Below are positions 1 through 64,000 of a stretch of DNA of 64,000 bases, one piece after another; position 1 is the first letter of the stretch; every line of letters begins with the position of its first letter. The notes below the pieces were generated by a model that worked only from the letters and a program-made list of their open reading frames with translations, was not told where the DNA came from and made no database searches. The position numbers and the translations under genes were made by a program. The stretch comes from an uncultured Flavobacteriaceae bacterium (GTDB taxonomy: Bacteria > Bacteroidota > Bacteroidia > Flavobacteriales > Flavobacteriaceae): the NCBI GenBank assembly GCA_943842625.1, contig CALTCK010000006.1:62001-126000 (forward strand). The letters are read 5' to 3'.

Positions 1-79
1 CTATCTCTTGGGCAAATCCACAATAGCATGAAAGCAACAGTACCTTAATGAAAAATAGTGACGTGAGTATTTTGTTCAT
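1..79 (-). CDS. Exported protein, N-terminal fragment (DUF6048-like), cut by window start
   Basis: An ATG at 79 opens a frame running off the left edge. The 26 visible residues are a signal peptide: MNKIL, a hydrophobic stretch, then GFAQE, typical of Flavobacteriia exported proteins. It overlaps the end of the preceding lipoprotein gene by 35 bases, so the two are probably co-transcribed with rlmD. From memory, the order rlmD, DUF6452 lipoprotein, DUF6048 protein is common in Flavobacteriaceae, and the family name rests on that order plus the signal peptide. Function unknown. Confidence 0.6.
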   Translation of the reverse strand, partial: MNKILTSLFFIKVLLLSCYCGFAQEI

Positions 80-536
80 TTTCTATTAATGAGTTATTAA
101 TTTCTATCTCGTTAATCCAATTATCTTCCTCTACCTCTAATAGTGTTAGAAGATCTCTATATATGGTTTTGAAAGCACAAGCTCTATTGATATAGATATT
201 ATCTCTTTGATAATTAAAAGTTACCACATCTGTGTTGCCATCTGTAGTCGAAGTATTTCCTTTAATAAGTAAATAATTGGTAGTGTTTGATTGCGTATTT
301 AATGGAATTGCTATAGAATCTCTCGTCTCTGATTTATAAAGATCAATATTTTCGTCATTAACGATAGTAGTAACTGTTAAATTTGAAACTTCTTTAGGTA
401 GCAATGGATTTACTTTACTTTTAAATTTAATAATTAGGAAAGGTGTTTTGGGAGCTTCTTCCGTACAAATATCATCCTTTGTACAGCCTGTGATAAAAAG
501 AATAAATAAAGCTGAAAAAACTATTTTTTTTATCAT
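45..536 (-). CDS. Small lipoprotein, DUF6452-like
   Basis: Encodes 163 residues. The N-terminus MIKKIVFSALFILFITGC is a lipoprotein signal with the lipidated Cys at residue 18, followed by acidic KDD. The rest is a soluble, probably beta-rich domain with no recognisable catalytic motif. It starts 11 bases after the rlmD stop and overlaps the next exported-protein gene by 35 bases, so it is the middle gene of a three-gene unit. It is presumably periplasmic or on the inner face of the outer membrane. The family assignment comes from gene order and general resemblance; function is unknown. Confidence 0.75.
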   Translation of the reverse strand: MIKKIVFSALFILFITGCTKDDICTEEAPKTPFLIIKFKSKVNPLLPKEVSNLTVTTIVNDENIDLYKSETRDSIAIPLNTQSNTTNYLLIKGNTSTTDGNTDVVTFNYQRDNIYINRACAFKTIYRDLLTLLEVEEDNWINEIEINNSLIENEQNTHVTIFH

Positions 537-547
537 ATCATTAATTT

Positions 548-1963
548 CTATATGCTTCTTTTTTCCAAAAGTACAACATTTTCTACATGAAAAGTTTGAG
601 GGAACATATCTACAGCTTGAGATTTACTAACGATGTAATCAACATCCAATAATGCAAGGTCTCTAGCTTGTGTTGCACTATTACAGCTAACATAAATAAT
701 TTTATGAGCCGAAATTTTAAGCAATTGTTTGATTACGTCTTTATGCATGCCATCTCGGGGAGGATCGGTTATTATGACATCAGGCGTTCCATGCTGATTA
801 ATAAAATCATCATTAAATACTTTTTTCATATCACCTACAAAAAACTCTGTATTTTCAATATTATTTAATTGAGCATTTTCTTTGGCGGCTTCAATTGCCT
901 CTGGAACCGATTCGATTCCTACAACTTTTTTTGCTTTTTTTGAAACAAATTGAGCAATGGTTCCAGTTCCAGTGTAAAGATCAAAAACTATTTCATTACC
1001 TGTTAATCCAGCAAATTCTCTTGTAATTTTATATAGTTCGAATGCTTGTTCCGAATTGGTTTGGTAAAAAGATTTAGCGTTTATTTTAAAATGTAATCCT
1101 TCCATTTCTTCAAAAATATGATCATTTCCTTGATAGCAAATTACATCTTGATCATAGATAGTATCATTACCTTTTGAATTAATCACATATTGCAAGGAAG
1201 TGATTTCAGGAAATTTTACACTAACAGCATTTAATAATAATTCTCGATTTGTTTGATCTTCATAAAAAAACTGAAGCAAAACCATTAAATCTCCTGTCGA
1301 AGAAGTACGTAACATTAGGGTACGCAAAAAACCTTCTTTACGACGGTTGTTGAAAAAAGTGAGATTTAATTCTTCAGCTTTCTTTTTTACAAAATTTCTA
1401 ATATCATTACTAGGATCTCTTTGTAAAAAACAAGCATCAATATCTAATATTTTATCCCACATACCTGGAATATGAAACCCGAGTGCATTTCGGTTTTCAA
1501 TTATTTCATCACTTTTAATTTGATCTAGAGTCAGCCATTTACTATTACTGAAAGAAAACTCCATTTTATTACGATAAAAATATTGTTTTTTTGATCCTAA
1601 AATTGGGACTATTTCTAGTAATTCAATTTTACCTATGCGTATTAAATTATTCTCGACTTCTTTTTGCTTATAGTATAATTGATGGCTGTAATCCATAAAT
1701 TGCCACTTACACCCACCACATGTCCCAAAATACTCACATTTAGGATCCACTCTCTTTACTGAATATTTAGAAAATGAAATAGCAGATCCCTCGTAATAAC
1801 TTTTTCTCTTTTTAGTAGTTTGAATAGTACATACATCACCCGGCACCGCATTATTTACAAATACTACTTTTCCATCTGGTGCAAATGCAATAGATTTTCC
1901 TTTAGCTCCTGCATCTACTATTTCTAAATCCTCAAAAATCTTTTTTCGTCTATTTTTTACCAT
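548..1963 (-). CDS. rlmD: 23S rRNA (uracil-5-)-methyltransferase, RlmD/RumA family
   Basis: Encodes 471 residues. This SAM-dependent enzyme methylates C5 of a uracil in 23S rRNA (U1939 in E. coli), though RlmD, RlmC and TrmA-type specificity cannot be separated by eye. An N-terminal TRAM-like segment (about 1-70) is followed by a Cys cluster (CEYFGTCGGCKW) expected to bind a 4Fe-4S cluster. The Rossmann methyltransferase domain has VFDLYTGTGTIAQF for SAM binding, DPPRDGMH, and the catalytic Cys in YVSCNSATQARDL. Length is normal. It heads a minus-strand unit with two small envelope genes. A -7 box lies only a few bases before the ATG, so the mRNA may be almost leaderless. Confidence 0.93.
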   Translation of the reverse strand: MVKNRRKKIFEDLEIVDAGAKGKSIAFAPDGKVVFVNNAVPGDVCTIQTTKKRKSYYEGSAISFSKYSVKRVDPKCEYFGTCGGCKWQFMDYSHQLYYKQKEVENNLIRIGKIELLEIVPILGSKKQYFYRNKMEFSFSNSKWLTLDQIKSDEIIENRNALGFHIPGMWDKILDIDACFLQRDPSNDIRNFVKKKAEELNLTFFNNRRKEGFLRTLMLRTSSTGDLMVLLQFFYEDQTNRELLLNAVSVKFPEITSLQYVINSKGNDTIYDQDVICYQGNDHIFEEMEGLHFKINAKSFYQTNSEQAFELYKITREFAGLTGNEIVFDLYTGTGTIAQFVSKKAKKVVGIESVPEAIEAAKENAQLNNIENTEFFVGDMKKVFNDDFINQHGTPDVIITDPPRDGMHKDVIKQLLKISAHKIIYVSCNSATQARDLALLDVDYIVSKSQAVDMFPQTFHVENVVLLEKRSI

Positions 1964-1968
1964 GAGAA

Positions 1969-1976
1969 CAAAAATA
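1969..1976 (-). promoter_or_regulatory. Bacteroidota -7 promoter box for rlmD
   Basis: The minus strand reads TATTTTTG, an exact match to the TAnnTTTG -7 consensus of the Bacteroidota housekeeping sigma factor. It ends 5 bases before the rlmD ATG at 1963. I see no TTG at the usual -33 spacing. If it is used, transcription would start at or within a base or two of the start codon. Confidence 0.45.
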
Positions 1977-2178
1977 AGAATAGCAATAAAAACATAATCA
2001 GAAAAACTAATTATATTTTTTTAACTAGTTAATAGGAAAAAATCATTTTTTGAATATTCTAAAATTTAGTAAATTGCAAAACAAGGGTGATTTCTCTCCT
2101 ATGCTGAATTTTCGAGTCTACGAAAGGATAAAGGTAATGTAGGAATTGTATTTTTTTAATTTTTAAAATTTATTAATC

Positions 2179-3459
2179 ATGGATGTAGTTGAAAAGATCT
2201 CATCACAAAAAGCAATTAATTTAGAAAATGAGTACGGGGCTCATAATTACCATCCACTTCCTGTTGTTTTAGAACGCGGTGAAGGAGTATTTGTTTGGGA
2301 TGTAGAAGGAAAGAAATATTATGATTTTCTCTCCGCTTATTCTGCAGTCAACCAGGGTCACTGTCACCCTAAAATAATTAAGGCTTTAACAAAACAAGCC
2401 CATAAATTAACATTGACTTCAAGAGCATTTCATAACGATATTTTAGGAACTTATGAAAAATATATCTGCGATTATTTTGGATTTGAAAAGGCACTACCTA
2501 TGAATAGTGGAGCAGAGGCTGTCGAAACGGCAATAAAACTTACAAGAAAATTTGCTTACGAAAAGAAAGGGATAGAAGAAAATAAAGCAGAAATTATCGT
2601 TTGTGAAAATAATTTTCATGGCAGAACAACAACTATTATTTCTTTTTCAAACGATGAAGATGCTCGTAAAAATTTTGGACCCTATACCGCAGGTTTTATA
2701 AAAATTGAATACAACAATCTAGAGGCATTAGAAAAGGTGTTAAAATCAAATTCAAATATTGCAGGGTTTTTAGTGGAGCCAATTCAAGGAGAAGCCGGAG
2801 TTTATGTTCCTTCTGAAGGATATCTGTCGAAAGCAAAAAAAATATGTGAACAGTATGATGTTTTATTTATTGCTGACGAAGTGCAAACGGGAATCGCCAG
2901 AACAGGACGATTGTTAGCCACTTGTGGCAATTGTAATTGTTCTGATAAAAGCTGTAGTGAAATACCAGATGTAAAGCCAGATATATTAATTTTAGGAAAA
3001 GCAATAAGCGGCGGAGTGTATCCTGTTTCAGCAGTTTTAACAACTAATGAAATAATGGACGTTATAAAGCCTGGTCAACATGGTTCTACTTTTGGAGGTA
3101 ACCCTCTGGCATGTGCTGTTGCTATTGCCTCACTTGATGTAGTAAAAGAGGAAAAGTTAGCTGAAAATGCGGATAGGTTGGGTCAGCTATTTAGAAGTGA
3201 AATTTCAAAATTTATTGAAACTACCGAATTAGTCTCTGGGGTAAGAGGTAAAGGGTTATTAAACGCGATTCTTATAAATGACACCGAAGACAGTAAAACA
3301 GCTTGGAATCTTTGTCTGAAGCTTAGAGATAATGGTTTGCTAGCGAAACCAACACATGGTAACATTATTCGATTTGCGCCACCTTTAGTAATGACTGAGG
3401 AGCAGCTTATGGATTGTGTTTCAATAATTAAAAAGACCATCAACGAATTTGATTTCTAA
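2179..3459 (+). CDS. rocD: Ornithine--oxo-acid aminotransferase
   Basis: Encodes 426 residues, a class III PLP aminotransferase converting ornithine and 2-oxoglutarate to glutamate-semialdehyde and glutamate in arginine catabolism. Visible marks are [42 protein letters not shown], the PLP-contacting [12 protein letters not shown], and the Schiff-base Lys in [16 protein letters not shown] small Cys-rich insert (Cys249, Cys252, Cys254, Cys259) sits just before the Lys region and could bind a metal; similar inserts occur in other Bacteroidota homologues as I recall them. The stop is followed after 3 bases by an Smr-domain gene, so the two are probably co-transcribed. The 215-base leader contains an unexplained, less AT-rich block. 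Confidence 0.92.
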
Positions 3460-3462
3460 TAG

Positions 3463-4011
3463 ATGAAACTTGGTGATTATGTTTCTGTTTTGGATGAAGA
3501 CGTTTCCGGAAAAATAGTTTCTATTGTAGGAAATAAAATTACTATAATTGATTTGGACGGTTTTCAACAACAATATTTGAAAAATGAATTAGTCTTCCAA
3601 TCGGGAGAATTATCTGACTTGGCAAATTCTATTGAAAATATTTCAGAGATTATTTCTGAAAAAGAACAGAAAAAACATAAATTTTCTTCAAAAGTAAAAT
3701 CAAAAGAAAGAACATCTCCTATGATGGAAGTAGATTTGCATATCCATCAACTGATTTCAAACACTAGAAATATGGATAATTTTGAAATGTTAAATTTTCA
3801 ACTAGAAACTGCCAGAAGAAAAATAGCTTTTGCAATAACAAAAAAAATACAAAAAATTGTATTTATTCACGGTGTTGGTGAGGGAGTTTTAAAGTACGAA
3901 TTAATTAGGGTTCTCAAGGAATACGAAGGGCGCCTCAAGTTTTATGATGCTGATTACCAAAAATACGGACTAGGCGCTACAGAGGTTTATATTTTCCAGA
4001 GTAAACAGTAG
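3463..4011 (+). CDS. Smr-domain protein
   Basis: Encodes 182 residues. The N-terminal 50 residues form a small beta-rich module (MKLGDYVSVLDEDVSGKIVS), like those in Bacteroidota DUF2027-type Smr proteins. The C-terminal 85 residues are a small MutS-related (Smr) domain: VDLHIHQL, then FIHGVGEGVLKYELIRVL with the HGxGxG motif, then DADYQKYGLGATEVYI. Smr domains are nicking or structure-selective nucleases or RNA endonucleases; the role here is not known. It starts 3 bases after rocD and ends convergently 4 bases from the next gene. Confidence 0.85.
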   Translation: MKLGDYVSVLDEDVSGKIVSIVGNKITIIDLDGFQQQYLKNELVFQSGELSDLANSIENISEIISEKEQKKHKFSSKVKSKERTSPMMEVDLHIHQLISNTRNMDNFEMLNFQLETARRKIAFAITKKIQKIVFIHGVGEGVLKYELIRVLKEYEGRLKFYDADYQKYGLGATEVYIFQSKQ

Positions 4012-4015
4012 CTTT

Positions 4016-4894
4016 TTAAAATTCGGGAGTGAGCGAAACGGTTCCGTTAATTATATTATTCTGGTTCCCAAGTACCATAGTTTCTTTGGTTATTTGTTCT
4101 GTTCCGTTAACAAGAATAAGATTGTTGATTATTAATTCAATATCGCTTGTTAGTTGGTAGGTATGAATTTTATATTGATCAATGGTATTGTTATTAGTGA
4201 TGTTTTCATTTAAATAATCAGGGATATTCGAGACTGTAAAATCATTTGTTGGATCTAAATCTCCGTTAGCATCTTCATACCTTGTTAAAACAGAGTCGTT
4301 ATCATCATCCACATCTAAATAATCAGGAATTAAATCACCGTCTGTGTCTAAAGGGAATTCAGAAATTCCTTCTAAAAAATCGGGCCCTAGTTCGTTAATA
4401 GTAGGAACATTATCTCCATCATCATCATCATCATAATAATCCAACAGACCATCATTATCAGAATCTAAGTCACTTGTTATATCCTCTGTAATTCCATCGT
4501 TATCGTCTTTTATTACAATTGTTGTGAGCTGAACTAAACCAGATTCTCCATAATATTCATTAGTTACATTTGGTGTAATTGGCGGGATACTGCTACAAAA
4601 GTAATCGTCATCGATATCATCGTCATATTTTCTGTAATTAACCAGATATGAAGTGCCATTTAGTATATACTCTTTGATTCCATTTTCAATAAACAGAATA
4701 TCATTCGTTTCTAAAACTAGAGATATACTTTCTGCAGCAAATGAGTTATTTATATTATAAAATGTATAAGAACCAATTCCGCCACAAGTTTTTAAATTAT
4801 TACTGACAAAGTTAAAATCAGTTACGATGACATCACCATCATCACAAGATGCTAATAGGCTTATTATTATTGGAATAAAAAAAAATTTACGCAT
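4016..4894 (-). CDS. Lipoprotein with acidic Ca-binding-like repeats
   Basis: Encodes about 292 residues. I start it at the ATG at 4894 because MRKFFFIPIIISLLASC is a compact lipoprotein signal; an in-frame ATG six codons upstream (4912) only adds a charged extension. The middle third is a run of Asp-rich thrombospondin type 3-like turns (DSDNDGLLDYYDDDDDGDN, then DTDGDLIPDYLDVDDDND), which usually bind calcium. Flanking regions look like beta-sandwich domains. It is probably surface-attached or periplasmic. Function unknown. It is divergent from the cysteine desulfurase gene. Confidence 0.78.
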   Translation of the reverse strand: MRKFFFIPIIISLLASCDDGDVIVTDFNFVSNNLKTCGGIGSYTFYNINNSFAAESISLVLETNDILFIENGIKEYILNGTSYLVNYRKYDDDIDDDYFCSSIPPITPNVTNEYYGESGLVQLTTIVIKDDNDGITEDITSDLDSDNDGLLDYYDDDDDGDNVPTINELGPDFLEGISEFPLDTDGDLIPDYLDVDDDNDSVLTRYEDANGDLDPTNDFTVSNIPDYLNENITNNNTIDQYKIHTYQLTSDIELIINNLILVNGTEQITKETMVLGNQNNIINGTVSLTPEF

Positions 4895-4951
4895 AAAGAA
4901 ATCTTTATACAAAGAAACAATATTTCTTTATTATGAAACTATAATAAATTG

Positions 4952-4959
4952 TATTTTTG
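4952..4959 (+). promoter_or_regulatory. -7 promoter box for the cysteine desulfurase gene
   Basis: TATTTTTG exactly matches TAnnTTTG and ends 6 bases before the ATG at 4966. It overlaps the in-frame TTG at 4957, which argues that translation begins at the ATG. No TTG is visible at the normal -33 distance. The predicted transcript would be nearly leaderless. Confidence 0.5.
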
Positions 4960-4965
4960 GCCATT

Positions 4966-6114
4966 ATGAGAAAAATCTATTTTGATAACGCTGCGACAAC
5001 CCAAGTCAGAAAAGAGGTTGTTGACAAGGTAGCAGAAATATTAAGTACCGAATTCGGTAACCCTTCCTCAACTCACTCTGTTGGAAGATCTTCTAAATCT
5101 ATTCTTGAAAATTGCAGAAAAGAAATTGCTGCTCATTTTAAAGTGACTGCAGCAGAAATAATCTTTACTTCAGGAGGAACAGAAGCAGATAATTTAATAA
5201 TAAATAGTTGTGTAAGAGATTTAAAAGTTGAGCGAATAATCACTAGTAAAATTGAACATCATGCTGTTTTACACACGATACAGGACTTAAGTAGTGAGCT
5301 TAATATTCAAGTAGATTATGTTCAATTAGATCAAAATGGTATGATCATTTATGATCATTTAGAAAATCTTCTAAAAATATCTCCATCAAAAACTTTAGTT
5401 AGTTTAATGCACGTGAATAACGAAATTGGGAATATTTTAAACATCAATAAAGTAGCAACTATTTGTAAGGATTATAATGCTTTGTTTCATAGTGATACCG
5501 TTCAATCTGTAGGTCACTATAATTTAGATTTTTCAAAAATACCTATTGATTTTGCAGCTGTTGCAGCCCATAAGTTTCATGGCCCTAAAGGGGTTGGATT
5601 TGCATTTGTCAGAAAAAATTCAGGCTTAAAAGCGTCCATTAAGGGAGGAGAACAAGAGCGAGGTTTAAGAGCAGGTACGGAGGCTGTTTATGCAGTAGCT
5701 GGCCTTAATGAAGCTTTGAAATTATCATACCAACATCTTACAGAAGAAACAAACTACGTAAAATCGATAAAAAATTATTTTAAGGATACTTTATTGAGGG
5801 AAATTCCAGATGCTAAACTAAATGGTTGTTGTGGAGATGATGATTTAAGTACGTACACATTACTAAACGTTTTATTACCTATTCCGCCAGAAAAAGCATC
5901 ATTGTTATTATTCCAACTTGATTTAAAAGGAATTGCATGTTCTAAAGGTTCTGCTTGTCAGAGTGGAAGCGTAAGTGGATCCCACGTTTTGTCAGAAATT
6001 CTATCAAAAGAAGATATGTTAAAACCATCTTTACGTTTTTCTTTCTCAACCTTCAATACTACGGAAGAAGTTGATTTTGTAATAGAAACTCTAAAAGAAT
6101 TAATGAACTCTTAA
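4966..6114 (+). CDS. Cysteine desulfurase (NifS/IscS family)
   Basis: Encodes 382 residues, a class V PLP enzyme that removes sulfur from cysteine for Fe-S cluster or thio-cofactor assembly. The start is the ATG giving MRKIYFDNAATTQVR, the classic family N-terminus. PLP and substrate motifs include TSGGTEADN, HHAVLHT, and the Schiff-base Lys in AAHKFHGPKGVGF. The catalytic Cys lies in SKGSACQSGS, in the long-loop IscS-like (group I) arrangement. No other Fe-S genes lie next to it, so its partner is unknown. It ends 3 bases from the convergent TonB receptor gene. Confidence 0.92.
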   Translation: MRKIYFDNAATTQVRKEVVDKVAEILSTEFGNPSSTHSVGRSSKSILENCRKEIAAHFKVTAAEIIFTSGGTEADNLIINSCVRDLKVERIITSKIEHHAVLHTIQDLSSELNIQVDYVQLDQNGMIIYDHLENLLKISPSKTLVSLMHVNNEIGNILNINKVATICKDYNALFHSDTVQSVGHYNLDFSKIPIDFAAVAAHKFHGPKGVGFAFVRKNSGLKASIKGGEQERGLRAGTEAVYAVAGLNEALKLSYQHLTEETNYVKSIKNYFKDTLLREIPDAKLNGCCGDDDLSTYTLLNVLLPIPPEKASLLLFQLDLKGIACSKGSACQSGSVSGSHVLSEILSKEDMLKPSLRFSFSTFNTTEEVDFVIETLKELMNS

Positions 6115-6117
6115 TAT

Positions 6118-8583
6118 CTAAAATTTCATCGTCGTTCTGATATTAAACACACGAGGTGTTAAATAATTGGGAATTGCATATTGCACTTTTGTATAAACGT
6201 CTCTTACGAATGTATTAGTAATTGAGTTTTGAACATCAAAAATATTAAATATTTCAAGACCAACGGTCAGCTCTCTAAAAGCTTTTAGAGCTCCTGATTT
6301 TTTTAATTTATTATCGTTTATTAATATGTATGAAAATCCAACGTCAGCTCTCTTATAATCTGGTAATCTTGTTTGATAATTATATGGATCTGCATAACTA
6401 GGCGACCCACCTGGCAAACCAGTATTGTAAGTTAGGTTTAAGTAGAGTTTTAAGTCGGGTATTACTTTTATGTAATCTTGAAATAAAACTGAAAATTTTA
6501 ATCGTTGATCAGAGGGCCTAAAAATATAACCTCTATCATCAATATTCTCCTTTGTTTTTAAATACCCAATACTTACCCAACTTTCAGTTCCAGGTACAAA
6601 TTCACCAGCCAGTCTCACATCAGCTCCATAGGCAAAGGCAACTGCATTATTTCTGGCTCGATAGCGTATTCTTACATTTTCTAGTGTGTAAGGATTTACA
6701 TCCGTTAGTGACTTATAGTACAGTTCAGTATTTAAAGAAAAAGGTCTACCCCATAAGTCAAAACTATAATCATTCCCTACTACTAAATGAATTGATTGTT
6801 GCGCTTTTACTTCAGGATTTACAGCGCCTAACGAATCCCTTAATTCCCTATATAAAGGGGGTTGATGGTAGAAGCCGCCTGATACTCTAAAAAGCACATC
6901 AGCTTCCCAATCAGGTTTTAAGGAGGCCTGAATTCTTGGACTAAAAACAGTTTGGGAGTTGTTCTTCAACCCTTTTCCACCGACGGTCCAGTGGTGTGCT
7001 CTAACTCCAGCATTAAGCCAAAGATCATTGTTTCCAAGGCTGGCTCTTTTACTCCATTGAATAAAACCAGAGATGCGATCAATTTGAACATCATTAGTTG
7101 CTCTAACAGAGGTATATGGAACAATAGGAGAGATGAAGGGATCATAAGGTTCGTTATTTCCAAGGTCTCCAATTGGCGGACGAATGGAGAATCCAGCTGA
7201 ATCAATGACTTCATATTCTTGGATTCGATCTCGAATATCTTCATGGGTGTATTTTATTCCGTAATCAACTTTACTATCATCAATCGATAAAATACCTTTG
7301 TGTTCCAAATTTACAAATAGTGCATCTAGATCATTCCTTGCATGGGTTAGCTGAGAACCAATACCTTCTGTAAATTCAACTTCACCGAGATCTTCTCCGC
7401 CGATATCAGTATTCACTTCTCCCAATCTGTATTCAGCAAAAATATCATAATGCTCTTGTTCTTTTGAATGATAAATAGAACCAATTAGTTTTGCAGTATA
7501 ATCATCAGATACTACATAAGTCCCCTTTAGAGCTCCAAAATAAGTTTGGTATTGATCTACTTCTTGTCCTTCATAAAAAACTAGTAGCGCTACGGGGTCG
7601 GTGATGGTTCCAAAGTTAGTTTGTCTGGTTAGTGGTTCAAATTGATAATCGTTAATAGATATATTTCCTAGAAAATTTAATTCAAATTTATTGGTAATTT
7701 TATAGCTTAAATAAGCTTGTGCATCTGCAAATACTGGTTTATAGTTTGATTCAGTTTCTGTTGAGTTTACAAACAAGCTGTTGTTTCTGTAACGAGCTCC
7801 GACAATACCGTTGAATCTACCGTTTTTGGAAACTCCTCCCGAAGAAATATTAGCACCTAATAAACTTAAATCTGCAGTGGCTTCAAACGCAACTGGCTTT
7901 CGATATGTGATATCCAAAACAGAAGAAAGCTTATCACCGTATTTTGCTTGAAAACCTCCAGCTGAAAAATCAACTTTAGAGGTTAAGTCGGTATTTACAA
8001 AACTAAAACCTTCTTGCTGACCACTTCGGATTAGAAAGGGTCTATAAACCTCGATTTCGTTAACATAGACCAGGTTTTCGTCGTAATTACCACCTCTTAC
8101 TGCATATTGTGTACTTAATTCATTATTGCTATTTACACCTGGCAAGGATTTAATTAAATTTTCCACTCCTGCATTTGCTCCGGGTATTTTTCGAACAGCT
8201 TCAGGACTTATAGTGGTAATTCCTTCAATTCTTTTTCTTTTATTTCTTGATATTACAACCTCTCCAATCTGTTCTATAGCTAAACTCATTACTGGATTAA
8301 TTTCAAAGTCTGAATTTGCGCTCAAAGCTGGAACAGAGATTTGAATATTTTTAAAAGTTACATGGGAAAATACTAGAGTTAATTCCTTTTTTGGTGGCAC
8401 TTCAAGAGAGTAAAACCCGTCAAAATTTGTTTGTGTGCCTTCATTTCCAACAGTAACATTTACCTCAGCTATTGGGATGTTATTTTCATCGAGAACGATT
8501 CCTTTTATAATAGCATTCTGAGCTGAGAGGCTGCAAAAAGAAATGGTAAGTATAAATATGAGGATCGAAGTGTATGTTTTCAA
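6118..8583 (-). CDS. TonB-dependent outer-membrane receptor, carboxypeptidase-like N-domain
   Basis: Encodes about 821 residues. I prefer the TTG at 8583 because it places the signal peptide (KTYTSILIFILTISFCSLSAQ) at the N-terminus and lies 13 bases after the upstream stop. An ATG at 8655 would overlap the upstream gene and bury the signal. Domains in order are a CarboxypepD_reg-like module (IIKGIVLDENNIPIAEVNV), a plug (PGANAGVENLIKSLPGVNS, YAVRGGNYDENLVYVNEIEV), and a 22-strand-type barrel ending in the aromatic-rich PRVFNIRTTMKF. No SusD partner is nearby, so the substrate cannot be named. It probably shares an operon with the M23 peptidase. Confidence 0.88.
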   Translation of the reverse strand: MKTYTSILIFILTISFCSLSAQNAIIKGIVLDENNIPIAEVNVTVGNEGTQTNFDGFYSLEVPPKKELTLVFSHVTFKNIQISVPALSANSDFEINPVMSLAIEQIGEVVISRNKRKRIEGITTISPEAVRKIPGANAGVENLIKSLPGVNSNNELSTQYAVRGGNYDENLVYVNEIEVYRPFLIRSGQQEGFSFVNTDLTSKVDFSAGGFQAKYGDKLSSVLDITYRKPVAFEATADLSLLGANISSGGVSKNGRFNGIVGARYRNNSLFVNSTETESNYKPVFADAQAYLSYKITNKFELNFLGNISINDYQFEPLTRQTNFGTITDPVALLVFYEGQEVDQYQTYFGALKGTYVVSDDYTAKLIGSIYHSKEQEHYDIFAEYRLGEVNTDIGGEDLGEVEFTEGIGSQLTHARNDLDALFVNLEHKGILSIDDSKVDYGIKYTHEDIRDRIQEYEVIDSAGFSIRPPIGDLGNNEPYDPFISPIVPYTSVRATNDVQIDRISGFIQWSKRASLGNNDLWLNAGVRAHHWTVGGKGLKNNSQTVFSPRIQASLKPDWEADVLFRVSGGFYHQPPLYRELRDSLGAVNPEVKAQQSIHLVVGNDYSFDLWGRPFSLNTELYYKSLTDVNPYTLENVRIRYRARNNAVAFAYGADVRLAGEFVPGTESWVSIGYLKTKENIDDRGYIFRPSDQRLKFSVLFQDYIKVIPDLKLYLNLTYNTGLPGGSPSYADPYNYQTRLPDYKRADVGFSYILINDNKLKKSGALKAFRELTVGLEIFNIFDVQNSITNTFVRDVYTKVQYAIPNYLTPRVFNIRTTMKF

Positions 8584-8596
8584 TTTGAGTTTATGT

Positions 8597-10282
8597 TTAT
8601 TTTCTAAAAAAAGTTGATTCAAATGTAGTATTATTTCCAACATTATCAATGACAATTAGTTTCAAATTATTTTCCACCTCAGAAATGATTTGGTCATTGA
8701 AGTCGTAGGTTAAAACGTCTTTTTTGTAATCATATTCCATCAAAATAAACTTTCCGTTAATAGTAGCTCTGTAGGAGCTTATTCCACTTAAATCATCGAT
8801 AATTTTAATTTTTAAAGTTTTATTCTTACTAATCCATTTTTTGTTTAAAAAATTTATAGGTTTTATTTCTGGTTTTTTTGTGTCGACTGCTAAAACGAAG
8901 GTGCCTAACTTTTTTGTTTTTGCAGTTAATCTAGTTCCTTTTTTGGATGTTTTGACATAATAAGGGGTCTTTTTGTAATTGAGCCTGCCAATGTAGAGTT
9001 TATCAATATCTGTTTTGTTATAATTTGATATATCTGTAGTAATAGAGATTTTCTTATGAAGTGGCACAACATCTTTGTGTAGTTTTAGAGTGTCGTTTTT
9101 TACGTCAATGTCGAGATAGGTATCTTCATAAAAACTATTTGCTGGAATATAAACATTAAATTTACCCTTTGTTATCGAAGATCCTTCTTGCGCATATATA
9201 AAATCTTCTGTTTTATTTACTATTGCTGGTGTTAATGTTTCAAGTTGTTCCCCGATTATAGGGATTGAAATAGAAACAGTATTATTATCAAAATCTGTGA
9301 CTTTTATCAAATAGTTTGAATTTAATTGATCTTGAATATCTAGGATTCCATTGCCTGTTTCATTTTTTATAATGCTTAGAGGGTTATTTGATTCTCTAAA
9401 AAGTTTTTGAATGCGAATCTTATTGTTTTTAAAATAGTTGTAATCAATATATCGATTTATATAACCAGTCTCAGCAAATGAAAATTTTTCAAAGACAACT
9501 TTAAAATTTTGCTTACCATTATAAAAAGTATCTACTTCGTAAACACCATTTTTATTTGAAGCTCCATTTTGTTGGTCAAAGGCAGAAATACCAAATCCAA
9601 TCTTTCCAAATGCAGTTATGTTTTCAGCTTTATAGGATCCATCTTTTTGTAAAATGAGCCTGATTTTAACAGGATTTTTAGATTGATTAATTTGAGAATT
9701 TTTATCTAAAGGATATGCATATAAATTTGTTACAATCGGATTTCTGCTATCTGGGATAGTAATTCCAAAAAGGAGTGGATTCATTGGGCGAGAATTTTTA
9801 TCCCTTATTTCAAAATGTAAATGAGGTCCTTCACTACTACCGCTGTTTCCAGTATATCCGATTAAATCTCCTTTTTTTACTTTTAGTAGATTTGCTTCAG
9901 GGAATATTTCAATCTCATAAGATTCTTTTTTGTATTGAGCATTTTTGACAAATTTTTGAATGGTATCACTGTATTTTTTCAAATGCGCATATACAGTTTG
10001 GTATCCAGTTGGGTGTTTTAAATAAAGTGCTTTACCATAACCAAAATGAGAAACTTTTATCCTGTTGACAAAACCATCAGCCGGAGCGTAAATAGGAATT
10101 CCTGATTGCTGTTGTGTTTTTATATCCAATCCACTATGGAAATGGTTATTTCTTAATTCTCCAAAATTTCCAGAAAGAACAAGTGGAATTTTTACAGGGT
10201 TACTAAAATAATTTTCTGGAAGTTCTGCCTGAGCAAATAATGAAGCGCAGCAGAGAAAAAATAAAACTTTAATCTTTTTCAT
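8597..10282 (-). CDS. M23 family zinc metallopeptidase, exported
   Basis: Encodes 561 residues. The signal peptide MKKIKVLFFLCCASLFAQ is followed by a LytM/M23 domain (about 30-180). Metal ligands are visible in NNHFHSGLDIKT, AHLKKY and GPHLHFEIRD. The remaining roughly 380 residues are beta-rich Ig-like or jelly-roll segments with no catalytic motif. M23 enzymes cleave peptidoglycan cross-links, or serve as inactive scaffolds; this one keeps the HxxxD and HLHFE ligands and is predicted to be active in the periplasm. It lies 13 bases upstream of the TonB receptor gene. Confidence 0.88.
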   Translation of the reverse strand: MKKIKVLFFLCCASLFAQAELPENYFSNPVKIPLVLSGNFGELRNNHFHSGLDIKTQQQSGIPIYAPADGFVNRIKVSHFGYGKALYLKHPTGYQTVYAHLKKYSDTIQKFVKNAQYKKESYEIEIFPEANLLKVKKGDLIGYTGNSGSSEGPHLHFEIRDKNSRPMNPLLFGITIPDSRNPIVTNLYAYPLDKNSQINQSKNPVKIRLILQKDGSYKAENITAFGKIGFGISAFDQQNGASNKNGVYEVDTFYNGKQNFKVVFEKFSFAETGYINRYIDYNYFKNNKIRIQKLFRESNNPLSIIKNETGNGILDIQDQLNSNYLIKVTDFDNNTVSISIPIIGEQLETLTPAIVNKTEDFIYAQEGSSITKGKFNVYIPANSFYEDTYLDIDVKNDTLKLHKDVVPLHKKISITTDISNYNKTDIDKLYIGRLNYKKTPYYVKTSKKGTRLTAKTKKLGTFVLAVDTKKPEIKPINFLNKKWISKNKTLKIKIIDDLSGISSYRATINGKFILMEYDYKKDVLTYDFNDQIISEVENNLKLIVIDNVGNNTTFESTFFRK

Positions 10283-10375
10283 AGTGTAAAATTAGTGATA
10301 CGCTATAAATAATTGTTGGGAGTTAATCAATTTATCAGACAAGTCATCAATATTACAAAATTATTTGCTTTTTAA

Positions 10376-10406
10376 TTGGCTTTTCATCAAGCGATTGTTA
10401 ACTTTG
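10376..10406 (+). promoter_or_regulatory. Promoter of the zapB-like/zapA unit
   Basis: TTG at 10376-10378 and TAACTTTG at 10399-10406, separated by 20 bases, match the Bacteroidota -33/-7 consensus (TTG-N17-23-TAnnTTTG). Transcription should start near 10413, about 20 bases before the ATG at 10433. Confidence 0.65.
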
Positions 10407-10432
10407 TAGAAATAGTATTGAATTAATTATTA

Positions 10433-10723
10433 ATGAGTAATCTATCAGGAATTGTTGATTCTTTGGAGAGTAGGGTTGTTAAACTGCTTCAAGAATATGA
10501 AAATTTGAAGCGTTTGAATACTAAATTGGAAGATGAAATTACAATTTTAAAATCTCAACAAGATCAAAACATCATAGAAATCGATTCCTGGAAAGAAGAA
10601 TGTAATACGTTAAGAATAGCAAATTCAATGCTTGGCAGTAATAAACATAAACGAGAAACAAAACTCAAAATAAATGAATTAGTTCGGGAAATTGACAAAT
10701 GCATCGCCCAACTTTCTGAATAA
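10433..10723 (+). CDS. Small coiled-coil protein upstream of ZapA (ZapB-like)
   Basis: Encodes 96 residues, nearly all predicted coiled coil with heptad Leu/Ile spacing (VDSLESRVVKLLQEYENLKR onward). There is no signal peptide or enzyme motif. It stops 4 bases before the zapA ATG, and in other Bacteroidota a small coiled-coil gene often precedes zapA. By analogy it may act with ZapA at the FtsZ ring as ZapB does in Proteobacteria. That is inferred from position and structure type, not from sequence homology. Confidence 0.75.
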   Translation: MSNLSGIVDSLESRVVKLLQEYENLKRLNTKLEDEITILKSQQDQNIIEIDSWKEECNTLRIANSMLGSNKHKRETKLKINELVREIDKCIAQLSE

Positions 10724-10727
10724 AAAA

Positions 10728-11012
10728 ATGTCAAACCAACAAAAAATAAAACTATCAATAGCAGACAGAGTGTATCCATTAACAACTACACCTGAGCAAG
10801 AAGAAGCCTTAAGGAAAGCTACAAAGAAGATAGATGAAATGATTAAAAGGTTTGAAAAAAGTTATGCTGTAAGAGACAAGCAAGATGTATTGGCCATGTG
10901 CGCACTGCAATTTGCAACTCAAGTAGCTCAAAAAGAAATTGATAAATTAGAAGATAGTCAACATATTGAAGATCAAATTGAAAAATTAAATCAAATGTTG
11001 CACGATTTTTAA
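10728..11012 (+). CDS. zapA: Cell division protein ZapA
   Basis: Encodes 94 residues. The ATG at 10728 gives MSNQQKIKLSIADRVYPLTT, the standard ZapA opening; upstream in-frame codons overlap the previous gene and look non-coding in this frame. The N-terminal half has the ZapA globular fold (IADRVYPL, then EALRKATKKIDEMI). The C-terminal half is the helical dimerisation tail. ZapA cross-links FtsZ filaments at midcell. It is followed by a probable 6S RNA and rny. Confidence 0.88.
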   Translation: MSNQQKIKLSIADRVYPLTTTPEQEEALRKATKKIDEMIKRFEKSYAVRDKQDVLAMCALQFATQVAQKEIDKLEDSQHIEDQIEKLNQMLHDF

Positions 11013-11040
11013 ATCGTAACGTTCTTAAAATAAGGTTACT

Positions 11041-11212
11041 GCCTACATTAATACTATTTTTGGTAAACTCAACGCGAATTCTTTAAAAAGGGCGAGTTGT
11101 AGTTGCAAAAGCGAGCCGTGTCCCAAGGGAGAGCGGATACTTGACCAACTCATTAACCCTAAACTTGTTTTAAGGAGTTTATACAAAACCAGCTATTAAT
11201 GTAGGCTTTTTT
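11041..11212 (+). ncRNA. ssrS: Probable 6S RNA (SsrS, 6S-Flavo type)
   Basis: A non-coding stretch of about 170 nt is closed by a perfect 13-bp stem: GCCTACATTAATA at 11041-11053 pairs with TATTAATGTAGGC at 11194-11206, followed by six Ts. Inside are a second helix (GAGTTG near 11094 with CAACTC near 11137) and a GC-richer core, giving a long irregular hairpin like 6S RNA, which mimics an open promoter and binds RNA polymerase. The location next to zapA matches the known ssrS neighbourhood in E. coli and Bacteroidota. The identification rests on structure and position; a covariance-model search was not possible. Confidence 0.72.
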
Positions 11213-11261
11213 ATGAATAAAACTCAAGTATATGAGTACTTGAATTCAAAAGAATATAGAT

Positions 11262-12827
11262 ATGAATGATATAATATTACCCGTAATAATAGGAGTTGTA
11301 GCAATAATTGTAGGTTATGGTATTGCAAAGATTCTTGAAAAAAATAAAGCTTCCCATATTATTAAGTCTGCCAAAAAAAGGGCGACTGCAATTGCTAAGC
11401 AGGCAGGTAAAGATGCAGAATCACTTAAAAAGGACAAAATGTTACAGGCAAAAGAAAAGTTTTTAGAATTAAAGGCTGAGCATGAAAGGGTCATTTTAAA
11501 TAGAGATAAAAAAATATCTGAAGCTGAGAAAAGAACGAGAGAAAAAGAATCCAAAGTGACCAGTGAATTAGCAAAAACTAAAAATTTAAATTCAAGTCTA
11601 GAATCCAAGAAAAATGAGTACAATGAAAGACTAACTTTCCTTGATAAACGACAAGCAGAAATAGATAAAATGCATCGCAGACAAGTAGAACAACTTGAAG
11701 TCATTTCAAGTCTTTCAGCGGATGACGCAAAGGCTCAATTAATGGAGAGTATAAAAGATGAGGCTAAAACAGATGCCATGGCATATATCCAAAACTCACT
11801 TGAAGAAGCTAAATTAACAGCCCAGCAAGAGGCAAAGAAAGTTGTCATTAATACTATCCAGCGAATAGGGACTGAAGAGGCAGTAGAAAACTGTGTTTCC
11901 GTTTTTAATTTAGAAAGTGATGATGTAAAAGGCCGGATTATTGGACGAGAAGGTAGAAATATTCGCGCTATAGAGGCTGCGACTGGAGTAGAAATAATTG
12001 TTGATGACACTCCAGATGCTATCATATTGTCTTGCTTTGATTCTGTTAGAAGAGAAATAGCTCGTTTGTCATTACACAAATTAGTGACTGATGGGCGTAT
12101 TCACCCTGCCAGAATTGAGGAAATAGTTAAAAAGACTAAAAATCAAATAGAAGAAGAGATCAAAGAAGTAGGAAAAAGAACCGTAATAGATCTTGGAATT
12201 CATGGGCTTCACCCAGAATTAATTAAAGCTGTAGGAAGAATGAAATTTCGTTCCTCCTATGGTCAAAATCTATTACAACACTCTCGTGAGGTTGCAAAAC
12301 TTTGTGGAGTGATGGCCTCTGAACTTGGTTTGAATCCTAAATTAGCCAAAAGAGCCGGTTTATTACATGATATAGGAAAAGTCCCAGAAACAGAAACAGA
12401 ACTACCTCATGCTTTATTAGGAATGCAGTTAGCAGAAAGGCACGGTGAAAAGCCAGACGTTTGTAATGCGATTGGAGCCCACCATGATGAAATCGAAATG
12501 AACAGTTTGTTGTCACCAATAATTCAAGTTTGTGATGCAATTAGTGGAGCAAGACCCGGAGCAAGACGACAAGTATTAGACTCTTATATTCAACGTTTAA
12601 AAGATTTAGAGGAAGTGGCATTTGGATTTAAAGGAGTCAACAAGGCATATGCCATTCAAGCCGGTCGTGAACTTCGAGTTATGGTAGAAAGCGAAAAGGT
12701 AAGTGATGAAAAAGCATCAGAATTGTCTTTTAATATTTCTCAAAAAATCCAAACAGAAATGACTTATCCGGGTCAAGTAAAGGTAACTGTTATAAGGGAA
12801 ACAAGAGCAGTGAATATTGCAAAGTAA
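11262..12827 (+). CDS. rny: Ribonuclease Y
   Basis: Encodes 521 residues. An N-terminal membrane helix ([20 protein letters not shown]) is followed by a long charged coiled coil (about 30-200). Next come a KH RNA-binding domain ([19 protein letters not shown]) and an HD domain ([10 protein letters not shown], then AGLLHDIGK with the metal-binding HD pair). RNase Y is a membrane-tethered endoribonuclease that initiates mRNA decay. Length and domain order are normal. It directly follows the 6S RNA, and its stop codon abuts the xerD stop from the other strand with no bases between. Confidence 0.95.
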
Positions 12828-13724
12828 TTATCTTCTTGGATGGAAATTATTAATTACTTGAGTTAAATGACTTTTATCGATGTGAGTGTAAATTTCAGTA
12901 GTAGTTATACTTTCATGACCTAACATTTGTTGAATTGCTCTTAAATCTGCACCGTTCTCTAGGAGATGGGTAGCAAATGAATGTCTGAAAGTATGTGGGC
13001 TGATTTTTTTTCGTATTCCAGCTTTGATTGTCAAATCCTTCACAATTTGAAATATCATAGCTCTCGTTAAATTATTCCCTCTTCTGTTTAAGAATAAAGT
13101 ATCTTTTGCTGAGGGTTCTATATTTTGGATTGCTCTGATTTCGTTTTTGTAAATACTAATGTATTTGACCGTTACATTCCCTATTGGAATAAACCGTTGT
13201 TTGTTTCCTTTTCCTGTAACTTTAATAAAACCTTCATCAAAAAATAAATCGGATAGTTTAAGATTTATTAATTCTGAAACACGCAAACCACAACCATATA
13301 ATGATTCAATGATAGCTCTATTTCTTTCCCCTTGTGGTTTGCTCAAGTCAATGGTAGCGATTAATTGATCTATTTCTTTCACAGATAGCGTATCTGGTAA
13401 CTTTCTTCCGGTTTTGGGACTTTCAATATGATCTACGGGATTTGTTGTTCGATATTCTTCAAAAACTAAATAGTTAAAAAAACCTTTTAAGCCAGAAATT
13501 ATTCTACTTTGCGAACGGGGATTCACCTCTTTCGCAATGTGATAAATAAATTCTTGGATGATTTCTCTATTTATGATTACTGGTGAATCTTTAATTGAGG
13601 AATCATCAAGCCATTTTACTAACTTTTTAATATCGAAAGAATAGTTTGAAATTGAATTTTCTGACAATCCTCTTTCTATTTTTAAATAATCCTGATAATA
13701 TTTTAAAGCATCCAACCAGTTCAT
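12828..13724 (-). CDS. xerD: Site-specific tyrosine recombinase XerD/XerC
   Basis: Encodes 298 residues. The N-terminal SAM-like core-binding domain (WLDALKYYQDYLKIERGLS) is followed by the catalytic domain. Catalytic Arg is in YGCGLRVSELINL, Lys in VTGKGNKQRFIPI, and HxxR in SPHTFRHSFATHLLENG. His is in LGHESITTTEIYTHI and the Tyr nucleophile in EIYTHI. It resolves chromosome dimers at dif with FtsK. XerC and XerD cannot be told apart with certainty, but a single annotated Xer near aroQ is usual in Flavobacteriia. Length is typical. Confidence 0.92.
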   Translation of the reverse strand: MNWLDALKYYQDYLKIERGLSENSISNYSFDIKKLVKWLDDSSIKDSPVIINREIIQEFIYHIAKEVNPRSQSRIISGLKGFFNYLVFEEYRTTNPVDHIESPKTGRKLPDTLSVKEIDQLIATIDLSKPQGERNRAIIESLYGCGLRVSELINLKLSDLFFDEGFIKVTGKGNKQRFIPIGNVTVKYISIYKNEIRAIQNIEPSAKDTLFLNRRGNNLTRAMIFQIVKDLTIKAGIRKKISPHTFRHSFATHLLENGADLRAIQQMLGHESITTTEIYTHIDKSHLTQVINNFHPRR

Positions 13725-13796
13725 TTGCAGAAAATAATTAATTACAACTATTAAACATAATGTATAAATTTTTATTAGACAAACGACTGAATTAAT

Positions 13797-13804
13797 TATA
13801 TTTG
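13797..13804 (+). promoter_or_regulatory. -7 promoter box for the first beta-barrel gene
   Basis: TATATTTG matches TAnnTTTG and lies 24 bases before the ATG at 13829. No good -33 TTG is visible. Confidence 0.45.
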
Positions 13805-13828
13805 AAAAACTTAAAAATTAACACAATT

Positions 13829-14346
13829 ATGAAAAAAATCATTTTTTTATCGCTTATGGTATTATTTACTGCTAAATCCCTTTCGCAAGGAGTAGATTTA
13901 GGGATCAAGGTTGGGGCAAATTTTGCCACACGTTAACAGATGATGTTGAGACTAGAACGGGTTTAAACTTTGGGGCGTTTGCCACCATAAAATTTAATGA
14001 TAAGATTGCATTACAAGGAGATGTCCTTTATTCTCAGCAAGGCGCTGAACTTCTTGATATAGGAAAAGTTGATTTAGACTACATAAATGTTCCCTTAGTA
14101 CTAAAATACTATCTGGTTAAAAAATTAAATATTCAAGTTGGTCCTCAATTTGGTTTTTTAATAAATGATGATGATTTAAAAACGGAATCAATGGATATTG
14201 CAGGTGTTGTAGGACTCGGTTTAGACTTACCTTTAGGATTTAGAATTGATGGGCGTTATAACTTTGGTTTAACGGAAATTTTCCCAGATGTATCCGGTTT
14301 AAAAAATAATGTTTTTAGCTTGTCTGTAGGCTGGTCAATTCTTTAA
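13829..14346 (+). pseudogene. Outer-membrane beta-barrel protein (PorT-like), one-base frame break
   Basis: The ATG at 13829 gives a signal peptide (MKKIIFLSLMVLFTAKSLSQ) and the barrel start GVDLGIKVGANFAT. It then hits TAA at 13933-13935 after the ACACG at 13928-13932. The shifted frame resumes at once with LTDDVETRTGLNFGAFATIK and continues to a proper end, SLSVGWSIL. Total length is one base short of a multiple of three, and a repaired gene would encode about 172 residues. The alternating strand pattern and the final hydrophobic strand fit the OMP beta-barrel 2 family. It is either a sequencing error or a recent loss; the intact downstream frame favours error. Confidence 0.75.
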
Positions 14347-14509
14347 TTTTATCTTAATATTTTCCCAATTTATTTGAAATTTAATGATTTTGCACCTATT
14401 GATAATTGTTCATAATTAAAGATAGCTACAATTAATTTAACAGTTATCACCCTTCATTCTATTGTATAGTATTAATAAACAGTGCTTTACAATATATTTG
14501 TAAATAATA

Positions 14510-14535
14510 GTTATTAACAATTAATTGTTAATAAC
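14510..14535. promoter_or_regulatory. Perfect 26-bp palindrome upstream of the second barrel gene (candidate operator)
   Basis: The half GTTATTAACAATT at 14510-14522 is followed by its exact reverse complement at 14523-14535. It lies about 75 bases before the barrel ATG and near -7-like boxes at 14493-14500 and 14573-14580. No coding or T-tract context suggests a terminator. The inner TTAACAA/TTGTTAA arms resemble those at other promoters in this window. It is a candidate binding site for a dimeric repressor or activator. Confidence 0.5.
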
Positions 14536-14572
14536 CTATTTGACACTTAGTAGAATAGTATTTTTCTTTATT

Positions 14573-14580
14573 TAAATTTG
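14573..14580 (+). promoter_or_regulatory. -7 promoter box for the second beta-barrel gene
   Basis: TAAATTTG matches TAnnTTTG and ends 28 bases before the ATG at 14609. A TTG lies at 14540-14542, a longer than ideal spacing of 30. TATTTTTC at 14559 is an alternative -7 at 16-base spacing. Confidence 0.4.
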
Positions 14581-14608
14581 AAGAATAATAATCAAAATTA
14601 TAAATATT

Positions 14609-15182
14609 ATGAAAAATTTTTTACTTTTTATTGCTTTAGTAAGCTTTAGTTTTGCTTCAGCACAGATTACAACAAATGCAGGAACTTTTAACAAGCCTGG
14701 TGAAGGTGAGACTGCTTTTGAATTTAATTTTATGCCAAATTTAGATGGTACAACTATGTTTACTGACAAGAGCTAATGTTATGATGAGACAATTCAAATC
14801 TGACACAAAAGCTGTTCGTTGGACTGCTTCTTTGAATGTAGCAGATACTGGTGAAGAAGGATCTGATATGACTTATGGCGTTGCTTTAGGTTATGGTATA
14901 GAGAACCATCTTTCAGGAGCAGAACGTTTATCAACATACTGGGGTTACGGTGGTAGCTTAGGTTATGAAGATATGGGTGGTACTGACGAAGCTGGTGAAG
15001 ATTTAGACGGATCTGTTACAGTAGGTGTTGGTGTATTTTTAGGTGCTGATTATTACATCATCCCTAAAGTATATGTTGGTTTAGAGCTTGGATACGGTTT
15101 AGGTGTAGCATCACAGGATGATACTTCATGGGGATTAGATGGAGGAGTAACTGGAATGATGAGAGTAGGATTTAGATTATAA
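14609..15182 (+). pseudogene. Outer-membrane beta-barrel protein, one-base frame break
   Basis: The ATG at 14609 opens a signal peptide (MKNFLLFIALVSFSFASAQ), then mature sequence to NLDGTTMF. The frame then shifts at about 14757-14765 and would stop at TAA soon after. The +1 frame continues as LTRANVMMRQFKSDTKAVRW through Gly- and Tyr-rich barrel strands to GMMRVGFRL. Total length is one base over a multiple of three, and the repaired product is about 190 residues. Neutral, glycine-rich composition and a terminal aromatic strand indicate a small outer-membrane barrel of unknown role. A strong hairpin terminator follows the stop. Confidence 0.78.
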
Positions 15183-15204
15183 TCTAAATAAAAAATAATT
15201 TTAA

Positions 15205-15230
15205 AAGGAGCCTTTGGGCTCCTTTTTTTT
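15205..15230 (+). terminator. Rho-independent terminator after the second barrel gene
   Basis: AAGGAGCC (15205-15212), loop TTTG and GGCTCCTT (15217-15224) form an 8-bp stem running into a T-tract to 15230. Confidence 0.85.
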
Positions 15231-15285
15231 TAACCGAAATTTTTATTTGATACTTTTAATATCATAACTTTTGTATTTTTACCTC

Positions 15286-15702
15286 ATGAAAAACTTTATT
15301 ATCATCAATGGTCCCAATTTAAATTTATTGGGTAAACGAGAGCCACTTATTTACGGGGATCAAACCTTTGAGGATTATTTTATTGGTTTGGAGAAAAAAT
15401 ATCCAGCACTTAATTTATCTTACTTTCAATCAAATATAGAAGGAGAGCTCATTGATAAACTTCAGGAGGTTGGTTTTAAAGTTGATGGAATTATTTTAAA
15501 TGCAGCTGCTTATACGCATACTTCAGTGGGAATTGGAGATGCAGTAAAGGGAATTACTGTCCCAGTAGTGGAGGTACATATATCCAATACTTTTTCTCGA
15601 GAAGAATTTAGACATCATTCCTACATTTCCCCAAATGCAAAAGGAATTGTTTTGGGCTTTGGTTTGAAAAGTTATGAATTGGCATTAAAAAGTTTTCTGT
15701 AA
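15286..15702 (+). CDS. aroQ: Type II 3-dehydroquinate dehydratase
   Basis: Encodes 138 residues, catalysing dehydration of 3-dehydroquinate in the shikimate pathway. I start at the ATG at 15286, giving MKNFIIINGPNLNLLGKREP, the canonical family opening; the TTG five codons upstream is not needed. Active-site features are the Tyr in REPLIYGDQTF, the NAAAYTHTSVGI segment, VHISNTFSREEFRHHS with the catalytic His, and the C-terminal GLKSYELAL. Length is normal for the dodecameric type II enzyme. It converges with lpdA across a shared terminator. Confidence 0.93.
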   Translation: MKNFIIINGPNLNLLGKREPLIYGDQTFEDYFIGLEKKYPALNLSYFQSNIEGELIDKLQEVGFKVDGIILNAAAYTHTSVGIGDAVKGITVPVVEVHISNTFSREEFRHHSYISPNAKGIVLGFGLKSYELALKSFL

Positions 15703-15708
15703 AAAAAA

Positions 15709-15735
15709 ACACCCTATTTTCATAGAGTGTTTTCT
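15709..15735. terminator. Bidirectional terminator between aroQ and lpdA
   Basis: ACACCCTAT and ATAGAGTGT pair with one mismatch around a short loop. The stem is flanked by an A-run from 15703 on one side and Ts on the other, so it can serve both converging genes. Confidence 0.65.
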
Positions 15736-15754
15736 ATACTTATTAAATAAATCT

Positions 15755-17131
15755 TTAAAGATGTATGACTTCGTCATAGGCATCTGCAACGGCTTCCATT
15801 ACCGCCTCACTCATGGTCGGGTGTGGGTGTATAGTCTTTAATACTTCGTGACCTGTAGTTTCTAGTTTTCTACCTAACACTGCTTCAGCTATCATATCGG
15901 TGACTCCAGCCCCAATCATATGACATCCTAACCATTCCCCATATTTGGCATCAAAGATTACTTTAACAAAGCCGTCTTTGGTGCCAGCGGCACTTGCTTT
16001 TCCGGAGGCTGAAAATGGAAATTTACCTACTTTAATATCATATCCTTCTTCTAATGCTTGCTTTTCGGTGTATCCTACAGAAGCGATTTCTGGAGTTGCG
16101 TAGGTACAACCAGGAATGTTACCATAATCTATAGCTTCAACATGCATTCCTTTTATTTTTTCAACACAAGTAATCCCTTCAGCTGAAGCAACGTGAGCTA
16201 ATGCTGGTCCAGGAACTACATCACCTATGGCATAATAACCGGGTATATTTGTTTGGTACCAATCGTTGACGATTATTTTGTCTCGATCTACCATGATTCC
16301 TACTTCTTCCAACCCAATATTTTCTATATTGGATTTAATACCTACCGCAGAAAGAACAATATCTGCTTCAAGGACCTCTTCTCCTTTTTTTGTTTTTACA
16401 GTAGCTTTTATTTTTTTACCGGTAATGTCTACACTCTCAACCGAAGCATTGGTCATGACTTTGATCCCTGCTTTTTTGAAAGATCTTCCAAACTGCTTGG
16501 AAACTTCTTCATCCTCCAAAGGTACTAGGTTCGGCAAGTATTCAACAATTGTTACATCCGTTCCCATGGCATTATAAAAATGGGCAAATTCAACTCCAAT
16601 AGCTCCGCTTCCAACAACAATCATACTTTTCGGTTGTTTTTTTAAAGTCATTGCTTCTCTATAGCCAATAACTTTTTCGCCATCTTGCGGTAAATTTGGT
16701 AATTGTCTTGATTTTGCACCCGTTGCAACGATAATATGATCAGCACTATATTCAGTTCCGTCCACATCCACTTTTTTTCCTGGTTTTAGTTTTCCGTAGC
16801 CATCAATTACATCAATTTTATTTTTTTTCATTAAAAATTGAACGCCTTTACTCATTCCGTCTGCTATTCCACGACTACGCGCTACTACTTTTGTGAAATC
16901 TTTGTCAGGATTATCAAGACTCAATCCATAATCTTCAGCATGTTTTAGGTAATCAAAAACTTGAGCGCTTTTAAGTAGGGCTTTTGTTGGGATACATCCC
17001 CAATTAAGACATACACCTCCTAAATTTTCTTTTTCTATAACAGCGGTTTTAAATCCTAGTTGAGAAGCTCTTATGGCAGTAACATAACCTCCTGGGCCAC
17101 TCCCTAAAACTATAATATCGTATTTGCTCAT
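15755..17131 (-). CDS. lpdA: Dihydrolipoyl dehydrogenase (E3)
   Basis: Encodes 458 residues, a flavoprotein that reoxidises dihydrolipoamide in 2-oxoacid dehydrogenase and glycine-cleavage complexes. FAD-binding GSGPGGYVTAIRA is followed by the redox disulfide in GGVCLNWGCIPTKALL. The NAD site is VVGSGAIGVEFAHFYN and the second FAD motif is YAIGDVVPGPALAH. The C-terminal dimerisation domain has the His-Glu pair in IHPHPTMSEAVMEA. Length is typical. No other E1/E2 genes are adjacent, so the complex served is not evident. Confidence 0.94.
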   Translation of the reverse strand: MSKYDIIVLGSGPGGYVTAIRASQLGFKTAVIEKENLGGVCLNWGCIPTKALLKSAQVFDYLKHAEDYGLSLDNPDKDFTKVVARSRGIADGMSKGVQFLMKKNKIDVIDGYGKLKPGKKVDVDGTEYSADHIIVATGAKSRQLPNLPQDGEKVIGYREAMTLKKQPKSMIVVGSGAIGVEFAHFYNAMGTDVTIVEYLPNLVPLEDEEVSKQFGRSFKKAGIKVMTNASVESVDITGKKIKATVKTKKGEEVLEADIVLSAVGIKSNIENIGLEEVGIMVDRDKIIVNDWYQTNIPGYYAIGDVVPGPALAHVASAEGITCVEKIKGMHVEAIDYGNIPGCTYATPEIASVGYTEKQALEEGYDIKVGKFPFSASGKASAAGTKDGFVKVIFDAKYGEWLGCHMIGAGVTDMIAEAVLGRKLETTGHEVLKTIHPHPTMSEAVMEAVADAYDEVIHL

Positions 17132-17152
17132 TTTGTTCTAAATTTTAAGTTA

Positions 17153-17160
17153 CAAAATTA
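17153..17160 (-). promoter_or_regulatory. -7 promoter box for lpdA
   Basis: The minus strand reads TAATTTTG, an exact TAnnTTTG match, 21 bases before the ATG at 17131. No TTG is seen at the -33 spacing. Confidence 0.4.
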
Positions 17161-17238
17161 CAAAATGTATGTGTAACGAAATAATAAAAAAAATAAATTG
17201 ATAATAAAAATTTTTGTGAATTGGTAGCTTATAAAAAA

Positions 17239-17640
17239 CTACTCTTTCTTGAAATCTACAGATAAGGAATTAACGCAATAGCGTTGACCCGTTTCAGTCG
17301 GGCCATCGTTAAAAACATGTCCTAGATGACCACCACAATTATTACAAACGATTTCTGTTCGGATCATTCCATGACTTTTGTCCAATATGTTTTTGACGCT
17401 TCCTTTAATTGCGTCATCGAAAGAGGGCCAGCCACAACCACTGTCAAACTTTTGACCACTTTTAAAAAGAGGATTTTCACATGCTTTACATAGATAGGAG
17501 CCATTTTCAAAATGAAGATTATACTTGCCCGAGAAGGGAGGTTCTGTACCTTTTTCTCTAAGAATACGATAGGACTCCTCAGATAGATTTTCTTTCCAGT
17601 ATTTATCTGACGCTTGTTCTGGGAATATATTACTTTTCAT
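17239..17640 (-). CDS. msrB: Peptide-methionine (R)-S-oxide reductase, cytoplasmic
   Basis: Encodes 133 residues. It reduces the R-epimer of methionine sulfoxide in proteins. Two zinc CxxC pairs are visible (CKACENPLF and CNNCGGHLGHVF). The catalytic Cys is in RYCVNSLSVDF and the usual resolving Cys in DSGCGWPSF, so the standard disulfide cycle is intact. There is no signal peptide. The start overlaps the end of the upstream msrB by 11 bases, so the pair is translated from one mRNA and arose by tandem duplication or fusion of compartments. Confidence 0.92.
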   Translation of the reverse strand: MKSNIFPEQASDKYWKENLSEESYRILREKGTEPPFSGKYNLHFENGSYLCKACENPLFKSGQKFDSGCGWPSFDDAIKGSVKNILDKSHGMIRTEIVCNNCGGHLGHVFNDGPTETGQRYCVNSLSVDFKKE

Positions 17641-18121
17641 CCGATGTTTTTGTAGGTGTAAATTTTAAGGAGATTCCGTTTATACAATGCCTTTTTCCAG
17701 TTGTTTTAGCAGGCCCATCGTTAAAAACATGTCCTAAATGTCCACCGCAATTTGCACAATGTTCTTCGACTCTTGTGTATCCCAGATCATTATCTGTAGA
17801 ATAAGCTACATTTCCTTTAATTTCACGATCAAAACTTGGCCAACCTGATCCGCTATCATATTGATAATCGCTTTTAAAAAGGGCTGTACCGCATGCAGAA
17901 CAAGAATAAACTCCTTCTTGATCATTATAATTAAACTTACTTGAATATCGGGGTTCCGTACCTTTTTTACGTAAAACATAAAACTCATCTTTACTTAGCG
18001 AGTTTTTCCATTCGGCTTCCGATTTAGTTATTTTAAAAGTCTTCTTTTCTTTTTTAGATTGTGCTTTACTTTGGCAACTTACTACTAAAATAGCCACTAA
18101 TAGAATAATTATTTTTTTCAT
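17630..18121 (-). CDS. msrB: Peptide-methionine (R)-S-oxide reductase, lipoprotein form
   Basis: Encodes 163 residues. The N-terminus MKKIIILLVAILVVSCQSKAQ is a lipoprotein signal (Cys 16), followed by a charged linker and a full MsrB domain. Zinc pairs are CSACGTALF and CANCGGHLGHVF, and the catalytic Cys is in RHCINGISLKF. The position of the usual resolving Cys is Ser here (DSGSGWPSF), unlike the downstream copy, so it probably needs direct reduction or another Cys. It likely repairs oxidised envelope proteins in the periplasm. Confidence 0.9.
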   Translation of the reverse strand: MKKIIILLVAILVVSCQSKAQSKKEKKTFKITKSEAEWKNSLSKDEFYVLRKKGTEPRYSSKFNYNDQEGVYSCSACGTALFKSDYQYDSGSGWPSFDREIKGNVAYSTDNDLGYTRVEEHCANCGGHLGHVFNDGPAKTTGKRHCINGISLKFTPTKTSDEK

Positions 18122-18221
18122 TTTTTTGCTTTATGAACCTTAATTTTCTAGAATTAAAATTAGTGTATACCATTATAAAATTTTAGGTGACCTGAAACAT
18201 CTAAACTAAAATTTTTAAAGG

Positions 18222-18716
18222 TTAATTGTATAAAGAATAAATATCAGAATCCTCAATATTTAAATTATTCATTAATTCATTCATACTTAGATTACTATTG
18301 CCATACTCAGCTGGAAGAATAACAATTCTAAAAACTTGATTGTCTGTATAATTAGATTCTAGTGTGTTTAGGTTAAAATTAGCATCTAAAAAAATATTGA
18401 CATCTAAAAAAGTATGATCAAATGTGTAAAGTAAGGTTCCTTGATTTAAAAAATATGTTTGTGGAAGTTGACTCCAAACATCAATATCACCGTCTACGAC
18501 TTCTTCAAGCATATAAACCATAACAACATCCGATTCATAAACCACTATATCAGAGGGGAATGTAATAAGTCTAGCGTAACCATTGCCTTGATTAAAATTG
18601 ATGGTAGTTTCAAAAACCTTCCCTAGGTTATCGTATCCAGGAGGTCCTGCCGGGCCAGTACATGATGTGATGAAAATAGTTAAAAAAACTGCTAGAGGTG
18701 TAAATAATTTTTTCAT
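18222..18716 (-). CDS. Lipoprotein of unknown function with GPAGPPG motif
   Basis: Encodes 164 residues. The lipoprotein signal MKKLFTPLAVFLTIFITSC is followed directly by the short collagen-like turn TGPAGPPG, then a beta-rich domain (KVFETTINFNQGNGYARLIT onward) with no enzyme motif. Flavobacteriia carry many such proteins. It stands alone between msrB and the MFS gene. Function unknown. Confidence 0.78.
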   Translation of the reverse strand: MKKLFTPLAVFLTIFITSCTGPAGPPGYDNLGKVFETTINFNQGNGYARLITFPSDIVVYESDVVMVYMLEEVVDGDIDVWSQLPQTYFLNQGTLLYTFDHTFLDVNIFLDANFNLNTLESNYTDNQVFRIVILPAEYGNSNLSMNELMNNLNIEDSDIYSLYN

Positions 18717-18890
18717 GGTATAATTTTTTTTAATATAATCAAAATCTGTTCCAAATAGAAAACGAAAAATAAATTTAGTTAAATAAAAATATTTTTCATC
18801 CTTTTTTTCTAATAAATAAATATCAAATGATATTTAGATTGTGGATGATAATTAGAACTTAAATTTTAATAAAAAAAATAGTTTAAAACA

Positions 18891-18918
18891 TTAACAAAAG
18901 AATGTTTATTTTTGTTAA
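18891..18918. promoter_or_regulatory. Inverted repeat over the -7 box of the MFS gene
   Basis: TTAACAAAA (18891-18899) and TTTTGTTAA (18910-18918) are exact 9-base inverted arms, 10 bases apart. The right arm overlaps TATTTTTG at 18907-18914, an exact -7 box for the MFS gene starting at 18955. A protein bound here could block or position RNA polymerase. In sequence this AT-rich, part of the match may be chance. Confidence 0.4.
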
Positions 18919-18954
18919 AACCTACATTTCACAATGTAATCCCATTAAAATAAG

Positions 18955-20265
18955 ATGCAAACACTAAAAAAAGGTAGTAAAAAGTTATTAAATGCTTGGG
19001 CCTTCTATGATTGGGCAAACTCTGTTTATAGTTTAGTTATAGCTTCATCAGTATTTCCACTATATTATCAAGCTTTATTTAGCTCTGCTGGTATTGAATA
19101 CATAACTATTTTTGGAGGAACTATTAGAAGTACTCCGCTTATAACCTATACCACCGCAATTGCATTTATTTTTATTTCTTTACTAATTCCGATACTTTCC
19201 GGGATTGCCGATTTTGTCGGTAACAAGAAAGTGTTTATGAAATTTTTCTGTTATTTAGGTGCGTTTTCCTGCATGGGGCTTTACTTTTTTAATTTAGAAA
19301 ATATTTTAACAAGTTTATTATTTTATTTTTTAGCCCTAATAGGTTTTTGGTGTAGTTGGATTTTTTACAATTCATACCTGCCAGACGTAGCTTATCCAGA
19401 GCAACAAGATAAATTGAGTGCTAAAGGATTTTCATTAGGCTATATAGGAAGTGTACTATTGTTATTATTCAACCTAGCAATGATTATGTTTCCTGAAAAT
19501 TTTGGATTGGGAGATGATGGAGCGTCAAAAATGAAAGCAATGCAAATTTCATTTATATCTGTTGGTATCTGGTGGTTACTTTTTAGTCAGTATACATTTT
19601 ATTATTTGCCAAAAGGAAATATAACTAATAATAAAGTTACTTGGCACATACTTTTTGATGGTTACAGGGAATTAAAAAGTGTTTATCGTTCTCTTTCAGG
19701 AAATAGAGTACTAAAGAGATATTTATACGCATTTTTTGTTTACAGTATGGCGGTTCAAACCGTAATGCTTGTAGCTACTTATTTTGGAGAACAAGAAATT
19801 AATTGGGGTAACGATAATCAAAAAACTATAGGCTTAATATCTAGCATACTAATTATTCAATTGGTGGCTATAATAGGAGCACAATTAACCTCTAAAGCTT
19901 CAAGTAAATTTGGTAACTTACCTACTTTAATTGTAATAAATGGAATTTGGGCAGTAATTTGTGTAGCTGCTTTTTTTATGACGACACCATTACAATTTTA
20001 TATTACTGCTGGATTTGTAGGAATGGTAATGGGTGGTATTCAGGCATTGTCCAGATCGACCTATTCAAAATTTTTGCCCAACACTAAAGATACAGCCTCT
20101 TATTTTAGTTTTTATGATGTTTCTGAAAAAATAGGGATTGTCATTGGAATGTTAATTTATGGTTTTATTGATCAATTTACTGGAAGTATGCGAAATTCAA
20201 TTGTATTTTTGATGCTGTTTTTTATTACAGGAGCAATTTTATTGGCTAGAGTTCCAAATAAATAG
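18955..20265 (+). CDS. MFS transporter, UMF1/Atg22-like family
   Basis: Encodes 436 residues with about 12 hydrophobic segments. The opening KLLNAWAFYDWANSVYSLVI is the hallmark of the UMF1 (Atg22-like) branch of the major facilitator superfamily, as are IGFWCSWIFYNSYLPDVAYP and GGIQALSRSTYSKFLPNTKD. In yeast Atg22 exports amino acids from the vacuole; the bacterial substrate is not known. It is an inner-membrane protein in a single gene with its own -7 box. Confidence 0.85.
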   Translation: MQTLKKGSKKLLNAWAFYDWANSVYSLVIASSVFPLYYQALFSSAGIEYITIFGGTIRSTPLITYTTAIAFIFISLLIPILSGIADFVGNKKVFMKFFCYLGAFSCMGLYFFNLENILTSLLFYFLALIGFWCSWIFYNSYLPDVAYPEQQDKLSAKGFSLGYIGSVLLLLFNLAMIMFPENFGLGDDGASKMKAMQISFISVGIWWLLFSQYTFYYLPKGNITNNKVTWHILFDGYRELKSVYRSLSGNRVLKRYLYAFFVYSMAVQTVMLVATYFGEQEINWGNDNQKTIGLISSILIIQLVAIIGAQLTSKASSKFGNLPTLIVINGIWAVICVAAFFMTTPLQFYITAGFVGMVMGGIQALSRSTYSKFLPNTKDTASYFSFYDVSEKIGIVIGMLIYGFIDQFTGSMRNSIVFLMLFFITGAILLARVPNK

Positions 20266-20323
20266 TACATTCTTCACAATTTTTATTTAAGTTTGTTGTT
20301 AGTACAAAAACAAATTGCTAAGA

Positions 20324-21721
20324 ATGAAAATCTTAAAATACGCGAATAGGACAATTTCTCTTTTATTAATCTTTATTCATTTCTCATGTGTAAATGAGCC
20401 GTTAGAGGGTGATTTTCCTCAAGATGATGGAGTTCTAAATATCGAAGAAGGAGAGTTCAGAGCGACTGTAGGCATTGGTGATTTTTCCACAGGTTTAGCT
20501 GCAGGTGTTCTTAGTAATACTGATTTACTCACGATAACTGGAACTGTTCTCGATACAGGTGAAAGTATCGTTTTAACAATAGAAAATCCTGGTTTAGGAA
20601 CTTTTAATATCACAGCTGGCTTAGGAACTCAAAATAGCGGTGTTTACTTACAAACAATTTCAGAAAATCCTTTCGTTTCAGATGGAACTTTTGGAGTTTT
20701 TGGGCAATTAAATATTACAGAATTTGACACTCAAAACGCTAAAGTTTCCGGAACGTTTAATTTTACGGGAGTTCGAGTTGTTCTAGATGTTGACGGCAAT
20801 CCAGTTTTGGACAGTAATGGTCAGCCTACTCTTGAGACTAAGGAAATAACGAATGGTATTTTTAACAAAATACCATACACTACCGAAGACCAAGGTGGTG
20901 GGGGTACCCCAATCACTGATGAATTTTTTGCCAAAGTCGATGGTGTTAATTTTGATACTGAATCAGTAACCACATCTCTAAACACAGTGGCAGGTGTATC
21001 TGTAGTAAAAATAGTAGCCGTTAACGAACTTGGAGAGATTATTAGAATTGATATACCAGAAGATCTTGGAATTGGAACCTTTGCCATGGAATCACTTTCA
21101 GATGGAACGAAATTGATTGGTTTGTTTAATCCAGCAACTGTTGGAGAAAATTTAACTTCTAACCCCGGAACCATAAATATTACACGATTCAATGTTTTTA
21201 CAGGAATTATTGAAGCTACTTTCGAGTTCACTGCGACAGACCCACTAGGTCAAGATCCGAGTATTGCAGAAATTACAGAAGGTTCTTTTAAAGTAGACTA
21301 TATATCTTCTCCTGGAGATACAGTTACAAGTTTTACAGCATTTATTGATGGCGAATTTTTTGGTCCTGACTCTATCTTTGTGGGAGAGACTATTTTCAAC
21401 GGACTATCTCGTTTCAATATAACAGCGATTATATCTGACACAGGCCAAAAAATGGGCTTGTTTTTTCCAATTGATATTGAAATTGGAACCTATGAAATGA
21501 CCACTAACCTAATAGATGGTTCTGAAAAATTCTGTCAATATACACCTGAGATCGGTGAAACGATAACTTATATTTCAAATCCTGGGACCTTGACTATTTC
21601 GGATTATGATCAAGACGCAGGTTTTGTAGAAGGAACCTTCACTTATACTGCCCTTGATTTAACTGCTCAAGATCCAGAGGTATATCAAATTACCGAGGGA
21701 GAATTTACTATCGAGTTTTAA
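20324..21721 (+). CDS. Lipoprotein with repeated DUF6252-like domains
   Basis: Encodes about 465 residues. I use the ATG at 20324, giving MKILKYANRTISLLLIFIHFSC with the lipid Cys; the upstream TTG adds three residues. The mature protein has three successive modules of about 130 residues. Each ends with a similar strand pair: LNITEFDTQNAKVSGTFNFT, then INITRFNVFTGIIEATFEFT, then LTISDYDQDAGFVEGTFTYT. Two of them are followed by an ITEGxF strand. This resembles DUF6252 domains of Bacteroidota lipoproteins as I recall them. There are no catalytic motifs; it is probably outer-membrane associated. A terminator follows. Confidence 0.78.
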   Translation: MKILKYANRTISLLLIFIHFSCVNEPLEGDFPQDDGVLNIEEGEFRATVGIGDFSTGLAAGVLSNTDLLTITGTVLDTGESIVLTIENPGLGTFNITAGLGTQNSGVYLQTISENPFVSDGTFGVFGQLNITEFDTQNAKVSGTFNFTGVRVVLDVDGNPVLDSNGQPTLETKEITNGIFNKIPYTTEDQGGGGTPITDEFFAKVDGVNFDTESVTTSLNTVAGVSVVKIVAVNELGEIIRIDIPEDLGIGTFAMESLSDGTKLIGLFNPATVGENLTSNPGTINITRFNVFTGIIEATFEFTATDPLGQDPSIAEITEGSFKVDYISSPGDTVTSFTAFIDGEFFGPDSIFVGETIFNGLSRFNITAIISDTGQKMGLFFPIDIEIGTYEMTTNLIDGSEKFCQYTPEIGETITYISNPGTLTISDYDQDAGFVEGTFTYTALDLTAQDPEVYQITEGEFTIEF

Positions 21722-21744
21722 AATATATTATTAATCAAATTATA

Positions 21745-21777
21745 AAACCTCTTTTATTTTTTAAGAGGTTTTTTTTA
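21745..21777 (+). terminator. Rho-independent terminator after the repeat lipoprotein
   Basis: AAACCTCTT (21745-21753) and AAGAGGTTT (21763-21771) form a 9-bp stem continued by a T-tract. Confidence 0.85.
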
Positions 21778-22006
21778 TGTTTTTTTGATTTTAAAATTTT
21801 AATGCCATTTTTATTTATTACACTAAACCAAAAAATGTTTGGCATTAAATATAATGGCACAACAATTGAATATTAAAATATAGAATATATCTAATTACTA
21901 GGTTGATGGCTTAATTTTAGATGTTTAACTAATAAATAAAAATAATAAAGTATAATATCACTAATTACTACGGTAAGGTTTGTGACATTATGTCCTAAAC
22001 AATTAT

Positions 22007-24460
22007 ATGGCTAGATCAAAAGTAACATCTCTCGACAGTTTGTCATTTCAAGATATAAATGAAGATGCAGAATTAATACCCTTAATGACTCCTGAAGATG
22101 AAGAGGCAATGAATAAAGAAGAATTACCTGAAATTCTACCAATATTACCTTTAAGGAACACAGTTTTGTTTCCTGGGGTTGTAATTCCTATTACAGCTGG
22201 AAGAGATAAATCAATTAAATTAATAAATGAAACTAACAAAGGAAATAAAATAATTGGGGTAGTTTCTCAAATTGATGAGAATATTGAGGACCCTGAATTA
22301 AAAGATATTAATAAAGTTGGAACTGTTGCTAAAATTTTAAGAGTATTAAAAATGCCTGATGGCAACACTACAATAATTTTACAGGGTCAGAAAAGATTTG
22401 AAGTGAATGAAATAATTACTTCAATCCCATACATGACAGCAACCATTAAAGAGGTTCCAGAGGCAAAACCGGCTACTGAAAATGAAGAATTCAAAGCAAT
22501 AATAGATTCGATAAAGGAAAAGTCACTTCAGATTATTAAAAATAGTCCTAATATTCCCTCAGAAGCTGCATTTGCTATTAAAAATATTGAAAGTTCTTCA
22601 TTTCTAATAAATTTTGTTTCATCCAATCTCAATGTTACTGTTAGTGACAAACAAAAATTATTAGAGATTAGTGATCTGAAAGATCGTGCATTGGAAACAT
22701 TGCGCTTCATGGAAATCGAATTAAAAAAATTATCACTCCGAATCGATATTCAGTCGAAAGTAGAAAGTGATATTAGCCAACAACAAAGAGAGTATTTTCT
22801 TCACCAACAAATGAAAACAATTCAAGAAGAATTGGGAGGTAACACTTCGGAGGAAGAAATAGAAGAAATGCGACTCAGATCTAAAAAGAAAATATGGAAT
22901 CAGGAGGTGTCTAAACATTTTGATAAGGAATTGGCAAAGTTACAAAGAATGAATCCTCAAGTAGCTGAATACGGTATACAGCGCAACTATTTAGAATTGT
23001 ATTTAGATCTTCCTTGGGAGGAGTATAGTGTCGATAAATTTGATTTAAAAAGAGCTCGTAAAATATTAGACAGAGATCATTTTGGTCTAGATGATGTTAA
23101 AAAGCGAATTATTGAGTACTTGGCAGTATTAAAACTTCGTAACGATATGAAATCCCCCATACTTTGTTTATATGGACCTCCTGGAGTTGGTAAAACTTCA
23201 CTTGGGAAATCGATTGCGGAAGCTTTAGGTAGAAAATATGTGAGAATGTCTTTAGGTGGTTTGAGAGACGAATCTGAGATAAGAGGACATCGTAAAACCT
23301 ATATTGGAGCGATGCCGGGTAGGATTTTAAAAAATGTAAAAAAAGCAGCTACTGGAAACCCAGTTTTTGTTTTGGACGAAATAGATAAACTTTCTATGGG
23401 AAGCCAAGGAGATCCGTCCTCTGCCATGTTAGAGGTTCTTGATCCTGAACAAAATAATTCTTTTTATGATAATTTCTTAGAGGTTGGCTATGATTTGTCT
23501 AAAGTTATGTTTGTCGCAACTTCAAATAGCTTAGGGACTATTCAGCCTGCTCTGCGTGATCGTATGGAGATTATCAATGTTTCGGGATACACAACTGAAG
23601 AAAAAGTAGAAATTGCAAAAAGACACTTATTGCCAAAGCAGTTGTTAGATCATGGTCTAACAAACAACGATTTAAAACTTGGAAAACCACAATTAGAAAA
23701 AATTATAGAGGGATATACCAGAGAGAGTGGTGTTAGAGGATTGGAAAAACAAATTGCAAAAATGGTTCGATTTGCAGCTATGAAAATTGCAATGGAAGAA
23801 AAGTATATCGTAAAAATATCAAATGAACAAATCATTGAAATATTGGGTGCCCCAAAACTTGAAAGAGATAAGTATGAAAATAACGATATAGCTGGTGTAG
23901 TCACGGGTCTTGCATGGACCCGAGTGGGAGGTGATATTTTATTTATTGAATCGATTATTTCTAAAGGTAAAGGACTGCTTACTTTAACCGGAAATTTAGG
24001 GAAAGTAATGAAGGAATCCGCAACAATTGCAATGGAATATATCAAGGCAAATGCTGACTTATTAGGGCTCTCAGCTGATGTATTTAAAAAATATAATGTT
24101 CACATACACGTTCCTGAAGGAGCTACACCAAAAGATGGTCCAAGTGCTGGTGTTACGATGCTAACCTCACTAGTTTCTTTATATACACAAAGAAAAGTTA
24201 AGCGTAGTATCGCGATGACAGGAGAAATAACTTTGAGAGGAAAAGTTCTCCCTGTCGGGGGTATAAAGGAAAAGATATTAGCGGCTAAAAGAGCTTATAT
24301 TAAAGAAATTTTACTTTGCGAAGAAAACAAAAGAGATATTGAAGAAATTAAACCTGAATACATCAAAGGATTAAAATTTCATTATGTTAAAGATATGAGC
24401 CAAGTAATTGATATAGCATTAACAAAACAAAAAGTGAAAAATGCTAAAATAATTTCTTAA
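22007..24460 (+). CDS. lon: ATP-dependent protease Lon
   Basis: Encodes 817 residues. The N-terminal substrate-binding LON domain ([19 protein letters not shown]) is followed by a coiled-coil region and an AAA+ module with Walker [10 protein letters not shown] and Walker B VFVLDEID. The C-terminal protease domain has the Ser-Lys dyad in [11 protein letters not shown] and [15 protein letters not shown]. Lon degrades misfolded and regulatory proteins in the cytoplasm. Length fits Bacteroidota Lon with its short acidic N-terminal extension ([15 protein letters not shown]). It is monocistronic, with a 285-base upstream gap. Confidence 0.96.
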
Positions 24461-24593
24461 ATTTTAATTGAAACTAAAGAAAAGCATATCATTATTATTT
24501 AAGGGATATCGTTTGAAATATATCATTTATTGATTATTTGAAATAAAACAAACTAGAATTCGTTAAATCTTCATATAAAGCAATTTTGCTTAA

Positions 24594-25613
24594 ATGAATA
24601 AAAATATTATTTTATTTTTTATAGTGCTTTCATCATATTTGACAAATGCTCAAATTGGTGGTAAGTATGCTTATCAATTTTTAAACCTCACGACATCACC
24701 TAGAATGGCAGCTTTGGGAGGAAAAAACATTACTAATTTTGACTACGATCCCACACAAGCTCTTGTAAATCCGGCTGCAATTAATCCTTCAATGGATAAT
24801 CATTTATCGGTTAATTACGTCAATTACATAGGCGATATCAATTATGGCTCTGCTGCATATGCATATTTATGGGATAGAAGGACACAAGTACTTCATGCTG
24901 GTGTATCCTATGTGAATTACGGAAGTTTTGATGGCTATGATGAACAAGGAAATACTACCAATAGCTTTTCTGGTTCTGACATAGCTTTATCTTTAGGACA
25001 TTCAAGAAATATTGCTTTTACTGATTTTTATATTGGTGCAAATTTAAAATTCATATCGTCAACTTTAGAACAGTATTCTTCTTTTGGTGTAGCTTTAGAT
25101 ATAGGTGTTATTTACGTTTATAAAGATTGGGATTTGAATATTTCAGGAGTTGTTAGAAATATAGGAACCCAAATAAAACCATACGATGCAGTAAATGAAC
25201 CTTTACCCCTAGAGGTTATATTTGGAATATCTCAAACTTTATTGAATGTTCCAATAAGATGGCACCTTACTTTCGAGAACATGCAGATTTGGAATATTGC
25301 TTTTGAAAATCCAAATAGAGATGAAACCGATTTAGAGGGCAATACAACTACTGAAAAAATAAATTTTATTGATAATATTTTTAGACATACTATTGTTGGT
25401 ATAGAATTATTCCCAGATAAAGGATTTAACTTGAGATTGGGATATAATTTTAGAAGAGGTGAGGAGTTAAGAATTATAGAAAAGAGAGCTTTTGCAGGTA
25501 TAAGTGCTGGATTTTCAGTAAAGTTTAACAAACTAAGGTTAAGTTATTCCTATGCTAAGTATAGCTCGGCAGCAGCCTCAAGTTATTTTGGACTCATGTT
25601 AAACCTTCAATAA
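24594..25613 (+). CDS. porQ: Type IX secretion system protein PorQ
   Basis: Encodes 339 residues. After a signal peptide ending TNAQ comes the conserved opening GGKYAYQFLNLTTSPRMAAL, then a FadL/PorV-like beta-barrel rich in alternating strands, ending SSYFGLMLNL. PorQ is an outer-membrane component of the T9SS associated with PorZ. The next gene is cmk, the frequent porQ-cmk pairing in Bacteroidota. The GH16 enzyme in this window carries a T9SS sorting tail and would be a client of this system. Confidence 0.88.
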   Translation: MNKNIILFFIVLSSYLTNAQIGGKYAYQFLNLTTSPRMAALGGKNITNFDYDPTQALVNPAAINPSMDNHLSVNYVNYIGDINYGSAAYAYLWDRRTQVLHAGVSYVNYGSFDGYDEQGNTTNSFSGSDIALSLGHSRNIAFTDFYIGANLKFISSTLEQYSSFGVALDIGVIYVYKDWDLNISGVVRNIGTQIKPYDAVNEPLPLEVIFGISQTLLNVPIRWHLTFENMQIWNIAFENPNRDETDLEGNTTTEKINFIDNIFRHTIVGIELFPDKGFNLRLGYNFRRGEELRIIEKRAFAGISAGFSVKFNKLRLSYSYAKYSSAAASSYFGLMLNLQ

Positions 25614-25664
25614 TTCAATGCTTTATTTTTAATTGATTAACTTATACACTTTAAAAAATATATA

Positions 25665-26360
25665 TTGAATAAAATAATAATAGCAATAGACGGATATTCT
25701 TCCACCGGAAAAAGTACCGTAGCCAGACAATTAGCAGATTATTTAAATTATATTTATGTAGATTCTGGAGCTATGTATAGAGCTGTGGCTTTATTTGCTT
25801 TGCAAAACAACTATCTCTCTAAGAATCATTTCGATAAACAATCGCTTTTAATGTCATTACCTGCAATTAAAATTGAATTTAAAAAAGAGGCTAAAAATAA
25901 CCGTGCCGATATATTTTTAAACGATAAAAATGTAGAAAAAGAAATTAGAACGATGCACGTATCTGACTTTGTGAGTCCAATAGCTACTCTATCTGAAGTT
26001 AGAAAAAAGTTAGTATCTATTCAGCATAAAATGGGAATTGAAAAAGGGATTGTAATGGATGGTCGAGATATCGGTACAGTTGTTTTTCCTGATGCAGAAT
26101 TGAAAATATTTATGAATGCAAATACTCAAGTTAGAGCATTGCGTAGGTATAATGAATTAATTGAAAAAGGACAAAATGTGAGCTTTGACGAAATTCTTAA
26201 AAATGTTGAAAAAAGAGATTTATTGGATACGACAAGAATTGATTCACCCTTAGTTAAAGCAACAGATGCTATAGAAGTTGACAATTCAGAAACTAATAGG
26301 GAAGATCAATTTCATATTATATTACAGTTAGCAAAAGATAGAATTGCAAAAAGAATTTAA
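25665..26360 (+). CDS. cmk: Cytidylate kinase
   Basis: Encodes 231 residues. It phosphorylates CMP and dCMP. The start is a TTG (25665) giving NKIIIAIDGYSSTGKSTVAR, which carries the P-loop GYSSTGKST; no nearer ATG keeps the first strand. Other marks are YVDSGAMYRAVALFAL, the central NMP-binding insert and MDGRDIGTVVFPDAELKIF. Length is normal for the Bacteroidota enzyme. It lies 51 bases after porQ and is probably co-transcribed. Confidence 0.93.
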   Translation: MNKIIIAIDGYSSTGKSTVARQLADYLNYIYVDSGAMYRAVALFALQNNYLSKNHFDKQSLLMSLPAIKIEFKKEAKNNRADIFLNDKNVEKEIRTMHVSDFVSPIATLSEVRKKLVSIQHKMGIEKGIVMDGRDIGTVVFPDAELKIFMNANTQVRALRRYNELIEKGQNVSFDEILKNVEKRDLLDTTRIDSPLVKATDAIEVDNSETNREDQFHIILQLAKDRIAKRI

Positions 26361-26393
26361 ATTGTAAAAAAAACCTTTTCTTAATTACTTAAT

Positions 26394-28820
26394 TTATCGA
26401 AGCGTGGCACCAAAATCTTTTTCGAAATTTTGTTGAAGCTTTTTCATAATCTTATCGATTTGCTTATCGGTAAGCGTCTTTTTTTCATCCTGTAAAGTAA
26501 AGCTGATAGCATATGACTTTTTATTTTCAGGTAGTTTATCGCCCATGTATACATCGAATAAATTGATGTTTTTGAGTAAATTTCTTCCTGATTTTATTGC
26601 GGATTCTCTTATGGAATCAAAGGAAATATCTTTATCTAGTAATAAAGCAAGATCTCTTTTTACTTTTGGGAACTTAGGGATCGTTTTTAACTTAAAGTTT
26701 TCAGTTACTATTTGCTCAAGAATATTGTCCCATTTGAAATCTGCATAAAAAACTTCAGAATCAATATCAAAATTAGATGCAATTTTTTTTGTTATAATTC
26801 CATAATCAACTAAACATTTATCACCAATTTGGTGTGCTAGTCCTTCTGAAAAGATAGGATTTTTTGTCTCTATTTCTGAAAAATAAATGATTCCTAGGCG
26901 CTCTAAAAGTACAGTAACAATGCCTTTAAAATAGAAGAAATTACTTTTTTGAGAATTTTGCGTCCAGTTTTCATTGTTTTTTAATCCGGATACGATTATT
27001 GACAAGTGCTTAGGTTCTTGACGACCTTCTTTAAAATTATGATATGTTTTACCAAACTCGAATAGTTTGACATTACTATTTTTTCTATTCACGTTGTATA
27101 TAAGTGCCTCCAACGCATTAAATAACATAGACTGTCGCATAATTGACAAATCGTTACTCAATGGGTTAAGCATTTCTATATTATGATTTGAACTTAAATT
27201 GTCAGAAAGTTCTATATACTTGGGACTTGTTAGTGAATTACCCATCATTTCATGAAATCCTAACGCTGTTAACTGGTTGCTAATTTTATTTTGTATTTGA
27301 TAATCTTCTACTATTTGATTTGATGAAATAGAAGCTTTTAATTTTTCAGTGAATTGAATTTTATTGTAGCCATAAACTCTTAGAATTTCTTCAATTACAT
27401 CGGCTTCACGTGTTACATCATTCCTGTAGGCAGGAATGGTTATTCCTAATCCGGCTTCAGTAATATTATTTATTTTTATTTCTAGAGATGTTAAAATTTC
27501 TTTTATGGTTTCTCTTGGTATTTCCTCGCCAATAAGATTTGTTGTATTTTGAAAGTTTAAAATCACTTGATGATCTTTTATTTTTTTTGGATAGATATCT
27601 ACAACATCGCTAGTTATTTCACCTCCAGCAATTTCAGTGATTAACAAAGAGGCTCTCATTAAAGCATATTCGGTAATATTTGGATCAATACCTCTTTCAA
27701 AACGAAAAGATGCATCTGTGTTCAATCCGTGTCGTTTTGCAGTTTTACGAATACTTACTGGATTAAAATATGCGCTCTCCAAAAAGATGCTTTCGGTGAC
27801 ATCGGTAACACCACTATCAATTCCGCCAAAAACTCCTGCAATACACATTGGTTTCTCGATATCACAAATCATTAGGTCATCTTCGTGCAGTTCTCGCTCA
27901 AGACCATCCAAAGTAGTGAACTTGGTTCCTTTTTTGACAGTTTTAACAACAACTTTATCTCCTGATATTTTACTACTATCAAAGGCATGCAGAGGCTGAC
28001 CTAGTTCATGTAATACATAATTAGTTATGTCTACAATATTATTGATGGGTGTCAAGCCGATAGCTTTTAATCTGCTTTGTAACCATTGTGGAGATTCAGT
28101 CACTTTAATTCCACTAATTGTGATACCACAATATCTTGGTGCTAAATGATTTTTATCTACTTGAACATCTATTTTATGAGTTCTGTTCTCTACTCTAAAA
28201 CTACTATTGGAAGGAGTAATTAATTCTAATGAAACGTTATTTCTCAATAATCCCGCTTTTAAATCTCTCGCTACTCCCCAGTGACTCATGGCGTCTGCTC
28301 TATTAGGAGTTAATCCAATTTCGAAAATCTGATCGTTTTCTATATTAAAAATAGTAGAACATAAAGTTCCTGGGATTAAATCATTGTTAAGGACCATTAT
28401 TCCTTCATGATTATTTCCAAGTCCCAATTCATCTTCTGCGCAAATCATTCCATGACTTTCTTCACCGCGTATTTTACCCTTTTTTATTTTCCAAGGACTT
28501 CCATTCTCGTCGTAAAGTGTGGTGCCAATTGTAGCTACAGGTACTTTTTGATTGATAGTTATATTAGGTGCTCCACAAACTATTTGAACGATACCATGAG
28601 CTCCAATATCAACTTTTGTAACCTTTAAACGATCGGCATTTGGGTGTTGTTCACATTCAATGACATGGCCAACTACTACTCCTTTAAGGCCTCCCTTTAT
28701 GGAAATGAAATCCTCAATTCCTTCAATTTCTAATCCTAGGTCTGTTAATAAATTACCAGTTTTTTCGGCATCCCAATCTAATTTAATGAATTGTTTTAGC
28801 CAGTTGTATGAAATTTTCAT
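26394..28820 (-). CDS. pheT: Phenylalanine--tRNA ligase beta subunit
   Basis: Encodes 808 residues. Domains in order are MKISYNWLKQFI, an EMAP/OB tRNA-binding domain (VVGHVIECEQHPNADRLKV), the B3/B4 editing domain, the B5 domain, the catalytic-like core domain, and the C-terminal ferredoxin-like anticodon-binding domain (PKFPKVKRDLALLLDKD). The beta chain pairs with PheS, which is not in this window. Full length, single gene, converging on cmk. Confidence 0.96.
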   Translation of the reverse strand: MKISYNWLKQFIKLDWDAEKTGNLLTDLGLEIEGIEDFISIKGGLKGVVVGHVIECEQHPNADRLKVTKVDIGAHGIVQIVCGAPNITINQKVPVATIGTTLYDENGSPWKIKKGKIRGEESHGMICAEDELGLGNNHEGIMVLNNDLIPGTLCSTIFNIENDQIFEIGLTPNRADAMSHWGVARDLKAGLLRNNVSLELITPSNSSFRVENRTHKIDVQVDKNHLAPRYCGITISGIKVTESPQWLQSRLKAIGLTPINNIVDITNYVLHELGQPLHAFDSSKISGDKVVVKTVKKGTKFTTLDGLERELHEDDLMICDIEKPMCIAGVFGGIDSGVTDVTESIFLESAYFNPVSIRKTAKRHGLNTDASFRFERGIDPNITEYALMRASLLITEIAGGEITSDVVDIYPKKIKDHQVILNFQNTTNLIGEEIPRETIKEILTSLEIKINNITEAGLGITIPAYRNDVTREADVIEEILRVYGYNKIQFTEKLKASISSNQIVEDYQIQNKISNQLTALGFHEMMGNSLTSPKYIELSDNLSSNHNIEMLNPLSNDLSIMRQSMLFNALEALIYNVNRKNSNVKLFEFGKTYHNFKEGRQEPKHLSIIVSGLKNNENWTQNSQKSNFFYFKGIVTVLLERLGIIYFSEIETKNPIFSEGLAHQIGDKCLVDYGIITKKIASNFDIDSEVFYADFKWDNILEQIVTENFKLKTIPKFPKVKRDLALLLDKDISFDSIRESAIKSGRNLLKNINLFDVYMGDKLPENKKSYAISFTLQDEKKTLTDKQIDKIMKKLQQNFEKDFGATLR

Positions 28821-28894
28821 GCTTGCTATTTGTTACAAAGCTCAAATATACTACTTCACATGTTTTTTATGAGTATTTTTAAATATAAAAATTT

Positions 28895-29479
28895 TCAATA
28901 TAATTCAACTATGACTTCATTTTTTCGATTAAAAATTTCGTAGGGAGGGTTGTATCCAAAAAAATAAAATTGATTTGTATGTGGGATATTTTCAGTTTTT
29001 AAAACTAGTTTTAATTTTTCTTGATATTTTGTGATTTTTTCGTCATTAGCCCAACCTGTAAAGCTTATTGCAGCAATTTTTTTTGCGGGTTCTTCCAAAA
29101 AGTTTATTTGCGATTGATTTGGTTTAGGAAGTGTTTTCTTATCAAATTCTCTTGGAACCATAAACATCATGGTAACTGAATCTTCTAGTGACATCGCGAC
29201 AGGCGAGGTCATTGCTATTTTTTTGTTTTTATCGTTATCACCAAATATGTAGCCTGCTAAAATTGAAAAACCTTTTCTAGAAGTATTTTTATAGCCTTTT
29301 GAAGATAGTTTTACTGTTGTAAATAGGCTTGCTTCATAGTCTCTTATTTCAAAATCTTTATATTTTTTTACTAATTGGTAAGAGTATGATTCAATATTTT
29401 TTCTTCCGCTGAATGCAAACACCTGAACAATAACGAATAGTGCTAAAATTACTCCTAGAATAATTAATAATATTTTCAT
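28895..29479 (-). CDS. SOUL/HEBP family heme-binding-like protein, membrane-anchored
   Basis: Encodes 194 residues. An N-terminal membrane helix (MKILLIILGVILALFVIVQV) is followed by a SOUL domain: YQLVKKYKDFEIRDYEASLF, then GYIFGDNDKNKKIAMTSPVAM and TMMFMVPREF, ending NPPYEIFNRKNEVIVEL. Eukaryotic members bind heme or porphyrins. Bacterial roles are largely unknown, though the proximity of retinal and flavin genes elsewhere in the window is suggestive at most. Single gene. Confidence 0.85.
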   Translation of the reverse strand: MKILLIILGVILALFVIVQVFAFSGRKNIESYSYQLVKKYKDFEIRDYEASLFTTVKLSSKGYKNTSRKGFSILAGYIFGDNDKNKKIAMTSPVAMSLEDSVTMMFMVPREFDKKTLPKPNQSQINFLEEPAKKIAAISFTGWANDEKITKYQEKLKLVLKTENIPHTNQFYFFGYNPPYEIFNRKNEVIVELY

Positions 29480-29544
29480 TTTCTTTCTAAATTACTTTGG
29501 ATCTAATTTACAGCTTTCCTTTTTAATTTATAGCGTTGTTTAAC

Positions 29545-31651
29545 CTAGGAAATAAAATTCCATATGTTTTTATATTTTGCCAATTGTATGTAAGTCATCT
29601 TTACTGGTAAATTTTTAGATAATGAAAGAGAAGGGTCGCTTTTTAATATATCAATTGCTGCATTTCTGGCAATTTTTAATATGTCATGATCTTTTACTAT
29701 GTCTGCTATCCGAAGATTTAGAACACCACTTTGTTGAGTACCCATGAGATCTCCAGGACCTCTTAATTTTAAATCTACCTCTGCTATTTCAAAACCATCA
29801 CTAGTTTTTACCATGGTTTTTATTCTTGTTTTAGCATTCTCGGATAATTTATGACTCGTCATTAATACACAATAACTTTGATCCGCACCTCTACCTACAC
29901 GACCTCTAAGTTGATGTAATTGTGACAAGCCAAAACGTTCTGCACTTTCAATTATCATAACGCTCGCGTTTGGAACATTAACACCAACTTCAATGACGGT
30001 AGTCGCAACCATAATCTGGGTTTCTCCTTTTAGAAAGCGGTTCATCTCAAATTCTTTATCTTTTGCTTTCATTTTTCCATGGACGATAGAAATTTGATAG
30101 GTTGGTTTATGAAATTCTCTCGAGATACTCTCAAAGCCGTCCATAAGATCCTTGTAATCTAAAGCTTCGCTTTCTTGTATGAGAGGATAAACAATATAAA
30201 CTTGTCTTCCTTTAGAAATTTCATCTCGAATAAATTTAAAAACTCGAAGTCTATTTGCATCAAATCGATGTACTGTTTTAATCTCTTTTCTTCCTGGAGG
30301 AAGCTCATCAATTATTGAAATATCTAGGTCTCCATAAATGCTCATTGCAAGAGTTCTAGGAATGGGTGTAGCGGTCATCACTAAAATATGAGGAGGTAAG
30401 GTGTTTTTGTGCCAAAGTTTACTTCGTTGAGCAACTCCAAATCGATGTTGTTCATCGATAATTGCTAGCCCTAAATTTCTAAATTTGACCTTATCCTCAA
30501 GTAACGCATGGGTTCCTATCAAAAGGTTAATTTCTCCATTTTCTAGTTTTTCATGTATTTTTTTTCTATCTGAAGTTTTAGTTGAGCCAGTAAGTAAATA
30601 TATACTGATATTTAAGTGCTTACATAATTCAGATAACCCGTTATAGTGCTGGACTGACAAAATTTCAGTTGGCGCCATTAAACAAGCTTGAAATCCATTG
30701 TCAATAGCTATCAATACTGACATTAAAGCTACTATAGTTTTGCCTGAACCTACATCTCCTTGCAATAACCGATTCATTTGCGCAAAACTTCCTAAATCAA
30801 ATCTAATTTCTTTAATTACTCGTTTTTGTGCATTGGTTAATTTGAAGGGTAAATAATTTTTATAAAATAAGTTAAAATTATCTCCAATCTCAGAAAATGG
30901 ATACCCTTTAATTTTTGCTTTATGAAGTAAGTTTTTACGAATTAATTGTAATTGGATATAAAAAAATTCCTCAAATTTTAACCGATATTGAGCTCTTGAA
31001 AGTAAGTGTTGATTTTGAGGAAAATGGATGTTCCTAAGCGCTTCTTTTTTTGATAATAATTTAAAGGTTTCTAGAATATTTTTTGGTAGCGTTTCAACGA
31101 TATAATTTTGAGACTTCAGCAAATAAATTTTCCATTAGGTTGTATAAAACCCTGTTCGAAATTCCTCGAGAGGACAATAGTTCCGTCGAGGGGTATACAG
31201 GTTGCATAGCTGGACGTAAACTTTTTTCATAATTTTTTAATGTTTCCATTTCTGGATGTGGCATAGAATATGTACCGTTAAACCAGTTGGTTTTTCCAAA
31301 AATAACATAGGATATGTTAAGTTTTAAATTTTCTTTTATCCATTTATGTCCCTTAAACCAAACTAATTCCATTATTCCTGAATCATCTTCAAACTTTGCA
31401 ATCAATCGTTTTCTATTTTTTTGACTAACCGTTTTAATTTGTATTATTTTACCAATAATTTGTACTTCTGCATTGGTTCTTTCTAGTTGGCTTATTTTAT
31501 AAAATTGAGTACGATCTAAATAACGATTTGGAAATAGATTCGCTAAGTCTTGAAAAGTATATATTCCTAATTCTTTTTTTAACAAGTCTGCTCTATTGGG
31601 CCCAACGCCTTTTAAATATTCAATTGAAGTTTGAAAAAAATTAGAATTCAC
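29545..31651 (-). pseudogene. recG: ATP-dependent DNA helicase RecG, one-base frame break
   Basis: The N-terminal frame (31651 down to about 31105) holds MNSNFFQTSIEYLKGVGPNR and the OB/wedge domain. The C-terminal frame (down to 29545) holds the helicase: LLQGDVGSGKTIVALM, DEQHRFGV, MTATPIPRTLAM, and QLRGRVGRGADQSYCVL. The frames join near 31104-31118, around NLFAEVS and NYIVETLP. Total length is one base over a multiple of three, and removing one base restores about 701 residues, the normal RecG size. RecG remodels stalled forks and Holliday junctions. Both halves are well conserved, so a sequencing error is likely; real inactivation cannot be excluded. Confidence 0.88.
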
Positions 31652-32074
31652 AAGGATAAATTTATTTAATCTATACTAAATAGCAATTTGCAAACTACAA
31701 TTTTTTATAAATCTTAAAAAAATAATTTTAATAAAAAAATTACTTATTATTTGTTTTATTATTAGGTATTCAATCATGGGTCAATGCGACATATCAACTA
31801 TAGACTCTGATTTCTGGACAGTGGTGTATATTTATAGTCAGTGTCCTGCAGATTATTTGGGAGAATTTGCAATTGATAGAAACCAAGAGTTACTGTGCAT
31901 TCTATAAATGGAAGTTTAATCAAATCTTATTATTTAATTCTAACTCAGAGAAGTCGAATACTAAGTTTGATTTATTAATTTTTTTTTTGGAACCAAGAAA
32001 ATAATAATTGATTAATTAAATTATTGGAACTTATATTAAAAGGTTATTTTTAAGTCAGAAATCACTTTTTTTTT
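31652..32074. other. 423-base intergenic region between recG and the M1 peptidase gene
   Basis: The outer parts are extremely AT-rich with runs of A and T. A less AT-rich island at about 31770-31910 contains the short ORF listed separately. I see no clear terminator, tRNA or consensus promoter pair. Confidence 0.6.
31776..31907 (+). CDS. Possible 43-residue peptide or gene remnant
   Basis: The ATG at 31776 opens MGQCDISTIDSDFWTVVYIY and runs to TAA at 31905, with balanced composition unlike the surrounding AT-rich DNA. The same frame is open upstream and encodes a hydrophobic Lys-led stretch (KKLLIICFIIRYSI) like a signal peptide, but no ordinary start codon precedes it. It could be a small secreted peptide with a non-standard start, the 5' remnant of a degraded exported-protein gene, or chance. 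Confidence 0.3.
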   Translation: MGQCDISTIDSDFWTVVYIYSQCPADYLGEFAIDRNQELLCIL

Positions 32075-34189
32075 ATGAAAACTAATTTTTGGATCGAATT
32101 TTTAGCATTATTTGTCTGTAATAAAGTTTTTTTTAGCTTCTTGTTATTCATAATTAGTTTTCGTACTTCTTATTCTCAACAAATAGAAAAAGTTGATTTT
32201 ATAGATGTTAATGCAACGGTACAACCAATATTTGCTGAAAAAAAAGTTAAAGCTACTGCCTCTTACACTTTTAAAATTTTAAAAAAATGTGATTCTATTT
32301 ATCTGGATGCATCCAATATTTATTTATTAAATACTAAAAATTTTAATTCTCAAATTAAAATAGTTTCAAAAAATAAAAAAATATGGTTATTCGCCGATTT
32401 TAAAGTAAATAAAACTTACAAAATTTGTTTTAGTTACGAGGCTATTCCAAAAAAAGCCTTGTACTTTTTTAAAAATCAGATATGGACACAAGGCCAAGGT
32501 AAATATACCTCTAACTGGTTACCTAGTATCAACGATATGAACGATAAAATGGAGTTTAATATGAGTTATATAATTCCATCCGAAAAAAAAATAGTTGCAA
32601 ATGGTATTTTGAAATCAGTCACTAAAAATGAAAAATTCAGTACATGGGAATATAAAATGACTAAGCCGATTTCTAGTTATTTGGTTGCATTTGCAGTTGG
32701 AGATTTTTCTAAAAAAATAATTAAATCAAAAACAAATACTCCAATTGAATTGTATTATCCTACAAATGACTCTTTGCATTTTGAACCGACCTACCGATTT
32801 TCTAGAGAAATTTTTAATTTTTTAGAAAGCGAAATTGGCTTTAAATATCCATGGGTAAATTATAAACAAGTTCCTTTGCATGATTTTATGTATGCAGGAA
32901 TGGAAAATACTACTGCAACTTTTTTTTCTGATAATTTCATAGTCGATTCAACAGGGTTTAATGATAGAAACTACATCAATGTTAATGCTCATGAGTTAGC
33001 CCATCAATGGTTTGGTAATTTAGTTACCGAAAAATCGGGTTCAGATCATTGGTTGCATGAGGGTTTTGCCAGTTATTACGCATTATTAGCAGAAAAAGAA
33101 ATCTTTGGAGAAGATAATTATTATTGGAAATTATATCAATCTTCGGAACAACTTAGATCTTTGAGTGATGAAGGAAAAGGAGAAGCCTTAAGCGATCCTG
33201 GAGCAAGCTCAATAACTTTTTACGAAAAAGGTGCTTGGGCATTACATATCCTCAGAGAAAAAGTTGGCGATGAGGTTTTTAAAAAAGGAATTAAAAATTA
33301 TTTGTTTAAGTATCAATTCCAAAATGTAAAAATTAAAGATTTCTTGATCGAACTAGAGTTGGTTTATGGAATGAATTTAAATGATTTTGAAAATGATTGG
33401 ATAAACCAAACAAAATTTCAATATGAACAAGTATACAAATCATTAATGAAATCCAAATTTATGAGGGATTACCTTAATCTTTTGTCTTTAAGACCACGCT
33501 CTATTTCTTCGAAAACATTTGATTTTGAAAAAGCATTAAATTCTTCAAATATTTTTCTAGGGCAAGAAGTTGTATATCAACTTCAATATGAATCGATTTC
33601 ACAAACATTGCCATTCTATAAAAAGGCTTTTCAAACAAATAATATACACATTCGACAAGCTATTGCGATGTCTATGACTAAAATTCCAACGGAATTAAAA
33701 AAAGATTATGAAAGTTTACTAGATGACAAGTCCTATATAACTCAAGAGATCGCATTTGGAAATTTATGTGCAAATTTTTACGGTGACCGACTTAGTTATT
33801 TAAATAAAATAGATACTGTTATTGGTTTTAGAGATAAAAATATTCGACAGGTTTGGTTGTTTATGGCCTTAATTACAGAAGATTATAAACAAGAAAAAAA
33901 AGATTTATATGTTAATGAACTAAAGCAATATTCATCTTCAAATTATGGGTATGCAGTTAGAGAGAAGGCATTTGAGTTTATTGATTATTTAAGCCTATGG
34001 GATCATGAAACCATTTATAATTTGATCAATGCAAGCCAACATCATTATTGGAGATTTAGAACTTCTTCCAGAGAAATGTTAAATAAATTATTAATAATTG
34101 ATACCTATAAAAAACAAATAATTTTATTAAGTAATACATTGGATCATAAAAGCCAAAATTTTTTAAGTAAGGTAATGGAGGAAAACTAA
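32075..34189 (+). CDS. M1 family aminopeptidase, exported
   Basis: Encodes 704 residues. A hydrophobic N-terminus ends in FRTSYSQ, consistent with an exported protein. The N-terminal beta-saddle domain is followed by the exopeptidase motif (YAGMENTTATFF) and the zinc motif NAHELAHQWFGNL, with its distal Glu in WLHEGFASYYALLAEKE. The catalytic Tyr region is in SITFYEKGAWALHILREKVG. The C-terminal 250 residues are helical repeats. It trims N-terminal residues of peptides in the periplasm. Its stop codon overlaps the stop of the convergent next gene. Confidence 0.9.
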   Translation: MKTNFWIEFLALFVCNKVFFSFLLFIISFRTSYSQQIEKVDFIDVNATVQPIFAEKKVKATASYTFKILKKCDSIYLDASNIYLLNTKNFNSQIKIVSKNKKIWLFADFKVNKTYKICFSYEAIPKKALYFFKNQIWTQGQGKYTSNWLPSINDMNDKMEFNMSYIIPSEKKIVANGILKSVTKNEKFSTWEYKMTKPISSYLVAFAVGDFSKKIIKSKTNTPIELYYPTNDSLHFEPTYRFSREIFNFLESEIGFKYPWVNYKQVPLHDFMYAGMENTTATFFSDNFIVDSTGFNDRNYINVNAHELAHQWFGNLVTEKSGSDHWLHEGFASYYALLAEKEIFGEDNYYWKLYQSSEQLRSLSDEGKGEALSDPGASSITFYEKGAWALHILREKVGDEVFKKGIKNYLFKYQFQNVKIKDFLIELELVYGMNLNDFENDWINQTKFQYEQVYKSLMKSKFMRDYLNLLSLRPRSISSKTFDFEKALNSSNIFLGQEVVYQLQYESISQTLPFYKKAFQTNNIHIRQAIAMSMTKIPTELKKDYESLLDDKSYITQEIAFGNLCANFYGDRLSYLNKIDTVIGFRDKNIRQVWLFMALITEDYKQEKKDLYVNELKQYSSSNYGYAVREKAFEFIDYLSLWDHETIYNLINASQHHYWRFRTSSREMLNKLLIIDTYKKQIILLSNTLDHKSQNFLSKVMEEN

Positions 34190-34710
34190 AATAATTCGCT
34201 CACCTCTTTTTTTAATAATAGCAAAGCTTTATGAGATGGTGTTTCCTCATCCATAAAGTGATTTAGTAAAAATGCTCTTAATTTTTCTGAATTATCTACT
34301 TTTTTATTCATTCCTGATTGTCTTAAAACCTGAATAGTTGCGTTTTTAGCAACAGTAATAAGACTCCAACATTCTGAACTTACATATATTTGCTGGGATA
34401 AATTATGTTCGTACTCATTATCAATATTTTGGATTAATAAAGACTCATATTTTTGTAAATCATTAGAGTGTGGTCTTACTCTTAGTAATAATTTGTTAGG
34501 GTCAATACGCTCTAACAATAGCGTTAAGCGTTCATATGCTTGCAGTCGAATTGGCAATACCTTTTTTTGAGCTTCTTTTTGTATTAAATAGCGTCTTCTT
34601 CCTTCTTCATTTGCCGTATGACCTTTGAAAAAATAATATGCTACTAAACCTACTACAATAGCCGGCAACAAATAAGAAAAATAACTTATAACGAGAGTAA
34701 TGTCTTCCAT
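34186..34710 (-). CDS. Membrane-anchored protein of unknown function
   Basis: Encodes 174 residues. One N-terminal membrane segment (LVISYFSYLLPAIVVGLVAY) is followed by a charged, helical cytoplasmic domain containing KKVLPIRLQAYERLTLLLER and ending KKEVSELF. I have seen this kind of protein in many Flavobacteriia without an assigned role. It lies divergently from uvrD, and its TAG stop shares bases with the TAA of the M1 peptidase gene on the other strand. Confidence 0.75.
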   Translation of the reverse strand: MEDITLVISYFSYLLPAIVVGLVAYYFFKGHTANEEGRRRYLIQKEAQKKVLPIRLQAYERLTLLLERIDPNKLLLRVRPHSNDLQKYESLLIQNIDNEYEHNLSQQIYVSSECWSLITVAKNATIQVLRQSGMNKKVDNSEKLRAFLLNHFMDEETPSHKALLLLKKEVSELF

Positions 34711-34866
34711 AAATAATATCTATTTAACAAATTTACAGTGTTTAATTTTATTTTACAATATTGATACTGACAAATTAGAAGTTTTAAAATAATATACGGT
34801 GACTATAAATAGCTCAGAAAAATGTTTTGAAAACTAGGTATTTATTTTTTAAAAACTGTTTATAAA

Positions 34867-34894
34867 TTGTACCTAAACCATTGAATTAGTTTTG
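34867..34894 (+). promoter_or_regulatory. Promoter of uvrD
   Basis: TTG at 34867-34869 and TAGTTTTG at 34887-34894 have 17-base spacing, matching the Bacteroidota consensus. Transcription is predicted near 34901, about 43 bases before the start codon. Confidence 0.6.
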
Positions 34895-34943
34895 ATTTTT
34901 TCTTTAATTTCACAGCGATTATCCTCAAAAATACCACTGAACA

Positions 34944-37263
34944 TTGCAAGAATATTTAAATCAACTTAATGAAGCGCAATTAGCTCCTGTTCTACAACAG
35001 CAAGGTGCTATGATTGTTATAGCAGGTGCTGGTTCTGGTAAAACAAGAGTTTTAACTTTTAGAATAGCTTACTTGATGTCTAAGGGAGTCGACCCCTTCA
35101 ATATATTGGCATTAACTTTTACGAATAAAGCAGCTAGAGAAATGAAATCTCGAATTGCACGAATTGTTGGAGGTAGCGAGGCTAAAAATCTGTGGATGGG
35201 AACATTTCATAGTGTGTTTGCAAAAATTTTGAGATTTGAAGCAGACAGATTGGGATACCCATCAAATTTCACTATTTATGATACTCAAGATTCGCAAAGT
35301 GTAATTAGAGCAGTTATAAAAGAACTGCATCTTGATAAAGATATCTACAAGTACAAACAGGTATATTCTAGAATTTCCTCCTACAAAAATAGTTTAATAA
35401 CGGTGAAAGCTTATTTTAATAATCCCGAATTAATGGAAGCAGATGCAATGGCTAAAATTCCAAGGATGGGCGAAATTTACAAGTCTTATGTGGATAAATG
35501 CTTTAAGGCTGGAGCCATGGATTTTGATGATTTATTACTAAAAACCAATGAACTTTTAACTCGTTTTCCAGAGGTACTTGCTAAATATCAAGATCGATTT
35601 AGGTATATCCTGGTTGATGAGTATCAAGATACCAATCATAGTCAATATCTAATTATAAAAGCATTGAGCGATCGATTCCAAAATATTTGTGTGGTAGGTG
35701 ATGATGCCCAAAGTATCTATGCATTTCGTGGAGCGAATATTAATAACATTTTAAATTTTCAAAACGACTATGATAATGTTCAAGTTTTTAGATTAGAACA
35801 AAACTACCGATCTACAAAAAATATTGTTAATGCTGCTAATAGTATTATAGAAAAAAATAAAACAAGATTGGATAAAATTGTTTGGACTGCCAATGACGAA
35901 GGATCTAAAATATTAGTAAATCGGAGTATGACTGATGGTGACGAGGGTAGGTTTGTGGCGAAGCACTATTTTTGACCAAAAAATGAATCAGCAATTAGCT
36001 AACGGAAACTTCGCAGTTTTATATAGAACCAATGCTCAATCCAGAGCCATTGAAGATGCCTTAAGAAAAAAGGATATTCCATATCGAATTTATGGAGGTC
36101 TAAGTTTTTACCAGCGAAAAGAAATTAAAGATGTATTATCTTATTTACGTTTACTTATCAACTCAAAAGACGAAGAGGCATTAAAAAGAATTATCAATTT
36201 CCCTGCACGAGGAATAGGACAGACTACGATCGAACGATTAATTGTGGTTGCAAATAAATACAATAGATCGATTTTTGAAGTGATGCAGAATTTGGATAAA
36301 GTTGAAATTCAGATAAATAAGGGAACCCAAACTAAATTACAAGATTTTGTAACAATGGTCAAAAGCTTTCAAATTTTAAATGAAGGTTATGATACATTTC
36401 AAATTACAGAGCACGTGATTAAAAAAACTGGTTTGTATACAGAACTCAAAAAAGACGGAACTCCTGAGGGCATAGCAAGGATTGAAAATATAGAAGAGCT
36501 TTTAAATGGGATGCGTGATTTTGTTGAAGAACAAAAGGAGTTAGCCGATACTACAGGTTCTTTGGCCGAATTTTTAGAAGATGTAGCACTTTCTACAGAT
36601 TTGGACAAAGAAACAGGCGATGAAGATAAAGTTGCTTTAATGACGGTTCATTTAGCAAAAGGATTAGAATTTCCGTATGTTTTTATTGTGGGTATGGAAG
36701 AAGATTTATTTCCAAGTGCAATGAGTATGAATACCAGGAGTGAACTAGAAGAGGAGCGACGATTATTTTATGTAGCTATTACGAGAGCAGAAAAGCAAGC
36801 TTATTTGACTTATACCCAATCCAGATATCGTTGGGGTAAATTAATTGATGCTGAGCCAAGCAGGTTTATTGAAGAAATTGATGTAAGCTTTTTAGAATAT
36901 TTAACTACCATAACTGAAAATAAATATAAGCCTTTATTAGATGTTGATATTTTTGGAGAGGTTGATAAAAGTAAACTAAGGCTTCGTAAACCTGTATCAA
37001 GTTCTACTCCTCGGGGCCCTGGTGAAAATAATTTACGAAAACTTCGAAGAATTAAGTCAGTAACTAGCTCGGCATCAAAAAATATTGACGCGAAAGACTT
37101 AAATATATCGATAGGAACTATTGTTGAGCATGTCAGATTTGGCAAGGGTAGTGTTATAAGAATCGAAGGTACTGGTGCAGATACAAAAGCTGAAATAAAC
37201 TTTAGTAATGGAGGGCTTAAAAAGTTATTACTACGTTTTGCAAAATTAAAAGTAATCGTATAA
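34944..37263 (+). pseudogene. uvrD: UvrD/PcrA-type DNA helicase, one-base frame break
   Basis: A TTG start at 34944 gives QEYLNQLNEAQLAPVL, aligning with the usual UvrD opening. Helicase motifs are AGAGSGKTRVLTFRI, ALTFTNKAAREMK, VDEYQDTNHSQ, VVGDDAQSIYAFRGA and QNYRSTKNI in the first frame. In the second are RTNAQSRAIEDALRK, VALMTVHLAKGLEFPYVF and RRLFYVAITRAEK. The frame breaks near 35960-35965, where GRFVAK joins STIFDQKM. Length is one base over a multiple of three; deleting one A restores about 772 residues. UvrD acts in excision and mismatch repair, so inactivation would be costly and sequence error is the simpler reading. Confidence 0.88.
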
Positions 37264-37329
37264 TTATCATTTGATTTTATAATTTTACAACTATTTTTTT
37301 AAGATTGAATACTTATATAAAAAAACTTT

Positions 37330-37947
37330 ATGGCTGAAATGATTAAAATTTACAAGGAAAACCCTAATTCAAATGATATAAAAAAAGTGGTGTCTGTTCT
37401 TAGGAAAGGAGGACTCATTATCTATCCGAGTGATACAGTTTACGCCTTAGGTTGTGATATTTCAAATTATAAAGCATTAGAAAAACTTGCAAGAATTAAA
37501 GAAGTGAAATTAGAGAAAGCTAATTTTTCATTTGTTTGTGATAGTATCAGCAATATATCCGATTATGTAAATCATATAAGCACACCAACATTTAAGATAT
37601 TAAAAAGATCTCTGCCGGGTCCTTATACATTTATTTTACAAGGAAACAACAATCTTCCTAAAGCATTCAAAAAGAAAAAAGAAGTAGGAATAAGAGTCCC
37701 TAAAAATGAAATAGCATTAGCTATTGTGAGAGAACTTGGTAATCCAATAGCTTCCACATCAATTTATGATGAGGATGAGATTATTGAGTACACAACAGAT
37801 CCTGAACTGATTTATGAAAAATGGAACAATCGAATAGATTTAGTTGTAAATGGAGGATATGGCGATAACATTCCGTCTACAGTAATCAATCTATGTGGTG
37901 ATGAACCTTTATTAATTAGGCAAGGAAAAGGAGGATTAGATATATAA
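37330..37947 (+). CDS. L-threonylcarbamoyladenylate synthase (Sua5/YrdC/YciO family)
   Basis: Encodes 205 residues. It makes threonylcarbamoyl-AMP for the t6A37 modification of ANN-decoding tRNAs. Family motifs include GGLIIYPSDTVYALGCDI and KSLPGPYTFIL-like (KRSLPGPYTFILQ), with KKKEVGIRVP and NPIASTSI. The length suits the YciO or YrdC single-domain type without the Sua5 C-terminal domain. YciO-like homologues may have a different role, so the exact assignment is probable rather than certain. A strong bidirectional terminator follows. Confidence 0.85.
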   Translation: MAEMIKIYKENPNSNDIKKVVSVLRKGGLIIYPSDTVYALGCDISNYKALEKLARIKEVKLEKANFSFVCDSISNISDYVNHISTPTFKILKRSLPGPYTFILQGNNNLPKAFKKKKEVGIRVPKNEIALAIVRELGNPIASTSIYDEDEIIEYTTDPELIYEKWNNRIDLVVNGGYGDNIPSTVINLCGDEPLLIRQGKGGLDI

Positions 37948-37977
37948 AAAAGAGGCTGATTTTTTCAGCCTCTTTTT
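37946..37977. terminator. Bidirectional terminator between the Sua5-type gene and the ompA-like gene
   Basis: AGAGGCTGA (37951-37959) and TCAGCCTCT (37965-37973) pair perfectly, flanked by five As and a T-tract, and can act on both converging genes. Confidence 0.88.
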
Positions 37978-37998
37978 GTTTTATATTTTTTTAAATCC

Positions 37999-38859
37999 CT
38001 AGTTAATTGCAGGGTCATTTAAACCTTCTTCAATCATTGAATAAAATTGATCAAGCTTAGGAAGAACTACAATTCTTGTTCTTCTGTTTTTAGCCCTAGT
38101 CTCCGCGGTTTCGTTTGAAGCCTTTGGAATGTATTGACTGCGTCCCCCAGCTGTCATTCTTTCAGGAGCTACGCCAAAATCATCTTGTAATATTCTAACA
38201 ACAGTAGTTGCTCTAAGAACACTTAAATCCCAATTGTCTTTCATACAGTCTGTGTTTATAGACTGTGAATCGGTATGACCTTCTACTAAAAATTCGAAAT
38301 CTGGTTTATTGTTAACTACAGTAGCTATTTTTCCAAGAACTTCTCTAGCCTTACTCGATACATTGATACTTCCACTTTTAAATAATAACTTGTCAGATAT
38401 ACTCACAAAAACGACACCTTTCTCGACATTTACTTCAATATCTGTATCGTTTAGGTCTCCAAGAACTCCTTTTAAGCTTTGTACAAGTGCTAGATTCACA
38501 GAATCACGACGAGTAATAGCATCCCTTAGTTTGTTTATGGTCAGATCTTTCTCTTTCATGCTTTCTAGTGACTTTTCTAGGTTCTCTGCACCTTTAATTG
38601 TTAGATCTGTAAAGTCGCCAATTTGCTTAATTAAATCACCGTTAGTAGCGTTTAAAAAACTAACTTGGTTTTTTAAGGTACTGTTTTCAGCGGATAAACC
38701 TGACTTTTCAGATAAACAGTCGTTTAATTTGACAGTTGCTGTGTTCAATAAATCTTGAGTGCTTTTTTGTTTGCTTTCTAGTTCAGCGTATTTTTTACTA
38801 GTAACACAAGATGTTAAAAGTAGACTAGAACAGGCTGCTAGGATTAGAAATTTTTTCAT
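37999..38859 (-). CDS. OmpA-family lipoprotein with coiled coil
   Basis: Encodes 286 residues. The lipoprotein signal ends LLLTSC (Cys 18). Residues 20-120 form a coiled coil (KKYAELESKQKSTQDLLNTA). Residues 150-275 are an OmpA-like peptidoglycan-binding domain: LLFKSGSINVSSKAREVLG, EFLVEGHTDSQS, the Asp/Arg meso-DAP contacts in DLSVLRATTVVRIL, and ETRAKNRRTRIVVLP. It should link the outer membrane to the cell wall. Single gene. Confidence 0.9.
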   Translation of the reverse strand: MKKFLILAACSSLLLTSCVTSKKYAELESKQKSTQDLLNTATVKLNDCLSEKSGLSAENSTLKNQVSFLNATNGDLIKQIGDFTDLTIKGAENLEKSLESMKEKDLTINKLRDAITRRDSVNLALVQSLKGVLGDLNDTDIEVNVEKGVVFVSISDKLLFKSGSINVSSKAREVLGKIATVVNNKPDFEFLVEGHTDSQSINTDCMKDNWDLSVLRATTVVRILQDDFGVAPERMTAGGRSQYIPKASNETAETRAKNRRTRIVVLPKLDQFYSMIEEGLNDPAIN

Positions 38860-38940
38860 TTGTATATTAGGTTTAGATATAGTTCAAAAATATTAAAACG
38901 CAGGATAGAAAAAAAAAGTATTTATGTTTTTCTGTAACTA

Positions 38941-39936
38941 TTAATTTAGCTCCTTAAAAATACGATTTTTTCTAATAAAATAATTCCAAACAATTGATTT
39001 TATATGATAGTATTTAATTTCTTTTCTAATTTTATATTCTTTATTGATATATCTTGGAAGTAGACTGTAAAAACTAAAATGGGCCTTTATAATAGCTAAT
39101 GTATGTTTCCACTTTCCTTGAATTAAAAAGTGTAATCCAGCAATACCGTCCATTAAAAGTCTCATAAATAAAATTATCCAAACTTTTGAGCTTTTTATAT
39201 TTTTAACAAGCATTAAAAGAGAATTTCTAAAGTTATAAAAGGTTTTTGTTGGGTTTATATTGGATAGCGTTGCGCCGCCAACGTGATACACAGTGCTATT
39301 TCCGATGTGTTTTATAATTCCACCATTTTGTTGAATTCTCCAGCACAAATCGATTTCTTCTTGATGTGCAAAAAAGTTTTCATCAAATCCTTTTAATTCT
39401 TTGAACTCATTACTTCTCACAATAAAGCAGGCGCCACTAGCCCAAAATATTTTATTTATATCATTGTACTGACCCTTGTCTTTTTCAATCGTATTAAAAA
39501 TTCTTCCCCGGCAATAAGGATATCCTAATTGATCAATAAAACCGCCTCCTGCTCCCGCATATTCAAAATATTTTTTATTATTAAAATCTAATATTTTTGG
39601 TTGTGCAGCGATTAAAGAATCGTCACGTTTAAATTCATTAATTATTGGTTGCAACCAATTTTGAGTAACTTCTACATCATTATTTAATAAAACTAACAAG
39701 TCTTCAGTGACGTTTTTTAAAGCATCGTTATAACCTTTGGCGAATCCTCCGTTTGTTTTATTTTGGATAATAGTCACCTTATTAAATTTTTCTTTAAGAT
39801 ATGGTATAGATTTATCTGTAGATGCATTGTCAGCAACATAAATAGTCGCTTCTTCTGAGAATTCAACGACTGATGGTAAAAATTGTTCTAATATTTTTTT
39901 TCCATTCCAATTAAGTATGACAATAGCAACTTTCAT
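38941..39936 (-). CDS. Family 2 glycosyltransferase
   Basis: Encodes 331 residues. The GT-A fold begins VAIVILNWNGKKILEQFLPS. Nucleotide-sugar and metal motifs are YVADNASTDKS and LLNNDVEVTQNWL (DxD-like NND). A later FDENFFAHQEEIDLCWRIQQ is typical of rhamnosyltransferase-like GT2 enzymes. The C-terminal hydrophobic segment (SKVWIILFMRLLMDGIAGLH) suggests membrane association. The sugar and acceptor are unknown; no polysaccharide cluster is adjacent. Confidence 0.85.
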   Translation of the reverse strand: MKVAIVILNWNGKKILEQFLPSVVEFSEEATIYVADNASTDKSIPYLKEKFNKVTIIQNKTNGGFAKGYNDALKNVTEDLLVLLNNDVEVTQNWLQPIINEFKRDDSLIAAQPKILDFNNKKYFEYAGAGGGFIDQLGYPYCRGRIFNTIEKDKGQYNDINKIFWASGACFIVRSNEFKELKGFDENFFAHQEEIDLCWRIQQNGGIIKHIGNSTVYHVGGATLSNINPTKTFYNFRNSLLMLVKNIKSSKVWIILFMRLLMDGIAGLHFLIQGKWKHTLAIIKAHFSFYSLLPRYINKEYKIRKEIKYYHIKSIVWNYFIRKNRIFKELN

Positions 39937-39987
39937 ATTAATAAACTAATATATATGGTTAACATACAAATTCCTATTTAATTAATT

Positions 39988-40440
39988 TTATTTGAGTTGT
40001 TCATATTTTGGTAAATCACGCAAAAAAAAATATTTTTTATTTTTAATATCCATTTTGCAAAAATAATGTGTCAATCCGTTGGTCACCATTAGTAAATTAG
40101 AATTTAAAGCTAGGTTATAACGAGCAATTTGATCAAAACTTACTTGATTAATAGTTACACTTGGGGCTTTACATTCGATTATAATCTCTACGTCTCCATC
40201 ATTTTTAAAAATTACAATATCGTATCTCTTTGCAGTATCGTTTAACAATAACTGCTTCTCAACATTAATATAGGAAACTGGATATTTTTTTTCAGTAATC
40301 AAAAAATGTAGTGTGTGTTGTCGGACCCATTCTTCAGGTGTTAAAATCACAAATTTTTTTCGGATGATATCAAAAATCAACGTTTTATTTTCGTTACTTT
40401 TGAATCGAAAATTATATTTTGGAAAGTTGAGTTTTTGCAC
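39988..40440 (-). CDS. HsdR N-terminal-like nuclease-fold protein
   Basis: Encodes 150 residues. It corresponds to the type I restriction enzyme R N-terminal domain alone (PD-(D/E)xK fold). EEWVRQHTLHFLI is followed by YDIVIFKNDGDVEIIIECKAP, which contains the D...ExK catalytic signature. No restriction partners are present. In Flavobacteriia this small protein usually sits back to back with holA, as here, so a DNA-repair or replication role is possible but unproven. Confidence 0.82.
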   Translation of the reverse strand: MQKLNFPKYNFRFKSNENKTLIFDIIRKKFVILTPEEWVRQHTLHFLITEKKYPVSYINVEKQLLLNDTAKRYDIVIFKNDGDVEIIIECKAPSVTINQVSFDQIARYNLALNSNLLMVTNGLTHYFCKMDIKNKKYFFLRDLPKYEQLK

Positions 40441-40489
40441 ATTGCAAGGTACTTATTTTTTAAAAACAATTAAACAATCTGCAGGATAA

Positions 40490-41491
40490 ATGCCTTTAGA
40501 CAAAGTAAGACATATTATTTCAGCTATTAAAAAAGGAGATATAAAGCCCATCTATTTTTTAATGGGAGAGGAGTCCTATTTTATAGACATATTGTCAAAA
40601 TTTATTGAAAATAATATACTTTCAGAAGAAGAGAAAGGATTTAATCAAATACTTTATTATGGTCGTGATTCAAAAATAGAAGATATTGTTAGCGCTTCTA
40701 AAAGATTTCCAATGATGGCAGAGCGACAGGTTATTATTGTTAAGGAGGCGCAAGATTTATCTAGAACTATTGAAAACCTTGTTTCGTATGCAGAAAATCC
40801 TCAGCCTTCTACAGTATTAGTATTTTGTTATAAATATAAGAAGTTAGACAAGCGCAAAAAAGTCTTTAAAGCAATACAAAAAAATGGAGTCATTTTTGAA
40901 AGTAAAAAAATGTATGACAATCAATTACCCGATTGGATAAGAAAAGTACTTGCGCAAAAAGGATATACCATATCTCCAAAAGCTTCGCAAATGTTAGTAG
41001 AGTTTCTAGGTAATGATTTATCAAAAATCAATAATGAATTACAAAAAATTCAATTGATTGTAAAACCTGAGAATCAGATTTCAGCTCAAATAATAGAAAA
41101 TAATATAGGGATAAGCAAAGATTATAATAATTTTGAACTTATCAACGCATTAGCACACAAGAATATTAAGAAAGCATTTGGCATCATTCAATATTTTTCA
41201 CAAAATTCAAAAAATCATCCGACTGTGGTTACTGTTTCCATACTGTTTGGTTTTTTTTCCAAGGTAATGAAGTATCAAACCTTATCAAATAAATCACAAG
41301 CCCCAAAAAAACTTGGTGTTCATCCATATTTCATGAAAGACTATGAAGTAGCTGCTCGAAATTTTCCGATGAAAAAAATAAGTGCTATAATCGCCTCTAT
41401 CCGAGAATTAGATGTTAAAAGCAAGGGAGTTGGAGCAAATTTAACTCATGAGGATATTCTTAAAGAACTTTTAGTTGAGGTGACAAAATAA
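40490..41491 (+). CDS. holA: DNA polymerase III delta subunit
   Basis: Encodes 333 residues. The delta subunit opens the sliding clamp within the clamp loader. The N-terminal AAA+-like domain begins IISAIKKGDIKPIYFLMGEE and includes FPMMAERQVIIVKEA. The central lid (AQKGYTISPKASQMLVEFLG) and the C-terminal collar domain complete it. Length is normal. It is divergent from the HsdR-N-like gene, 49 bases apart. Confidence 0.88.
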   Translation: MPLDKVRHIISAIKKGDIKPIYFLMGEESYFIDILSKFIENNILSEEEKGFNQILYYGRDSKIEDIVSASKRFPMMAERQVIIVKEAQDLSRTIENLVSYAENPQPSTVLVFCYKYKKLDKRKKVFKAIQKNGVIFESKKMYDNQLPDWIRKVLAQKGYTISPKASQMLVEFLGNDLSKINNELQKIQLIVKPENQISAQIIENNIGISKDYNNFELINALAHKNIKKAFGIIQYFSQNSKNHPTVVTVSILFGFFSKVMKYQTLSNKSQAPKKLGVHPYFMKDYEVAARNFPMKKISAIIASIRELDVKSKGVGANLTHEDILKELLVEVTK

Positions 41492-41547
41492 TTACTTTTT
41501 TATTGCGTATTTGCCCTTTATAAAAGTACAAAATAATTTAATAAATG

Positions 41548-41555
41548 TATTTTTG
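41548..41555 (+). promoter_or_regulatory. -7 promoter box for menA
   Basis: TATTTTTG is an exact TAnnTTTG match, overlapping the upstream in-frame ATG at 41545. This argues that translation begins at the next ATG, 41575, 19 bases downstream of the box. Confidence 0.5.
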
Positions 41556-41574
41556 TAAAAAAGAAATTCAACCA

Positions 41575-42468
41575 ATGCCAAAGTTTAAAGCATGGATAGC
41601 TGCAGCAAGACTAAGAACGCTACCTTTGTCAGTTTCTGGTATAATTGTTGGCTCAGCAATAGCGAAAAAAAATTCATTATTCCAACCTGAAATCTTTTGG
41701 TTAGCTATTTTAACTACCATAGGATTTCAAGTGTTATCAAATTTTGCAAATGATTACGGCGATGGAATTAAAGGTGTCGACGATCATCGCGAAGGTGAAA
41801 AAAGGATGGTCGCTTCTGGGCTAATTTCCGCTAAGCAGATGAAATACGCAATTATTATGACTGCTTTTGTAACTTTATCAATTGCGGTAAATTTGATTTA
41901 TACAGCGTTTGGTTGGGAAGATTTTTTTAATTCTCTATTGTTTCTTGTTCTAGGAATCATTTCAATAGTTGCTGCGTTAAAATATACCATTGGTAAAAAT
42001 GCTTATGGTTATTCTGGTCTTGGTGATGTATTTGTATTTCTATTTTTCGGATTGCTTAGTGTTTTAGGAAGTAATTATTTATTTACCCACGAACTAAAAT
42101 GGGATTTATTATTACCTGCTTCAAGTATAGGATTGTTTAGTATGGCTGTACTTAACTTAAATAATATGCGCGATATTGAAAATGATAAAAAGAACAAAAA
42201 AAATACATTGGTAGTAAGTTTAGGAAGTTTAAAAGCAAAAATATACCATTACATTTTAATATCTCTTGGTATGGTTTTAACTTTGTTGTATTCAGGTATA
42301 AATTATCATTCAATTAATCAATTTACCTATTGTATTGCTTTTATACCTTTATGTTTGAATTTAGTAACTGTTTATAAAAATAAAGAACCTAAATTATTAG
42401 ATAACGAATTGAAGAAAGTTGCTTTAAGCACCTTTTTATTCGCTATTTTGTTTGGTTCCTTTCATTAA
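41575..42468 (+). CDS. menA: 1,4-dihydroxy-2-naphthoate polyprenyltransferase
   Basis: Encodes 297 residues from the ATG at 41575 (MPKFKAWIAAARLRTLPLSV). It attaches the polyprenyl chain to DHNA in menaquinone synthesis. UbiA-family Asp-rich motifs are NFANDYGDGIKGVDD (NDxxD-type) and NNMRDIENDKKN. About eight membrane helices are predicted. An upstream ATG at 41545 adds ten poor residues and overlaps a promoter box. First gene of a same-strand run with menC and menE; only 12 bases separate it from the next gene. Confidence 0.93.
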   Translation: MPKFKAWIAAARLRTLPLSVSGIIVGSAIAKKNSLFQPEIFWLAILTTIGFQVLSNFANDYGDGIKGVDDHREGEKRMVASGLISAKQMKYAIIMTAFVTLSIAVNLIYTAFGWEDFFNSLLFLVLGIISIVAALKYTIGKNAYGYSGLGDVFVFLFFGLLSVLGSNYLFTHELKWDLLLPASSIGLFSMAVLNLNNMRDIENDKKNKKNTLVVSLGSLKAKIYHYILISLGMVLTLLYSGINYHSINQFTYCIAFIPLCLNLVTVYKNKEPKLLDNELKKVALSTFLFAILFGSFH

Positions 42469-42480
42469 ATATTTAGTCTC

Positions 42481-43161
42481 ATGAAAATTACTTTTTACGG
42501 TCAAAACTCACTATCTATAGAAGTTTCAGGAAAAAATATAATTGTGGATCCATTTATTTCTGGAAATCCATTATCTAAAGAAAAAGTTGATATAGTATCA
42601 TTAAAAGCTGATTATATTTTATTAACGCATGCTCATGAAGATCACATTCTTGATGCAGAAGCGATTGCTAAAAATACCAATGCTAAAATTGTTAGTAATT
42701 ATGAAATTGCTATGTACTACCAAGCTAAAGGATTTGATGTGCATCCTATGAATCATGGAGGAAATTGGAAATTTGATTTTGGAAATTTAAAATTTGTGAA
42801 TGCTGTGCATACGAGCTCTTTCCCTGATGGAAGTTATGGAGGGCAGCCAGGAGGATTTGTTATCGAAGCTGAGCACAAAAACATTTACATTGCAGGAGAT
42901 ACTGCTTTAACGATGGATATGAAATTGATTCCAATACAAACCAAGTTGGATCTTGCTATACTCCCAATTGGAGATAACTTTACTATGGGAATTGATGATG
43001 CTATCTTAGCTAGTAATTTTTTAGAATGTGAAAAAATATTAGGTGTTCATTATGATACTTTTGGATTTATTGAAATCAATCATGAAGAAGCGAAAAAGAA
43101 ATTTTTTGATGCAGAAAAAGATTTAATATTGCTAGATATTGGTTCATCATTAGAATTATAG
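42481..43161 (+). CDS. UPF0173 metal-dependent hydrolase
   Basis: Encodes 226 residues of the metallo-beta-lactamase fold. ITFYGQNSLSIEVSGKNI and VDPFISGNPLS are followed by the metal motif LTHAHEDHILDAEAI (HxHxDH), AGDTALTMDM and a final GVHYDTFGFIEIN. Family substrates are unknown. Its position inside a menaquinone cluster suggests a link to that pathway, but the family is widespread elsewhere, so this is weak. Confidence 0.88.
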   Translation: MKITFYGQNSLSIEVSGKNIIVDPFISGNPLSKEKVDIVSLKADYILLTHAHEDHILDAEAIAKNTNAKIVSNYEIAMYYQAKGFDVHPMNHGGNWKFDFGNLKFVNAVHTSSFPDGSYGGQPGGFVIEAEHKNIYIAGDTALTMDMKLIPIQTKLDLAILPIGDNFTMGIDDAILASNFLECEKILGVHYDTFGFIEINHEEAKKKFFDAEKDLILLDIGSSLEL

Positions 43162-43179
43162 AATAATAAAATTGATTAC

Positions 43180-44226
43180 ATGTTAACTGCTTCATACCAA
43201 AAGCATCTATTAAAATTTAAACTTCCAGGAGGTACTTCAAGAGGGATGCTTAAAACCAAAGAAACTTTTTTTATATTTCTAGAAGATGAAAGTCAGAAAG
43301 GAATAGGAGAGTGTGCTTTGTTTAGAGGTTTGAGTATTGATGATCGCCCAGATTATGAAAAGAAACTAAAATGGGTTTGTGACCACATAAATTTAGGATT
43401 TGAACCACTATACAACGAATTAATAGAATTCCCCTCTATCCAGATTGGATTGGAAACTGCATTTAAATCATTAGCTTCTCAAGATTTATTTAGAATTTTT
43501 CCATCAGAATTTTCTAATGGTAATGATAATATTTCAATTAACGGTTTAGTTTGGATGGGGAGTGAATCTTTTATGAAACAACAAATTTCTGAAAAGTTAG
43601 CTCAAGGTTTTCGATGTATAAAAATGAAAATTGGAGCTATTGATTTTGATGTAGAGATGAATTTATTAAAATCGATAAGAAAAAAATATTCATCATCAGA
43701 TATAGAATTGAGAGTAGATGCTAATGGTGCATTTTCTCCATCGGAAGCTTTAGAGAAATTAAAATGGCTTTCCGAATTAGAATTGCATTCCATTGAGCAA
43801 CCTATTAAACAGGGTAAATGGCAAGAAATGGCTAGATTGTGTGAAGATTCTCCTTTAGCTATTGCATTGGATGAAGAATTGATTGGAGTTTTTTCAGAAA
43901 AAGAAAAATTAGAACTATTAAATACGATTCATCCACAATATATCATTTTGAAACCTAGTTTGATAGGAGGATTTAGAGGTAGTGATGATTGGATTTCATA
44001 TTCTGAAAATAAAAATATTGGTTGGTGGATAACATCAGCTTTAGAAAGTAATATTGGCTTAAATGCTATTGCACAATATACTCATACAAAAAGCAGTAAA
44101 TTACCTCAGGGTTTAGGTACAGGAAGTCTTTTTACCAATAATATTCCTTCACCTCTAGAAGTTTGTAACGGAAACTTATATTACAATACTAATAAAAAGT
44201 GGGACCTGGATATGATTAAATTCTAA
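43180..44226 (+). CDS. menC: o-Succinylbenzoate synthase
   Basis: Encodes 348 residues. An enolase-superfamily enzyme, it dehydrates SHCHC to o-succinylbenzoate. Catalytic Lys lies in FRCIKMKIGAIDF, metal ligands in LRVDANGAFSPSEAL, HSIEQPIK and ALDEELIG, and the second Lys in IILKPSLIGGFRGSDDW. The N-terminal capping domain (FKLPGGTSRGMLKTKETFFI) is normal. It belongs with menA and menE in the same cluster, which supports menaquinone over a racemase function. Confidence 0.9.
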   Translation: MLTASYQKHLLKFKLPGGTSRGMLKTKETFFIFLEDESQKGIGECALFRGLSIDDRPDYEKKLKWVCDHINLGFEPLYNELIEFPSIQIGLETAFKSLASQDLFRIFPSEFSNGNDNISINGLVWMGSESFMKQQISEKLAQGFRCIKMKIGAIDFDVEMNLLKSIRKKYSSSDIELRVDANGAFSPSEALEKLKWLSELELHSIEQPIKQGKWQEMARLCEDSPLAIALDEELIGVFSEKEKLELLNTIHPQYIILKPSLIGGFRGSDDWISYSENKNIGWWITSALESNIGLNAIAQYTHTKSSKLPQGLGTGSLFTNNIPSPLEVCNGNLYYNTNKKWDLDMIKF

Positions 44227-44244
44227 ATAATGAAATTTTAAACT

Positions 44245-45192
44245 ATGTATATTGAACAGGCATTTAAATTTAAACAAGACGTTTGGCGTTATTTACTGGG
44301 AATATTAATTATTTTTATATTGGGATGGCAGATAATAGGAGTGATTCCTTTAGGAATTGTTTCTTGGTTTAAAGCTAGTAATGTAGAAGAATTTATAACT
44401 TCCAGTGAATCTGCTTTTTCTACTTTATTTCCTTTAAAAAGTAATCTCTATCTTTTCTTAACGCTATTAACTTTTATAGGAGGATTTGTTGCGTTGTTAT
44501 TAGTTATTAAATTTTTACATCATCAATCTTTTATTCAACTAACCACTTCTAGAGATAAAATTGATTGGGGTCGTTTTTTCTTCGGATTTAGTATCATAGC
44601 TTTTTTAACTATCACCATAACGGCATTTGATTTTTACTCCAACCCTGAGAATTATTTAATTCAGTTTGAATGGAAATCTTTTTCTATTATGTTTTTAATA
44701 GCCATTGTTTTAATTCCATTACAAACTAGTTTTGAGGAATATTTTTTTAGAGGATATTTAATGCAAGGAATTGGAATTGCAGCAAAAAATAAATGGATTC
44801 CATTACTATTGACATCTATTATATTTGGAAGTTTGCACTTTTTTAATCCAGAGGTGGATAAAATTGGAAATATAGCCATGGTTTATTATATCGGAACAGG
44901 ATTTTTTCTAGGAATAATTACGCTAATGGATGAAGGAATGGAATTATCCTTAGGTTTTCATGCGGGAACTAATTTAATAATTGTATTGTTAGTAACAAGT
45001 GATTGGACAGTTTTTCAAACCAATTCCATTTTATTAGATCTTTCAGACCCTAGTAAGGGAATTGAAATAGTATTACCTGTATTCATATTGTATCCAATAT
45101 TATTGGGAGTGATGGCTTGGAAGTATAAGTGGACTAACTGGAAAGACAAACTATTTGGAAAAGTCTTGCCATTAAAAATAGATTCAATTTAA
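44245..45192 (+). CDS. CPBP-family intramembrane metalloprotease
   Basis: Encodes 315 residues with about eight membrane segments. The Rce1-like CPBP motifs are complete: SFEEYFFRGYLMQGIG (EExxxR), SIIFGSLHFFNPEVDK (FxxxH), and LSLGFHAGTNLII (HxxxN). Members process prenylated or bacteriocin-related substrates; the bacterial target here is unknown. It is co-directional between menC and menE with 18-20 base gaps, so it is expressed with the menaquinone genes. Confidence 0.88.
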   Translation: MYIEQAFKFKQDVWRYLLGILIIFILGWQIIGVIPLGIVSWFKASNVEEFITSSESAFSTLFPLKSNLYLFLTLLTFIGGFVALLLVIKFLHHQSFIQLTTSRDKIDWGRFFFGFSIIAFLTITITAFDFYSNPENYLIQFEWKSFSIMFLIAIVLIPLQTSFEEYFFRGYLMQGIGIAAKNKWIPLLLTSIIFGSLHFFNPEVDKIGNIAMVYYIGTGFFLGIITLMDEGMELSLGFHAGTNLIIVLLVTSDWTVFQTNSILLDLSDPSKGIEIVLPVFILYPILLGVMAWKYKWTNWKDKLFGKVLPLKIDSI

Positions 45193-45211
45193 GAAAAATT
45201 ACAAGTAAACA

Positions 45212-46297
45212 GTGAGGTCTTCTAGTATACACATTCATCCAAAATTTAAATTAAACGGGCTTTCATACCGATTTGACGATTTATATGAATTGGCTTTAGA
45301 TTTTGAGAAATCTTTGATTCCTCACGAGGTAGAGATTGGTAAATTCTTTATAGAATGGCTTAATACCAAAGACTATATTAGCGTTTACACTTCTGGTGCT
45401 ACTGGAACTCCAAAAAAAATAATTATTTTAAAAACTCAAATGACCAATAGTGCAATAGCTTCTGGTACTTTTTTCAAAACAAATGGTAACACGAGAGCTC
45501 TTTTATGTTTGCCTGCAAGTTATATTGCTGGTAAAATGATGTTGGTTCGAGCGATGATTTTAGGTTGGGATCTTCAAATTAAAGCGCCTAAAAAAAATGC
45601 TATTGAACAAAATGATAATGACTATGATTTTGTTGCGATGGTCCCTTACCAAGTTCATTATTCTTTAAAACATCTTAATAAAGTTAAAAAACTAATAATT
45701 GGAGGTGCTCCTATTTCAAAGGAATTAGACGAAGAGTTACAACTTATTGATACCGAAGTTTTTGCTACTTATGGAATGACAGAAACAGTCAGTCATATTG
45801 CAATAAGAGCGATAAACGGTTTAGCAAAATCAAATTACTATCATGCTTTACCTAAGGTGAAGTTTTCATTAGATGAAAGAGATTGTCTGGTAATTGAAGC
45901 TTCAGAAGTTTCGAATAATAAAGTAGTTACCAATGATTTGGTGAAATTAATATCACCTAGTTCATTTCAGTATTTAGGAAGAATAGATAATGTTGTGAAT
46001 AGTGGGGGAGTGAAATTATTTCCTGAACAAATTGAAGCTAAATTAGCTAAATTTATAAACATTCAATTTATAATTGCTTCAGAGAAAAACCAAACTTTAG
46101 GTGAACAATTGATTTTAATTTTAGAAGAGGACTCATCAAAAACAATTCTTGATATTAAAACAGCCTTTTCTATTCTATCAAATTACGAGCGACCAAAAAA
46201 GATCTATATTTTTTCTAAATTTCCTTTCACTGAAACCGGTAAAATTAAACGTTCAGAGATTCTCAAGAACTTAGATCAAGCTTCTGAAATAATTTAA
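45212..46297 (+). CDS. menE: o-Succinylbenzoate--CoA ligase
   Basis: Encodes 361 residues from a GTG start (45212). An ANL-superfamily adenylating enzyme, it activates o-succinylbenzoate with CoA. Motifs are VYTSGATGTPKKI (P-loop), FATYGMTETVSHIA, YLGRIDNVVNSGGVKLFPEQ, and the catalytic Lys in FTETGKIKRSEI. At 361 residues it is shorter than E. coli MenE, as is common in Bacteroidota. It ends the menA-menC-menE run and is followed by a terminator. Confidence 0.9.
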   Translation: MRSSSIHIHPKFKLNGLSYRFDDLYELALDFEKSLIPHEVEIGKFFIEWLNTKDYISVYTSGATGTPKKIIILKTQMTNSAIASGTFFKTNGNTRALLCLPASYIAGKMMLVRAMILGWDLQIKAPKKNAIEQNDNDYDFVAMVPYQVHYSLKHLNKVKKLIIGGAPISKELDEELQLIDTEVFATYGMTETVSHIAIRAINGLAKSNYYHALPKVKFSLDERDCLVIEASEVSNNKVVTNDLVKLISPSSFQYLGRIDNVVNSGGVKLFPEQIEAKLAKFINIQFIIASEKNQTLGEQLILILEEDSSKTILDIKTAFSILSNYERPKKIYIFSKFPFTETGKIKRSEILKNLDQASEII

Positions 46298-46298
46298 C

Positions 46299-46329
46299 AA
46301 AAAAAGCACAAGATTACTTGTGCTTTTTT
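46299..46329. terminator. Bidirectional terminator after menE
   Basis: GCACAAG (46306-46312), loop ATTA and CTTGTGC (46317-46323) are flanked by seven As and six Ts, serving menE and the convergent lipoprotein gene. Confidence 0.88.
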
Positions 46330-46348
46330 AAGTATTTGATGTGTTGTT

Positions 46349-46843
46349 CTATTCTTCTTCTTCTTGAACTTGATCGTAAACACCACCAAGATCAAACCAT
46401 TCCATAGTCCCTTTTCCTAGATTATCTTCATTATATTCAATTACGGCATAATATTTTGTCTCAGTATTTTTACCGGTTGCTTTGTGAGTTGAACTCCAAG
46501 TCCCATAGACTCTAACAGAACCGTTAGGAATAAATTCTTCATCTACACCAGGATAATATTGGCGATCAGAAAATTTAAAGTTTTCAAACTCTGCGTGCCA
46601 TCCTTTCATTGCTTGTTTCCATTGATCTTTTGAAAGAGAATCATTTGTATTGGCCGGGGACCAAAACATATCTTCAGACCACATAGAAGCCATGTTTTCT
46701 ATATCTCCAGCTTCAAAAAGGTTGTAAGCACGATCTGCCATTTCCATGTTAGTATTAAAATCTTCGAAGGGATTCGTAGTTTCGGTAGCTTCTTGACAGC
46801 CCCATAAAACGATAAAAGCAATGATAATAGTAAGTTGTTTCAT
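46349..46843 (-). CDS. NTF2/SnoaL-like lipoprotein
   Basis: Encodes 164 residues. The lipoprotein signal MKQLTIIIAFIVLWGC is followed by an NTF2-like fold: DRAYNLFEAGDIENMASMWS, DQWKQAMKGWHAEFENF, and a terminal beta pair TKYYAVIEYNEDN. NTF2-like domains bind small ligands or act as isomerases; nothing identifies the ligand here. The acidic tail (QVQEEEE) is unusual but short. Single gene. Confidence 0.82.
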   Translation of the reverse strand: MKQLTIIIAFIVLWGCQEATETTNPFEDFNTNMEMADRAYNLFEAGDIENMASMWSEDMFWSPANTNDSLSKDQWKQAMKGWHAEFENFKFSDRQYYPGVDEEFIPNGSVRVYGTWSSTHKATGKNTETKYYAVIEYNEDNLGKGTMEWFDLGGVYDQVQEEEE

Positions 46844-46921
46844 GAAATTTGTTTTAGTTCATTAATAAATAGCAATTTATGAATTTTTTGATTAATCTAC
46901 CTTAAGTTTTTTTTAATTCTT

Positions 46922-48550
46922 TTATACCTGAACCAGCCCCAAATTAAATTTCTTTTTTATGGGCGCATGATTGGCGGCCTCTATTCCCATGGAAATCCAG
47001 TTCCTTGTATCTAAAGGATCTATGATTGCGTCAGTCCATAATCTAGAAGCGGCATAATAGGGAGATACTTGTTCGTCGTATCTTGATTTTATTTTTTCGT
47101 AGAGTTCTTTTTCTAATTTTGGAGTTATTTTTTGACCTTGTTTTTTCAGAGATGCTGCTTCAATTTGTACTAAAACTTTTGCTGCACTATTTCCACTCAT
47201 TACAGCCAATTCAGCACTTGGCCAGGCTGTTATGAGCCTTGGATCATAAGCCTTACCACACATTGCATAATTTCCAGCACCGTAAGAATTTCCGATAATA
47301 ATTGTAAATTTCGGCACCACACTATTACTTACAGCGTTCACCATTTTAGCACCATCTTTTATGATACCTCCATGTTCACTTTTACTGCCCACCATAAATC
47401 CAGTTACATCCTGAAGAAATACCAAAGGAATTTTTTTCTGGTTACAATTAGCAATAAAACGAGTTGCCTTGTCTGCGCTATCGCTATAAATAACCCCTCC
47501 AAATTGCATTTCACCTTTTTTAGACTTTACTAATTTTCTTTGATTAGCGACAATTCCAACGGCCCAACCATCAATTCTGGCATAACCTGTTAAAATAGTT
47601 TTTCCATAATCTTTTTTATACTCTTTGAATAAAGAATCGTCAACAATACGATTAATAATTTCACGCATATCGTATTGATCAGCTCTTGATTTTGGAAGAA
47701 TGCCATAAATTTCCTTAGGATCATTTTTAGGTTTTAATGGTTTTTCTCTATTAAAACCAGCTTTCTCATAATCTCCAATTTTTGAAAAAATGTTTTTAAT
47801 AGTTTCTAAGGCATCTTTATCATCTTTGGATTTGTAGTCGGTAACACCGCTAATTTCGCAATGAGTTGAAGCCCCTCCTAACGTTTCATTATCAATAGTT
47901 TCACCAATAGCGGCCTTTACTAAATAGCTTCCAGCTAAAAATATACTTCCTGTTTTATCTACAATTAAAGCTTCATCGCTCATAATGGGTAAGTAGGCGC
48001 CCCCAGCAACACAACTTCCCATCACAGCAGAAATTTGTGTGATGCCCATACTACTCATGACAGCATTATTTCTAAAAATACGACCAAAGTGTTCTTTATC
48101 GGGAAATATTTCATCTTGCAAAGGAAGATATACTCCTGCACTATCTACTAAATAAATAATCGGTAAGTTATTTTGAATAGAGATTTCTTGTGCCCTTAAA
48201 TTTTTTTTCCCTGTTATAGGAAACCAAGCTCCGGCTTTTACAGTGGCATCATTGGCTACAACAATACATTGTTTTCCACTAACATAGCCAATCTTAACAA
48301 CAACTCCTCCACTGGGACAACCGCCGTGTTCCTCATACATTAGGTAACCAGCAAAACCACCAATTTCTAAACTTTTTGACTTCGGATCTAATAAATAATC
48401 AATTCGTTCACGAGCAGTCATTTTACCTTTAGCATGATGTTTTTCGATTTTAGCTTTACCACCTCCAAGTTTAACTTTTGCAAATCGTTGCTTTAATTTT
48501 GAGTTTAATAATTTATTGTAATCTTCGTTTTTATTGAAGTCTAAATCCAT
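46922..48550 (-). CDS. Acyl-CoA carboxylase, carboxyltransferase (beta) subunit
   Basis: Encodes 542 residues from the ATG at 48550 (MDLDFNKNEDYNKLLNSKLK); the upstream in-frame ATG adds residues unlike the family. The crotonase-type carboxyltransferase domains show KGKMTARERIDYLLDP, YLVDSAGVYLPLQ, GITQISAVMGSCVAGGAYLP, PLVFLQDVTGFMVG and GNSYGAGNYAMCGKAYDPR. It transfers carboxyl from biotin to propionyl- or methylcrotonyl-CoA. The motif set (LQDVTGFMVG) favours the methylcrotonyl-CoA type (leucine degradation). No biotin carboxylase subunit is adjacent, so the substrate stays open. Confidence 0.88.
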   Translation of the reverse strand: MDLDFNKNEDYNKLLNSKLKQRFAKVKLGGGKAKIEKHHAKGKMTARERIDYLLDPKSKSLEIGGFAGYLMYEEHGGCPSGGVVVKIGYVSGKQCIVVANDATVKAGAWFPITGKKNLRAQEISIQNNLPIIYLVDSAGVYLPLQDEIFPDKEHFGRIFRNNAVMSSMGITQISAVMGSCVAGGAYLPIMSDEALIVDKTGSIFLAGSYLVKAAIGETIDNETLGGASTHCEISGVTDYKSKDDKDALETIKNIFSKIGDYEKAGFNREKPLKPKNDPKEIYGILPKSRADQYDMREIINRIVDDSLFKEYKKDYGKTILTGYARIDGWAVGIVANQRKLVKSKKGEMQFGGVIYSDSADKATRFIANCNQKKIPLVFLQDVTGFMVGSKSEHGGIIKDGAKMVNAVSNSVVPKFTIIIGNSYGAGNYAMCGKAYDPRLITAWPSAELAVMSGNSAAKVLVQIEAASLKKQGQKITPKLEKELYEKIKSRYDEQVSPYYAASRLWTDAIIDPLDTRNWISMGIEAANHAPIKKKFNLGLVQV

Positions 48551-48693
48551 GTATTTATTGCTTTGGGCTAAAGTACAAAACTTTAAATTTATATAATACA
48601 AAACTTTAATTTCAAATATATTTCAAGAAAATACATAAAGGAATATAATTATATTTTATGTACATTTCAATTATAAAAATTTTTAAAAAAAGT

Positions 48694-49224
48694 ATGAAAA
48701 AAATTATCGCATTTGCAGGAAGCAATAACAGAGAGTCTATCAATAAAAAACTTGCAGTTTTTGCTGCAAATAAAATAACTAGTGTGCAAATTAAGATTTT
48801 AGATTTAAACGATTTTGAGCTACCACTATATGGAATTGATTACGAAAAAAAGTTTGGTATTCCAGAAAATGCTCAAAGATTTCTAGATGAAATTAAAAAT
48901 TCTGATGGGATTGTTTTATCATTAGCGGAACATAATGGGGCCTATACTGCTGTTTTTAAAAATATGTTTGATTGGATGTCTCGAATTGACGGAAAGCTCT
49001 GGAATAACAAACCCATGTTCTTGATGGCTACTTCTCCAGGAGGTAGAGGAGGTGCTTCGGTGCTAAAAATTGCAAAGGAAAGATTTTCCCTCATGGGAGG
49101 TAATGTTGTTGCGGAGTTTTCGTTACCATTTTTTGAGCAAAACTATTCTTTTTCTGGAATTGCGGACAGTGACTTAAGAGATTCTTTTAGTCATGAAATC
49201 ACTAAATTTGAAAAAGCTTTATAA
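48694..49224 (+). CDS. NADPH-dependent FMN reductase family protein
   Basis: Encodes 176 residues from the ATG at 48694 (MKKIIAFAGSNNRESINKKL); the upstream ATG adds 12 poor residues. Flavodoxin-like fold with the phosphate loop GSNNRESINKK, YGIDYEKKFGIPENAQRF, and the flavin loop SLAEHNGAYTAVFKN followed by PGGRGGASVL. It probably reduces FMN or quinones with NADPH in the cytoplasm. Single gene. Confidence 0.85.
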   Translation: MKKIIAFAGSNNRESINKKLAVFAANKITSVQIKILDLNDFELPLYGIDYEKKFGIPENAQRFLDEIKNSDGIVLSLAEHNGAYTAVFKNMFDWMSRIDGKLWNNKPMFLMATSPGGRGGASVLKIAKERFSLMGGNVVAEFSLPFFEQNYSFSGIADSDLRDSFSHEITKFEKAL

Positions 49225-49428
49225 GTTATAAAATGGGAGATATGTTAAAAGATATTAAAACATATTTTCATACGAAAAAATAAAGGTCTATTGAATATCA
49301 CCTATACCGCAAAGTAGTTAATAATTAAGATTCCATATTTATACTTTTTTTTATTTAAAAATACGATATTTGTTATAGAACAACAATGATTTTTCTAAAT
49401 CAAGAAAAGTTAATTAATTTGATTAGAT

Positions 49429-49611
49429 ATGAGTATGAATAAAAATACAGTTTTAGCATGGGCAACATTTATTATGATAATAATGGGTTTTGTATTGATA
49501 GGCCTTGGCGCATTTCGTTATGATGATGTTGCAGGTTGGGGATTTGCTTCAGTTGGAATTGGATTCTTTGCCAACGCATGGGTTTTCAATGCATTAAAAG
49601 GAAGAGTTTAG
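49429..49611 (+). CDS. CAL67264-family small membrane protein
   Basis: Encodes 60 residues with two membrane helices (TVLAWATFIMIIMGFVLIGL and GWGFASVGIGFFANAWVFNA) joined by GAFRYDDVAG. This matches the short, highly conserved Flavobacteriia family named after CAL67264, of unknown function. It lies 31 bases upstream of ettA and is probably co-transcribed with it, as is often seen. Confidence 0.88.
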   Translation: MSMNKNTVLAWATFIMIIMGFVLIGLGAFRYDDVAGWGFASVGIGFFANAWVFNALKGRV

Positions 49612-49642
49612 TATAAGTATAATTTGTTGTAAAAGTAGATTT

Positions 49643-51334
49643 ATGTCAGATGATAAAAAAGTAATTTTCTCCATGTCTGGAGTTACAAAAGCCTACCAGA
49701 ATTCACAAACACCTGTTCTCAAAAACATCTATTTAAGTTTTTTTTATGGAGCAAAAATTGGAATTTTAGGCTTAAATGGTAGTGGTAAATCTACCCTTTT
49801 AAAAATTATAGCTGGTGTTGATACCAACTATCGTGGAGATGTTGTTTTTGCTGATGGCTATTCAGTTGGCTATTTGGAACAAGAACCTCAATTAGACGAT
49901 TCTAAAACTGTCATAGAGATTGTTAAAGAAGGTGCCCAAGAGGTAGTGGATGTTCTTGATGCGTATAATAAAATTAATGATATGTTTGGCTTACCCGAAG
50001 TCTATGAGAATCCTCAAAAAATGGAAGAACTCATGACTAAACAGGCTGAATTACAGGATAAAATTGATGCTACCAATGCTTGGGAGTTAGATACCAAATT
50101 AGAAATAGCTATGGATGCACTTCGAACTCCCCTGGGAGATACTCCAATTAAAGTCCTGTCTGGAGGAGAAAGAAGAAGAGTTGCCTTGTGTAGGTTATTA
50201 TTACAAGAACCCGACGTTTTGTTACTTGATGAACCTACGAATCATTTAGATGCAGAAAGTGTTCATTGGTTAGAGTATCATTTGTCTCAATACAAAGGAA
50301 CAGTTATTGCCGTTACCCATGACCGGTATTTTTTGGATAATGTAGCTGGTTGGATTTTAGAGTTGGATAGGGGCGAGGGTATCCCCTGGAAAGGAAATTA
50401 TTCGTCTTGGTTGGATCAAAAATCGAATCGATTGGCCCAAGAAAGTAAAACAGCCTCTAAACGTCAAAAAACTCTAGAACGAGAATTGGATTGGGTCAGA
50501 CAGGGCGCAAAAGGAAGACAAACCAAGCAAAAAGCACGACTTAAAAACTATGATAAGTTAATGAGTCAGGACCAAAAACAATTGGATGAAAAATTAGAAA
50601 TTTATATTCCAAACGGTCCTAGATTAGGAACAAATGTCATTGAAGCTAAAGGAGTGTCCAAAGCATTTGGTGCTAAATTGCTGTATGAAAATTTAAATTT
50701 TAACCTTCCGCAAGCAGGGATTGTCGGAATTATAGGTCCTAATGGTGCTGGAAAGACGACTATTTTTAAAATGATCATGGGTCAAGAAAAGTCTGACAGC
50801 GGAGAATTTAATGTTGGCGAAACTGCTCAGATAGCATACGTAGATCAAGCTCACGCAAATATCGATACGGAAAAATCGATATGGCAAAATTTCTGCGATG
50901 GTCAAGAGTTAATCATGATGGGAGGAAAACAAGTAAATTCAAGAGCTTACCTGAGTCGTTTCAATTTTGGTGGAAGTGAACAGAATAAAAAAGTTTCTAT
51001 GCTTTCAGGTGGTGAGAGAAATCGTTTGCACTTAGCAATGACACTGCGAGAAGAAGGAAATGTTTTATTATTGGATGAACCTACGAATGATTTAGATGTT
51101 AACACCCTACGTGCTTTAGAGGAAGGATTGGAAAACTTTGCGGGATGTGCAGTAGTTATTTCGCATGATCGATGGTTTTTAGATCGAGTATGTACTCATA
51201 TTCTTGCTTTTGAGGGAGATAGTCAAGTCTATTTTTTTGAAGGTGGATTTAGTGAATATGAGGAAAATAAAAAGAAACGTCTTGGTGGTGATTTATTACC
51301 CAAACGAATTAAGTACAAAAAATTAATAAGATAG
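49643..51334 (+). CDS. ettA: Energy-dependent translational throttle protein EttA (ABC-F)
   Basis: Encodes 563 residues with two ABC ATPase domains and no membrane segment. Domain 1 has LGLNGSGKSTLLKI, LSGGERRRVALCRLL and LLLDEPTNHLDAES. The interdomain arm-linker region (WELDTKLEIAM to KQKARLKNYDKL) follows. Domain 2 has GIIGPNGAGKTTIFKM, LSGGERNRLHLAM and LLLDEPTNDLDVNT. EttA binds the ribosomal E site and gates elongation in response to ATP/ADP. Length is standard. Confidence 0.94.
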   Translation: MSDDKKVIFSMSGVTKAYQNSQTPVLKNIYLSFFYGAKIGILGLNGSGKSTLLKIIAGVDTNYRGDVVFADGYSVGYLEQEPQLDDSKTVIEIVKEGAQEVVDVLDAYNKINDMFGLPEVYENPQKMEELMTKQAELQDKIDATNAWELDTKLEIAMDALRTPLGDTPIKVLSGGERRRVALCRLLLQEPDVLLLDEPTNHLDAESVHWLEYHLSQYKGTVIAVTHDRYFLDNVAGWILELDRGEGIPWKGNYSSWLDQKSNRLAQESKTASKRQKTLERELDWVRQGAKGRQTKQKARLKNYDKLMSQDQKQLDEKLEIYIPNGPRLGTNVIEAKGVSKAFGAKLLYENLNFNLPQAGIVGIIGPNGAGKTTIFKMIMGQEKSDSGEFNVGETAQIAYVDQAHANIDTEKSIWQNFCDGQELIMMGGKQVNSRAYLSRFNFGGSEQNKKVSMLSGGERNRLHLAMTLREEGNVLLLDEPTNDLDVNTLRALEEGLENFAGCAVVISHDRWFLDRVCTHILAFEGDSQVYFFEGGFSEYEENKKKRLGGDLLPKRIKYKKLIR

Positions 51335-51341
51335 TTCCACT

Positions 51342-52031
51342 ATGTATCGAAATATAAAAGTGATTGCATTTGATGCAGATGATACTTTATGGGTAAATGA
51401 GCCTTTTTTTAGAGATGCCGAAAATGAATTTTATAAACTTTTAAAAAATTACATTTCTGAAGAAGATTGCAAGCAACTTTTATTTGAAGTTGAAATTAAA
51501 AACTTACCCATGTATGGTTATGGAATTAAGCCGTTTACCTTATCTTTAATAGAAGCTGCTATCACACTCTCAAAAAATAGAATACCACTAGAGACGGTAT
51601 CTAAAATTATAGAATTAGGTAAAGAAATGCTTTCTAAACCAATCAAATTAATAGATGGAATTGAAGAAACCTTAATAAAACTCTCTTCTAAATACCGTTT
51701 GGTCATGGCTACAAAAGGAGATCTATTGGATCAAGAGCGTAAATTGAAAAAATCAGGTTTAGAAAATTATTTTCATCACATAGAGGTAATGAGTGATAAG
51801 CAACCCGATAATTACCAAAAATTACTACAACATTTAGATATTACCTCAAATCAATTTTTAATGATAGGTAATTCTCTTAAATCAGACGTTCTTCCTGTTC
51901 TAGAAATAGGTGCATATGCCATTAATATACCATTTCATATTACTTGGGAACATGAAAAGGTAACGAAAAAAGTAAGTCATCATCAATTTAAAAAAATAGA
52001 ATTCGCCTCAGAATTGCTACAATTACTGTAA
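51342..52031 (+). CDS. HAD-family hydrolase
   Basis: Encodes 229 residues. HAD motifs are IAFDADDTLWVNEPFF (nucleophile Asp in DADDTL), VMATKGDLLDQERKL (motif II) and FLMIGNSLKSDVLPVLEIGA (motif IV, with Asp). The helical cap lies between motifs I and II, so a small phosphometabolite phosphatase is likely. It follows ettA after 7 bases and is probably co-transcribed. Substrate unknown. Confidence 0.88.
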   Translation: MYRNIKVIAFDADDTLWVNEPFFRDAENEFYKLLKNYISEEDCKQLLFEVEIKNLPMYGYGIKPFTLSLIEAAITLSKNRIPLETVSKIIELGKEMLSKPIKLIDGIEETLIKLSSKYRLVMATKGDLLDQERKLKKSGLENYFHHIEVMSDKQPDNYQKLLQHLDITSNQFLMIGNSLKSDVLPVLEIGAYAINIPFHITWEHEKVTKKVSHHQFKKIEFASELLQLL

Positions 52032-52059
52032 CCTTTTGCTTATTGAGCAGTTATCTTTT

Positions 52060-53736
52060 TTAAAAATCTGCTGCTCTATTAAATTTCATTATTTTATGGG
52101 TAAGAGGATGCTTAAACTCTAAACTATCAGCATGCAAATACAATCGTTTCGATTTATTACCATATAAGTCATCTCCGATAATAGGAGAATTTAATCCCAG
52201 AATATGAGCTGCATGAACTCTTAATTGGTGTGTTCTGCCGGAAATAGGGTAGAAATATATTTTGGTATTACCTTTATTTCGCTTTATGACCTCCCAGTTA
52301 GTAGTTGCTTTTTTTCCAAACTCATAGCAAACTAGTTGTCTTGGACGATCGTTTAAGTCAACTCTTATTGGTAAAATAATGCTGCCGCTATTTTTAATGA
52401 GGTTTCCCTCTATTAAAGCAGTATATCTTTTTTTTACTGTTTTTTTAATAAATTGATTTTGTATTTCTTTATGAGCTCTTTTGTTTTTTGCTAATACTAA
52501 AAGACCTGAGGTAGCCATATCCAATCTATGTATAATAATGGGACCTGATATGTTTTTTATTTGCTGTTTAATTCTGGTGAACACAGAATCATGAATATGG
52601 ATTCCTGGAACCGATAAAAAACCAGAAGGTTTATTGATTACAATTAGTTCGTTGTCTTCAAACACAATCTCTAATTTTTTACCTTTGGCAGGGTTTTTAA
52701 GCATAGGATTCGTGTCCGTTTCAATCCCTGACAACATATGTTTTAATATGGGCTTGCATTTTCCTTGACATGATGGATAAAATTGTTGGTGTTTTCGAAT
52801 TTCTTTATTTGGTGATTTTCCCCACCAAAATTCTGCCATAGCTAGAGGTTTCAAATCATTTAAAAATGCATATTGTAATAACTTAGGGGCAGCACATTCT
52901 CCTGCACCTGCGGGAATATTTTGATCGTTTTTTTCGGAGAATAATTGAATTAAATTTTTAGTTTCTTTTTTTGAATTTAAAAATTGATATTGCTCAAATA
53001 AATACTGTTGTAAATCTGCAGATTTTGTTTTACGTAACTTTTTTAAGTTAATAATTTGGTTGGTGAAGAAAGACAATTCATCAGTTATGGTTTCTATTTG
53101 ATAATTCCAATAGCGTCTCACATTATTAATTAATTGTTTTTCTTTAATACTATCGTTATTTAATTTTTCTTGAAGCATTTGCAAAGATTTTCCTGATAAC
53201 ATTGAAACAGCTTTTAGTCGTTTAAGTTTTCTTTTTTTTCTTGCTTTTTTTCGAAGTTCTTTATGTTCAGAAATGTCTAGAACAGCATTTATTTTTTCAG
53301 ATGCTAGTCTAGCTTTTAAATCGTTATAGGTCGAATCCTTCTCTAGTTGTTCAATTTTAGCATTTATTTTATTTAATATTTTTTCTTCATTTAAAAATAG
53401 AGAGTCTTTTTTTAGCATATCAAATACAGGTGGTACAAATTTTTTATGGCAGTTAGTTTCTGCCATTTTACCCGAAACAGCTGTTAAATATCCAATTTCT
53501 CTTTTTTTATTACGAACAATTAAGATTCCAAACATTTTACCTATGACTAAACCCTTTTTTTCTAGGTTTAATCCAAAATTATGCTCAAATTCTTTTTGAT
53601 CTATTAAATATTTCTGCACCTCTTTTACAGCAATCTTACACAATGGGTGAGGTTCATAATAAAATGGAAATGTAAACTTTTCAGGAAGTTTTATTTTTTT
53701 AACTGATGATGAAAATTTTTGAAAATAGGAATCCAC
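52060..53736 (-). CDS. RluA-family pseudouridine synthase with long N-terminal region
   Basis: Encodes 558 residues. The C-terminal 200 residues are an RluA-type catalytic domain: VINKPSGFLSVPG, PIIIHRLDMATSGLLVLA with the catalytic Asp in HRLD, and GRTHQLRVHAAHILG. The N-terminal 340 residues have no RluA counterpart in the short enzymes. They include a Lys-rich coiled coil (about 120-260) and a Cys-containing block (GAGECAAPKLLQYAF, then YPSCQGKC). Similar long forms occur in other bacteria. The RNA target is not known. Confidence 0.85.
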   Translation of the reverse strand: MDSYFQKFSSSVKKIKLPEKFTFPFYYEPHPLCKIAVKEVQKYLIDQKEFEHNFGLNLEKKGLVIGKMFGILIVRNKKREIGYLTAVSGKMAETNCHKKFVPPVFDMLKKDSLFLNEEKILNKINAKIEQLEKDSTYNDLKARLASEKINAVLDISEHKELRKKARKKRKLKRLKAVSMLSGKSLQMLQEKLNNDSIKEKQLINNVRRYWNYQIETITDELSFFTNQIINLKKLRKTKSADLQQYLFEQYQFLNSKKETKNLIQLFSEKNDQNIPAGAGECAAPKLLQYAFLNDLKPLAMAEFWWGKSPNKEIRKHQQFYPSCQGKCKPILKHMLSGIETDTNPMLKNPAKGKKLEIVFEDNELIVINKPSGFLSVPGIHIHDSVFTRIKQQIKNISGPIIIHRLDMATSGLLVLAKNKRAHKEIQNQFIKKTVKKRYTALIEGNLIKNSGSIILPIRVDLNDRPRQLVCYEFGKKATTNWEVIKRNKGNTKIYFYPISGRTHQLRVHAAHILGLNSPIIGDDLYGNKSKRLYLHADSLEFKHPLTHKIMKFNRAADF

Positions 53737-53795
53737 AAGTGTTAACTAACAAAGTTGCAAAGATAATTTTTCCTTCTATATATATTGTTAAAGTA

Positions 53796-53827
53796 TTGTA
53801 ATCATTGCTAATTTTTTAATATTTTTG
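53796..53827 (+). promoter_or_regulatory. Promoter of the GH16 gene
   Basis: TTG at 53796-53798 and TATTTTTG at 53820-53827 have 21-base spacing and match the Bacteroidota consensus. Transcription is predicted near 53834, 31 bases before the ATG. Confidence 0.6.
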
Positions 53828-53864
53828 AGTATTAAAAGTATTTGTCAATATTTAAATTATTTAA

Positions 53865-55451
53865 ATGAAATTATATTTTCGATCACTTTATGTGTTACTT
53901 TTTTTTTCAACATCATTAATTAGCCAAGTGATGCCGCTTGATTTTTCTGATTCCTCAGACGAGTTTGTTCCTTTTGCAGGTTCAGAATTTATTTTTTTTG
54001 AAGACCCTAATAATAACGAAAATATAGTTGGTAATTTTTTTAACGATGGATCGGATCCGTGGCAAGGCTTTTATATTGATTTAAGTGATCCTATTGATTT
54101 GGATTTTCAAAATACGATCTCTTTGTCGTTTTATACATTTGATTCCGAAACACACACTGTTTTATTGAAATTAGAAAATGGTGAAAATCCAGACGTACAA
54201 GTAGCTATAGATATTCCATATAATTCTGGATGGTCAGACAATATTACTTTTGATTTTTCTGATGCCGTATTGAGTTCAGACGGTACTACACCTGTTGATG
54301 CAACAGGTAATTATAACCGACTAACTATTTTTATAGATGGAGGTTTTTCGCTTTCAGGATCTTTTTTGATCGATAATATTGAAGATGGATCTCTACCATC
54401 AGATCCCAATGAAGTTGATGTTGAATACAACTATTTGGTTTGGGAAGACAATTTTGAAACTCCAGGAGTAGTTAACTCATTAAATTGGCACCATCAAACT
54501 CAAGTCATTATACCCGGCGTAGGTTGGGCAAACGGTGAAGAACAGCATTATACAAATCGATTGGATAATTCATATGTTGATGATTCAGGATTTTTAAATA
54601 TTGTAGCAAAAAAAGAAACCTTTACAGATCAGAATTTGACAAAAAATTATACTTCAGCACGACTAAACTCCAAGTTTGCTTTTACTTATGGTAGGGTAGA
54701 TGTAAGAGCAAAGTTACCAATAGATTTAGGAACTTGGCCAGCAATTTGGATGTTAGGAAAAAATATAAATGAAAATGGTGCTTATTGGGACCCTGTATTT
54801 GGTACTACAAATTGGCCTGCTTGTGGAGAAGTTGATATTATGGAACATGGTATTTTTCCTTCAGAAGATATTGATTATATCGGCAGTGCGCTCCACACAC
54901 CCTGTTGTTTTGGTGGAAATCCAAATGCTGGAGGTACTATAGCTAGTAATCTTGAAAATCAATTTCATGTATATTCTGTAAATTGGTCTCCCGATCAAAT
55001 TACATTCTTATTAGATGGGATTGGTTTTTATACCTATAATCCAGAAATAAAGGACGAAAACACTTGGCCATTTTTTGAAGATCAATATATTTTACTTAAC
55101 GTTGCTATGGGAGGAGTTGCCGGACCAATTGACTCTCAATATACTGAAAGTGCAATGATTATTGATTATGTTAGAGTTTACCAAGAAAATCCGCTAAGTA
55201 TTGAGGATACAATTAATGCTCATATTAAAAAGAATTTAAAAATTTATCCAAATCCAGTCAAAAATGAGATTAATCTAATTTCAGAAGAACCAATAACTAA
55301 AATAAAGCTTTACGATTATCTGGGTAAATTAGTACTTGAAAAAAATAATAATACTAAATTTATTCAAGTTAGCAGTTTGAACTCCGGCATTTACTTTTTA
55401 GAGGTTTTTATTAACAATTATAAGAGTTTACAAAAAGTCATTATTGAATAA
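53865..55451 (+). CDS. GH16 endo-beta-glucanase (laminarinase-like), T9SS-secreted
   Basis: Encodes 528 residues. A signal peptide (LYVLLFFSTSLISQ) is followed by a carbohydrate-binding-like beta-sandwich (about 25-175). Next is the GH16 catalytic domain (about 190-435) with the signature GEVDIMEHG (nucleophile Glu322, acid/base Glu327), ARLNSKFAFTYGRVDVRAKL and WPAIWML. Residues 445-528 are a type A T9SS sorting domain (NLKIYPNPVKNEI, then GIYFLEVFI). The GH16 type suggests cleavage of laminarin-like beta-1,3-glucan from algae, but other beta-glucans are possible. No SusCD pair is adjacent. It would use the T9SS that includes PorQ. Confidence 0.9.
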   Translation: MKLYFRSLYVLLFFSTSLISQVMPLDFSDSSDEFVPFAGSEFIFFEDPNNNENIVGNFFNDGSDPWQGFYIDLSDPIDLDFQNTISLSFYTFDSETHTVLLKLENGENPDVQVAIDIPYNSGWSDNITFDFSDAVLSSDGTTPVDATGNYNRLTIFIDGGFSLSGSFLIDNIEDGSLPSDPNEVDVEYNYLVWEDNFETPGVVNSLNWHHQTQVIIPGVGWANGEEQHYTNRLDNSYVDDSGFLNIVAKKETFTDQNLTKNYTSARLNSKFAFTYGRVDVRAKLPIDLGTWPAIWMLGKNINENGAYWDPVFGTTNWPACGEVDIMEHGIFPSEDIDYIGSALHTPCCFGGNPNAGGTIASNLENQFHVYSVNWSPDQITFLLDGIGFYTYNPEIKDENTWPFFEDQYILLNVAMGGVAGPIDSQYTESAMIIDYVRVYQENPLSIEDTINAHIKKNLKIYPNPVKNEINLISEEPITKIKLYDYLGKLVLEKNNNTKFIQVSSLNSGIYFLEVFINNYKSLQKVIIE

Positions 55452-55495
55452 TTTAATATAAAAATTTCAATTGTGTTACCAATAAAATTTGATTA

Positions 55496-56386
55496 TTAGG
55501 TCAATTCATTTTTCTCATAACTGTTGTGAATCCTAATAATTGCTAATCCAAAAAGAACAGCTACTACGATTAATATAGTGCTTATTAATCCATCCACGCT
55601 AAAAGACATTCTTATTAAAATAGTAGAAATAATAAATCCAGAATTTCTAATGATTTTATGGAATTGATCAGTGTAAAAGAATGATAATAAAAGTAATATA
55701 ACATCCACTAAAATAAGTACCGTAAAAAATTTATCGAAGAATACATTATTAATACTTTGAAGGTTTAATAGATCGTTTGAGACTAAAGAAATACCAGCAG
55801 TCCAATCAATGAGTGTATAAATAGCCATAAAAAAGAATAAAGGCACCAAAATAACTGCAATTAACTTCTTTTTATTCACAAACTTTTGAATAAAAGGTTT
55901 GATGTTTACTTCTTGTATTAATTTTATTTTTCCTTGCTTTTGGAATAAAAATATTAAATAGAATAGTAATAGAGAAGCAATTAAATCGTAGGTAAACTGT
56001 AAATCACCTTTTATTTCAAACCAATTTTCAGTAAGTTCAAGAGCAGATAAATCTTTAAACAAATTTCTTATAATAATTAATGTTATAATTTCATATTGCT
56101 TAGTTATGTAGGTCGTAAATGATTTAGGTAGGTAGTAAATTAACAGATAAACTTCATAAACAAGAATAAAAGAGAATGGAGTATATATCGCTGAAATTGG
56201 ATTATTAAATAGCTCTGAATTTGATGAAAAATTTAAAAAATCAAACTTCATTAAATAAATGATAGCTAAATGAATAAAAAAACTTACCAAAGCAACTTTT
56301 AATATTACTTTTTCTGTTTTAAGGCGAGTTTCTTCAGAAAGAAATAGGTCAAAAAGGGTTTTTATTAAAATATTTTTTTTTGCCAT
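55496..56386 (-). CDS. Multi-pass membrane protein of unknown function
   Basis: Encodes 296 residues with about seven hydrophobic segments, for example VILKVALVSFFIHLAIIYLM, then FSFILVYEVYLLIYYLP, LIAVILVPLFFFMAIYTLID and LISTILIVVAVLFGLAIIRI. There is a polar stretch after the third segment (RNLFKDLSALELTENWFEIK). I recognise no family. It lies immediately downstream of the proteorhodopsin gene on the same strand but beyond a strong terminator, so expression is probably separate. A link to the light genes is positional only. Confidence 0.7.
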   Translation of the reverse strand: MAKKNILIKTLFDLFLSEETRLKTEKVILKVALVSFFIHLAIIYLMKFDFLNFSSNSELFNNPISAIYTPFSFILVYEVYLLIYYLPKSFTTYITKQYEIITLIIIRNLFKDLSALELTENWFEIKGDLQFTYDLIASLLLFYLIFLFQKQGKIKLIQEVNIKPFIQKFVNKKKLIAVILVPLFFFMAIYTLIDWTAGISLVSNDLLNLQSINNVFFDKFFTVLILVDVILLLLSFFYTDQFHKIIRNSGFIISTILIRMSFSVDGLISTILIVVAVLFGLAIIRIHNSYEKNELT

Positions 56387-56410
56387 ACTAATTTATTATT
56401 TAAAAATATT

Positions 56411-56443
56411 AAAAAAAGCGTAACTATTAGTTACGCTTTTTTA
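56411..56443 (-). terminator. Terminator of the proteorhodopsin gene
   Basis: AGCGTAAC (56417-56424), loop TATTA and GTTACGCT (56430-56437) have A- and T-tracts on either side. On the minus strand it follows the proteorhodopsin stop by about 20 bases. Confidence 0.88.
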
Positions 56444-56463
56444 TTAGTATTATTTAATTTGTC

Positions 56464-57189
56464 TTAAGCTTGTTTTTTAACTGCTAAAGAATAAATAACT
56501 AAACCGAAACCAATTTTGTTGATTGCATCAGCAATGTTGTACCATACATTCATATCTAATCCATTGGTAGGAAGAACATCATACCATCCAGTGGTACCAG
56601 CCATATATCCTATTGGGTAAATAGCCCATCCTACAAGTACAAACCAACAAAGAATTTTGTGAGCATGTAATACATCACCACCAGCTTCTTTAGCAAGTTT
56701 TGCTGCTCCACCTAACCATATTTCGTAAACGATTACAAAATAAGCCAAACCAGAGACAGTACCCCACATAACTGCGTTGCCCATAGTTTCTCCAAAATAT
56801 CCAGTAACAAGCATTACAACAGATAAACCGATAAGCTTCCACATCATACTTTGTTTTGCTCCTGCAACTTTTAGTATAAGGTAAAATTCAACACACATTA
56901 ATGGAACTGTAAGAATCCAATCCACATATCTGAAAGCAGTAACGTTAGTTAAATCTCCAGCCATGGCTGCATCACGCATGTACCAGTAGTGTACTGCAGC
57001 GATAAAAGTAATTAAACCAGAAACTAAAACAGAAGTTCTCCATTTTTTGTCAAATTGATTTAATGAAAGAAAAAAGAAAGCAGAAGCTGCCATCATAGCC
57101 ATACATCCAATAAAGAATGTAAAGTTGACTGGATCGTTAACATCGCCACCAACAGCAACTAAATCAATCATAGTTAAAAGTGTTTTCAT
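56464..57189 (-). CDS. Proteorhodopsin, light-driven proton pump, green-type
   Basis: Encodes 241 residues with seven helices. The third helix reads FRYVDWILTVPLMCVEF. Asp90 matches the proton acceptor Asp97 of green proteorhodopsin, Thr94 matches Thr101, Glu101 the donor Glu108, and Met98 the spectral-tuning Leu105. That is a DTE pump with Met tuning, common in Flavobacteriia and green-absorbing. His67 (AAVHYWYMR) matches His75. The retinal Schiff-base Lys225 lies in AINKIGFGLVIY. It faces blh divergently across 113 bases, so the promoter region is shared. A strong terminator follows. Confidence 0.97.
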   Translation of the reverse strand: MKTLLTMIDLVAVGGDVNDPVNFTFFIGCMAMMAASAFFFLSLNQFDKKWRTSVLVSGLITFIAAVHYWYMRDAAMAGDLTNVTAFRYVDWILTVPLMCVEFYLILKVAGAKQSMMWKLIGLSVVMLVTGYFGETMGNAVMWGTVSGLAYFVIVYEIWLGGAAKLAKEAGGDVLHAHKILCWFVLVGWAIYPIGYMAGTTGWYDVLPTNGLDMNVWYNIADAINKIGFGLVIYSLAVKKQA

Positions 57190-57208
57190 AATATATTTGT
57201 TTTTAAAA

Positions 57209-57236
57209 GTTTAACAAACATAATAAATAATTAAAC
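57209..57236. promoter_or_regulatory. Proteorhodopsin promoter with inverted element shared with the photolyase operon
   Basis: On the minus strand TATGTTTG (57215-57222) exactly matches the TAnnTTTG -7 box, 25 bases before the proteorhodopsin ATG. It lies inside a 28-base element bounded by GTTTAAC (57209) and TTAAAC (ending 57236). The same bounded 28-base element, 23 of 28 positions identical, precedes the photolyase operon at 58225-58252. A shared regulator is possible. No ideal -33 TTG is visible. Confidence 0.5.
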
Positions 57237-57302
57237 AAGAAAAAATACTTTTATTATTATTTTGTTATTTTTTTAATATATTTATTATCAAATTACTAAA
57301 AA

Positions 57303-58181
57303 TTGAATTTAAAAACTGTTAAATTACTACTAACTTTCTTCTTTTTGTGGGTTACTACACAATTTGGGATTGACATTGAAAATTTACTTGCTTATATTTT
57401 TGTTTTGAGTCTTGGTATTCTTCATGGTTCTAACGATCTAAAACTTATTGGAAATTTTAGTGGTGAAAAAATATATACTTTTAGAACGAAACTTTCTATT
57501 TATGTTTTTGTAGTACTGTTTAGTTTTTGTTTTTTTCTAATTTTTCCAACTATAGGCTTTTTGCTCTTTATTTTATTTAGTGGTTATCATTTTGGCGAAC
57601 AACATCTGGCAGAAAAAATTAAATCAAAGCATTGGTCAAAATATTTTTTATACCTCATTTATGGTCTATTAGTATTTTTTTTAATATTTCAAACACACAG
57701 TAATGAGGTTATAGTAATTATATATGATATCACAAATATTACATTAAGTACTACTTTTTTTAGTTATTTTTTATTTATAACTTTCATAACTTTTATAAGT
57801 CTTCTAATATTCTACCTGGTTTACTCTAACTATAAAAATTCATTAATTCAATTATTTGAAGAAGTAGTTTATGTTTTTTTATTTTACATATTGTTTACTA
57901 ATTCAACTTTATTATGGTCTTTTGCTATTTATTTTATAGTATGGCATGCATTACCATCTCTCAATGATCAGATAATTAATATTTATGGTCAAACTAATTT
58001 AACCAATATTATCAAATACTTAAGAGTTTCTTTTTTGTACTGGGGCTTGTCAGTTATTGGTATTAGTATGCTTTCTTATTATACTGCTGATAACACTGCA
58101 TTATTTAATCTTCTTTTTGTTGCTCTATTAGCTTCCATTACTTTTCCTCATGCTATCGTTATTTTTAAAATGCAGCGATAA
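57303..58181 (+). CDS. blh: Beta-carotene 15,15'-dioxygenase, Brp/Blh family
   Basis: Encodes 292 residues from a TTG start (57303), with about eight membrane helices. It cleaves beta-carotene to two retinals, the proteorhodopsin chromophore. The conserved His residues expected to bind iron are in LGILHGSNDLK, SGYHFGEQHL, VWHALPSLND and FPHAIVIF. The divergent arrangement with proteorhodopsin is the usual functional pairing. No other carotenoid genes are in the window, so beta-carotene must come from genes elsewhere. The 5' leader is very short, so the start is less certain than the product. Confidence 0.93.
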   Translation: MNLKTVKLLLTFFFLWVTTQFGIDIENLLAYIFVLSLGILHGSNDLKLIGNFSGEKIYTFRTKLSIYVFVVLFSFCFFLIFPTIGFLLFILFSGYHFGEQHLAEKIKSKHWSKYFLYLIYGLLVFFLIFQTHSNEVIVIIYDITNITLSTTFFSYFLFITFITFISLLIFYLVYSNYKNSLIQLFEEVVYVFLFYILFTNSTLLWSFAIYFIVWHALPSLNDQIINIYGQTNLTNIIKYLRVSFLYWGLSVIGISMLSYYTADNTALFNLLFVALLASITFPHAIVIFKMQR

Positions 58182-58224
58182 AATGAGTGTATAATATCAA
58201 TTTCATAATTTTTACAAAGTCACT

Positions 58225-58252
58225 GTTTAACAAAATTGTTAAATAGTTAAAC
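58225..58252. promoter_or_regulatory. Inverted repeat over the promoter of the photolyase operon
   Basis: TTTAACAA (58226-58233), two As, then TTGTTAAA (58236-58243) form exact 8-base arms inside an outer GTTTAAC...GTTAAAC pair (58225-58231 and 58246-58252). The inner TTG at 58236-58238, followed after 20 bases by TATATTTA (58259-58266), makes a near-consensus promoter. The repeat therefore overlaps the -33 region, where a regulator would interfere with RNA polymerase. It closely resembles the element at the proteorhodopsin promoter. Confidence 0.5.
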
Positions 58253-58282
58253 GTTTTATATATTTACAAAAAAAATAATATT

Positions 58283-59386
58283 TTGAAAATTATAAACTTT
58301 CCATTACTTTTTTCGGAAGTTCAAAAACGTCTACTGCTCATAAATCCTGTAAAATATGCCAATACCAGAAATTATATTGATGGCTCAGTTTCTTATCTTT
58401 CTCCATATATCTCAAGAGGTATAATTTCAACTAAAGATGTATTTCAACAAGTCTTAAATTTGGGTTATTCGGTTAAACAATCAGAAAAGTTTATTCAAGA
58501 ACTTACTTGGAGAGATTATTGGCAACAGATTTGGATAGCCAAGGAAAATGAAATTAATTTCGATTTGAAAAACAAACAGCTAAAAGTATCCAACACTGCA
58601 ATCTCTAAATCTATTTTAGAAGCCAATACCGGTATAAAAGCTATAGACACTGCTATTTTTAATTTTTACAACAGTGGTTACTTACACAATCATCTTCGAA
58701 TGTATATCGCTTCATTAGCATGTAATGTAGCTCAAAGTCATTGGAGCTTTCCTGCAAAGTGGATGTATTATCATCTTTTAGATGCTGACTGGGCAAGTAA
58801 TGCTTTGAGTTGGCAATGGGTAGCAGGAACTAACTCCAATAAAAAATATATTGCAAATCAAGACAACATAAATAGGTATTGTCACACAAAACAAAGCAAT
58901 ACCTTTTTAGATATCTCTTATGACGATTTTGATACTTTACAAATACCAAAAGAACTCTTAGAGACGGATTCCTGTTTACTCAAAACACCCTTGCCTGAGA
59001 AAGAATTCGTCAAAATTGATAAGAAAAAACCTACTTATATTTATAATTTTTACAATTTAGATCCTCTTTGGGATCAAGAAATTCCTGCCAATAGAATACT
59101 TTTACTTGAACCCTCTCACTTTAATAAATATCCAATATCTCTAAACAGCATGAATTTTATGTTGGAATTTAGCAAAATCAATATTGATAACATTCAGCTA
59201 TACGTCGGTGAGTTTAATGAGTTTATTTTAGATCACGCTCCAAGCGAAGTTAATTACAAAGAACATCCACTTAGCTCACATTATACAGGAACTAAAATTC
59301 CAAGAGATTTTATTTTTGATGTTAAAGGATACTATCCAAGTTTTTTCTCCTTTTGGAAAAAATGTAAAAAAGAATTAATCTATTGA
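58283..59386 (+). CDS. Photolyase/cryptochrome-like FAD-domain protein, antenna-like domain at C-terminus
   Basis: Encodes 367 residues from a TTG start. No N-terminal photolyase alpha/beta domain is present. The FAD-binding helical domain begins almost at once: [42 protein letters not shown] and [20 protein letters not shown]. It continues with [17 protein letters not shown], where Asn173, Trp177 and Trp179 match E. coli Asn378, Trp382 and Trp384, and Trp154 matches Trp359. Residues 250-345 then form an alpha/beta-like region ([20 protein letters not shown]), reminiscent of the missing domain. First gene of the operon, overlapping the next by 4 bases. Activity (repair or signalling) is unknown. 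Confidence 0.85.
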
Positions 59387-60840
59387 TAAAAAAAGATATT
59401 AATATAGTTTGGTTAAAGCGTGACCTTCGATTTCAAGATCACGAACCTTTATTTCTTGCCGAAAAATCGGGCCAGCCTTATTTTATCATATATATTTTTG
59501 AGCCAAGCTTGATCAATCATTTTGATACTAGCAACAGACATTTACAATTTATTTACCATTCGATTCAAGTACTCGATATGGAGCTAATAAAATACAATCG
59601 GAATGTTGATGTATTTTATGCAGAGGCTTTAGATGTATTTCTTTTTTTTAATCAACATTATACAATTAAAAATATCTTTAGTTATCGTGAAAGTGGTATA
59701 GCTAAAACATGGCTTCGAGATCAACGTATTGAATTATTTTCTAAAAAAAACGATATTTTGTGGGCTCAGTTTCAGAGAGATGGTATTCTAAGGGGGATAA
59801 AAAACAGAGTAGATTGGAACAAGAAATGGTTTGCAACTATGAACGAACCTCAGATATTAAATACCTACTCTTGTACAACACTTAAAAAAATAACTCATCC
59901 CTTTTTGTTACCTGAAGAATTTAAAAAAACACTTAAAAAATATCCAAAACAATTTCAACCTGCCGGAACTCTTAATGCTTGGAAATATTTAAACACTTTT
60001 ACTCAACTTAGAGGTTTTAATTATCATAAACATATATCGAAACCTCACGAGAGTAGATCGAGTTGCAGTAGGCTATCTCCTTTTTTAGCTTGGGGAAATT
60101 TGAGTATAAAACAAGTCTTTCAATTTGTTGGTAAACATCCAAATCGACAAAACAATAAAAGAGCTTTTAATGGAATGTTAACTCGATTAAAGTGGCATTG
60201 TCATTTCATTCAAAAATTTGAAGTAGAATGTACCTATGAGACTCATTGTGTTAACAAAGGCTATGAGTTTTTACTCCATGAAAAAAATCAACACTATATC
60301 GAAGCATGGAAACTTGGTAAAACTGGGTACCCTCTTATTGACGCTTGTATGCGTGCACTTATTCAAACGGGTTGGATTAATTTTAGAATGCGTGCTATGT
60401 TAGTTTCATTTTTTACAATGAATTTAGACCAAGATTGGCGTGATGGTGTTTATCATCTTGCAAATCTTTTTTTAGATTACGAGCCAGGAATTCATTATCC
60501 TCAATTTCAGATGCAAGCCGCAACAACCGGAATAAACACTATTCGTTTATACAACCCAGTTAAAAATTCATATGAACATGACCCAAAAGGTTTGTTTATA
60601 AAAAAATGGGTTCCTGAATTAGCCGAAATTCCTACTTCACACATCCATGAGCCATGGAATATGACAGAGATGGAACAACTATTTTATGATGTGGTTATTG
60701 GCACTCATTATCCCAAGCCTATTGTAGATTTAAAGATAAGTGCCAAAACTGCACGCTCGAAAATATGGAATCATAAAAAACACCCAATAGTACTTAAAGA
60801 GAAGAATCGTATAATTAAAACACATGTAAATAATCGTTAA
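59383..60840 (+). CDS. Cryptochrome/photolyase family protein with altered FAD site
   Basis: Encodes 485 residues from a TTG start overlapping the previous stop. It has the normal order: an N-terminal alpha/beta antenna domain ([20 protein letters not shown]) and a C-terminal FAD domain ([59 protein letters not shown]). In an ungapped alignment with E. coli photolyase, the Asn378 position is His371, Trp382 is Phe375 and Trp384 is Met377, while Trp359 (Trp352) is kept. The canonical electron-transfer chain is therefore broken next to the flavin. CPD repair activity is uncertain, and a cryptochrome-like or other function is possible. Confidence 0.88.
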
Positions 60841-60841
60841 T

Positions 60842-61468
60842 ATGAGATATACTAATAAACAAATACAAGAATTAGATCGTGTGTCGAGATTAAAAATAAT
60901 TAATTCAATCACTGGAATTAAACCGGCAAATTTAGTTGGTACTATTGACGATGAAGGTAAAACAAATTTGGCTATTTTTAGTTCTGTTGTACACTTAGGA
61001 AGTAATCCTCCGCTATTGGGATTTATATCAAGACCCAGAAGGTTAAAGTTTGGACATACGTATACCAACATCCAAAAGACTGGACAGTATACCATAAATC
61101 ATATTCATCCTGAATTTATAAAAAAGGCACATTATACCTCTGCTAAATTTGATTCCGAAATATCAGAATTTGAACGTTGCAAACTAACTGAGGAATATCA
61201 AGCAAATTTTAAAGCTCCCTTTGTTAAAGAAAGTAATTTAAAAATAGGAATGTGTTTCAAAGAATCCTTAGATATAAAAAATAATGGTACTATTATGGTT
61301 ATTGGTGAAGTAGAACAACTAATCATCCCAGAAAATGCTATTGTCAATAATGACATTGATTTAGAGCTGACAAACAGTGTAGGCATTTCAGGATTGAACA
61401 GTTACTATACCTTAAAAAAAATTGAAACACATCCATATGCACGAGTAGAACAAGTACCAAAATTTTAA
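60842..61468 (+). CDS. Flavin reductase family protein (FMN-binding split barrel)
   Basis: Encodes 208 residues. The split-barrel flavin domain shows [54 protein letters not shown] and [12 protein letters not shown]. Such proteins use NAD(P)H to reduce FMN, or bind flavin as small oxidoreductases. It is one base after the preceding photolyase-like gene and two bases before a DUF2256 gene, within an operon of three flavoproteins. A role in supplying or reducing flavin for them is a reasonable inference but untested. Confidence 0.87.
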
Positions 61469-61470
61469 AA

Positions 61471-61599
61471 ATGAATAAAAAAAATCTTCCTCAGAAAATT
61501 TGTCTAGTATGTGATCGCCCTTTTAGTTGGCGAAAAAAATGGAAAAAAGACTGGGAAGAAGTAAAATATTGTAGCGAACGCTGCAGAAAAAACAAATGA
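61471..61599 (+). CDS. DUF2256 family mini-protein (zinc-finger-like)
   Basis: Encodes 42 residues: [20 protein letters not shown], a Lys/Trp-rich middle ([14 protein letters not shown]), then SERCRKNK. The spacing CxxC...CxxxC fits a small zinc-binding knuckle of the DUF2256 family, which is often found next to photolyase-related genes, though no function is established. It overlaps the next gene by 4 bases (ATGA), implying translational coupling. Confidence 0.88.
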
Positions 61600-63083
61600 A
61601 AAGTATAAACGTAGTATTTCCTCATCAATTATTTCAAAATTCTCCAATTTTTGAAAATAAAGCGCCAATTTATTTGGTTGAAGAATATTTATTTTTCAGG
61701 CACTACAAGTTTCATAAACAAAAAATTGCTTTTCATCGAGCAACAATGAAATGGTATGCAGATTATGTTACAAAAGAAAAAAATATAGCGGTAATGTATA
61801 TTGAATCTACTGAAAAAATAGCCGATATTCGTTTTCTTATTCCAGAATTAAAACGCAATGGGTATACCCATATTAACTATATTGATCCCACAGACAATTG
61901 GTTGCAAAAAAGGTTGAATAAAGGGTTAAAAGAAGAAGGGTTTACTTATAAACAATATACTTCTCCTTTATTTTTAAACTCAAAAGACGATCTGACTTCT
62001 TTTTTTAGATTGGACAAAAAAAAGTACCATCAGACTTCTTTTTATATTGAACAAAGAAAAAACACTCGAATTCTTCTCGAAACAGACGGAAAACCCGAAG
62101 GAGGTTCTTGGACTTACGATACCCAGAACAGAAAAAAATATCCAAAAACAAAAACACCTCCTCCAATTATTTTTCCTGATACCGATCCCTTCTATGAAGA
62201 AGCTAAAACCTATGTTGCTAAAAATTTCTCAGATCATTTAGGAAATCTTACTGATACGCCACTTTACCCAATTAATTTTGATTTGACGAATAAGTGGCTT
62301 CATCAATTTTTTGAGTACCGATTTATGGATTTTGGTATTTATGAAGACGCAATTGTAGCTGAAAACTCTATATTAAACCATAGTGTTTTAACCCCCATGT
62401 TAAATGTTGGTTTAATTAGTCCAAAAAAAATCATTGAAGAATGCCTTTTATTCGCAGAGCAAAACGATATTCCCATTAATTCAACAGAAGGATTTGTTCG
62501 ACAGATTATTGGATGGCGAGAATTTGTTAGAGGTATTTACGAAGCTCGTGGAGTTGATGCACGAACCACTAATTTCTGGAACTTTAAAAAGAAGATACCA
62601 CAATCATTTTATGATGGCACCACAGGTATTCCTCCTATAGACCTTACCATTAAAAAGTTGTTAGAAACAGGCTATTGCCATCATATTGAACGTTTGATGG
62701 TACTCGGTAACTTCATGTTATTATGTGAGTTTGATCCAGATGAGGTTTATCGTTGGTTTATGGAATTATCTATTGACAGCTATGATTGGGTCATGGTAAC
62801 AAATGTATACAGTATGAGTCAATTTGCTGATGGAGGATTGTTAGCCTCAAAACCTTATATAAGCGGTAGTAATTATTTAATGAAAATGAGTAATTATAAA
62901 AAAGGAGAGTGGCAATCTGTTTGGGATGGCTTATTTTGGCGTTTTATGAATGTCCATCGAGATTTCTTTTTATCAAATCCTCGTTTAGGAATGCTGGTAA
63001 GAATGTTCGATAAAATGCCTCAAGAAAAACAACATCAGCATCTCTCAAATGGAGAGTTATTTCTAGAAAATTTAAAAAATTAA
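61596..63083 (+). CDS. Photolyase-related protein of the (6-4)/DPRP family, lacking Fe-S cysteines
   Basis: Encodes 495 residues. The N-terminal DPRP alpha/beta domain ([34 protein letters not shown]) is followed by the helical FAD domain ([58 protein letters not shown]). Agrobacterium PhrB and CryB-type members bind a 4Fe-4S cluster through four Cys. Here the only Cys are 283, 361 and 377, and the region matching the CxxC...C block reads [18 protein letters not shown]. No cluster is expected. It may be a (6-4) repair enzyme or a photoreceptor. Fifth gene of the operon. Confidence 0.88.
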
Positions 63084-63085
63084 TA

Positions 63086-63511
63086 ATGCTTTTTAATACG
63101 ACCTACAAAAATAAAGACTACTCAAAAGAAAGTGCCCTTTCAGTCGGACCTCCTTTTTCATTTTTAAAAAAAATTAAAATGCGAGGTGTTGGTTCGAGTC
63201 GATTAATTATAGAAGAATTAAGTACACAATTAAAACCCAAAAATCTTCACCCCAATTCAATCAGTTATGCTAATATTGAGTTACGAGATAAGGGAATCAT
63301 TATTCATTTTGGTAATAAATTAGACCGTTATTCATGGATTGTACCTTATTACCGTCTTGTCACTTATAGTAATAAAAGATTTAGCATACATTCAAATGGT
63401 CATTTTATAAAGTTTAAGAAAAATAGAAATTATCGAAATAACAAAAAATTCTTAGCCAAGATGATAGATATGAAAATAAATCATCTAAAATTAGATTATT
63501 ATGATGTTTAA
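63086..63511 (+). CDS. Unknown 141-residue protein, last gene of the photolyase operon
   Basis: Starts 2 bases after the preceding stop. The sequence is basic with no signal peptide or membrane helix. It opens MLFNTTYKNKDYSKESALSV, has a central beta-like stretch (IELRDKGIIIHFGNKLDRYS) and a Lys/Arg/Asn-rich end (KFKKNRNYRNNKKFLAKMID). I recognise no family. The basic tail could contact nucleic acid, but this is speculation. Tight coupling to the photolyase genes suggests a shared process. Confidence 0.75.
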   Translation: MLFNTTYKNKDYSKESALSVGPPFSFLKKIKMRGVGSSRLIIEELSTQLKPKNLHPNSISYANIELRDKGIIIHFGNKLDRYSWIVPYYRLVTYSNKRFSIHSNGHFIKFKKNRNYRNNKKFLAKMIDMKINHLKLDYYDV

Positions 63512-63527
63512 AACCCGAACGTCACCA

Positions 63528-64000
63528 TTACATTTGTGAATCGATAAAAGAAATAGTTTCTTGTTCTAATGCAATAGTTTTTTTATAAATAGTGGCAGCT
63601 TTATTTAAAATCACAGTTGCAAAATCCCTGTCTTTAATGTCTTTAGCATTAATTCGAACATTAAAGTAAGCTCCAATTACAGCTGCTCTGGCACAAAGTA
63701 CTCCAACTCCTGCATCGGATAGTGAATTTTTTAAACCATCCTTTAGCATAGCTTGCATAATCTCCATTGATTGAAAGGAGGTCTCCATTACTTTAAATGG
63801 AATTTCGGTTGCATATTTGGTAGCATTTTCTATGGCGTCTAGCCTTATTTTCTTTTCTAAATCAGTATCCTTAGGCATTCTAAAACCATCAATAATTTTA
63901 TTAAAAGCATTGGTGTCTTCATCAACTAAAAATAAAAGCTGCTCTTTATATTCCTGACCTTTTATAGCCCAATCTGAGAAAAATTCCCAGCGTTCATCCC
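63528..64000 (-). pseudogene. Formimidotetrahydrofolate cyclodeaminase-like protein, C-terminal part, frame break, cut by window end
   Basis: The visible part matches the FTCD cyclodeaminase C-terminus: LLFLVDEDTNAFNKIIDGFR, EIPFKVMETSFQSMEIMQAM, and SLSDAGVGVLCARAAVIGAY. It releases ammonia from formimino-THF in histidine degradation, but the 5' half lies outside the window. Reading back, a TAA appears at 63963-63965. With one base fewer in the five-T run at 63960-63964, the frame continues as WEFFSDWAIKGQEYKEQ, as expected for the family. A homopolymer error is the simplest explanation. Confidence 0.82.

Follow-up and report, generated by a model that had tools for sequence, protein, structure and literature searches.

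The window analyzed here is a 64,000-nucleotide stretch of DNA from an uncultured Flavobacteriaceae bacterium, and at positions 58283-63511 it carries six plus-strand genes, g1 to g6, that the open reading frame calls join by 4-base overlaps or 1-2-base gaps. The first, g1 (58283-59386), begins at a TTG start and encodes a 367-amino-acid NewPHL/short photolyase-like protein; it overlaps by 4 bases with g2 (59383-60840, 485 amino acids), a full-length cryptochrome/photolyase with the Pfam domains DNA_photolyase and FAD_binding_7. After a 1-base gap comes g3 (60842-61468, 208 amino acids), which is flavin-reductase-like (Flavin_Reduct, PF01613, 61.1 bits), and after a 2-base gap g4 (61471-61599, 42 amino acids), a DUF2256 protein (PF10013, 80.2 bits) that falls below the 50-amino-acid cut-off of the open reading frame list and whose start was taken from reading the frame and then checked against Pfam. 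A 4-base overlap leads into g5 (61596-63083, 495 amino acids), of the prokaryotic (6-4)-photolyase type with DPRP (PF04244, 176.4 bits) and FAD_binding_7 domains, and after a further 2-base gap g6 (63086-63511, 141 amino acids) encodes a conserved protein in which no Pfam family was found. Upstream lie blh (57303-58181, plus strand), encoding the beta-carotene 15,15'-dioxygenase of retinal synthesis (PF15461 and TIGR03753 above cut-off), and, divergent from it, the proteorhodopsin (PR) gene (56464-57189, minus strand; 241 amino acids, Bac_rhodopsin 129.8 bits). A preliminary description of this DNA had reported the tight packing, the overlaps at 59383 and 61596, the flavin reductase and DUF2256 genes and the position beside PR and blh, and all of these hold.

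The same description proposed that the three flavoproteins differ in architecture, which Pfam, residue checks and a structure model of g1 bear out. Pfam finds only FAD_binding_7 in g1 (residues 70-190 of 367, 72.9 bits) and no PF00875. Residues 2-228 of its AlphaFold model (pLDDT 94.3) align with the C-terminal FAD domains of 1dnp (Z 17.2), 7ykn (17.2) and 1np7 (16.6) at an rmsd of 2.7-2.9, and the C-terminal part holds strands at 251-339. Judged from this model, g1 is an inverted-topology NewPHL/short photolyase with a predicted N-terminal catalytic FAD domain and C-terminal alpha/beta part. Short photolyase-like proteins (NewPHL/SPL) were reportedly described by Emmerich et al. 2020, and characterized members are said to come from Dinoroseobacter and Methylobacterium. 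The g1 protein resembles them in its N-terminal FAD domain, its C-terminal alpha/beta part and its lack of an N-terminal antenna domain, a likeness judged on domain layout, and differs from them in sharing an operon with two further photolyase-family genes.

The solved structure nearest to g5 is 7ykn, and its closest solved relatives are (6-4) photolyases. None of the four Fe-S cysteines occurs in the window's g5 or in 58 usable relatives (from 59 loci); all four are kept in the L041, L040 and L042 homologues. The absence of all four [4Fe-4S] cysteines rules out FeS-BCP as a name for g5, and its PF04244 and FAD domains, nearest structures and missing cluster cysteines mark it as a predicted Fe-S-less protein of the prokaryotic (6-4)-photolyase type. 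An Fe-S-less subgroup of prokaryotic (6-4) photolyases is already known, as subgroup M in section 13 of PMC9178010. The g5 protein resembles subgroup M and PromaPL/Phr2 (PMC9178010 and PMC9426592, both in excerpt) in PF04244, (6-4) relatives and absent cysteines, a likening made by domains, nearest structures and missing cysteines. According to an excerpt of PMC9426592, disruption of phr2, which is of the Fe-S-less PromaPL type, lowers UV-B survival of marine Synechococcus about 1000-fold, and repair is therefore favored for g5-type proteins.

In g2, the position that we take to be the proximal tryptophan of the Trp triad holds Phe in the window's protein; across 48 g2 proteins it is Phe in 46 and Leu in two, and the second tryptophan of what is presumably the active-site pair is Met in 48/48; the middle and distal triad tryptophans are kept in 48/48. 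The intact triad and active-site pair of class I CPD photolyase were not found in the 48 g2 proteins; where g2 has Phe/Leu and Met, both tryptophans of NWQW are present in this genome's class I-like enzyme. Since Phe or Leu sits at the proximal position, photoreduction of g2 may need help, which the neighboring flavin reductase could supply. DASH cryptochrome was rejected as an identity for g2, which scores 119.3 bits on TIGR02765 against a cut-off of 317.05 and 498.7 for a flavobacterial DASH control. Weak scores were obtained for g2 on all NCBIfam subfamilies, including class I CPD photolyase/plant cryptochrome models (155.5 bits, cut-off 506; 106.2, cut-off 884.6; 151.5, cut-off 603.85), and because class I-like controls from this genome and from L041 likewise stay below class I cut-offs (347.5 and 360.6, cut-off 884.6; 319.8 and 322.7, cut-off 506), the cut-offs are informative for g2 on DASH only.

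These replacements raise the alternative that g2 and g5 are signaling cryptochromes and that repair is carried out only by g1 and the distant class I-like enzyme. The Phe/Leu and Met in place of two NWQW tryptophans and the weak NCBIfam scores would suit such a role, and g2 appears to be Phr1-like, a group that includes a V. cholerae cryptochrome in the available part of PMC9426592. The loss of UV-B survival in the Synechococcus phr2 mutant, from the same excerpt, argues against signaling by g5, and we consider this alternative unlikely.

Of the remaining products, g4 has two Cys pairs and is probably zinc-ribbon-like, and a link between DUF2256 and photolyases was not found in the literature searched. 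It is possible that g3 and g4 act as helpers of the photorepair enzymes. The g6 protein is 42-43% identical to a g2-adjacent protein in three other flavobacteria; its model (pLDDT 87.8) returned nothing at E ≤ 0.001 with Foldseek, and VIA matches to PH, DH-PH and EVH1 proteins (Z 6.8-8.8) are among the matches listed. It may have a PH-like arrangement, although matches this weak perhaps reflect a common arrangement only.

We found that the clustering of these genes recurs in relatives. Among 80 NewPHL loci, the same-strand run with NewPHL holds g5 in 59, DUF2256 in 57, g2 in 44 and flavin reductase in 32, the gene order is identical in L186 and L188 at 85-100% identity, and partial forms occur in most of the 80. 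The clustering is more than chance, and the neighborhood survey suggested in the preliminary description gave recurrent same-strand clustering rather than genes dispersed in relatives. Three redundant photolyases are ruled out, as domain order, N-terminal domain, cofactor or electron-chain residues differ. It had also been suggested that translational coupling points to a joint function, possibly a multi-component light-sensing or DNA-repair system. Coupling fits co-expression and is no proof of a joint mechanism. The different architectures and the recurrent clustering agree with the preliminary description; a multi-component light sensor or a physical complex is at most a possibility, since the Pfam scan showed no sensory output domain among the six products and the likeliest light sensor is a MerR/B12 protein encoded on another contig. 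Taken further, all six products could form one light-sensing/repair complex in which the flavoproteins act as sensors. In its favor one could cite the two 4-base overlaps, the retention of the cluster across genera and the altered proximal position of g2 in 48/48 proteins, where the adjacent flavin reductase could aid photoreduction. However, the runs are modular, with g2 missing from 36, g3 from 48, g4 from 23 and g6 from 62 of the 80 and five without any other reference gene, some contigs being short, and those relatives of g1 and g5 that have been described act in repair, in the portions of the literature available. We regard such a complex as very unlikely.

The palindrome TGTTTAAC-N14-GTTAAACA precedes the photolyase operon and PR. 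It also stands in front of the carotenoid genes, of an operon with a class I-like photolyase and of the operon TetR-ABC1-FolE-GPX-TspO. The predicted operator of the photolyase operon (58224-58253, plus strand) has one mismatch to it and is followed by a candidate -7 box, TATATTTA, at 58259-58266 (plus strand). At the PR promoter the predicted operator (57208-57237, minus strand) has two mismatches, and a TAnnTTTG-like -7 box, TATGTTTG (57222-57215, minus strand), lies inside it. The window alone holds no more matches than chance (three against 1.36 expected, reached by 16/100 shuffles); the genome as a whole has eight places with ≤ 2 mismatches compared to two for a backwards control.

The spacing of the palindrome is fixed across relatives. 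With exactly N14 and ≤ 2 mismatches, it occurs in 31/68 flavobacterial PR promoters (22/30 and 9/38 in two sets), against 0-1/30 at gaps of 6-13 and 15-23 and 0/38 at gaps of 10-13 and 15-18, and a Markov null for the set of 30 gives 0.09%. These 68 include as a miss the G104 entry, a partial gene that matches the query from residue 120 on and whose stretch is probably not a promoter. No site within three mismatches was found in 27/68 PR promoters; five small genomes have a common variant near -52, outside the motif used, and the other site-less PR promoters show nothing. In photolyase operons, 39/75 have a site at gap 14 and 0-1 at twelve other gaps, a count in which the blh-g1 sites of L186 and L188 are unscored because the first gene of each run is blh. 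No site with ≤ 2 mismatches lies within 1.2 kb of g1 in 38/79 photolyase loci, including all three from Dyadobacter, some contigs being short upstream. In 27/41 photolyase loci a TAnnTTTR box stands 35 bases away, counted from the start of the operator, and in 21/41 PR promoters such a box falls within the operator itself (offset 14). The NewPHL locus is rarely adjacent to PR (2/80 loci), and despite this both promoters carry the same palindrome. The motif was first derived from the window and its relatives, and an independent check is provided by taking one best site per genome: a site was present in 38 genomes, and 23 of 29 best sites abut orthologues of this genome's own regulon.

A candidate regulator lies on another contig of the same genome, where a MerR gene (L055, 3790-4728) is located just upstream of the carotenoid operon. 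Its protein matches MerR_1 (42.1 bits) and the B12-binding_2 cap (PF02607, 27.8 bits), both above cut-off; the Rossmann B12 domain PF02310 is not among its Pfam matches at E ≤ 0.01, and an ExHxxG motif is present. According to PMC9758184, in the part available, class II LitR proteins with the cap only presumably do not bind B12. The motifs of the AdoCbl light response in CarH/LitR are given as GxxW, EH and GxxH, the last with the cobalt-ligand His, in an excerpt of PMC11796333, and this MerR has all three. Its orthologues have GxxW-x9-E in 30/30, with EH in 29/30 and ExH in 30/30, and the G of GxxH in only 2/30. On its residues, the protein is a candidate B12 photoreceptor with most of the CarH/LitR signature.

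The site and this regulator occur together. Across 60 genomes of 60 genera, a site with ≤ 1 mismatch is present in 35/39 with a close MerR (the other four having none) and in 3/21 without (Fisher 8e-9); a MerR match occurs in 56/69 other PR genomes, and a PR site with ≤ 3 mismatches in 38/55 with MerR compared to 3/13 without (p 0.004), both p values being optimistic because the genomes are related. We conclude that the MerR/B12 protein is the likeliest light sensor, although another regulator may be missing from view because the genome is 84% complete.

The perfect site before the TetR gene, the site at a fasciclin gene (0 mismatches) and the weak one at a Porph_ging-family gene (two mismatches) could instead mean that this is an ordinary UV-repair cluster whose palindrome is read by TetR or by some general regulator of stress or nutrient responses, with light taking no direct part; repair, GPX and FolE would also suit oxidative stress. 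With MerR held fixed, however, the sites ignore TetR, and they track MerR among TetR-positive and TetR-negative genomes alike: they occur in 29/32 TetR-positive and 6/7 TetR-negative genomes with a close MerR, and in 1/6 and 2/15, respectively, without one. TetR is thus disfavored as the palindrome binder. Moreover, the palindrome's targets include PR and carotenoid genes, and the site adjoins a MerR-crtI pair in 10 of the 29 best-site loci. We therefore judge this account quite unlikely, and suggest that the six genes are probably a photorepair operon that shares a light regulon of the CarH/LitR type with PR.

In such a regulon, the MerR protein with the B12-photoreceptor signature would bind TGTTTAAC-N14-GTTAAACA in the dark, and because the site lies on or directly beside the core promoters of the operon and PR and precedes the other targets, binding would repress them. 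In light, the B12 Co-C bond would break and the repressor would leave the DNA, so that energy capture, pigments and DNA repair would be turned on at the same time. The cell would then obtain from the operon a NewPHL, with CPDs in single-stranded DNA as its expected substrate, together with the putative Fe-S-less (6-4)-photolyase-type enzyme g5 and the cryptochrome/photolyase g2. We lean slightly toward a broader proposal, in which PR, carotenoids and the photorepair kit of Flavobacteriaceae form one B12-dependent CarH/LitR sunlight program acting through one palindrome of fixed spacing, and the break in the photoreduction chain of g2 may be made good by chemical reduction through the flavin reductase.

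Light regulons under LitR/CarH are also known from Thermus and Myxococcus. In Pseudomonas, LitR regulons include phrB, cryB, folE and SDR genes, with PmlR2 acting as a repressor (PMC9758184, in excerpt). The system proposed here resembles these PplR/PmlR systems, as presented in that excerpt, in its MerR with a B12 cap, its photolyase, SDR, FolE and cryptochrome targets and its palindrome near core promoters, and carotenoid genes adjoin the regulator here. It differs in its operator, which in LitR is TGTACA-N12-TGTACA, and in having PR and a three-flavoprotein operon among its targets.

Light effects on PR bacteria have already been measured. Kumagai et al. 2018 (PMC5932025, available in part) found a photolyase gene-proximity cluster enriched in PR-positive marine Flavobacteriia, the same association in the same taxon; in the part available theirs is a report of co-occurrence, with no operator or regulator. 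A named regulator of a flavobacterial PR gene, or PR under CarH/LitR-type control, was not found in the open-licence literature searched, much of it available in part. Each operon enzyme is of a known kind, so what is new lies in the regulation and the recurrent combination. Co-occurrence of the photolyase cluster and PR in marine Flavobacteriia may arise because both obey one switch, and the predicted operator and candidate B12 light sensor are directly testable in cultured relatives. If the proposal is correct, light-energy capture in these bacteria would hinge on light sensing by vitamin B12, and the full sunlight response of uncultured genomes could be traced by way of the operator.

We also observed that DASH is the best match in 0/80 NewPHL neighborhoods. 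Among the 60 genomes, six have a full-length NewPHL, 15 have DASH (E below 1e-140) and none has both (chance of zero overlap 0.16), which is no more than suggestive of NewPHL standing in place of DASH.

All six genes of the photolyase operon lie on the + strand between 58283 and 63511, where the preliminary description had placed them, and are called g1 to g6 here in 5′ to 3′ order. The g1/g2 overlap (59383-59386) and the g4/g5 overlap (61596-61599) are each 4 bases long, and the remaining junctions are gaps of 1-2 bases. The described proteorhodopsin (PR)-blh neighborhood also held, with PR (56464-57189, − strand) and blh (57303-58181, + strand) standing ahead of the six genes. A gene converging on the operon (63528-63998, − strand) appears by eye to be formiminotransferase-cyclodeaminase-like. 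The window's own genome (1.94 Mb, 17 contigs, completeness 83.8%) encodes four PF03441 proteins. Three are g1, g2 and g5; the fourth, a photolyase of 424 aa from a different contig, we call class I-like because class I models match it best (347.5 and 319.8 bits), yet both below their cut-offs.

Pfam places an FAD domain alone in g1, at the N-terminus. In a structure model built with 38 sequences (mean pLDDT 94.3), residues 2-228 superpose on the FAD domain that photolyases carry at the C-terminus (1dnp, Z 17.2; 7ykn, Z 17.2; 1np7, Z 16.6), and an alpha/beta part lies C-terminal of them. As modeled, this domain order corresponds to the inverted topology seen in NewPHL/SPL proteins, which are reported to repair CPDs in single-stranded DNA (PMC13274461; PMC9426592 on Phr7). 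In one genus, a gene resembling dihydrofolate reductase/RibD by eye sits directly upstream of the NewPHL gene (locus L037, 7945-8505), a neighbor possibly linked to a folate antenna.

Both photolyase domains are present in g2 (Pfam). A DASH assignment was ruled out, with TIGR02765 scoring 119.3 bits vs a cut-off of 317.05 and 498.7 for a DASH control. Across 48 g2 sequences (the window protein plus 47 relatives), the first Trp of the class I-like enzyme's NWQW is replaced by Phe in 46 and Leu in 2, the second is Met in all 48, and the two other triad Trp are retained throughout. We infer that g2 is Phr1-like; if so, this genome has the same kit as high-light Prochlorococcus, from which phr1, phr2 (Fe-S-less), phr3 and phr7 (NewPHL) are reported (PMC9426592). 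The nearest solved relatives of g5 are prokaryotic (6-4) photolyases (7ykn, E 8.8e-75). None of the four Fe-S cysteines occurs in g5 or in 58 usable relatives, and a cysteine-bearing type of homologue is present in other flavobacteria (L040-L042); a subgroup of the Fe-S-less kind is known from earlier work (PMC9178010 section 13; PMC12082625). By Pfam, g3 is flavin-reductase-like and g4 is DUF2256. A family search with g6 gave no match, and its model (pLDDT 87.8) has a PH-like arrangement with weak structural matches only. Each of the operon's enzymes belongs to a known kind, as a new member. A bolder, speculative idea is that the FAD of g2, a protein with an altered electron chain, would be reduced by g3.

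Gene neighborhoods were surveyed in the best 80 of at least 519 loci from a g1-alignment scan of GTDB genomes, which by title are mainly Flavobacteriia, with some other Bacteroidota and few other groups. Same-strand runs around g1 (gaps ≤400 bases) in these 80 loci included g5 in 59, DUF2256 in 57, TIGR03643 in 49, g2 in 44, a flavin reductase in 32, a 137-aa protein in 24 and g6 in 18, and five runs had no other reference gene. PR and blh fell inside ~10 kb in 2 of these best 80 (L186 and L188), both in the window's layout, and a DASH-type version of the cluster is kept in four other flavobacteria (L040-L043). From the neighbor counts and the DASH-type clusters we conclude that the combination is conserved but modular. 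The enrichment of a photolyase proximity cluster in PR+ Flavobacteriia is an earlier observation of Kumagai et al. (PMC5932025).

GTTTAAC and GTTAAAC stand 21 bases apart ahead of g1 and ahead of the clusters in relatives. The predicted operator, TGTTTAAC-N14-GTTAAACA, has three window matches at ≤3 mismatches, a chance-level count (expected 1.36; 16/100 shuffles reach 3); the two best fall in the promoters of the operon and of PR, with 1 and 2 mismatches, respectively. At ≤2 mismatches the own genome has 8 sites vs 2 for a backwards control. Sites precede g1-g6, PR, TetR-ABC1-FolE-GPX-TspO, a fasciclin gene that diverges from mnmA and, with 2 mismatches, a Porph_ging-family gene. Further sites separate a MerR gene from crtI-crtB-lycopene cyclase, stand at the head of a CIA30-SDR-photolyase-SDR run, and fall between a run whose last gene is TIGR03643 (−) and a methyltransferase-amine oxidase pair (+). 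The gene names crtZ, SRPBCC and '137aa' were assigned by eye, and Pfam gave no match for genes named crtZ and SRPBCC. In this genome folE reads as two overlapping ORFs of 85 and 150 aa (L052, contig C9, 6957-7656), through a frameshift or an error of assembly; its counterparts in L041 and L043 are single ORFs of 246 and 230 aa. A fasciclin-domain gene has a near-perfect operator in several genera (L053, 4979-5008; L088; L100; L104), adjoining mnmA/trmU in three of these four loci.

Across relatives, 39/75 photolyase operons carried the operator at gap 14, compared with 0-1/75 at each of the other twelve gap lengths between 8 and 20; at ≤2 mismatches within 1.2 kb it was not found in 38/79 photolyase loci. 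PR is present in 71/299 genomes of the family. We scored 68 PR promoters, comprising the 30 closest PRs and 38 of 40 others fetched, leaving out a 62-residue fragment and counting the fragmentary G104 entry as a miss. The operator occurred in 22/30 and 9/38 (31/68) at ≤2 mismatches and in 26/30 and 15/38 (41/68) at ≤3, leaving 27/68 in which it was not found; the higher rate in the first 30 perhaps arises because these are the closest PRs. Other spacings gave 0-1/30 and 0/38 at ≤2 mismatches, and the Markov null per promoter was 0.09% (≤2) and 1.1% (≤3). In 60 genomes of 60 genera, 120 sites vs 19 control sites were found at ≤1 mismatch. The best sites checked, 29 at one per genome from 38 genomes with a site, adjoined orthologues of the own regulon in 23 cases, had a FolE-like gene alone nearby in 2 and nothing nearby in 4 (MerR absent in G016 and G030, present in G050 and G011). 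The motif TAnnTTTR began 35 bases away from the start of the operator in 27/41 photolyase loci; in 21/41 PR promoters it fell within the operator, at offset 14. Both predicted placements fit repression.

The candidate regulator is the MerR gene that adjoins the genome's own crt operon, a putative B12 photoreceptor. Pfam detects its B12-binding cap and did not find a Rossmann B12 domain. Among 30 orthologues, GxxW-x9-E and ExH are present in 30 and EH in 29, and the G of GxxH, part of the published B12-photoreceptor motif set (PMC11796333), in only 2. A close orthologue occurs in 39/60 genomes, and the operator was found in 35/39 of these vs 3/21 in which MerR is distant or missing (Fisher 8e-9, optimistic since the genomes are related). 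TetR was also considered as the partner of the site and had no predictive value once MerR status was fixed. Of 70 other PR genomes, 69 were searched and 56 had a MerR match (E≤1e-10); PR sites occurred in 38/55 with MerR vs 3/13 without at ≤3 mismatches (p 0.004) and in 29/55 vs 2/13 at ≤2 (p 0.03), again among related genomes. Two of the three MerR-less genomes with a PR site have a completeness of just 73% and 81%. Phylum-wide, 56/296 genomes have MerR at E≤1e-40. A distant subtype (34-41% identity) occurs in G007, G014, G025, G028, G032, G038 and G040, where the operator is absent except in G025, a distribution suggesting another DNA specificity.

The best-supported reading of these sequence patterns is that the photorepair operon is under a predicted CarH/LitR-type repressor, also governing proteorhodopsin and carotenoids. 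The repressor would keep these genes off, with release presumably by light. This kind of regulon is already known, since Pseudomonas LitR regulons contain phrB, cryB and folE, with PmlR2 as a repressor; the operator here differs from the LitR sites reported there (PMC9758184). In the open-licence papers searched we found no report of PR in a CarH/LitR-type regulon, or of this operator.

Five small PR genomes (L163, L164 and L170-L172) share a variant palindrome near −52 upstream of PR, AGTTTAAT or AGTTTAAA followed by CCTAAACA or TCTAAACA, which may be an operator that co-evolved. The PR promoters of L065, L084 and L086 carry an extra TTGTTTAAT-like half-site a short way past the first operator, which is perhaps a tandem site.
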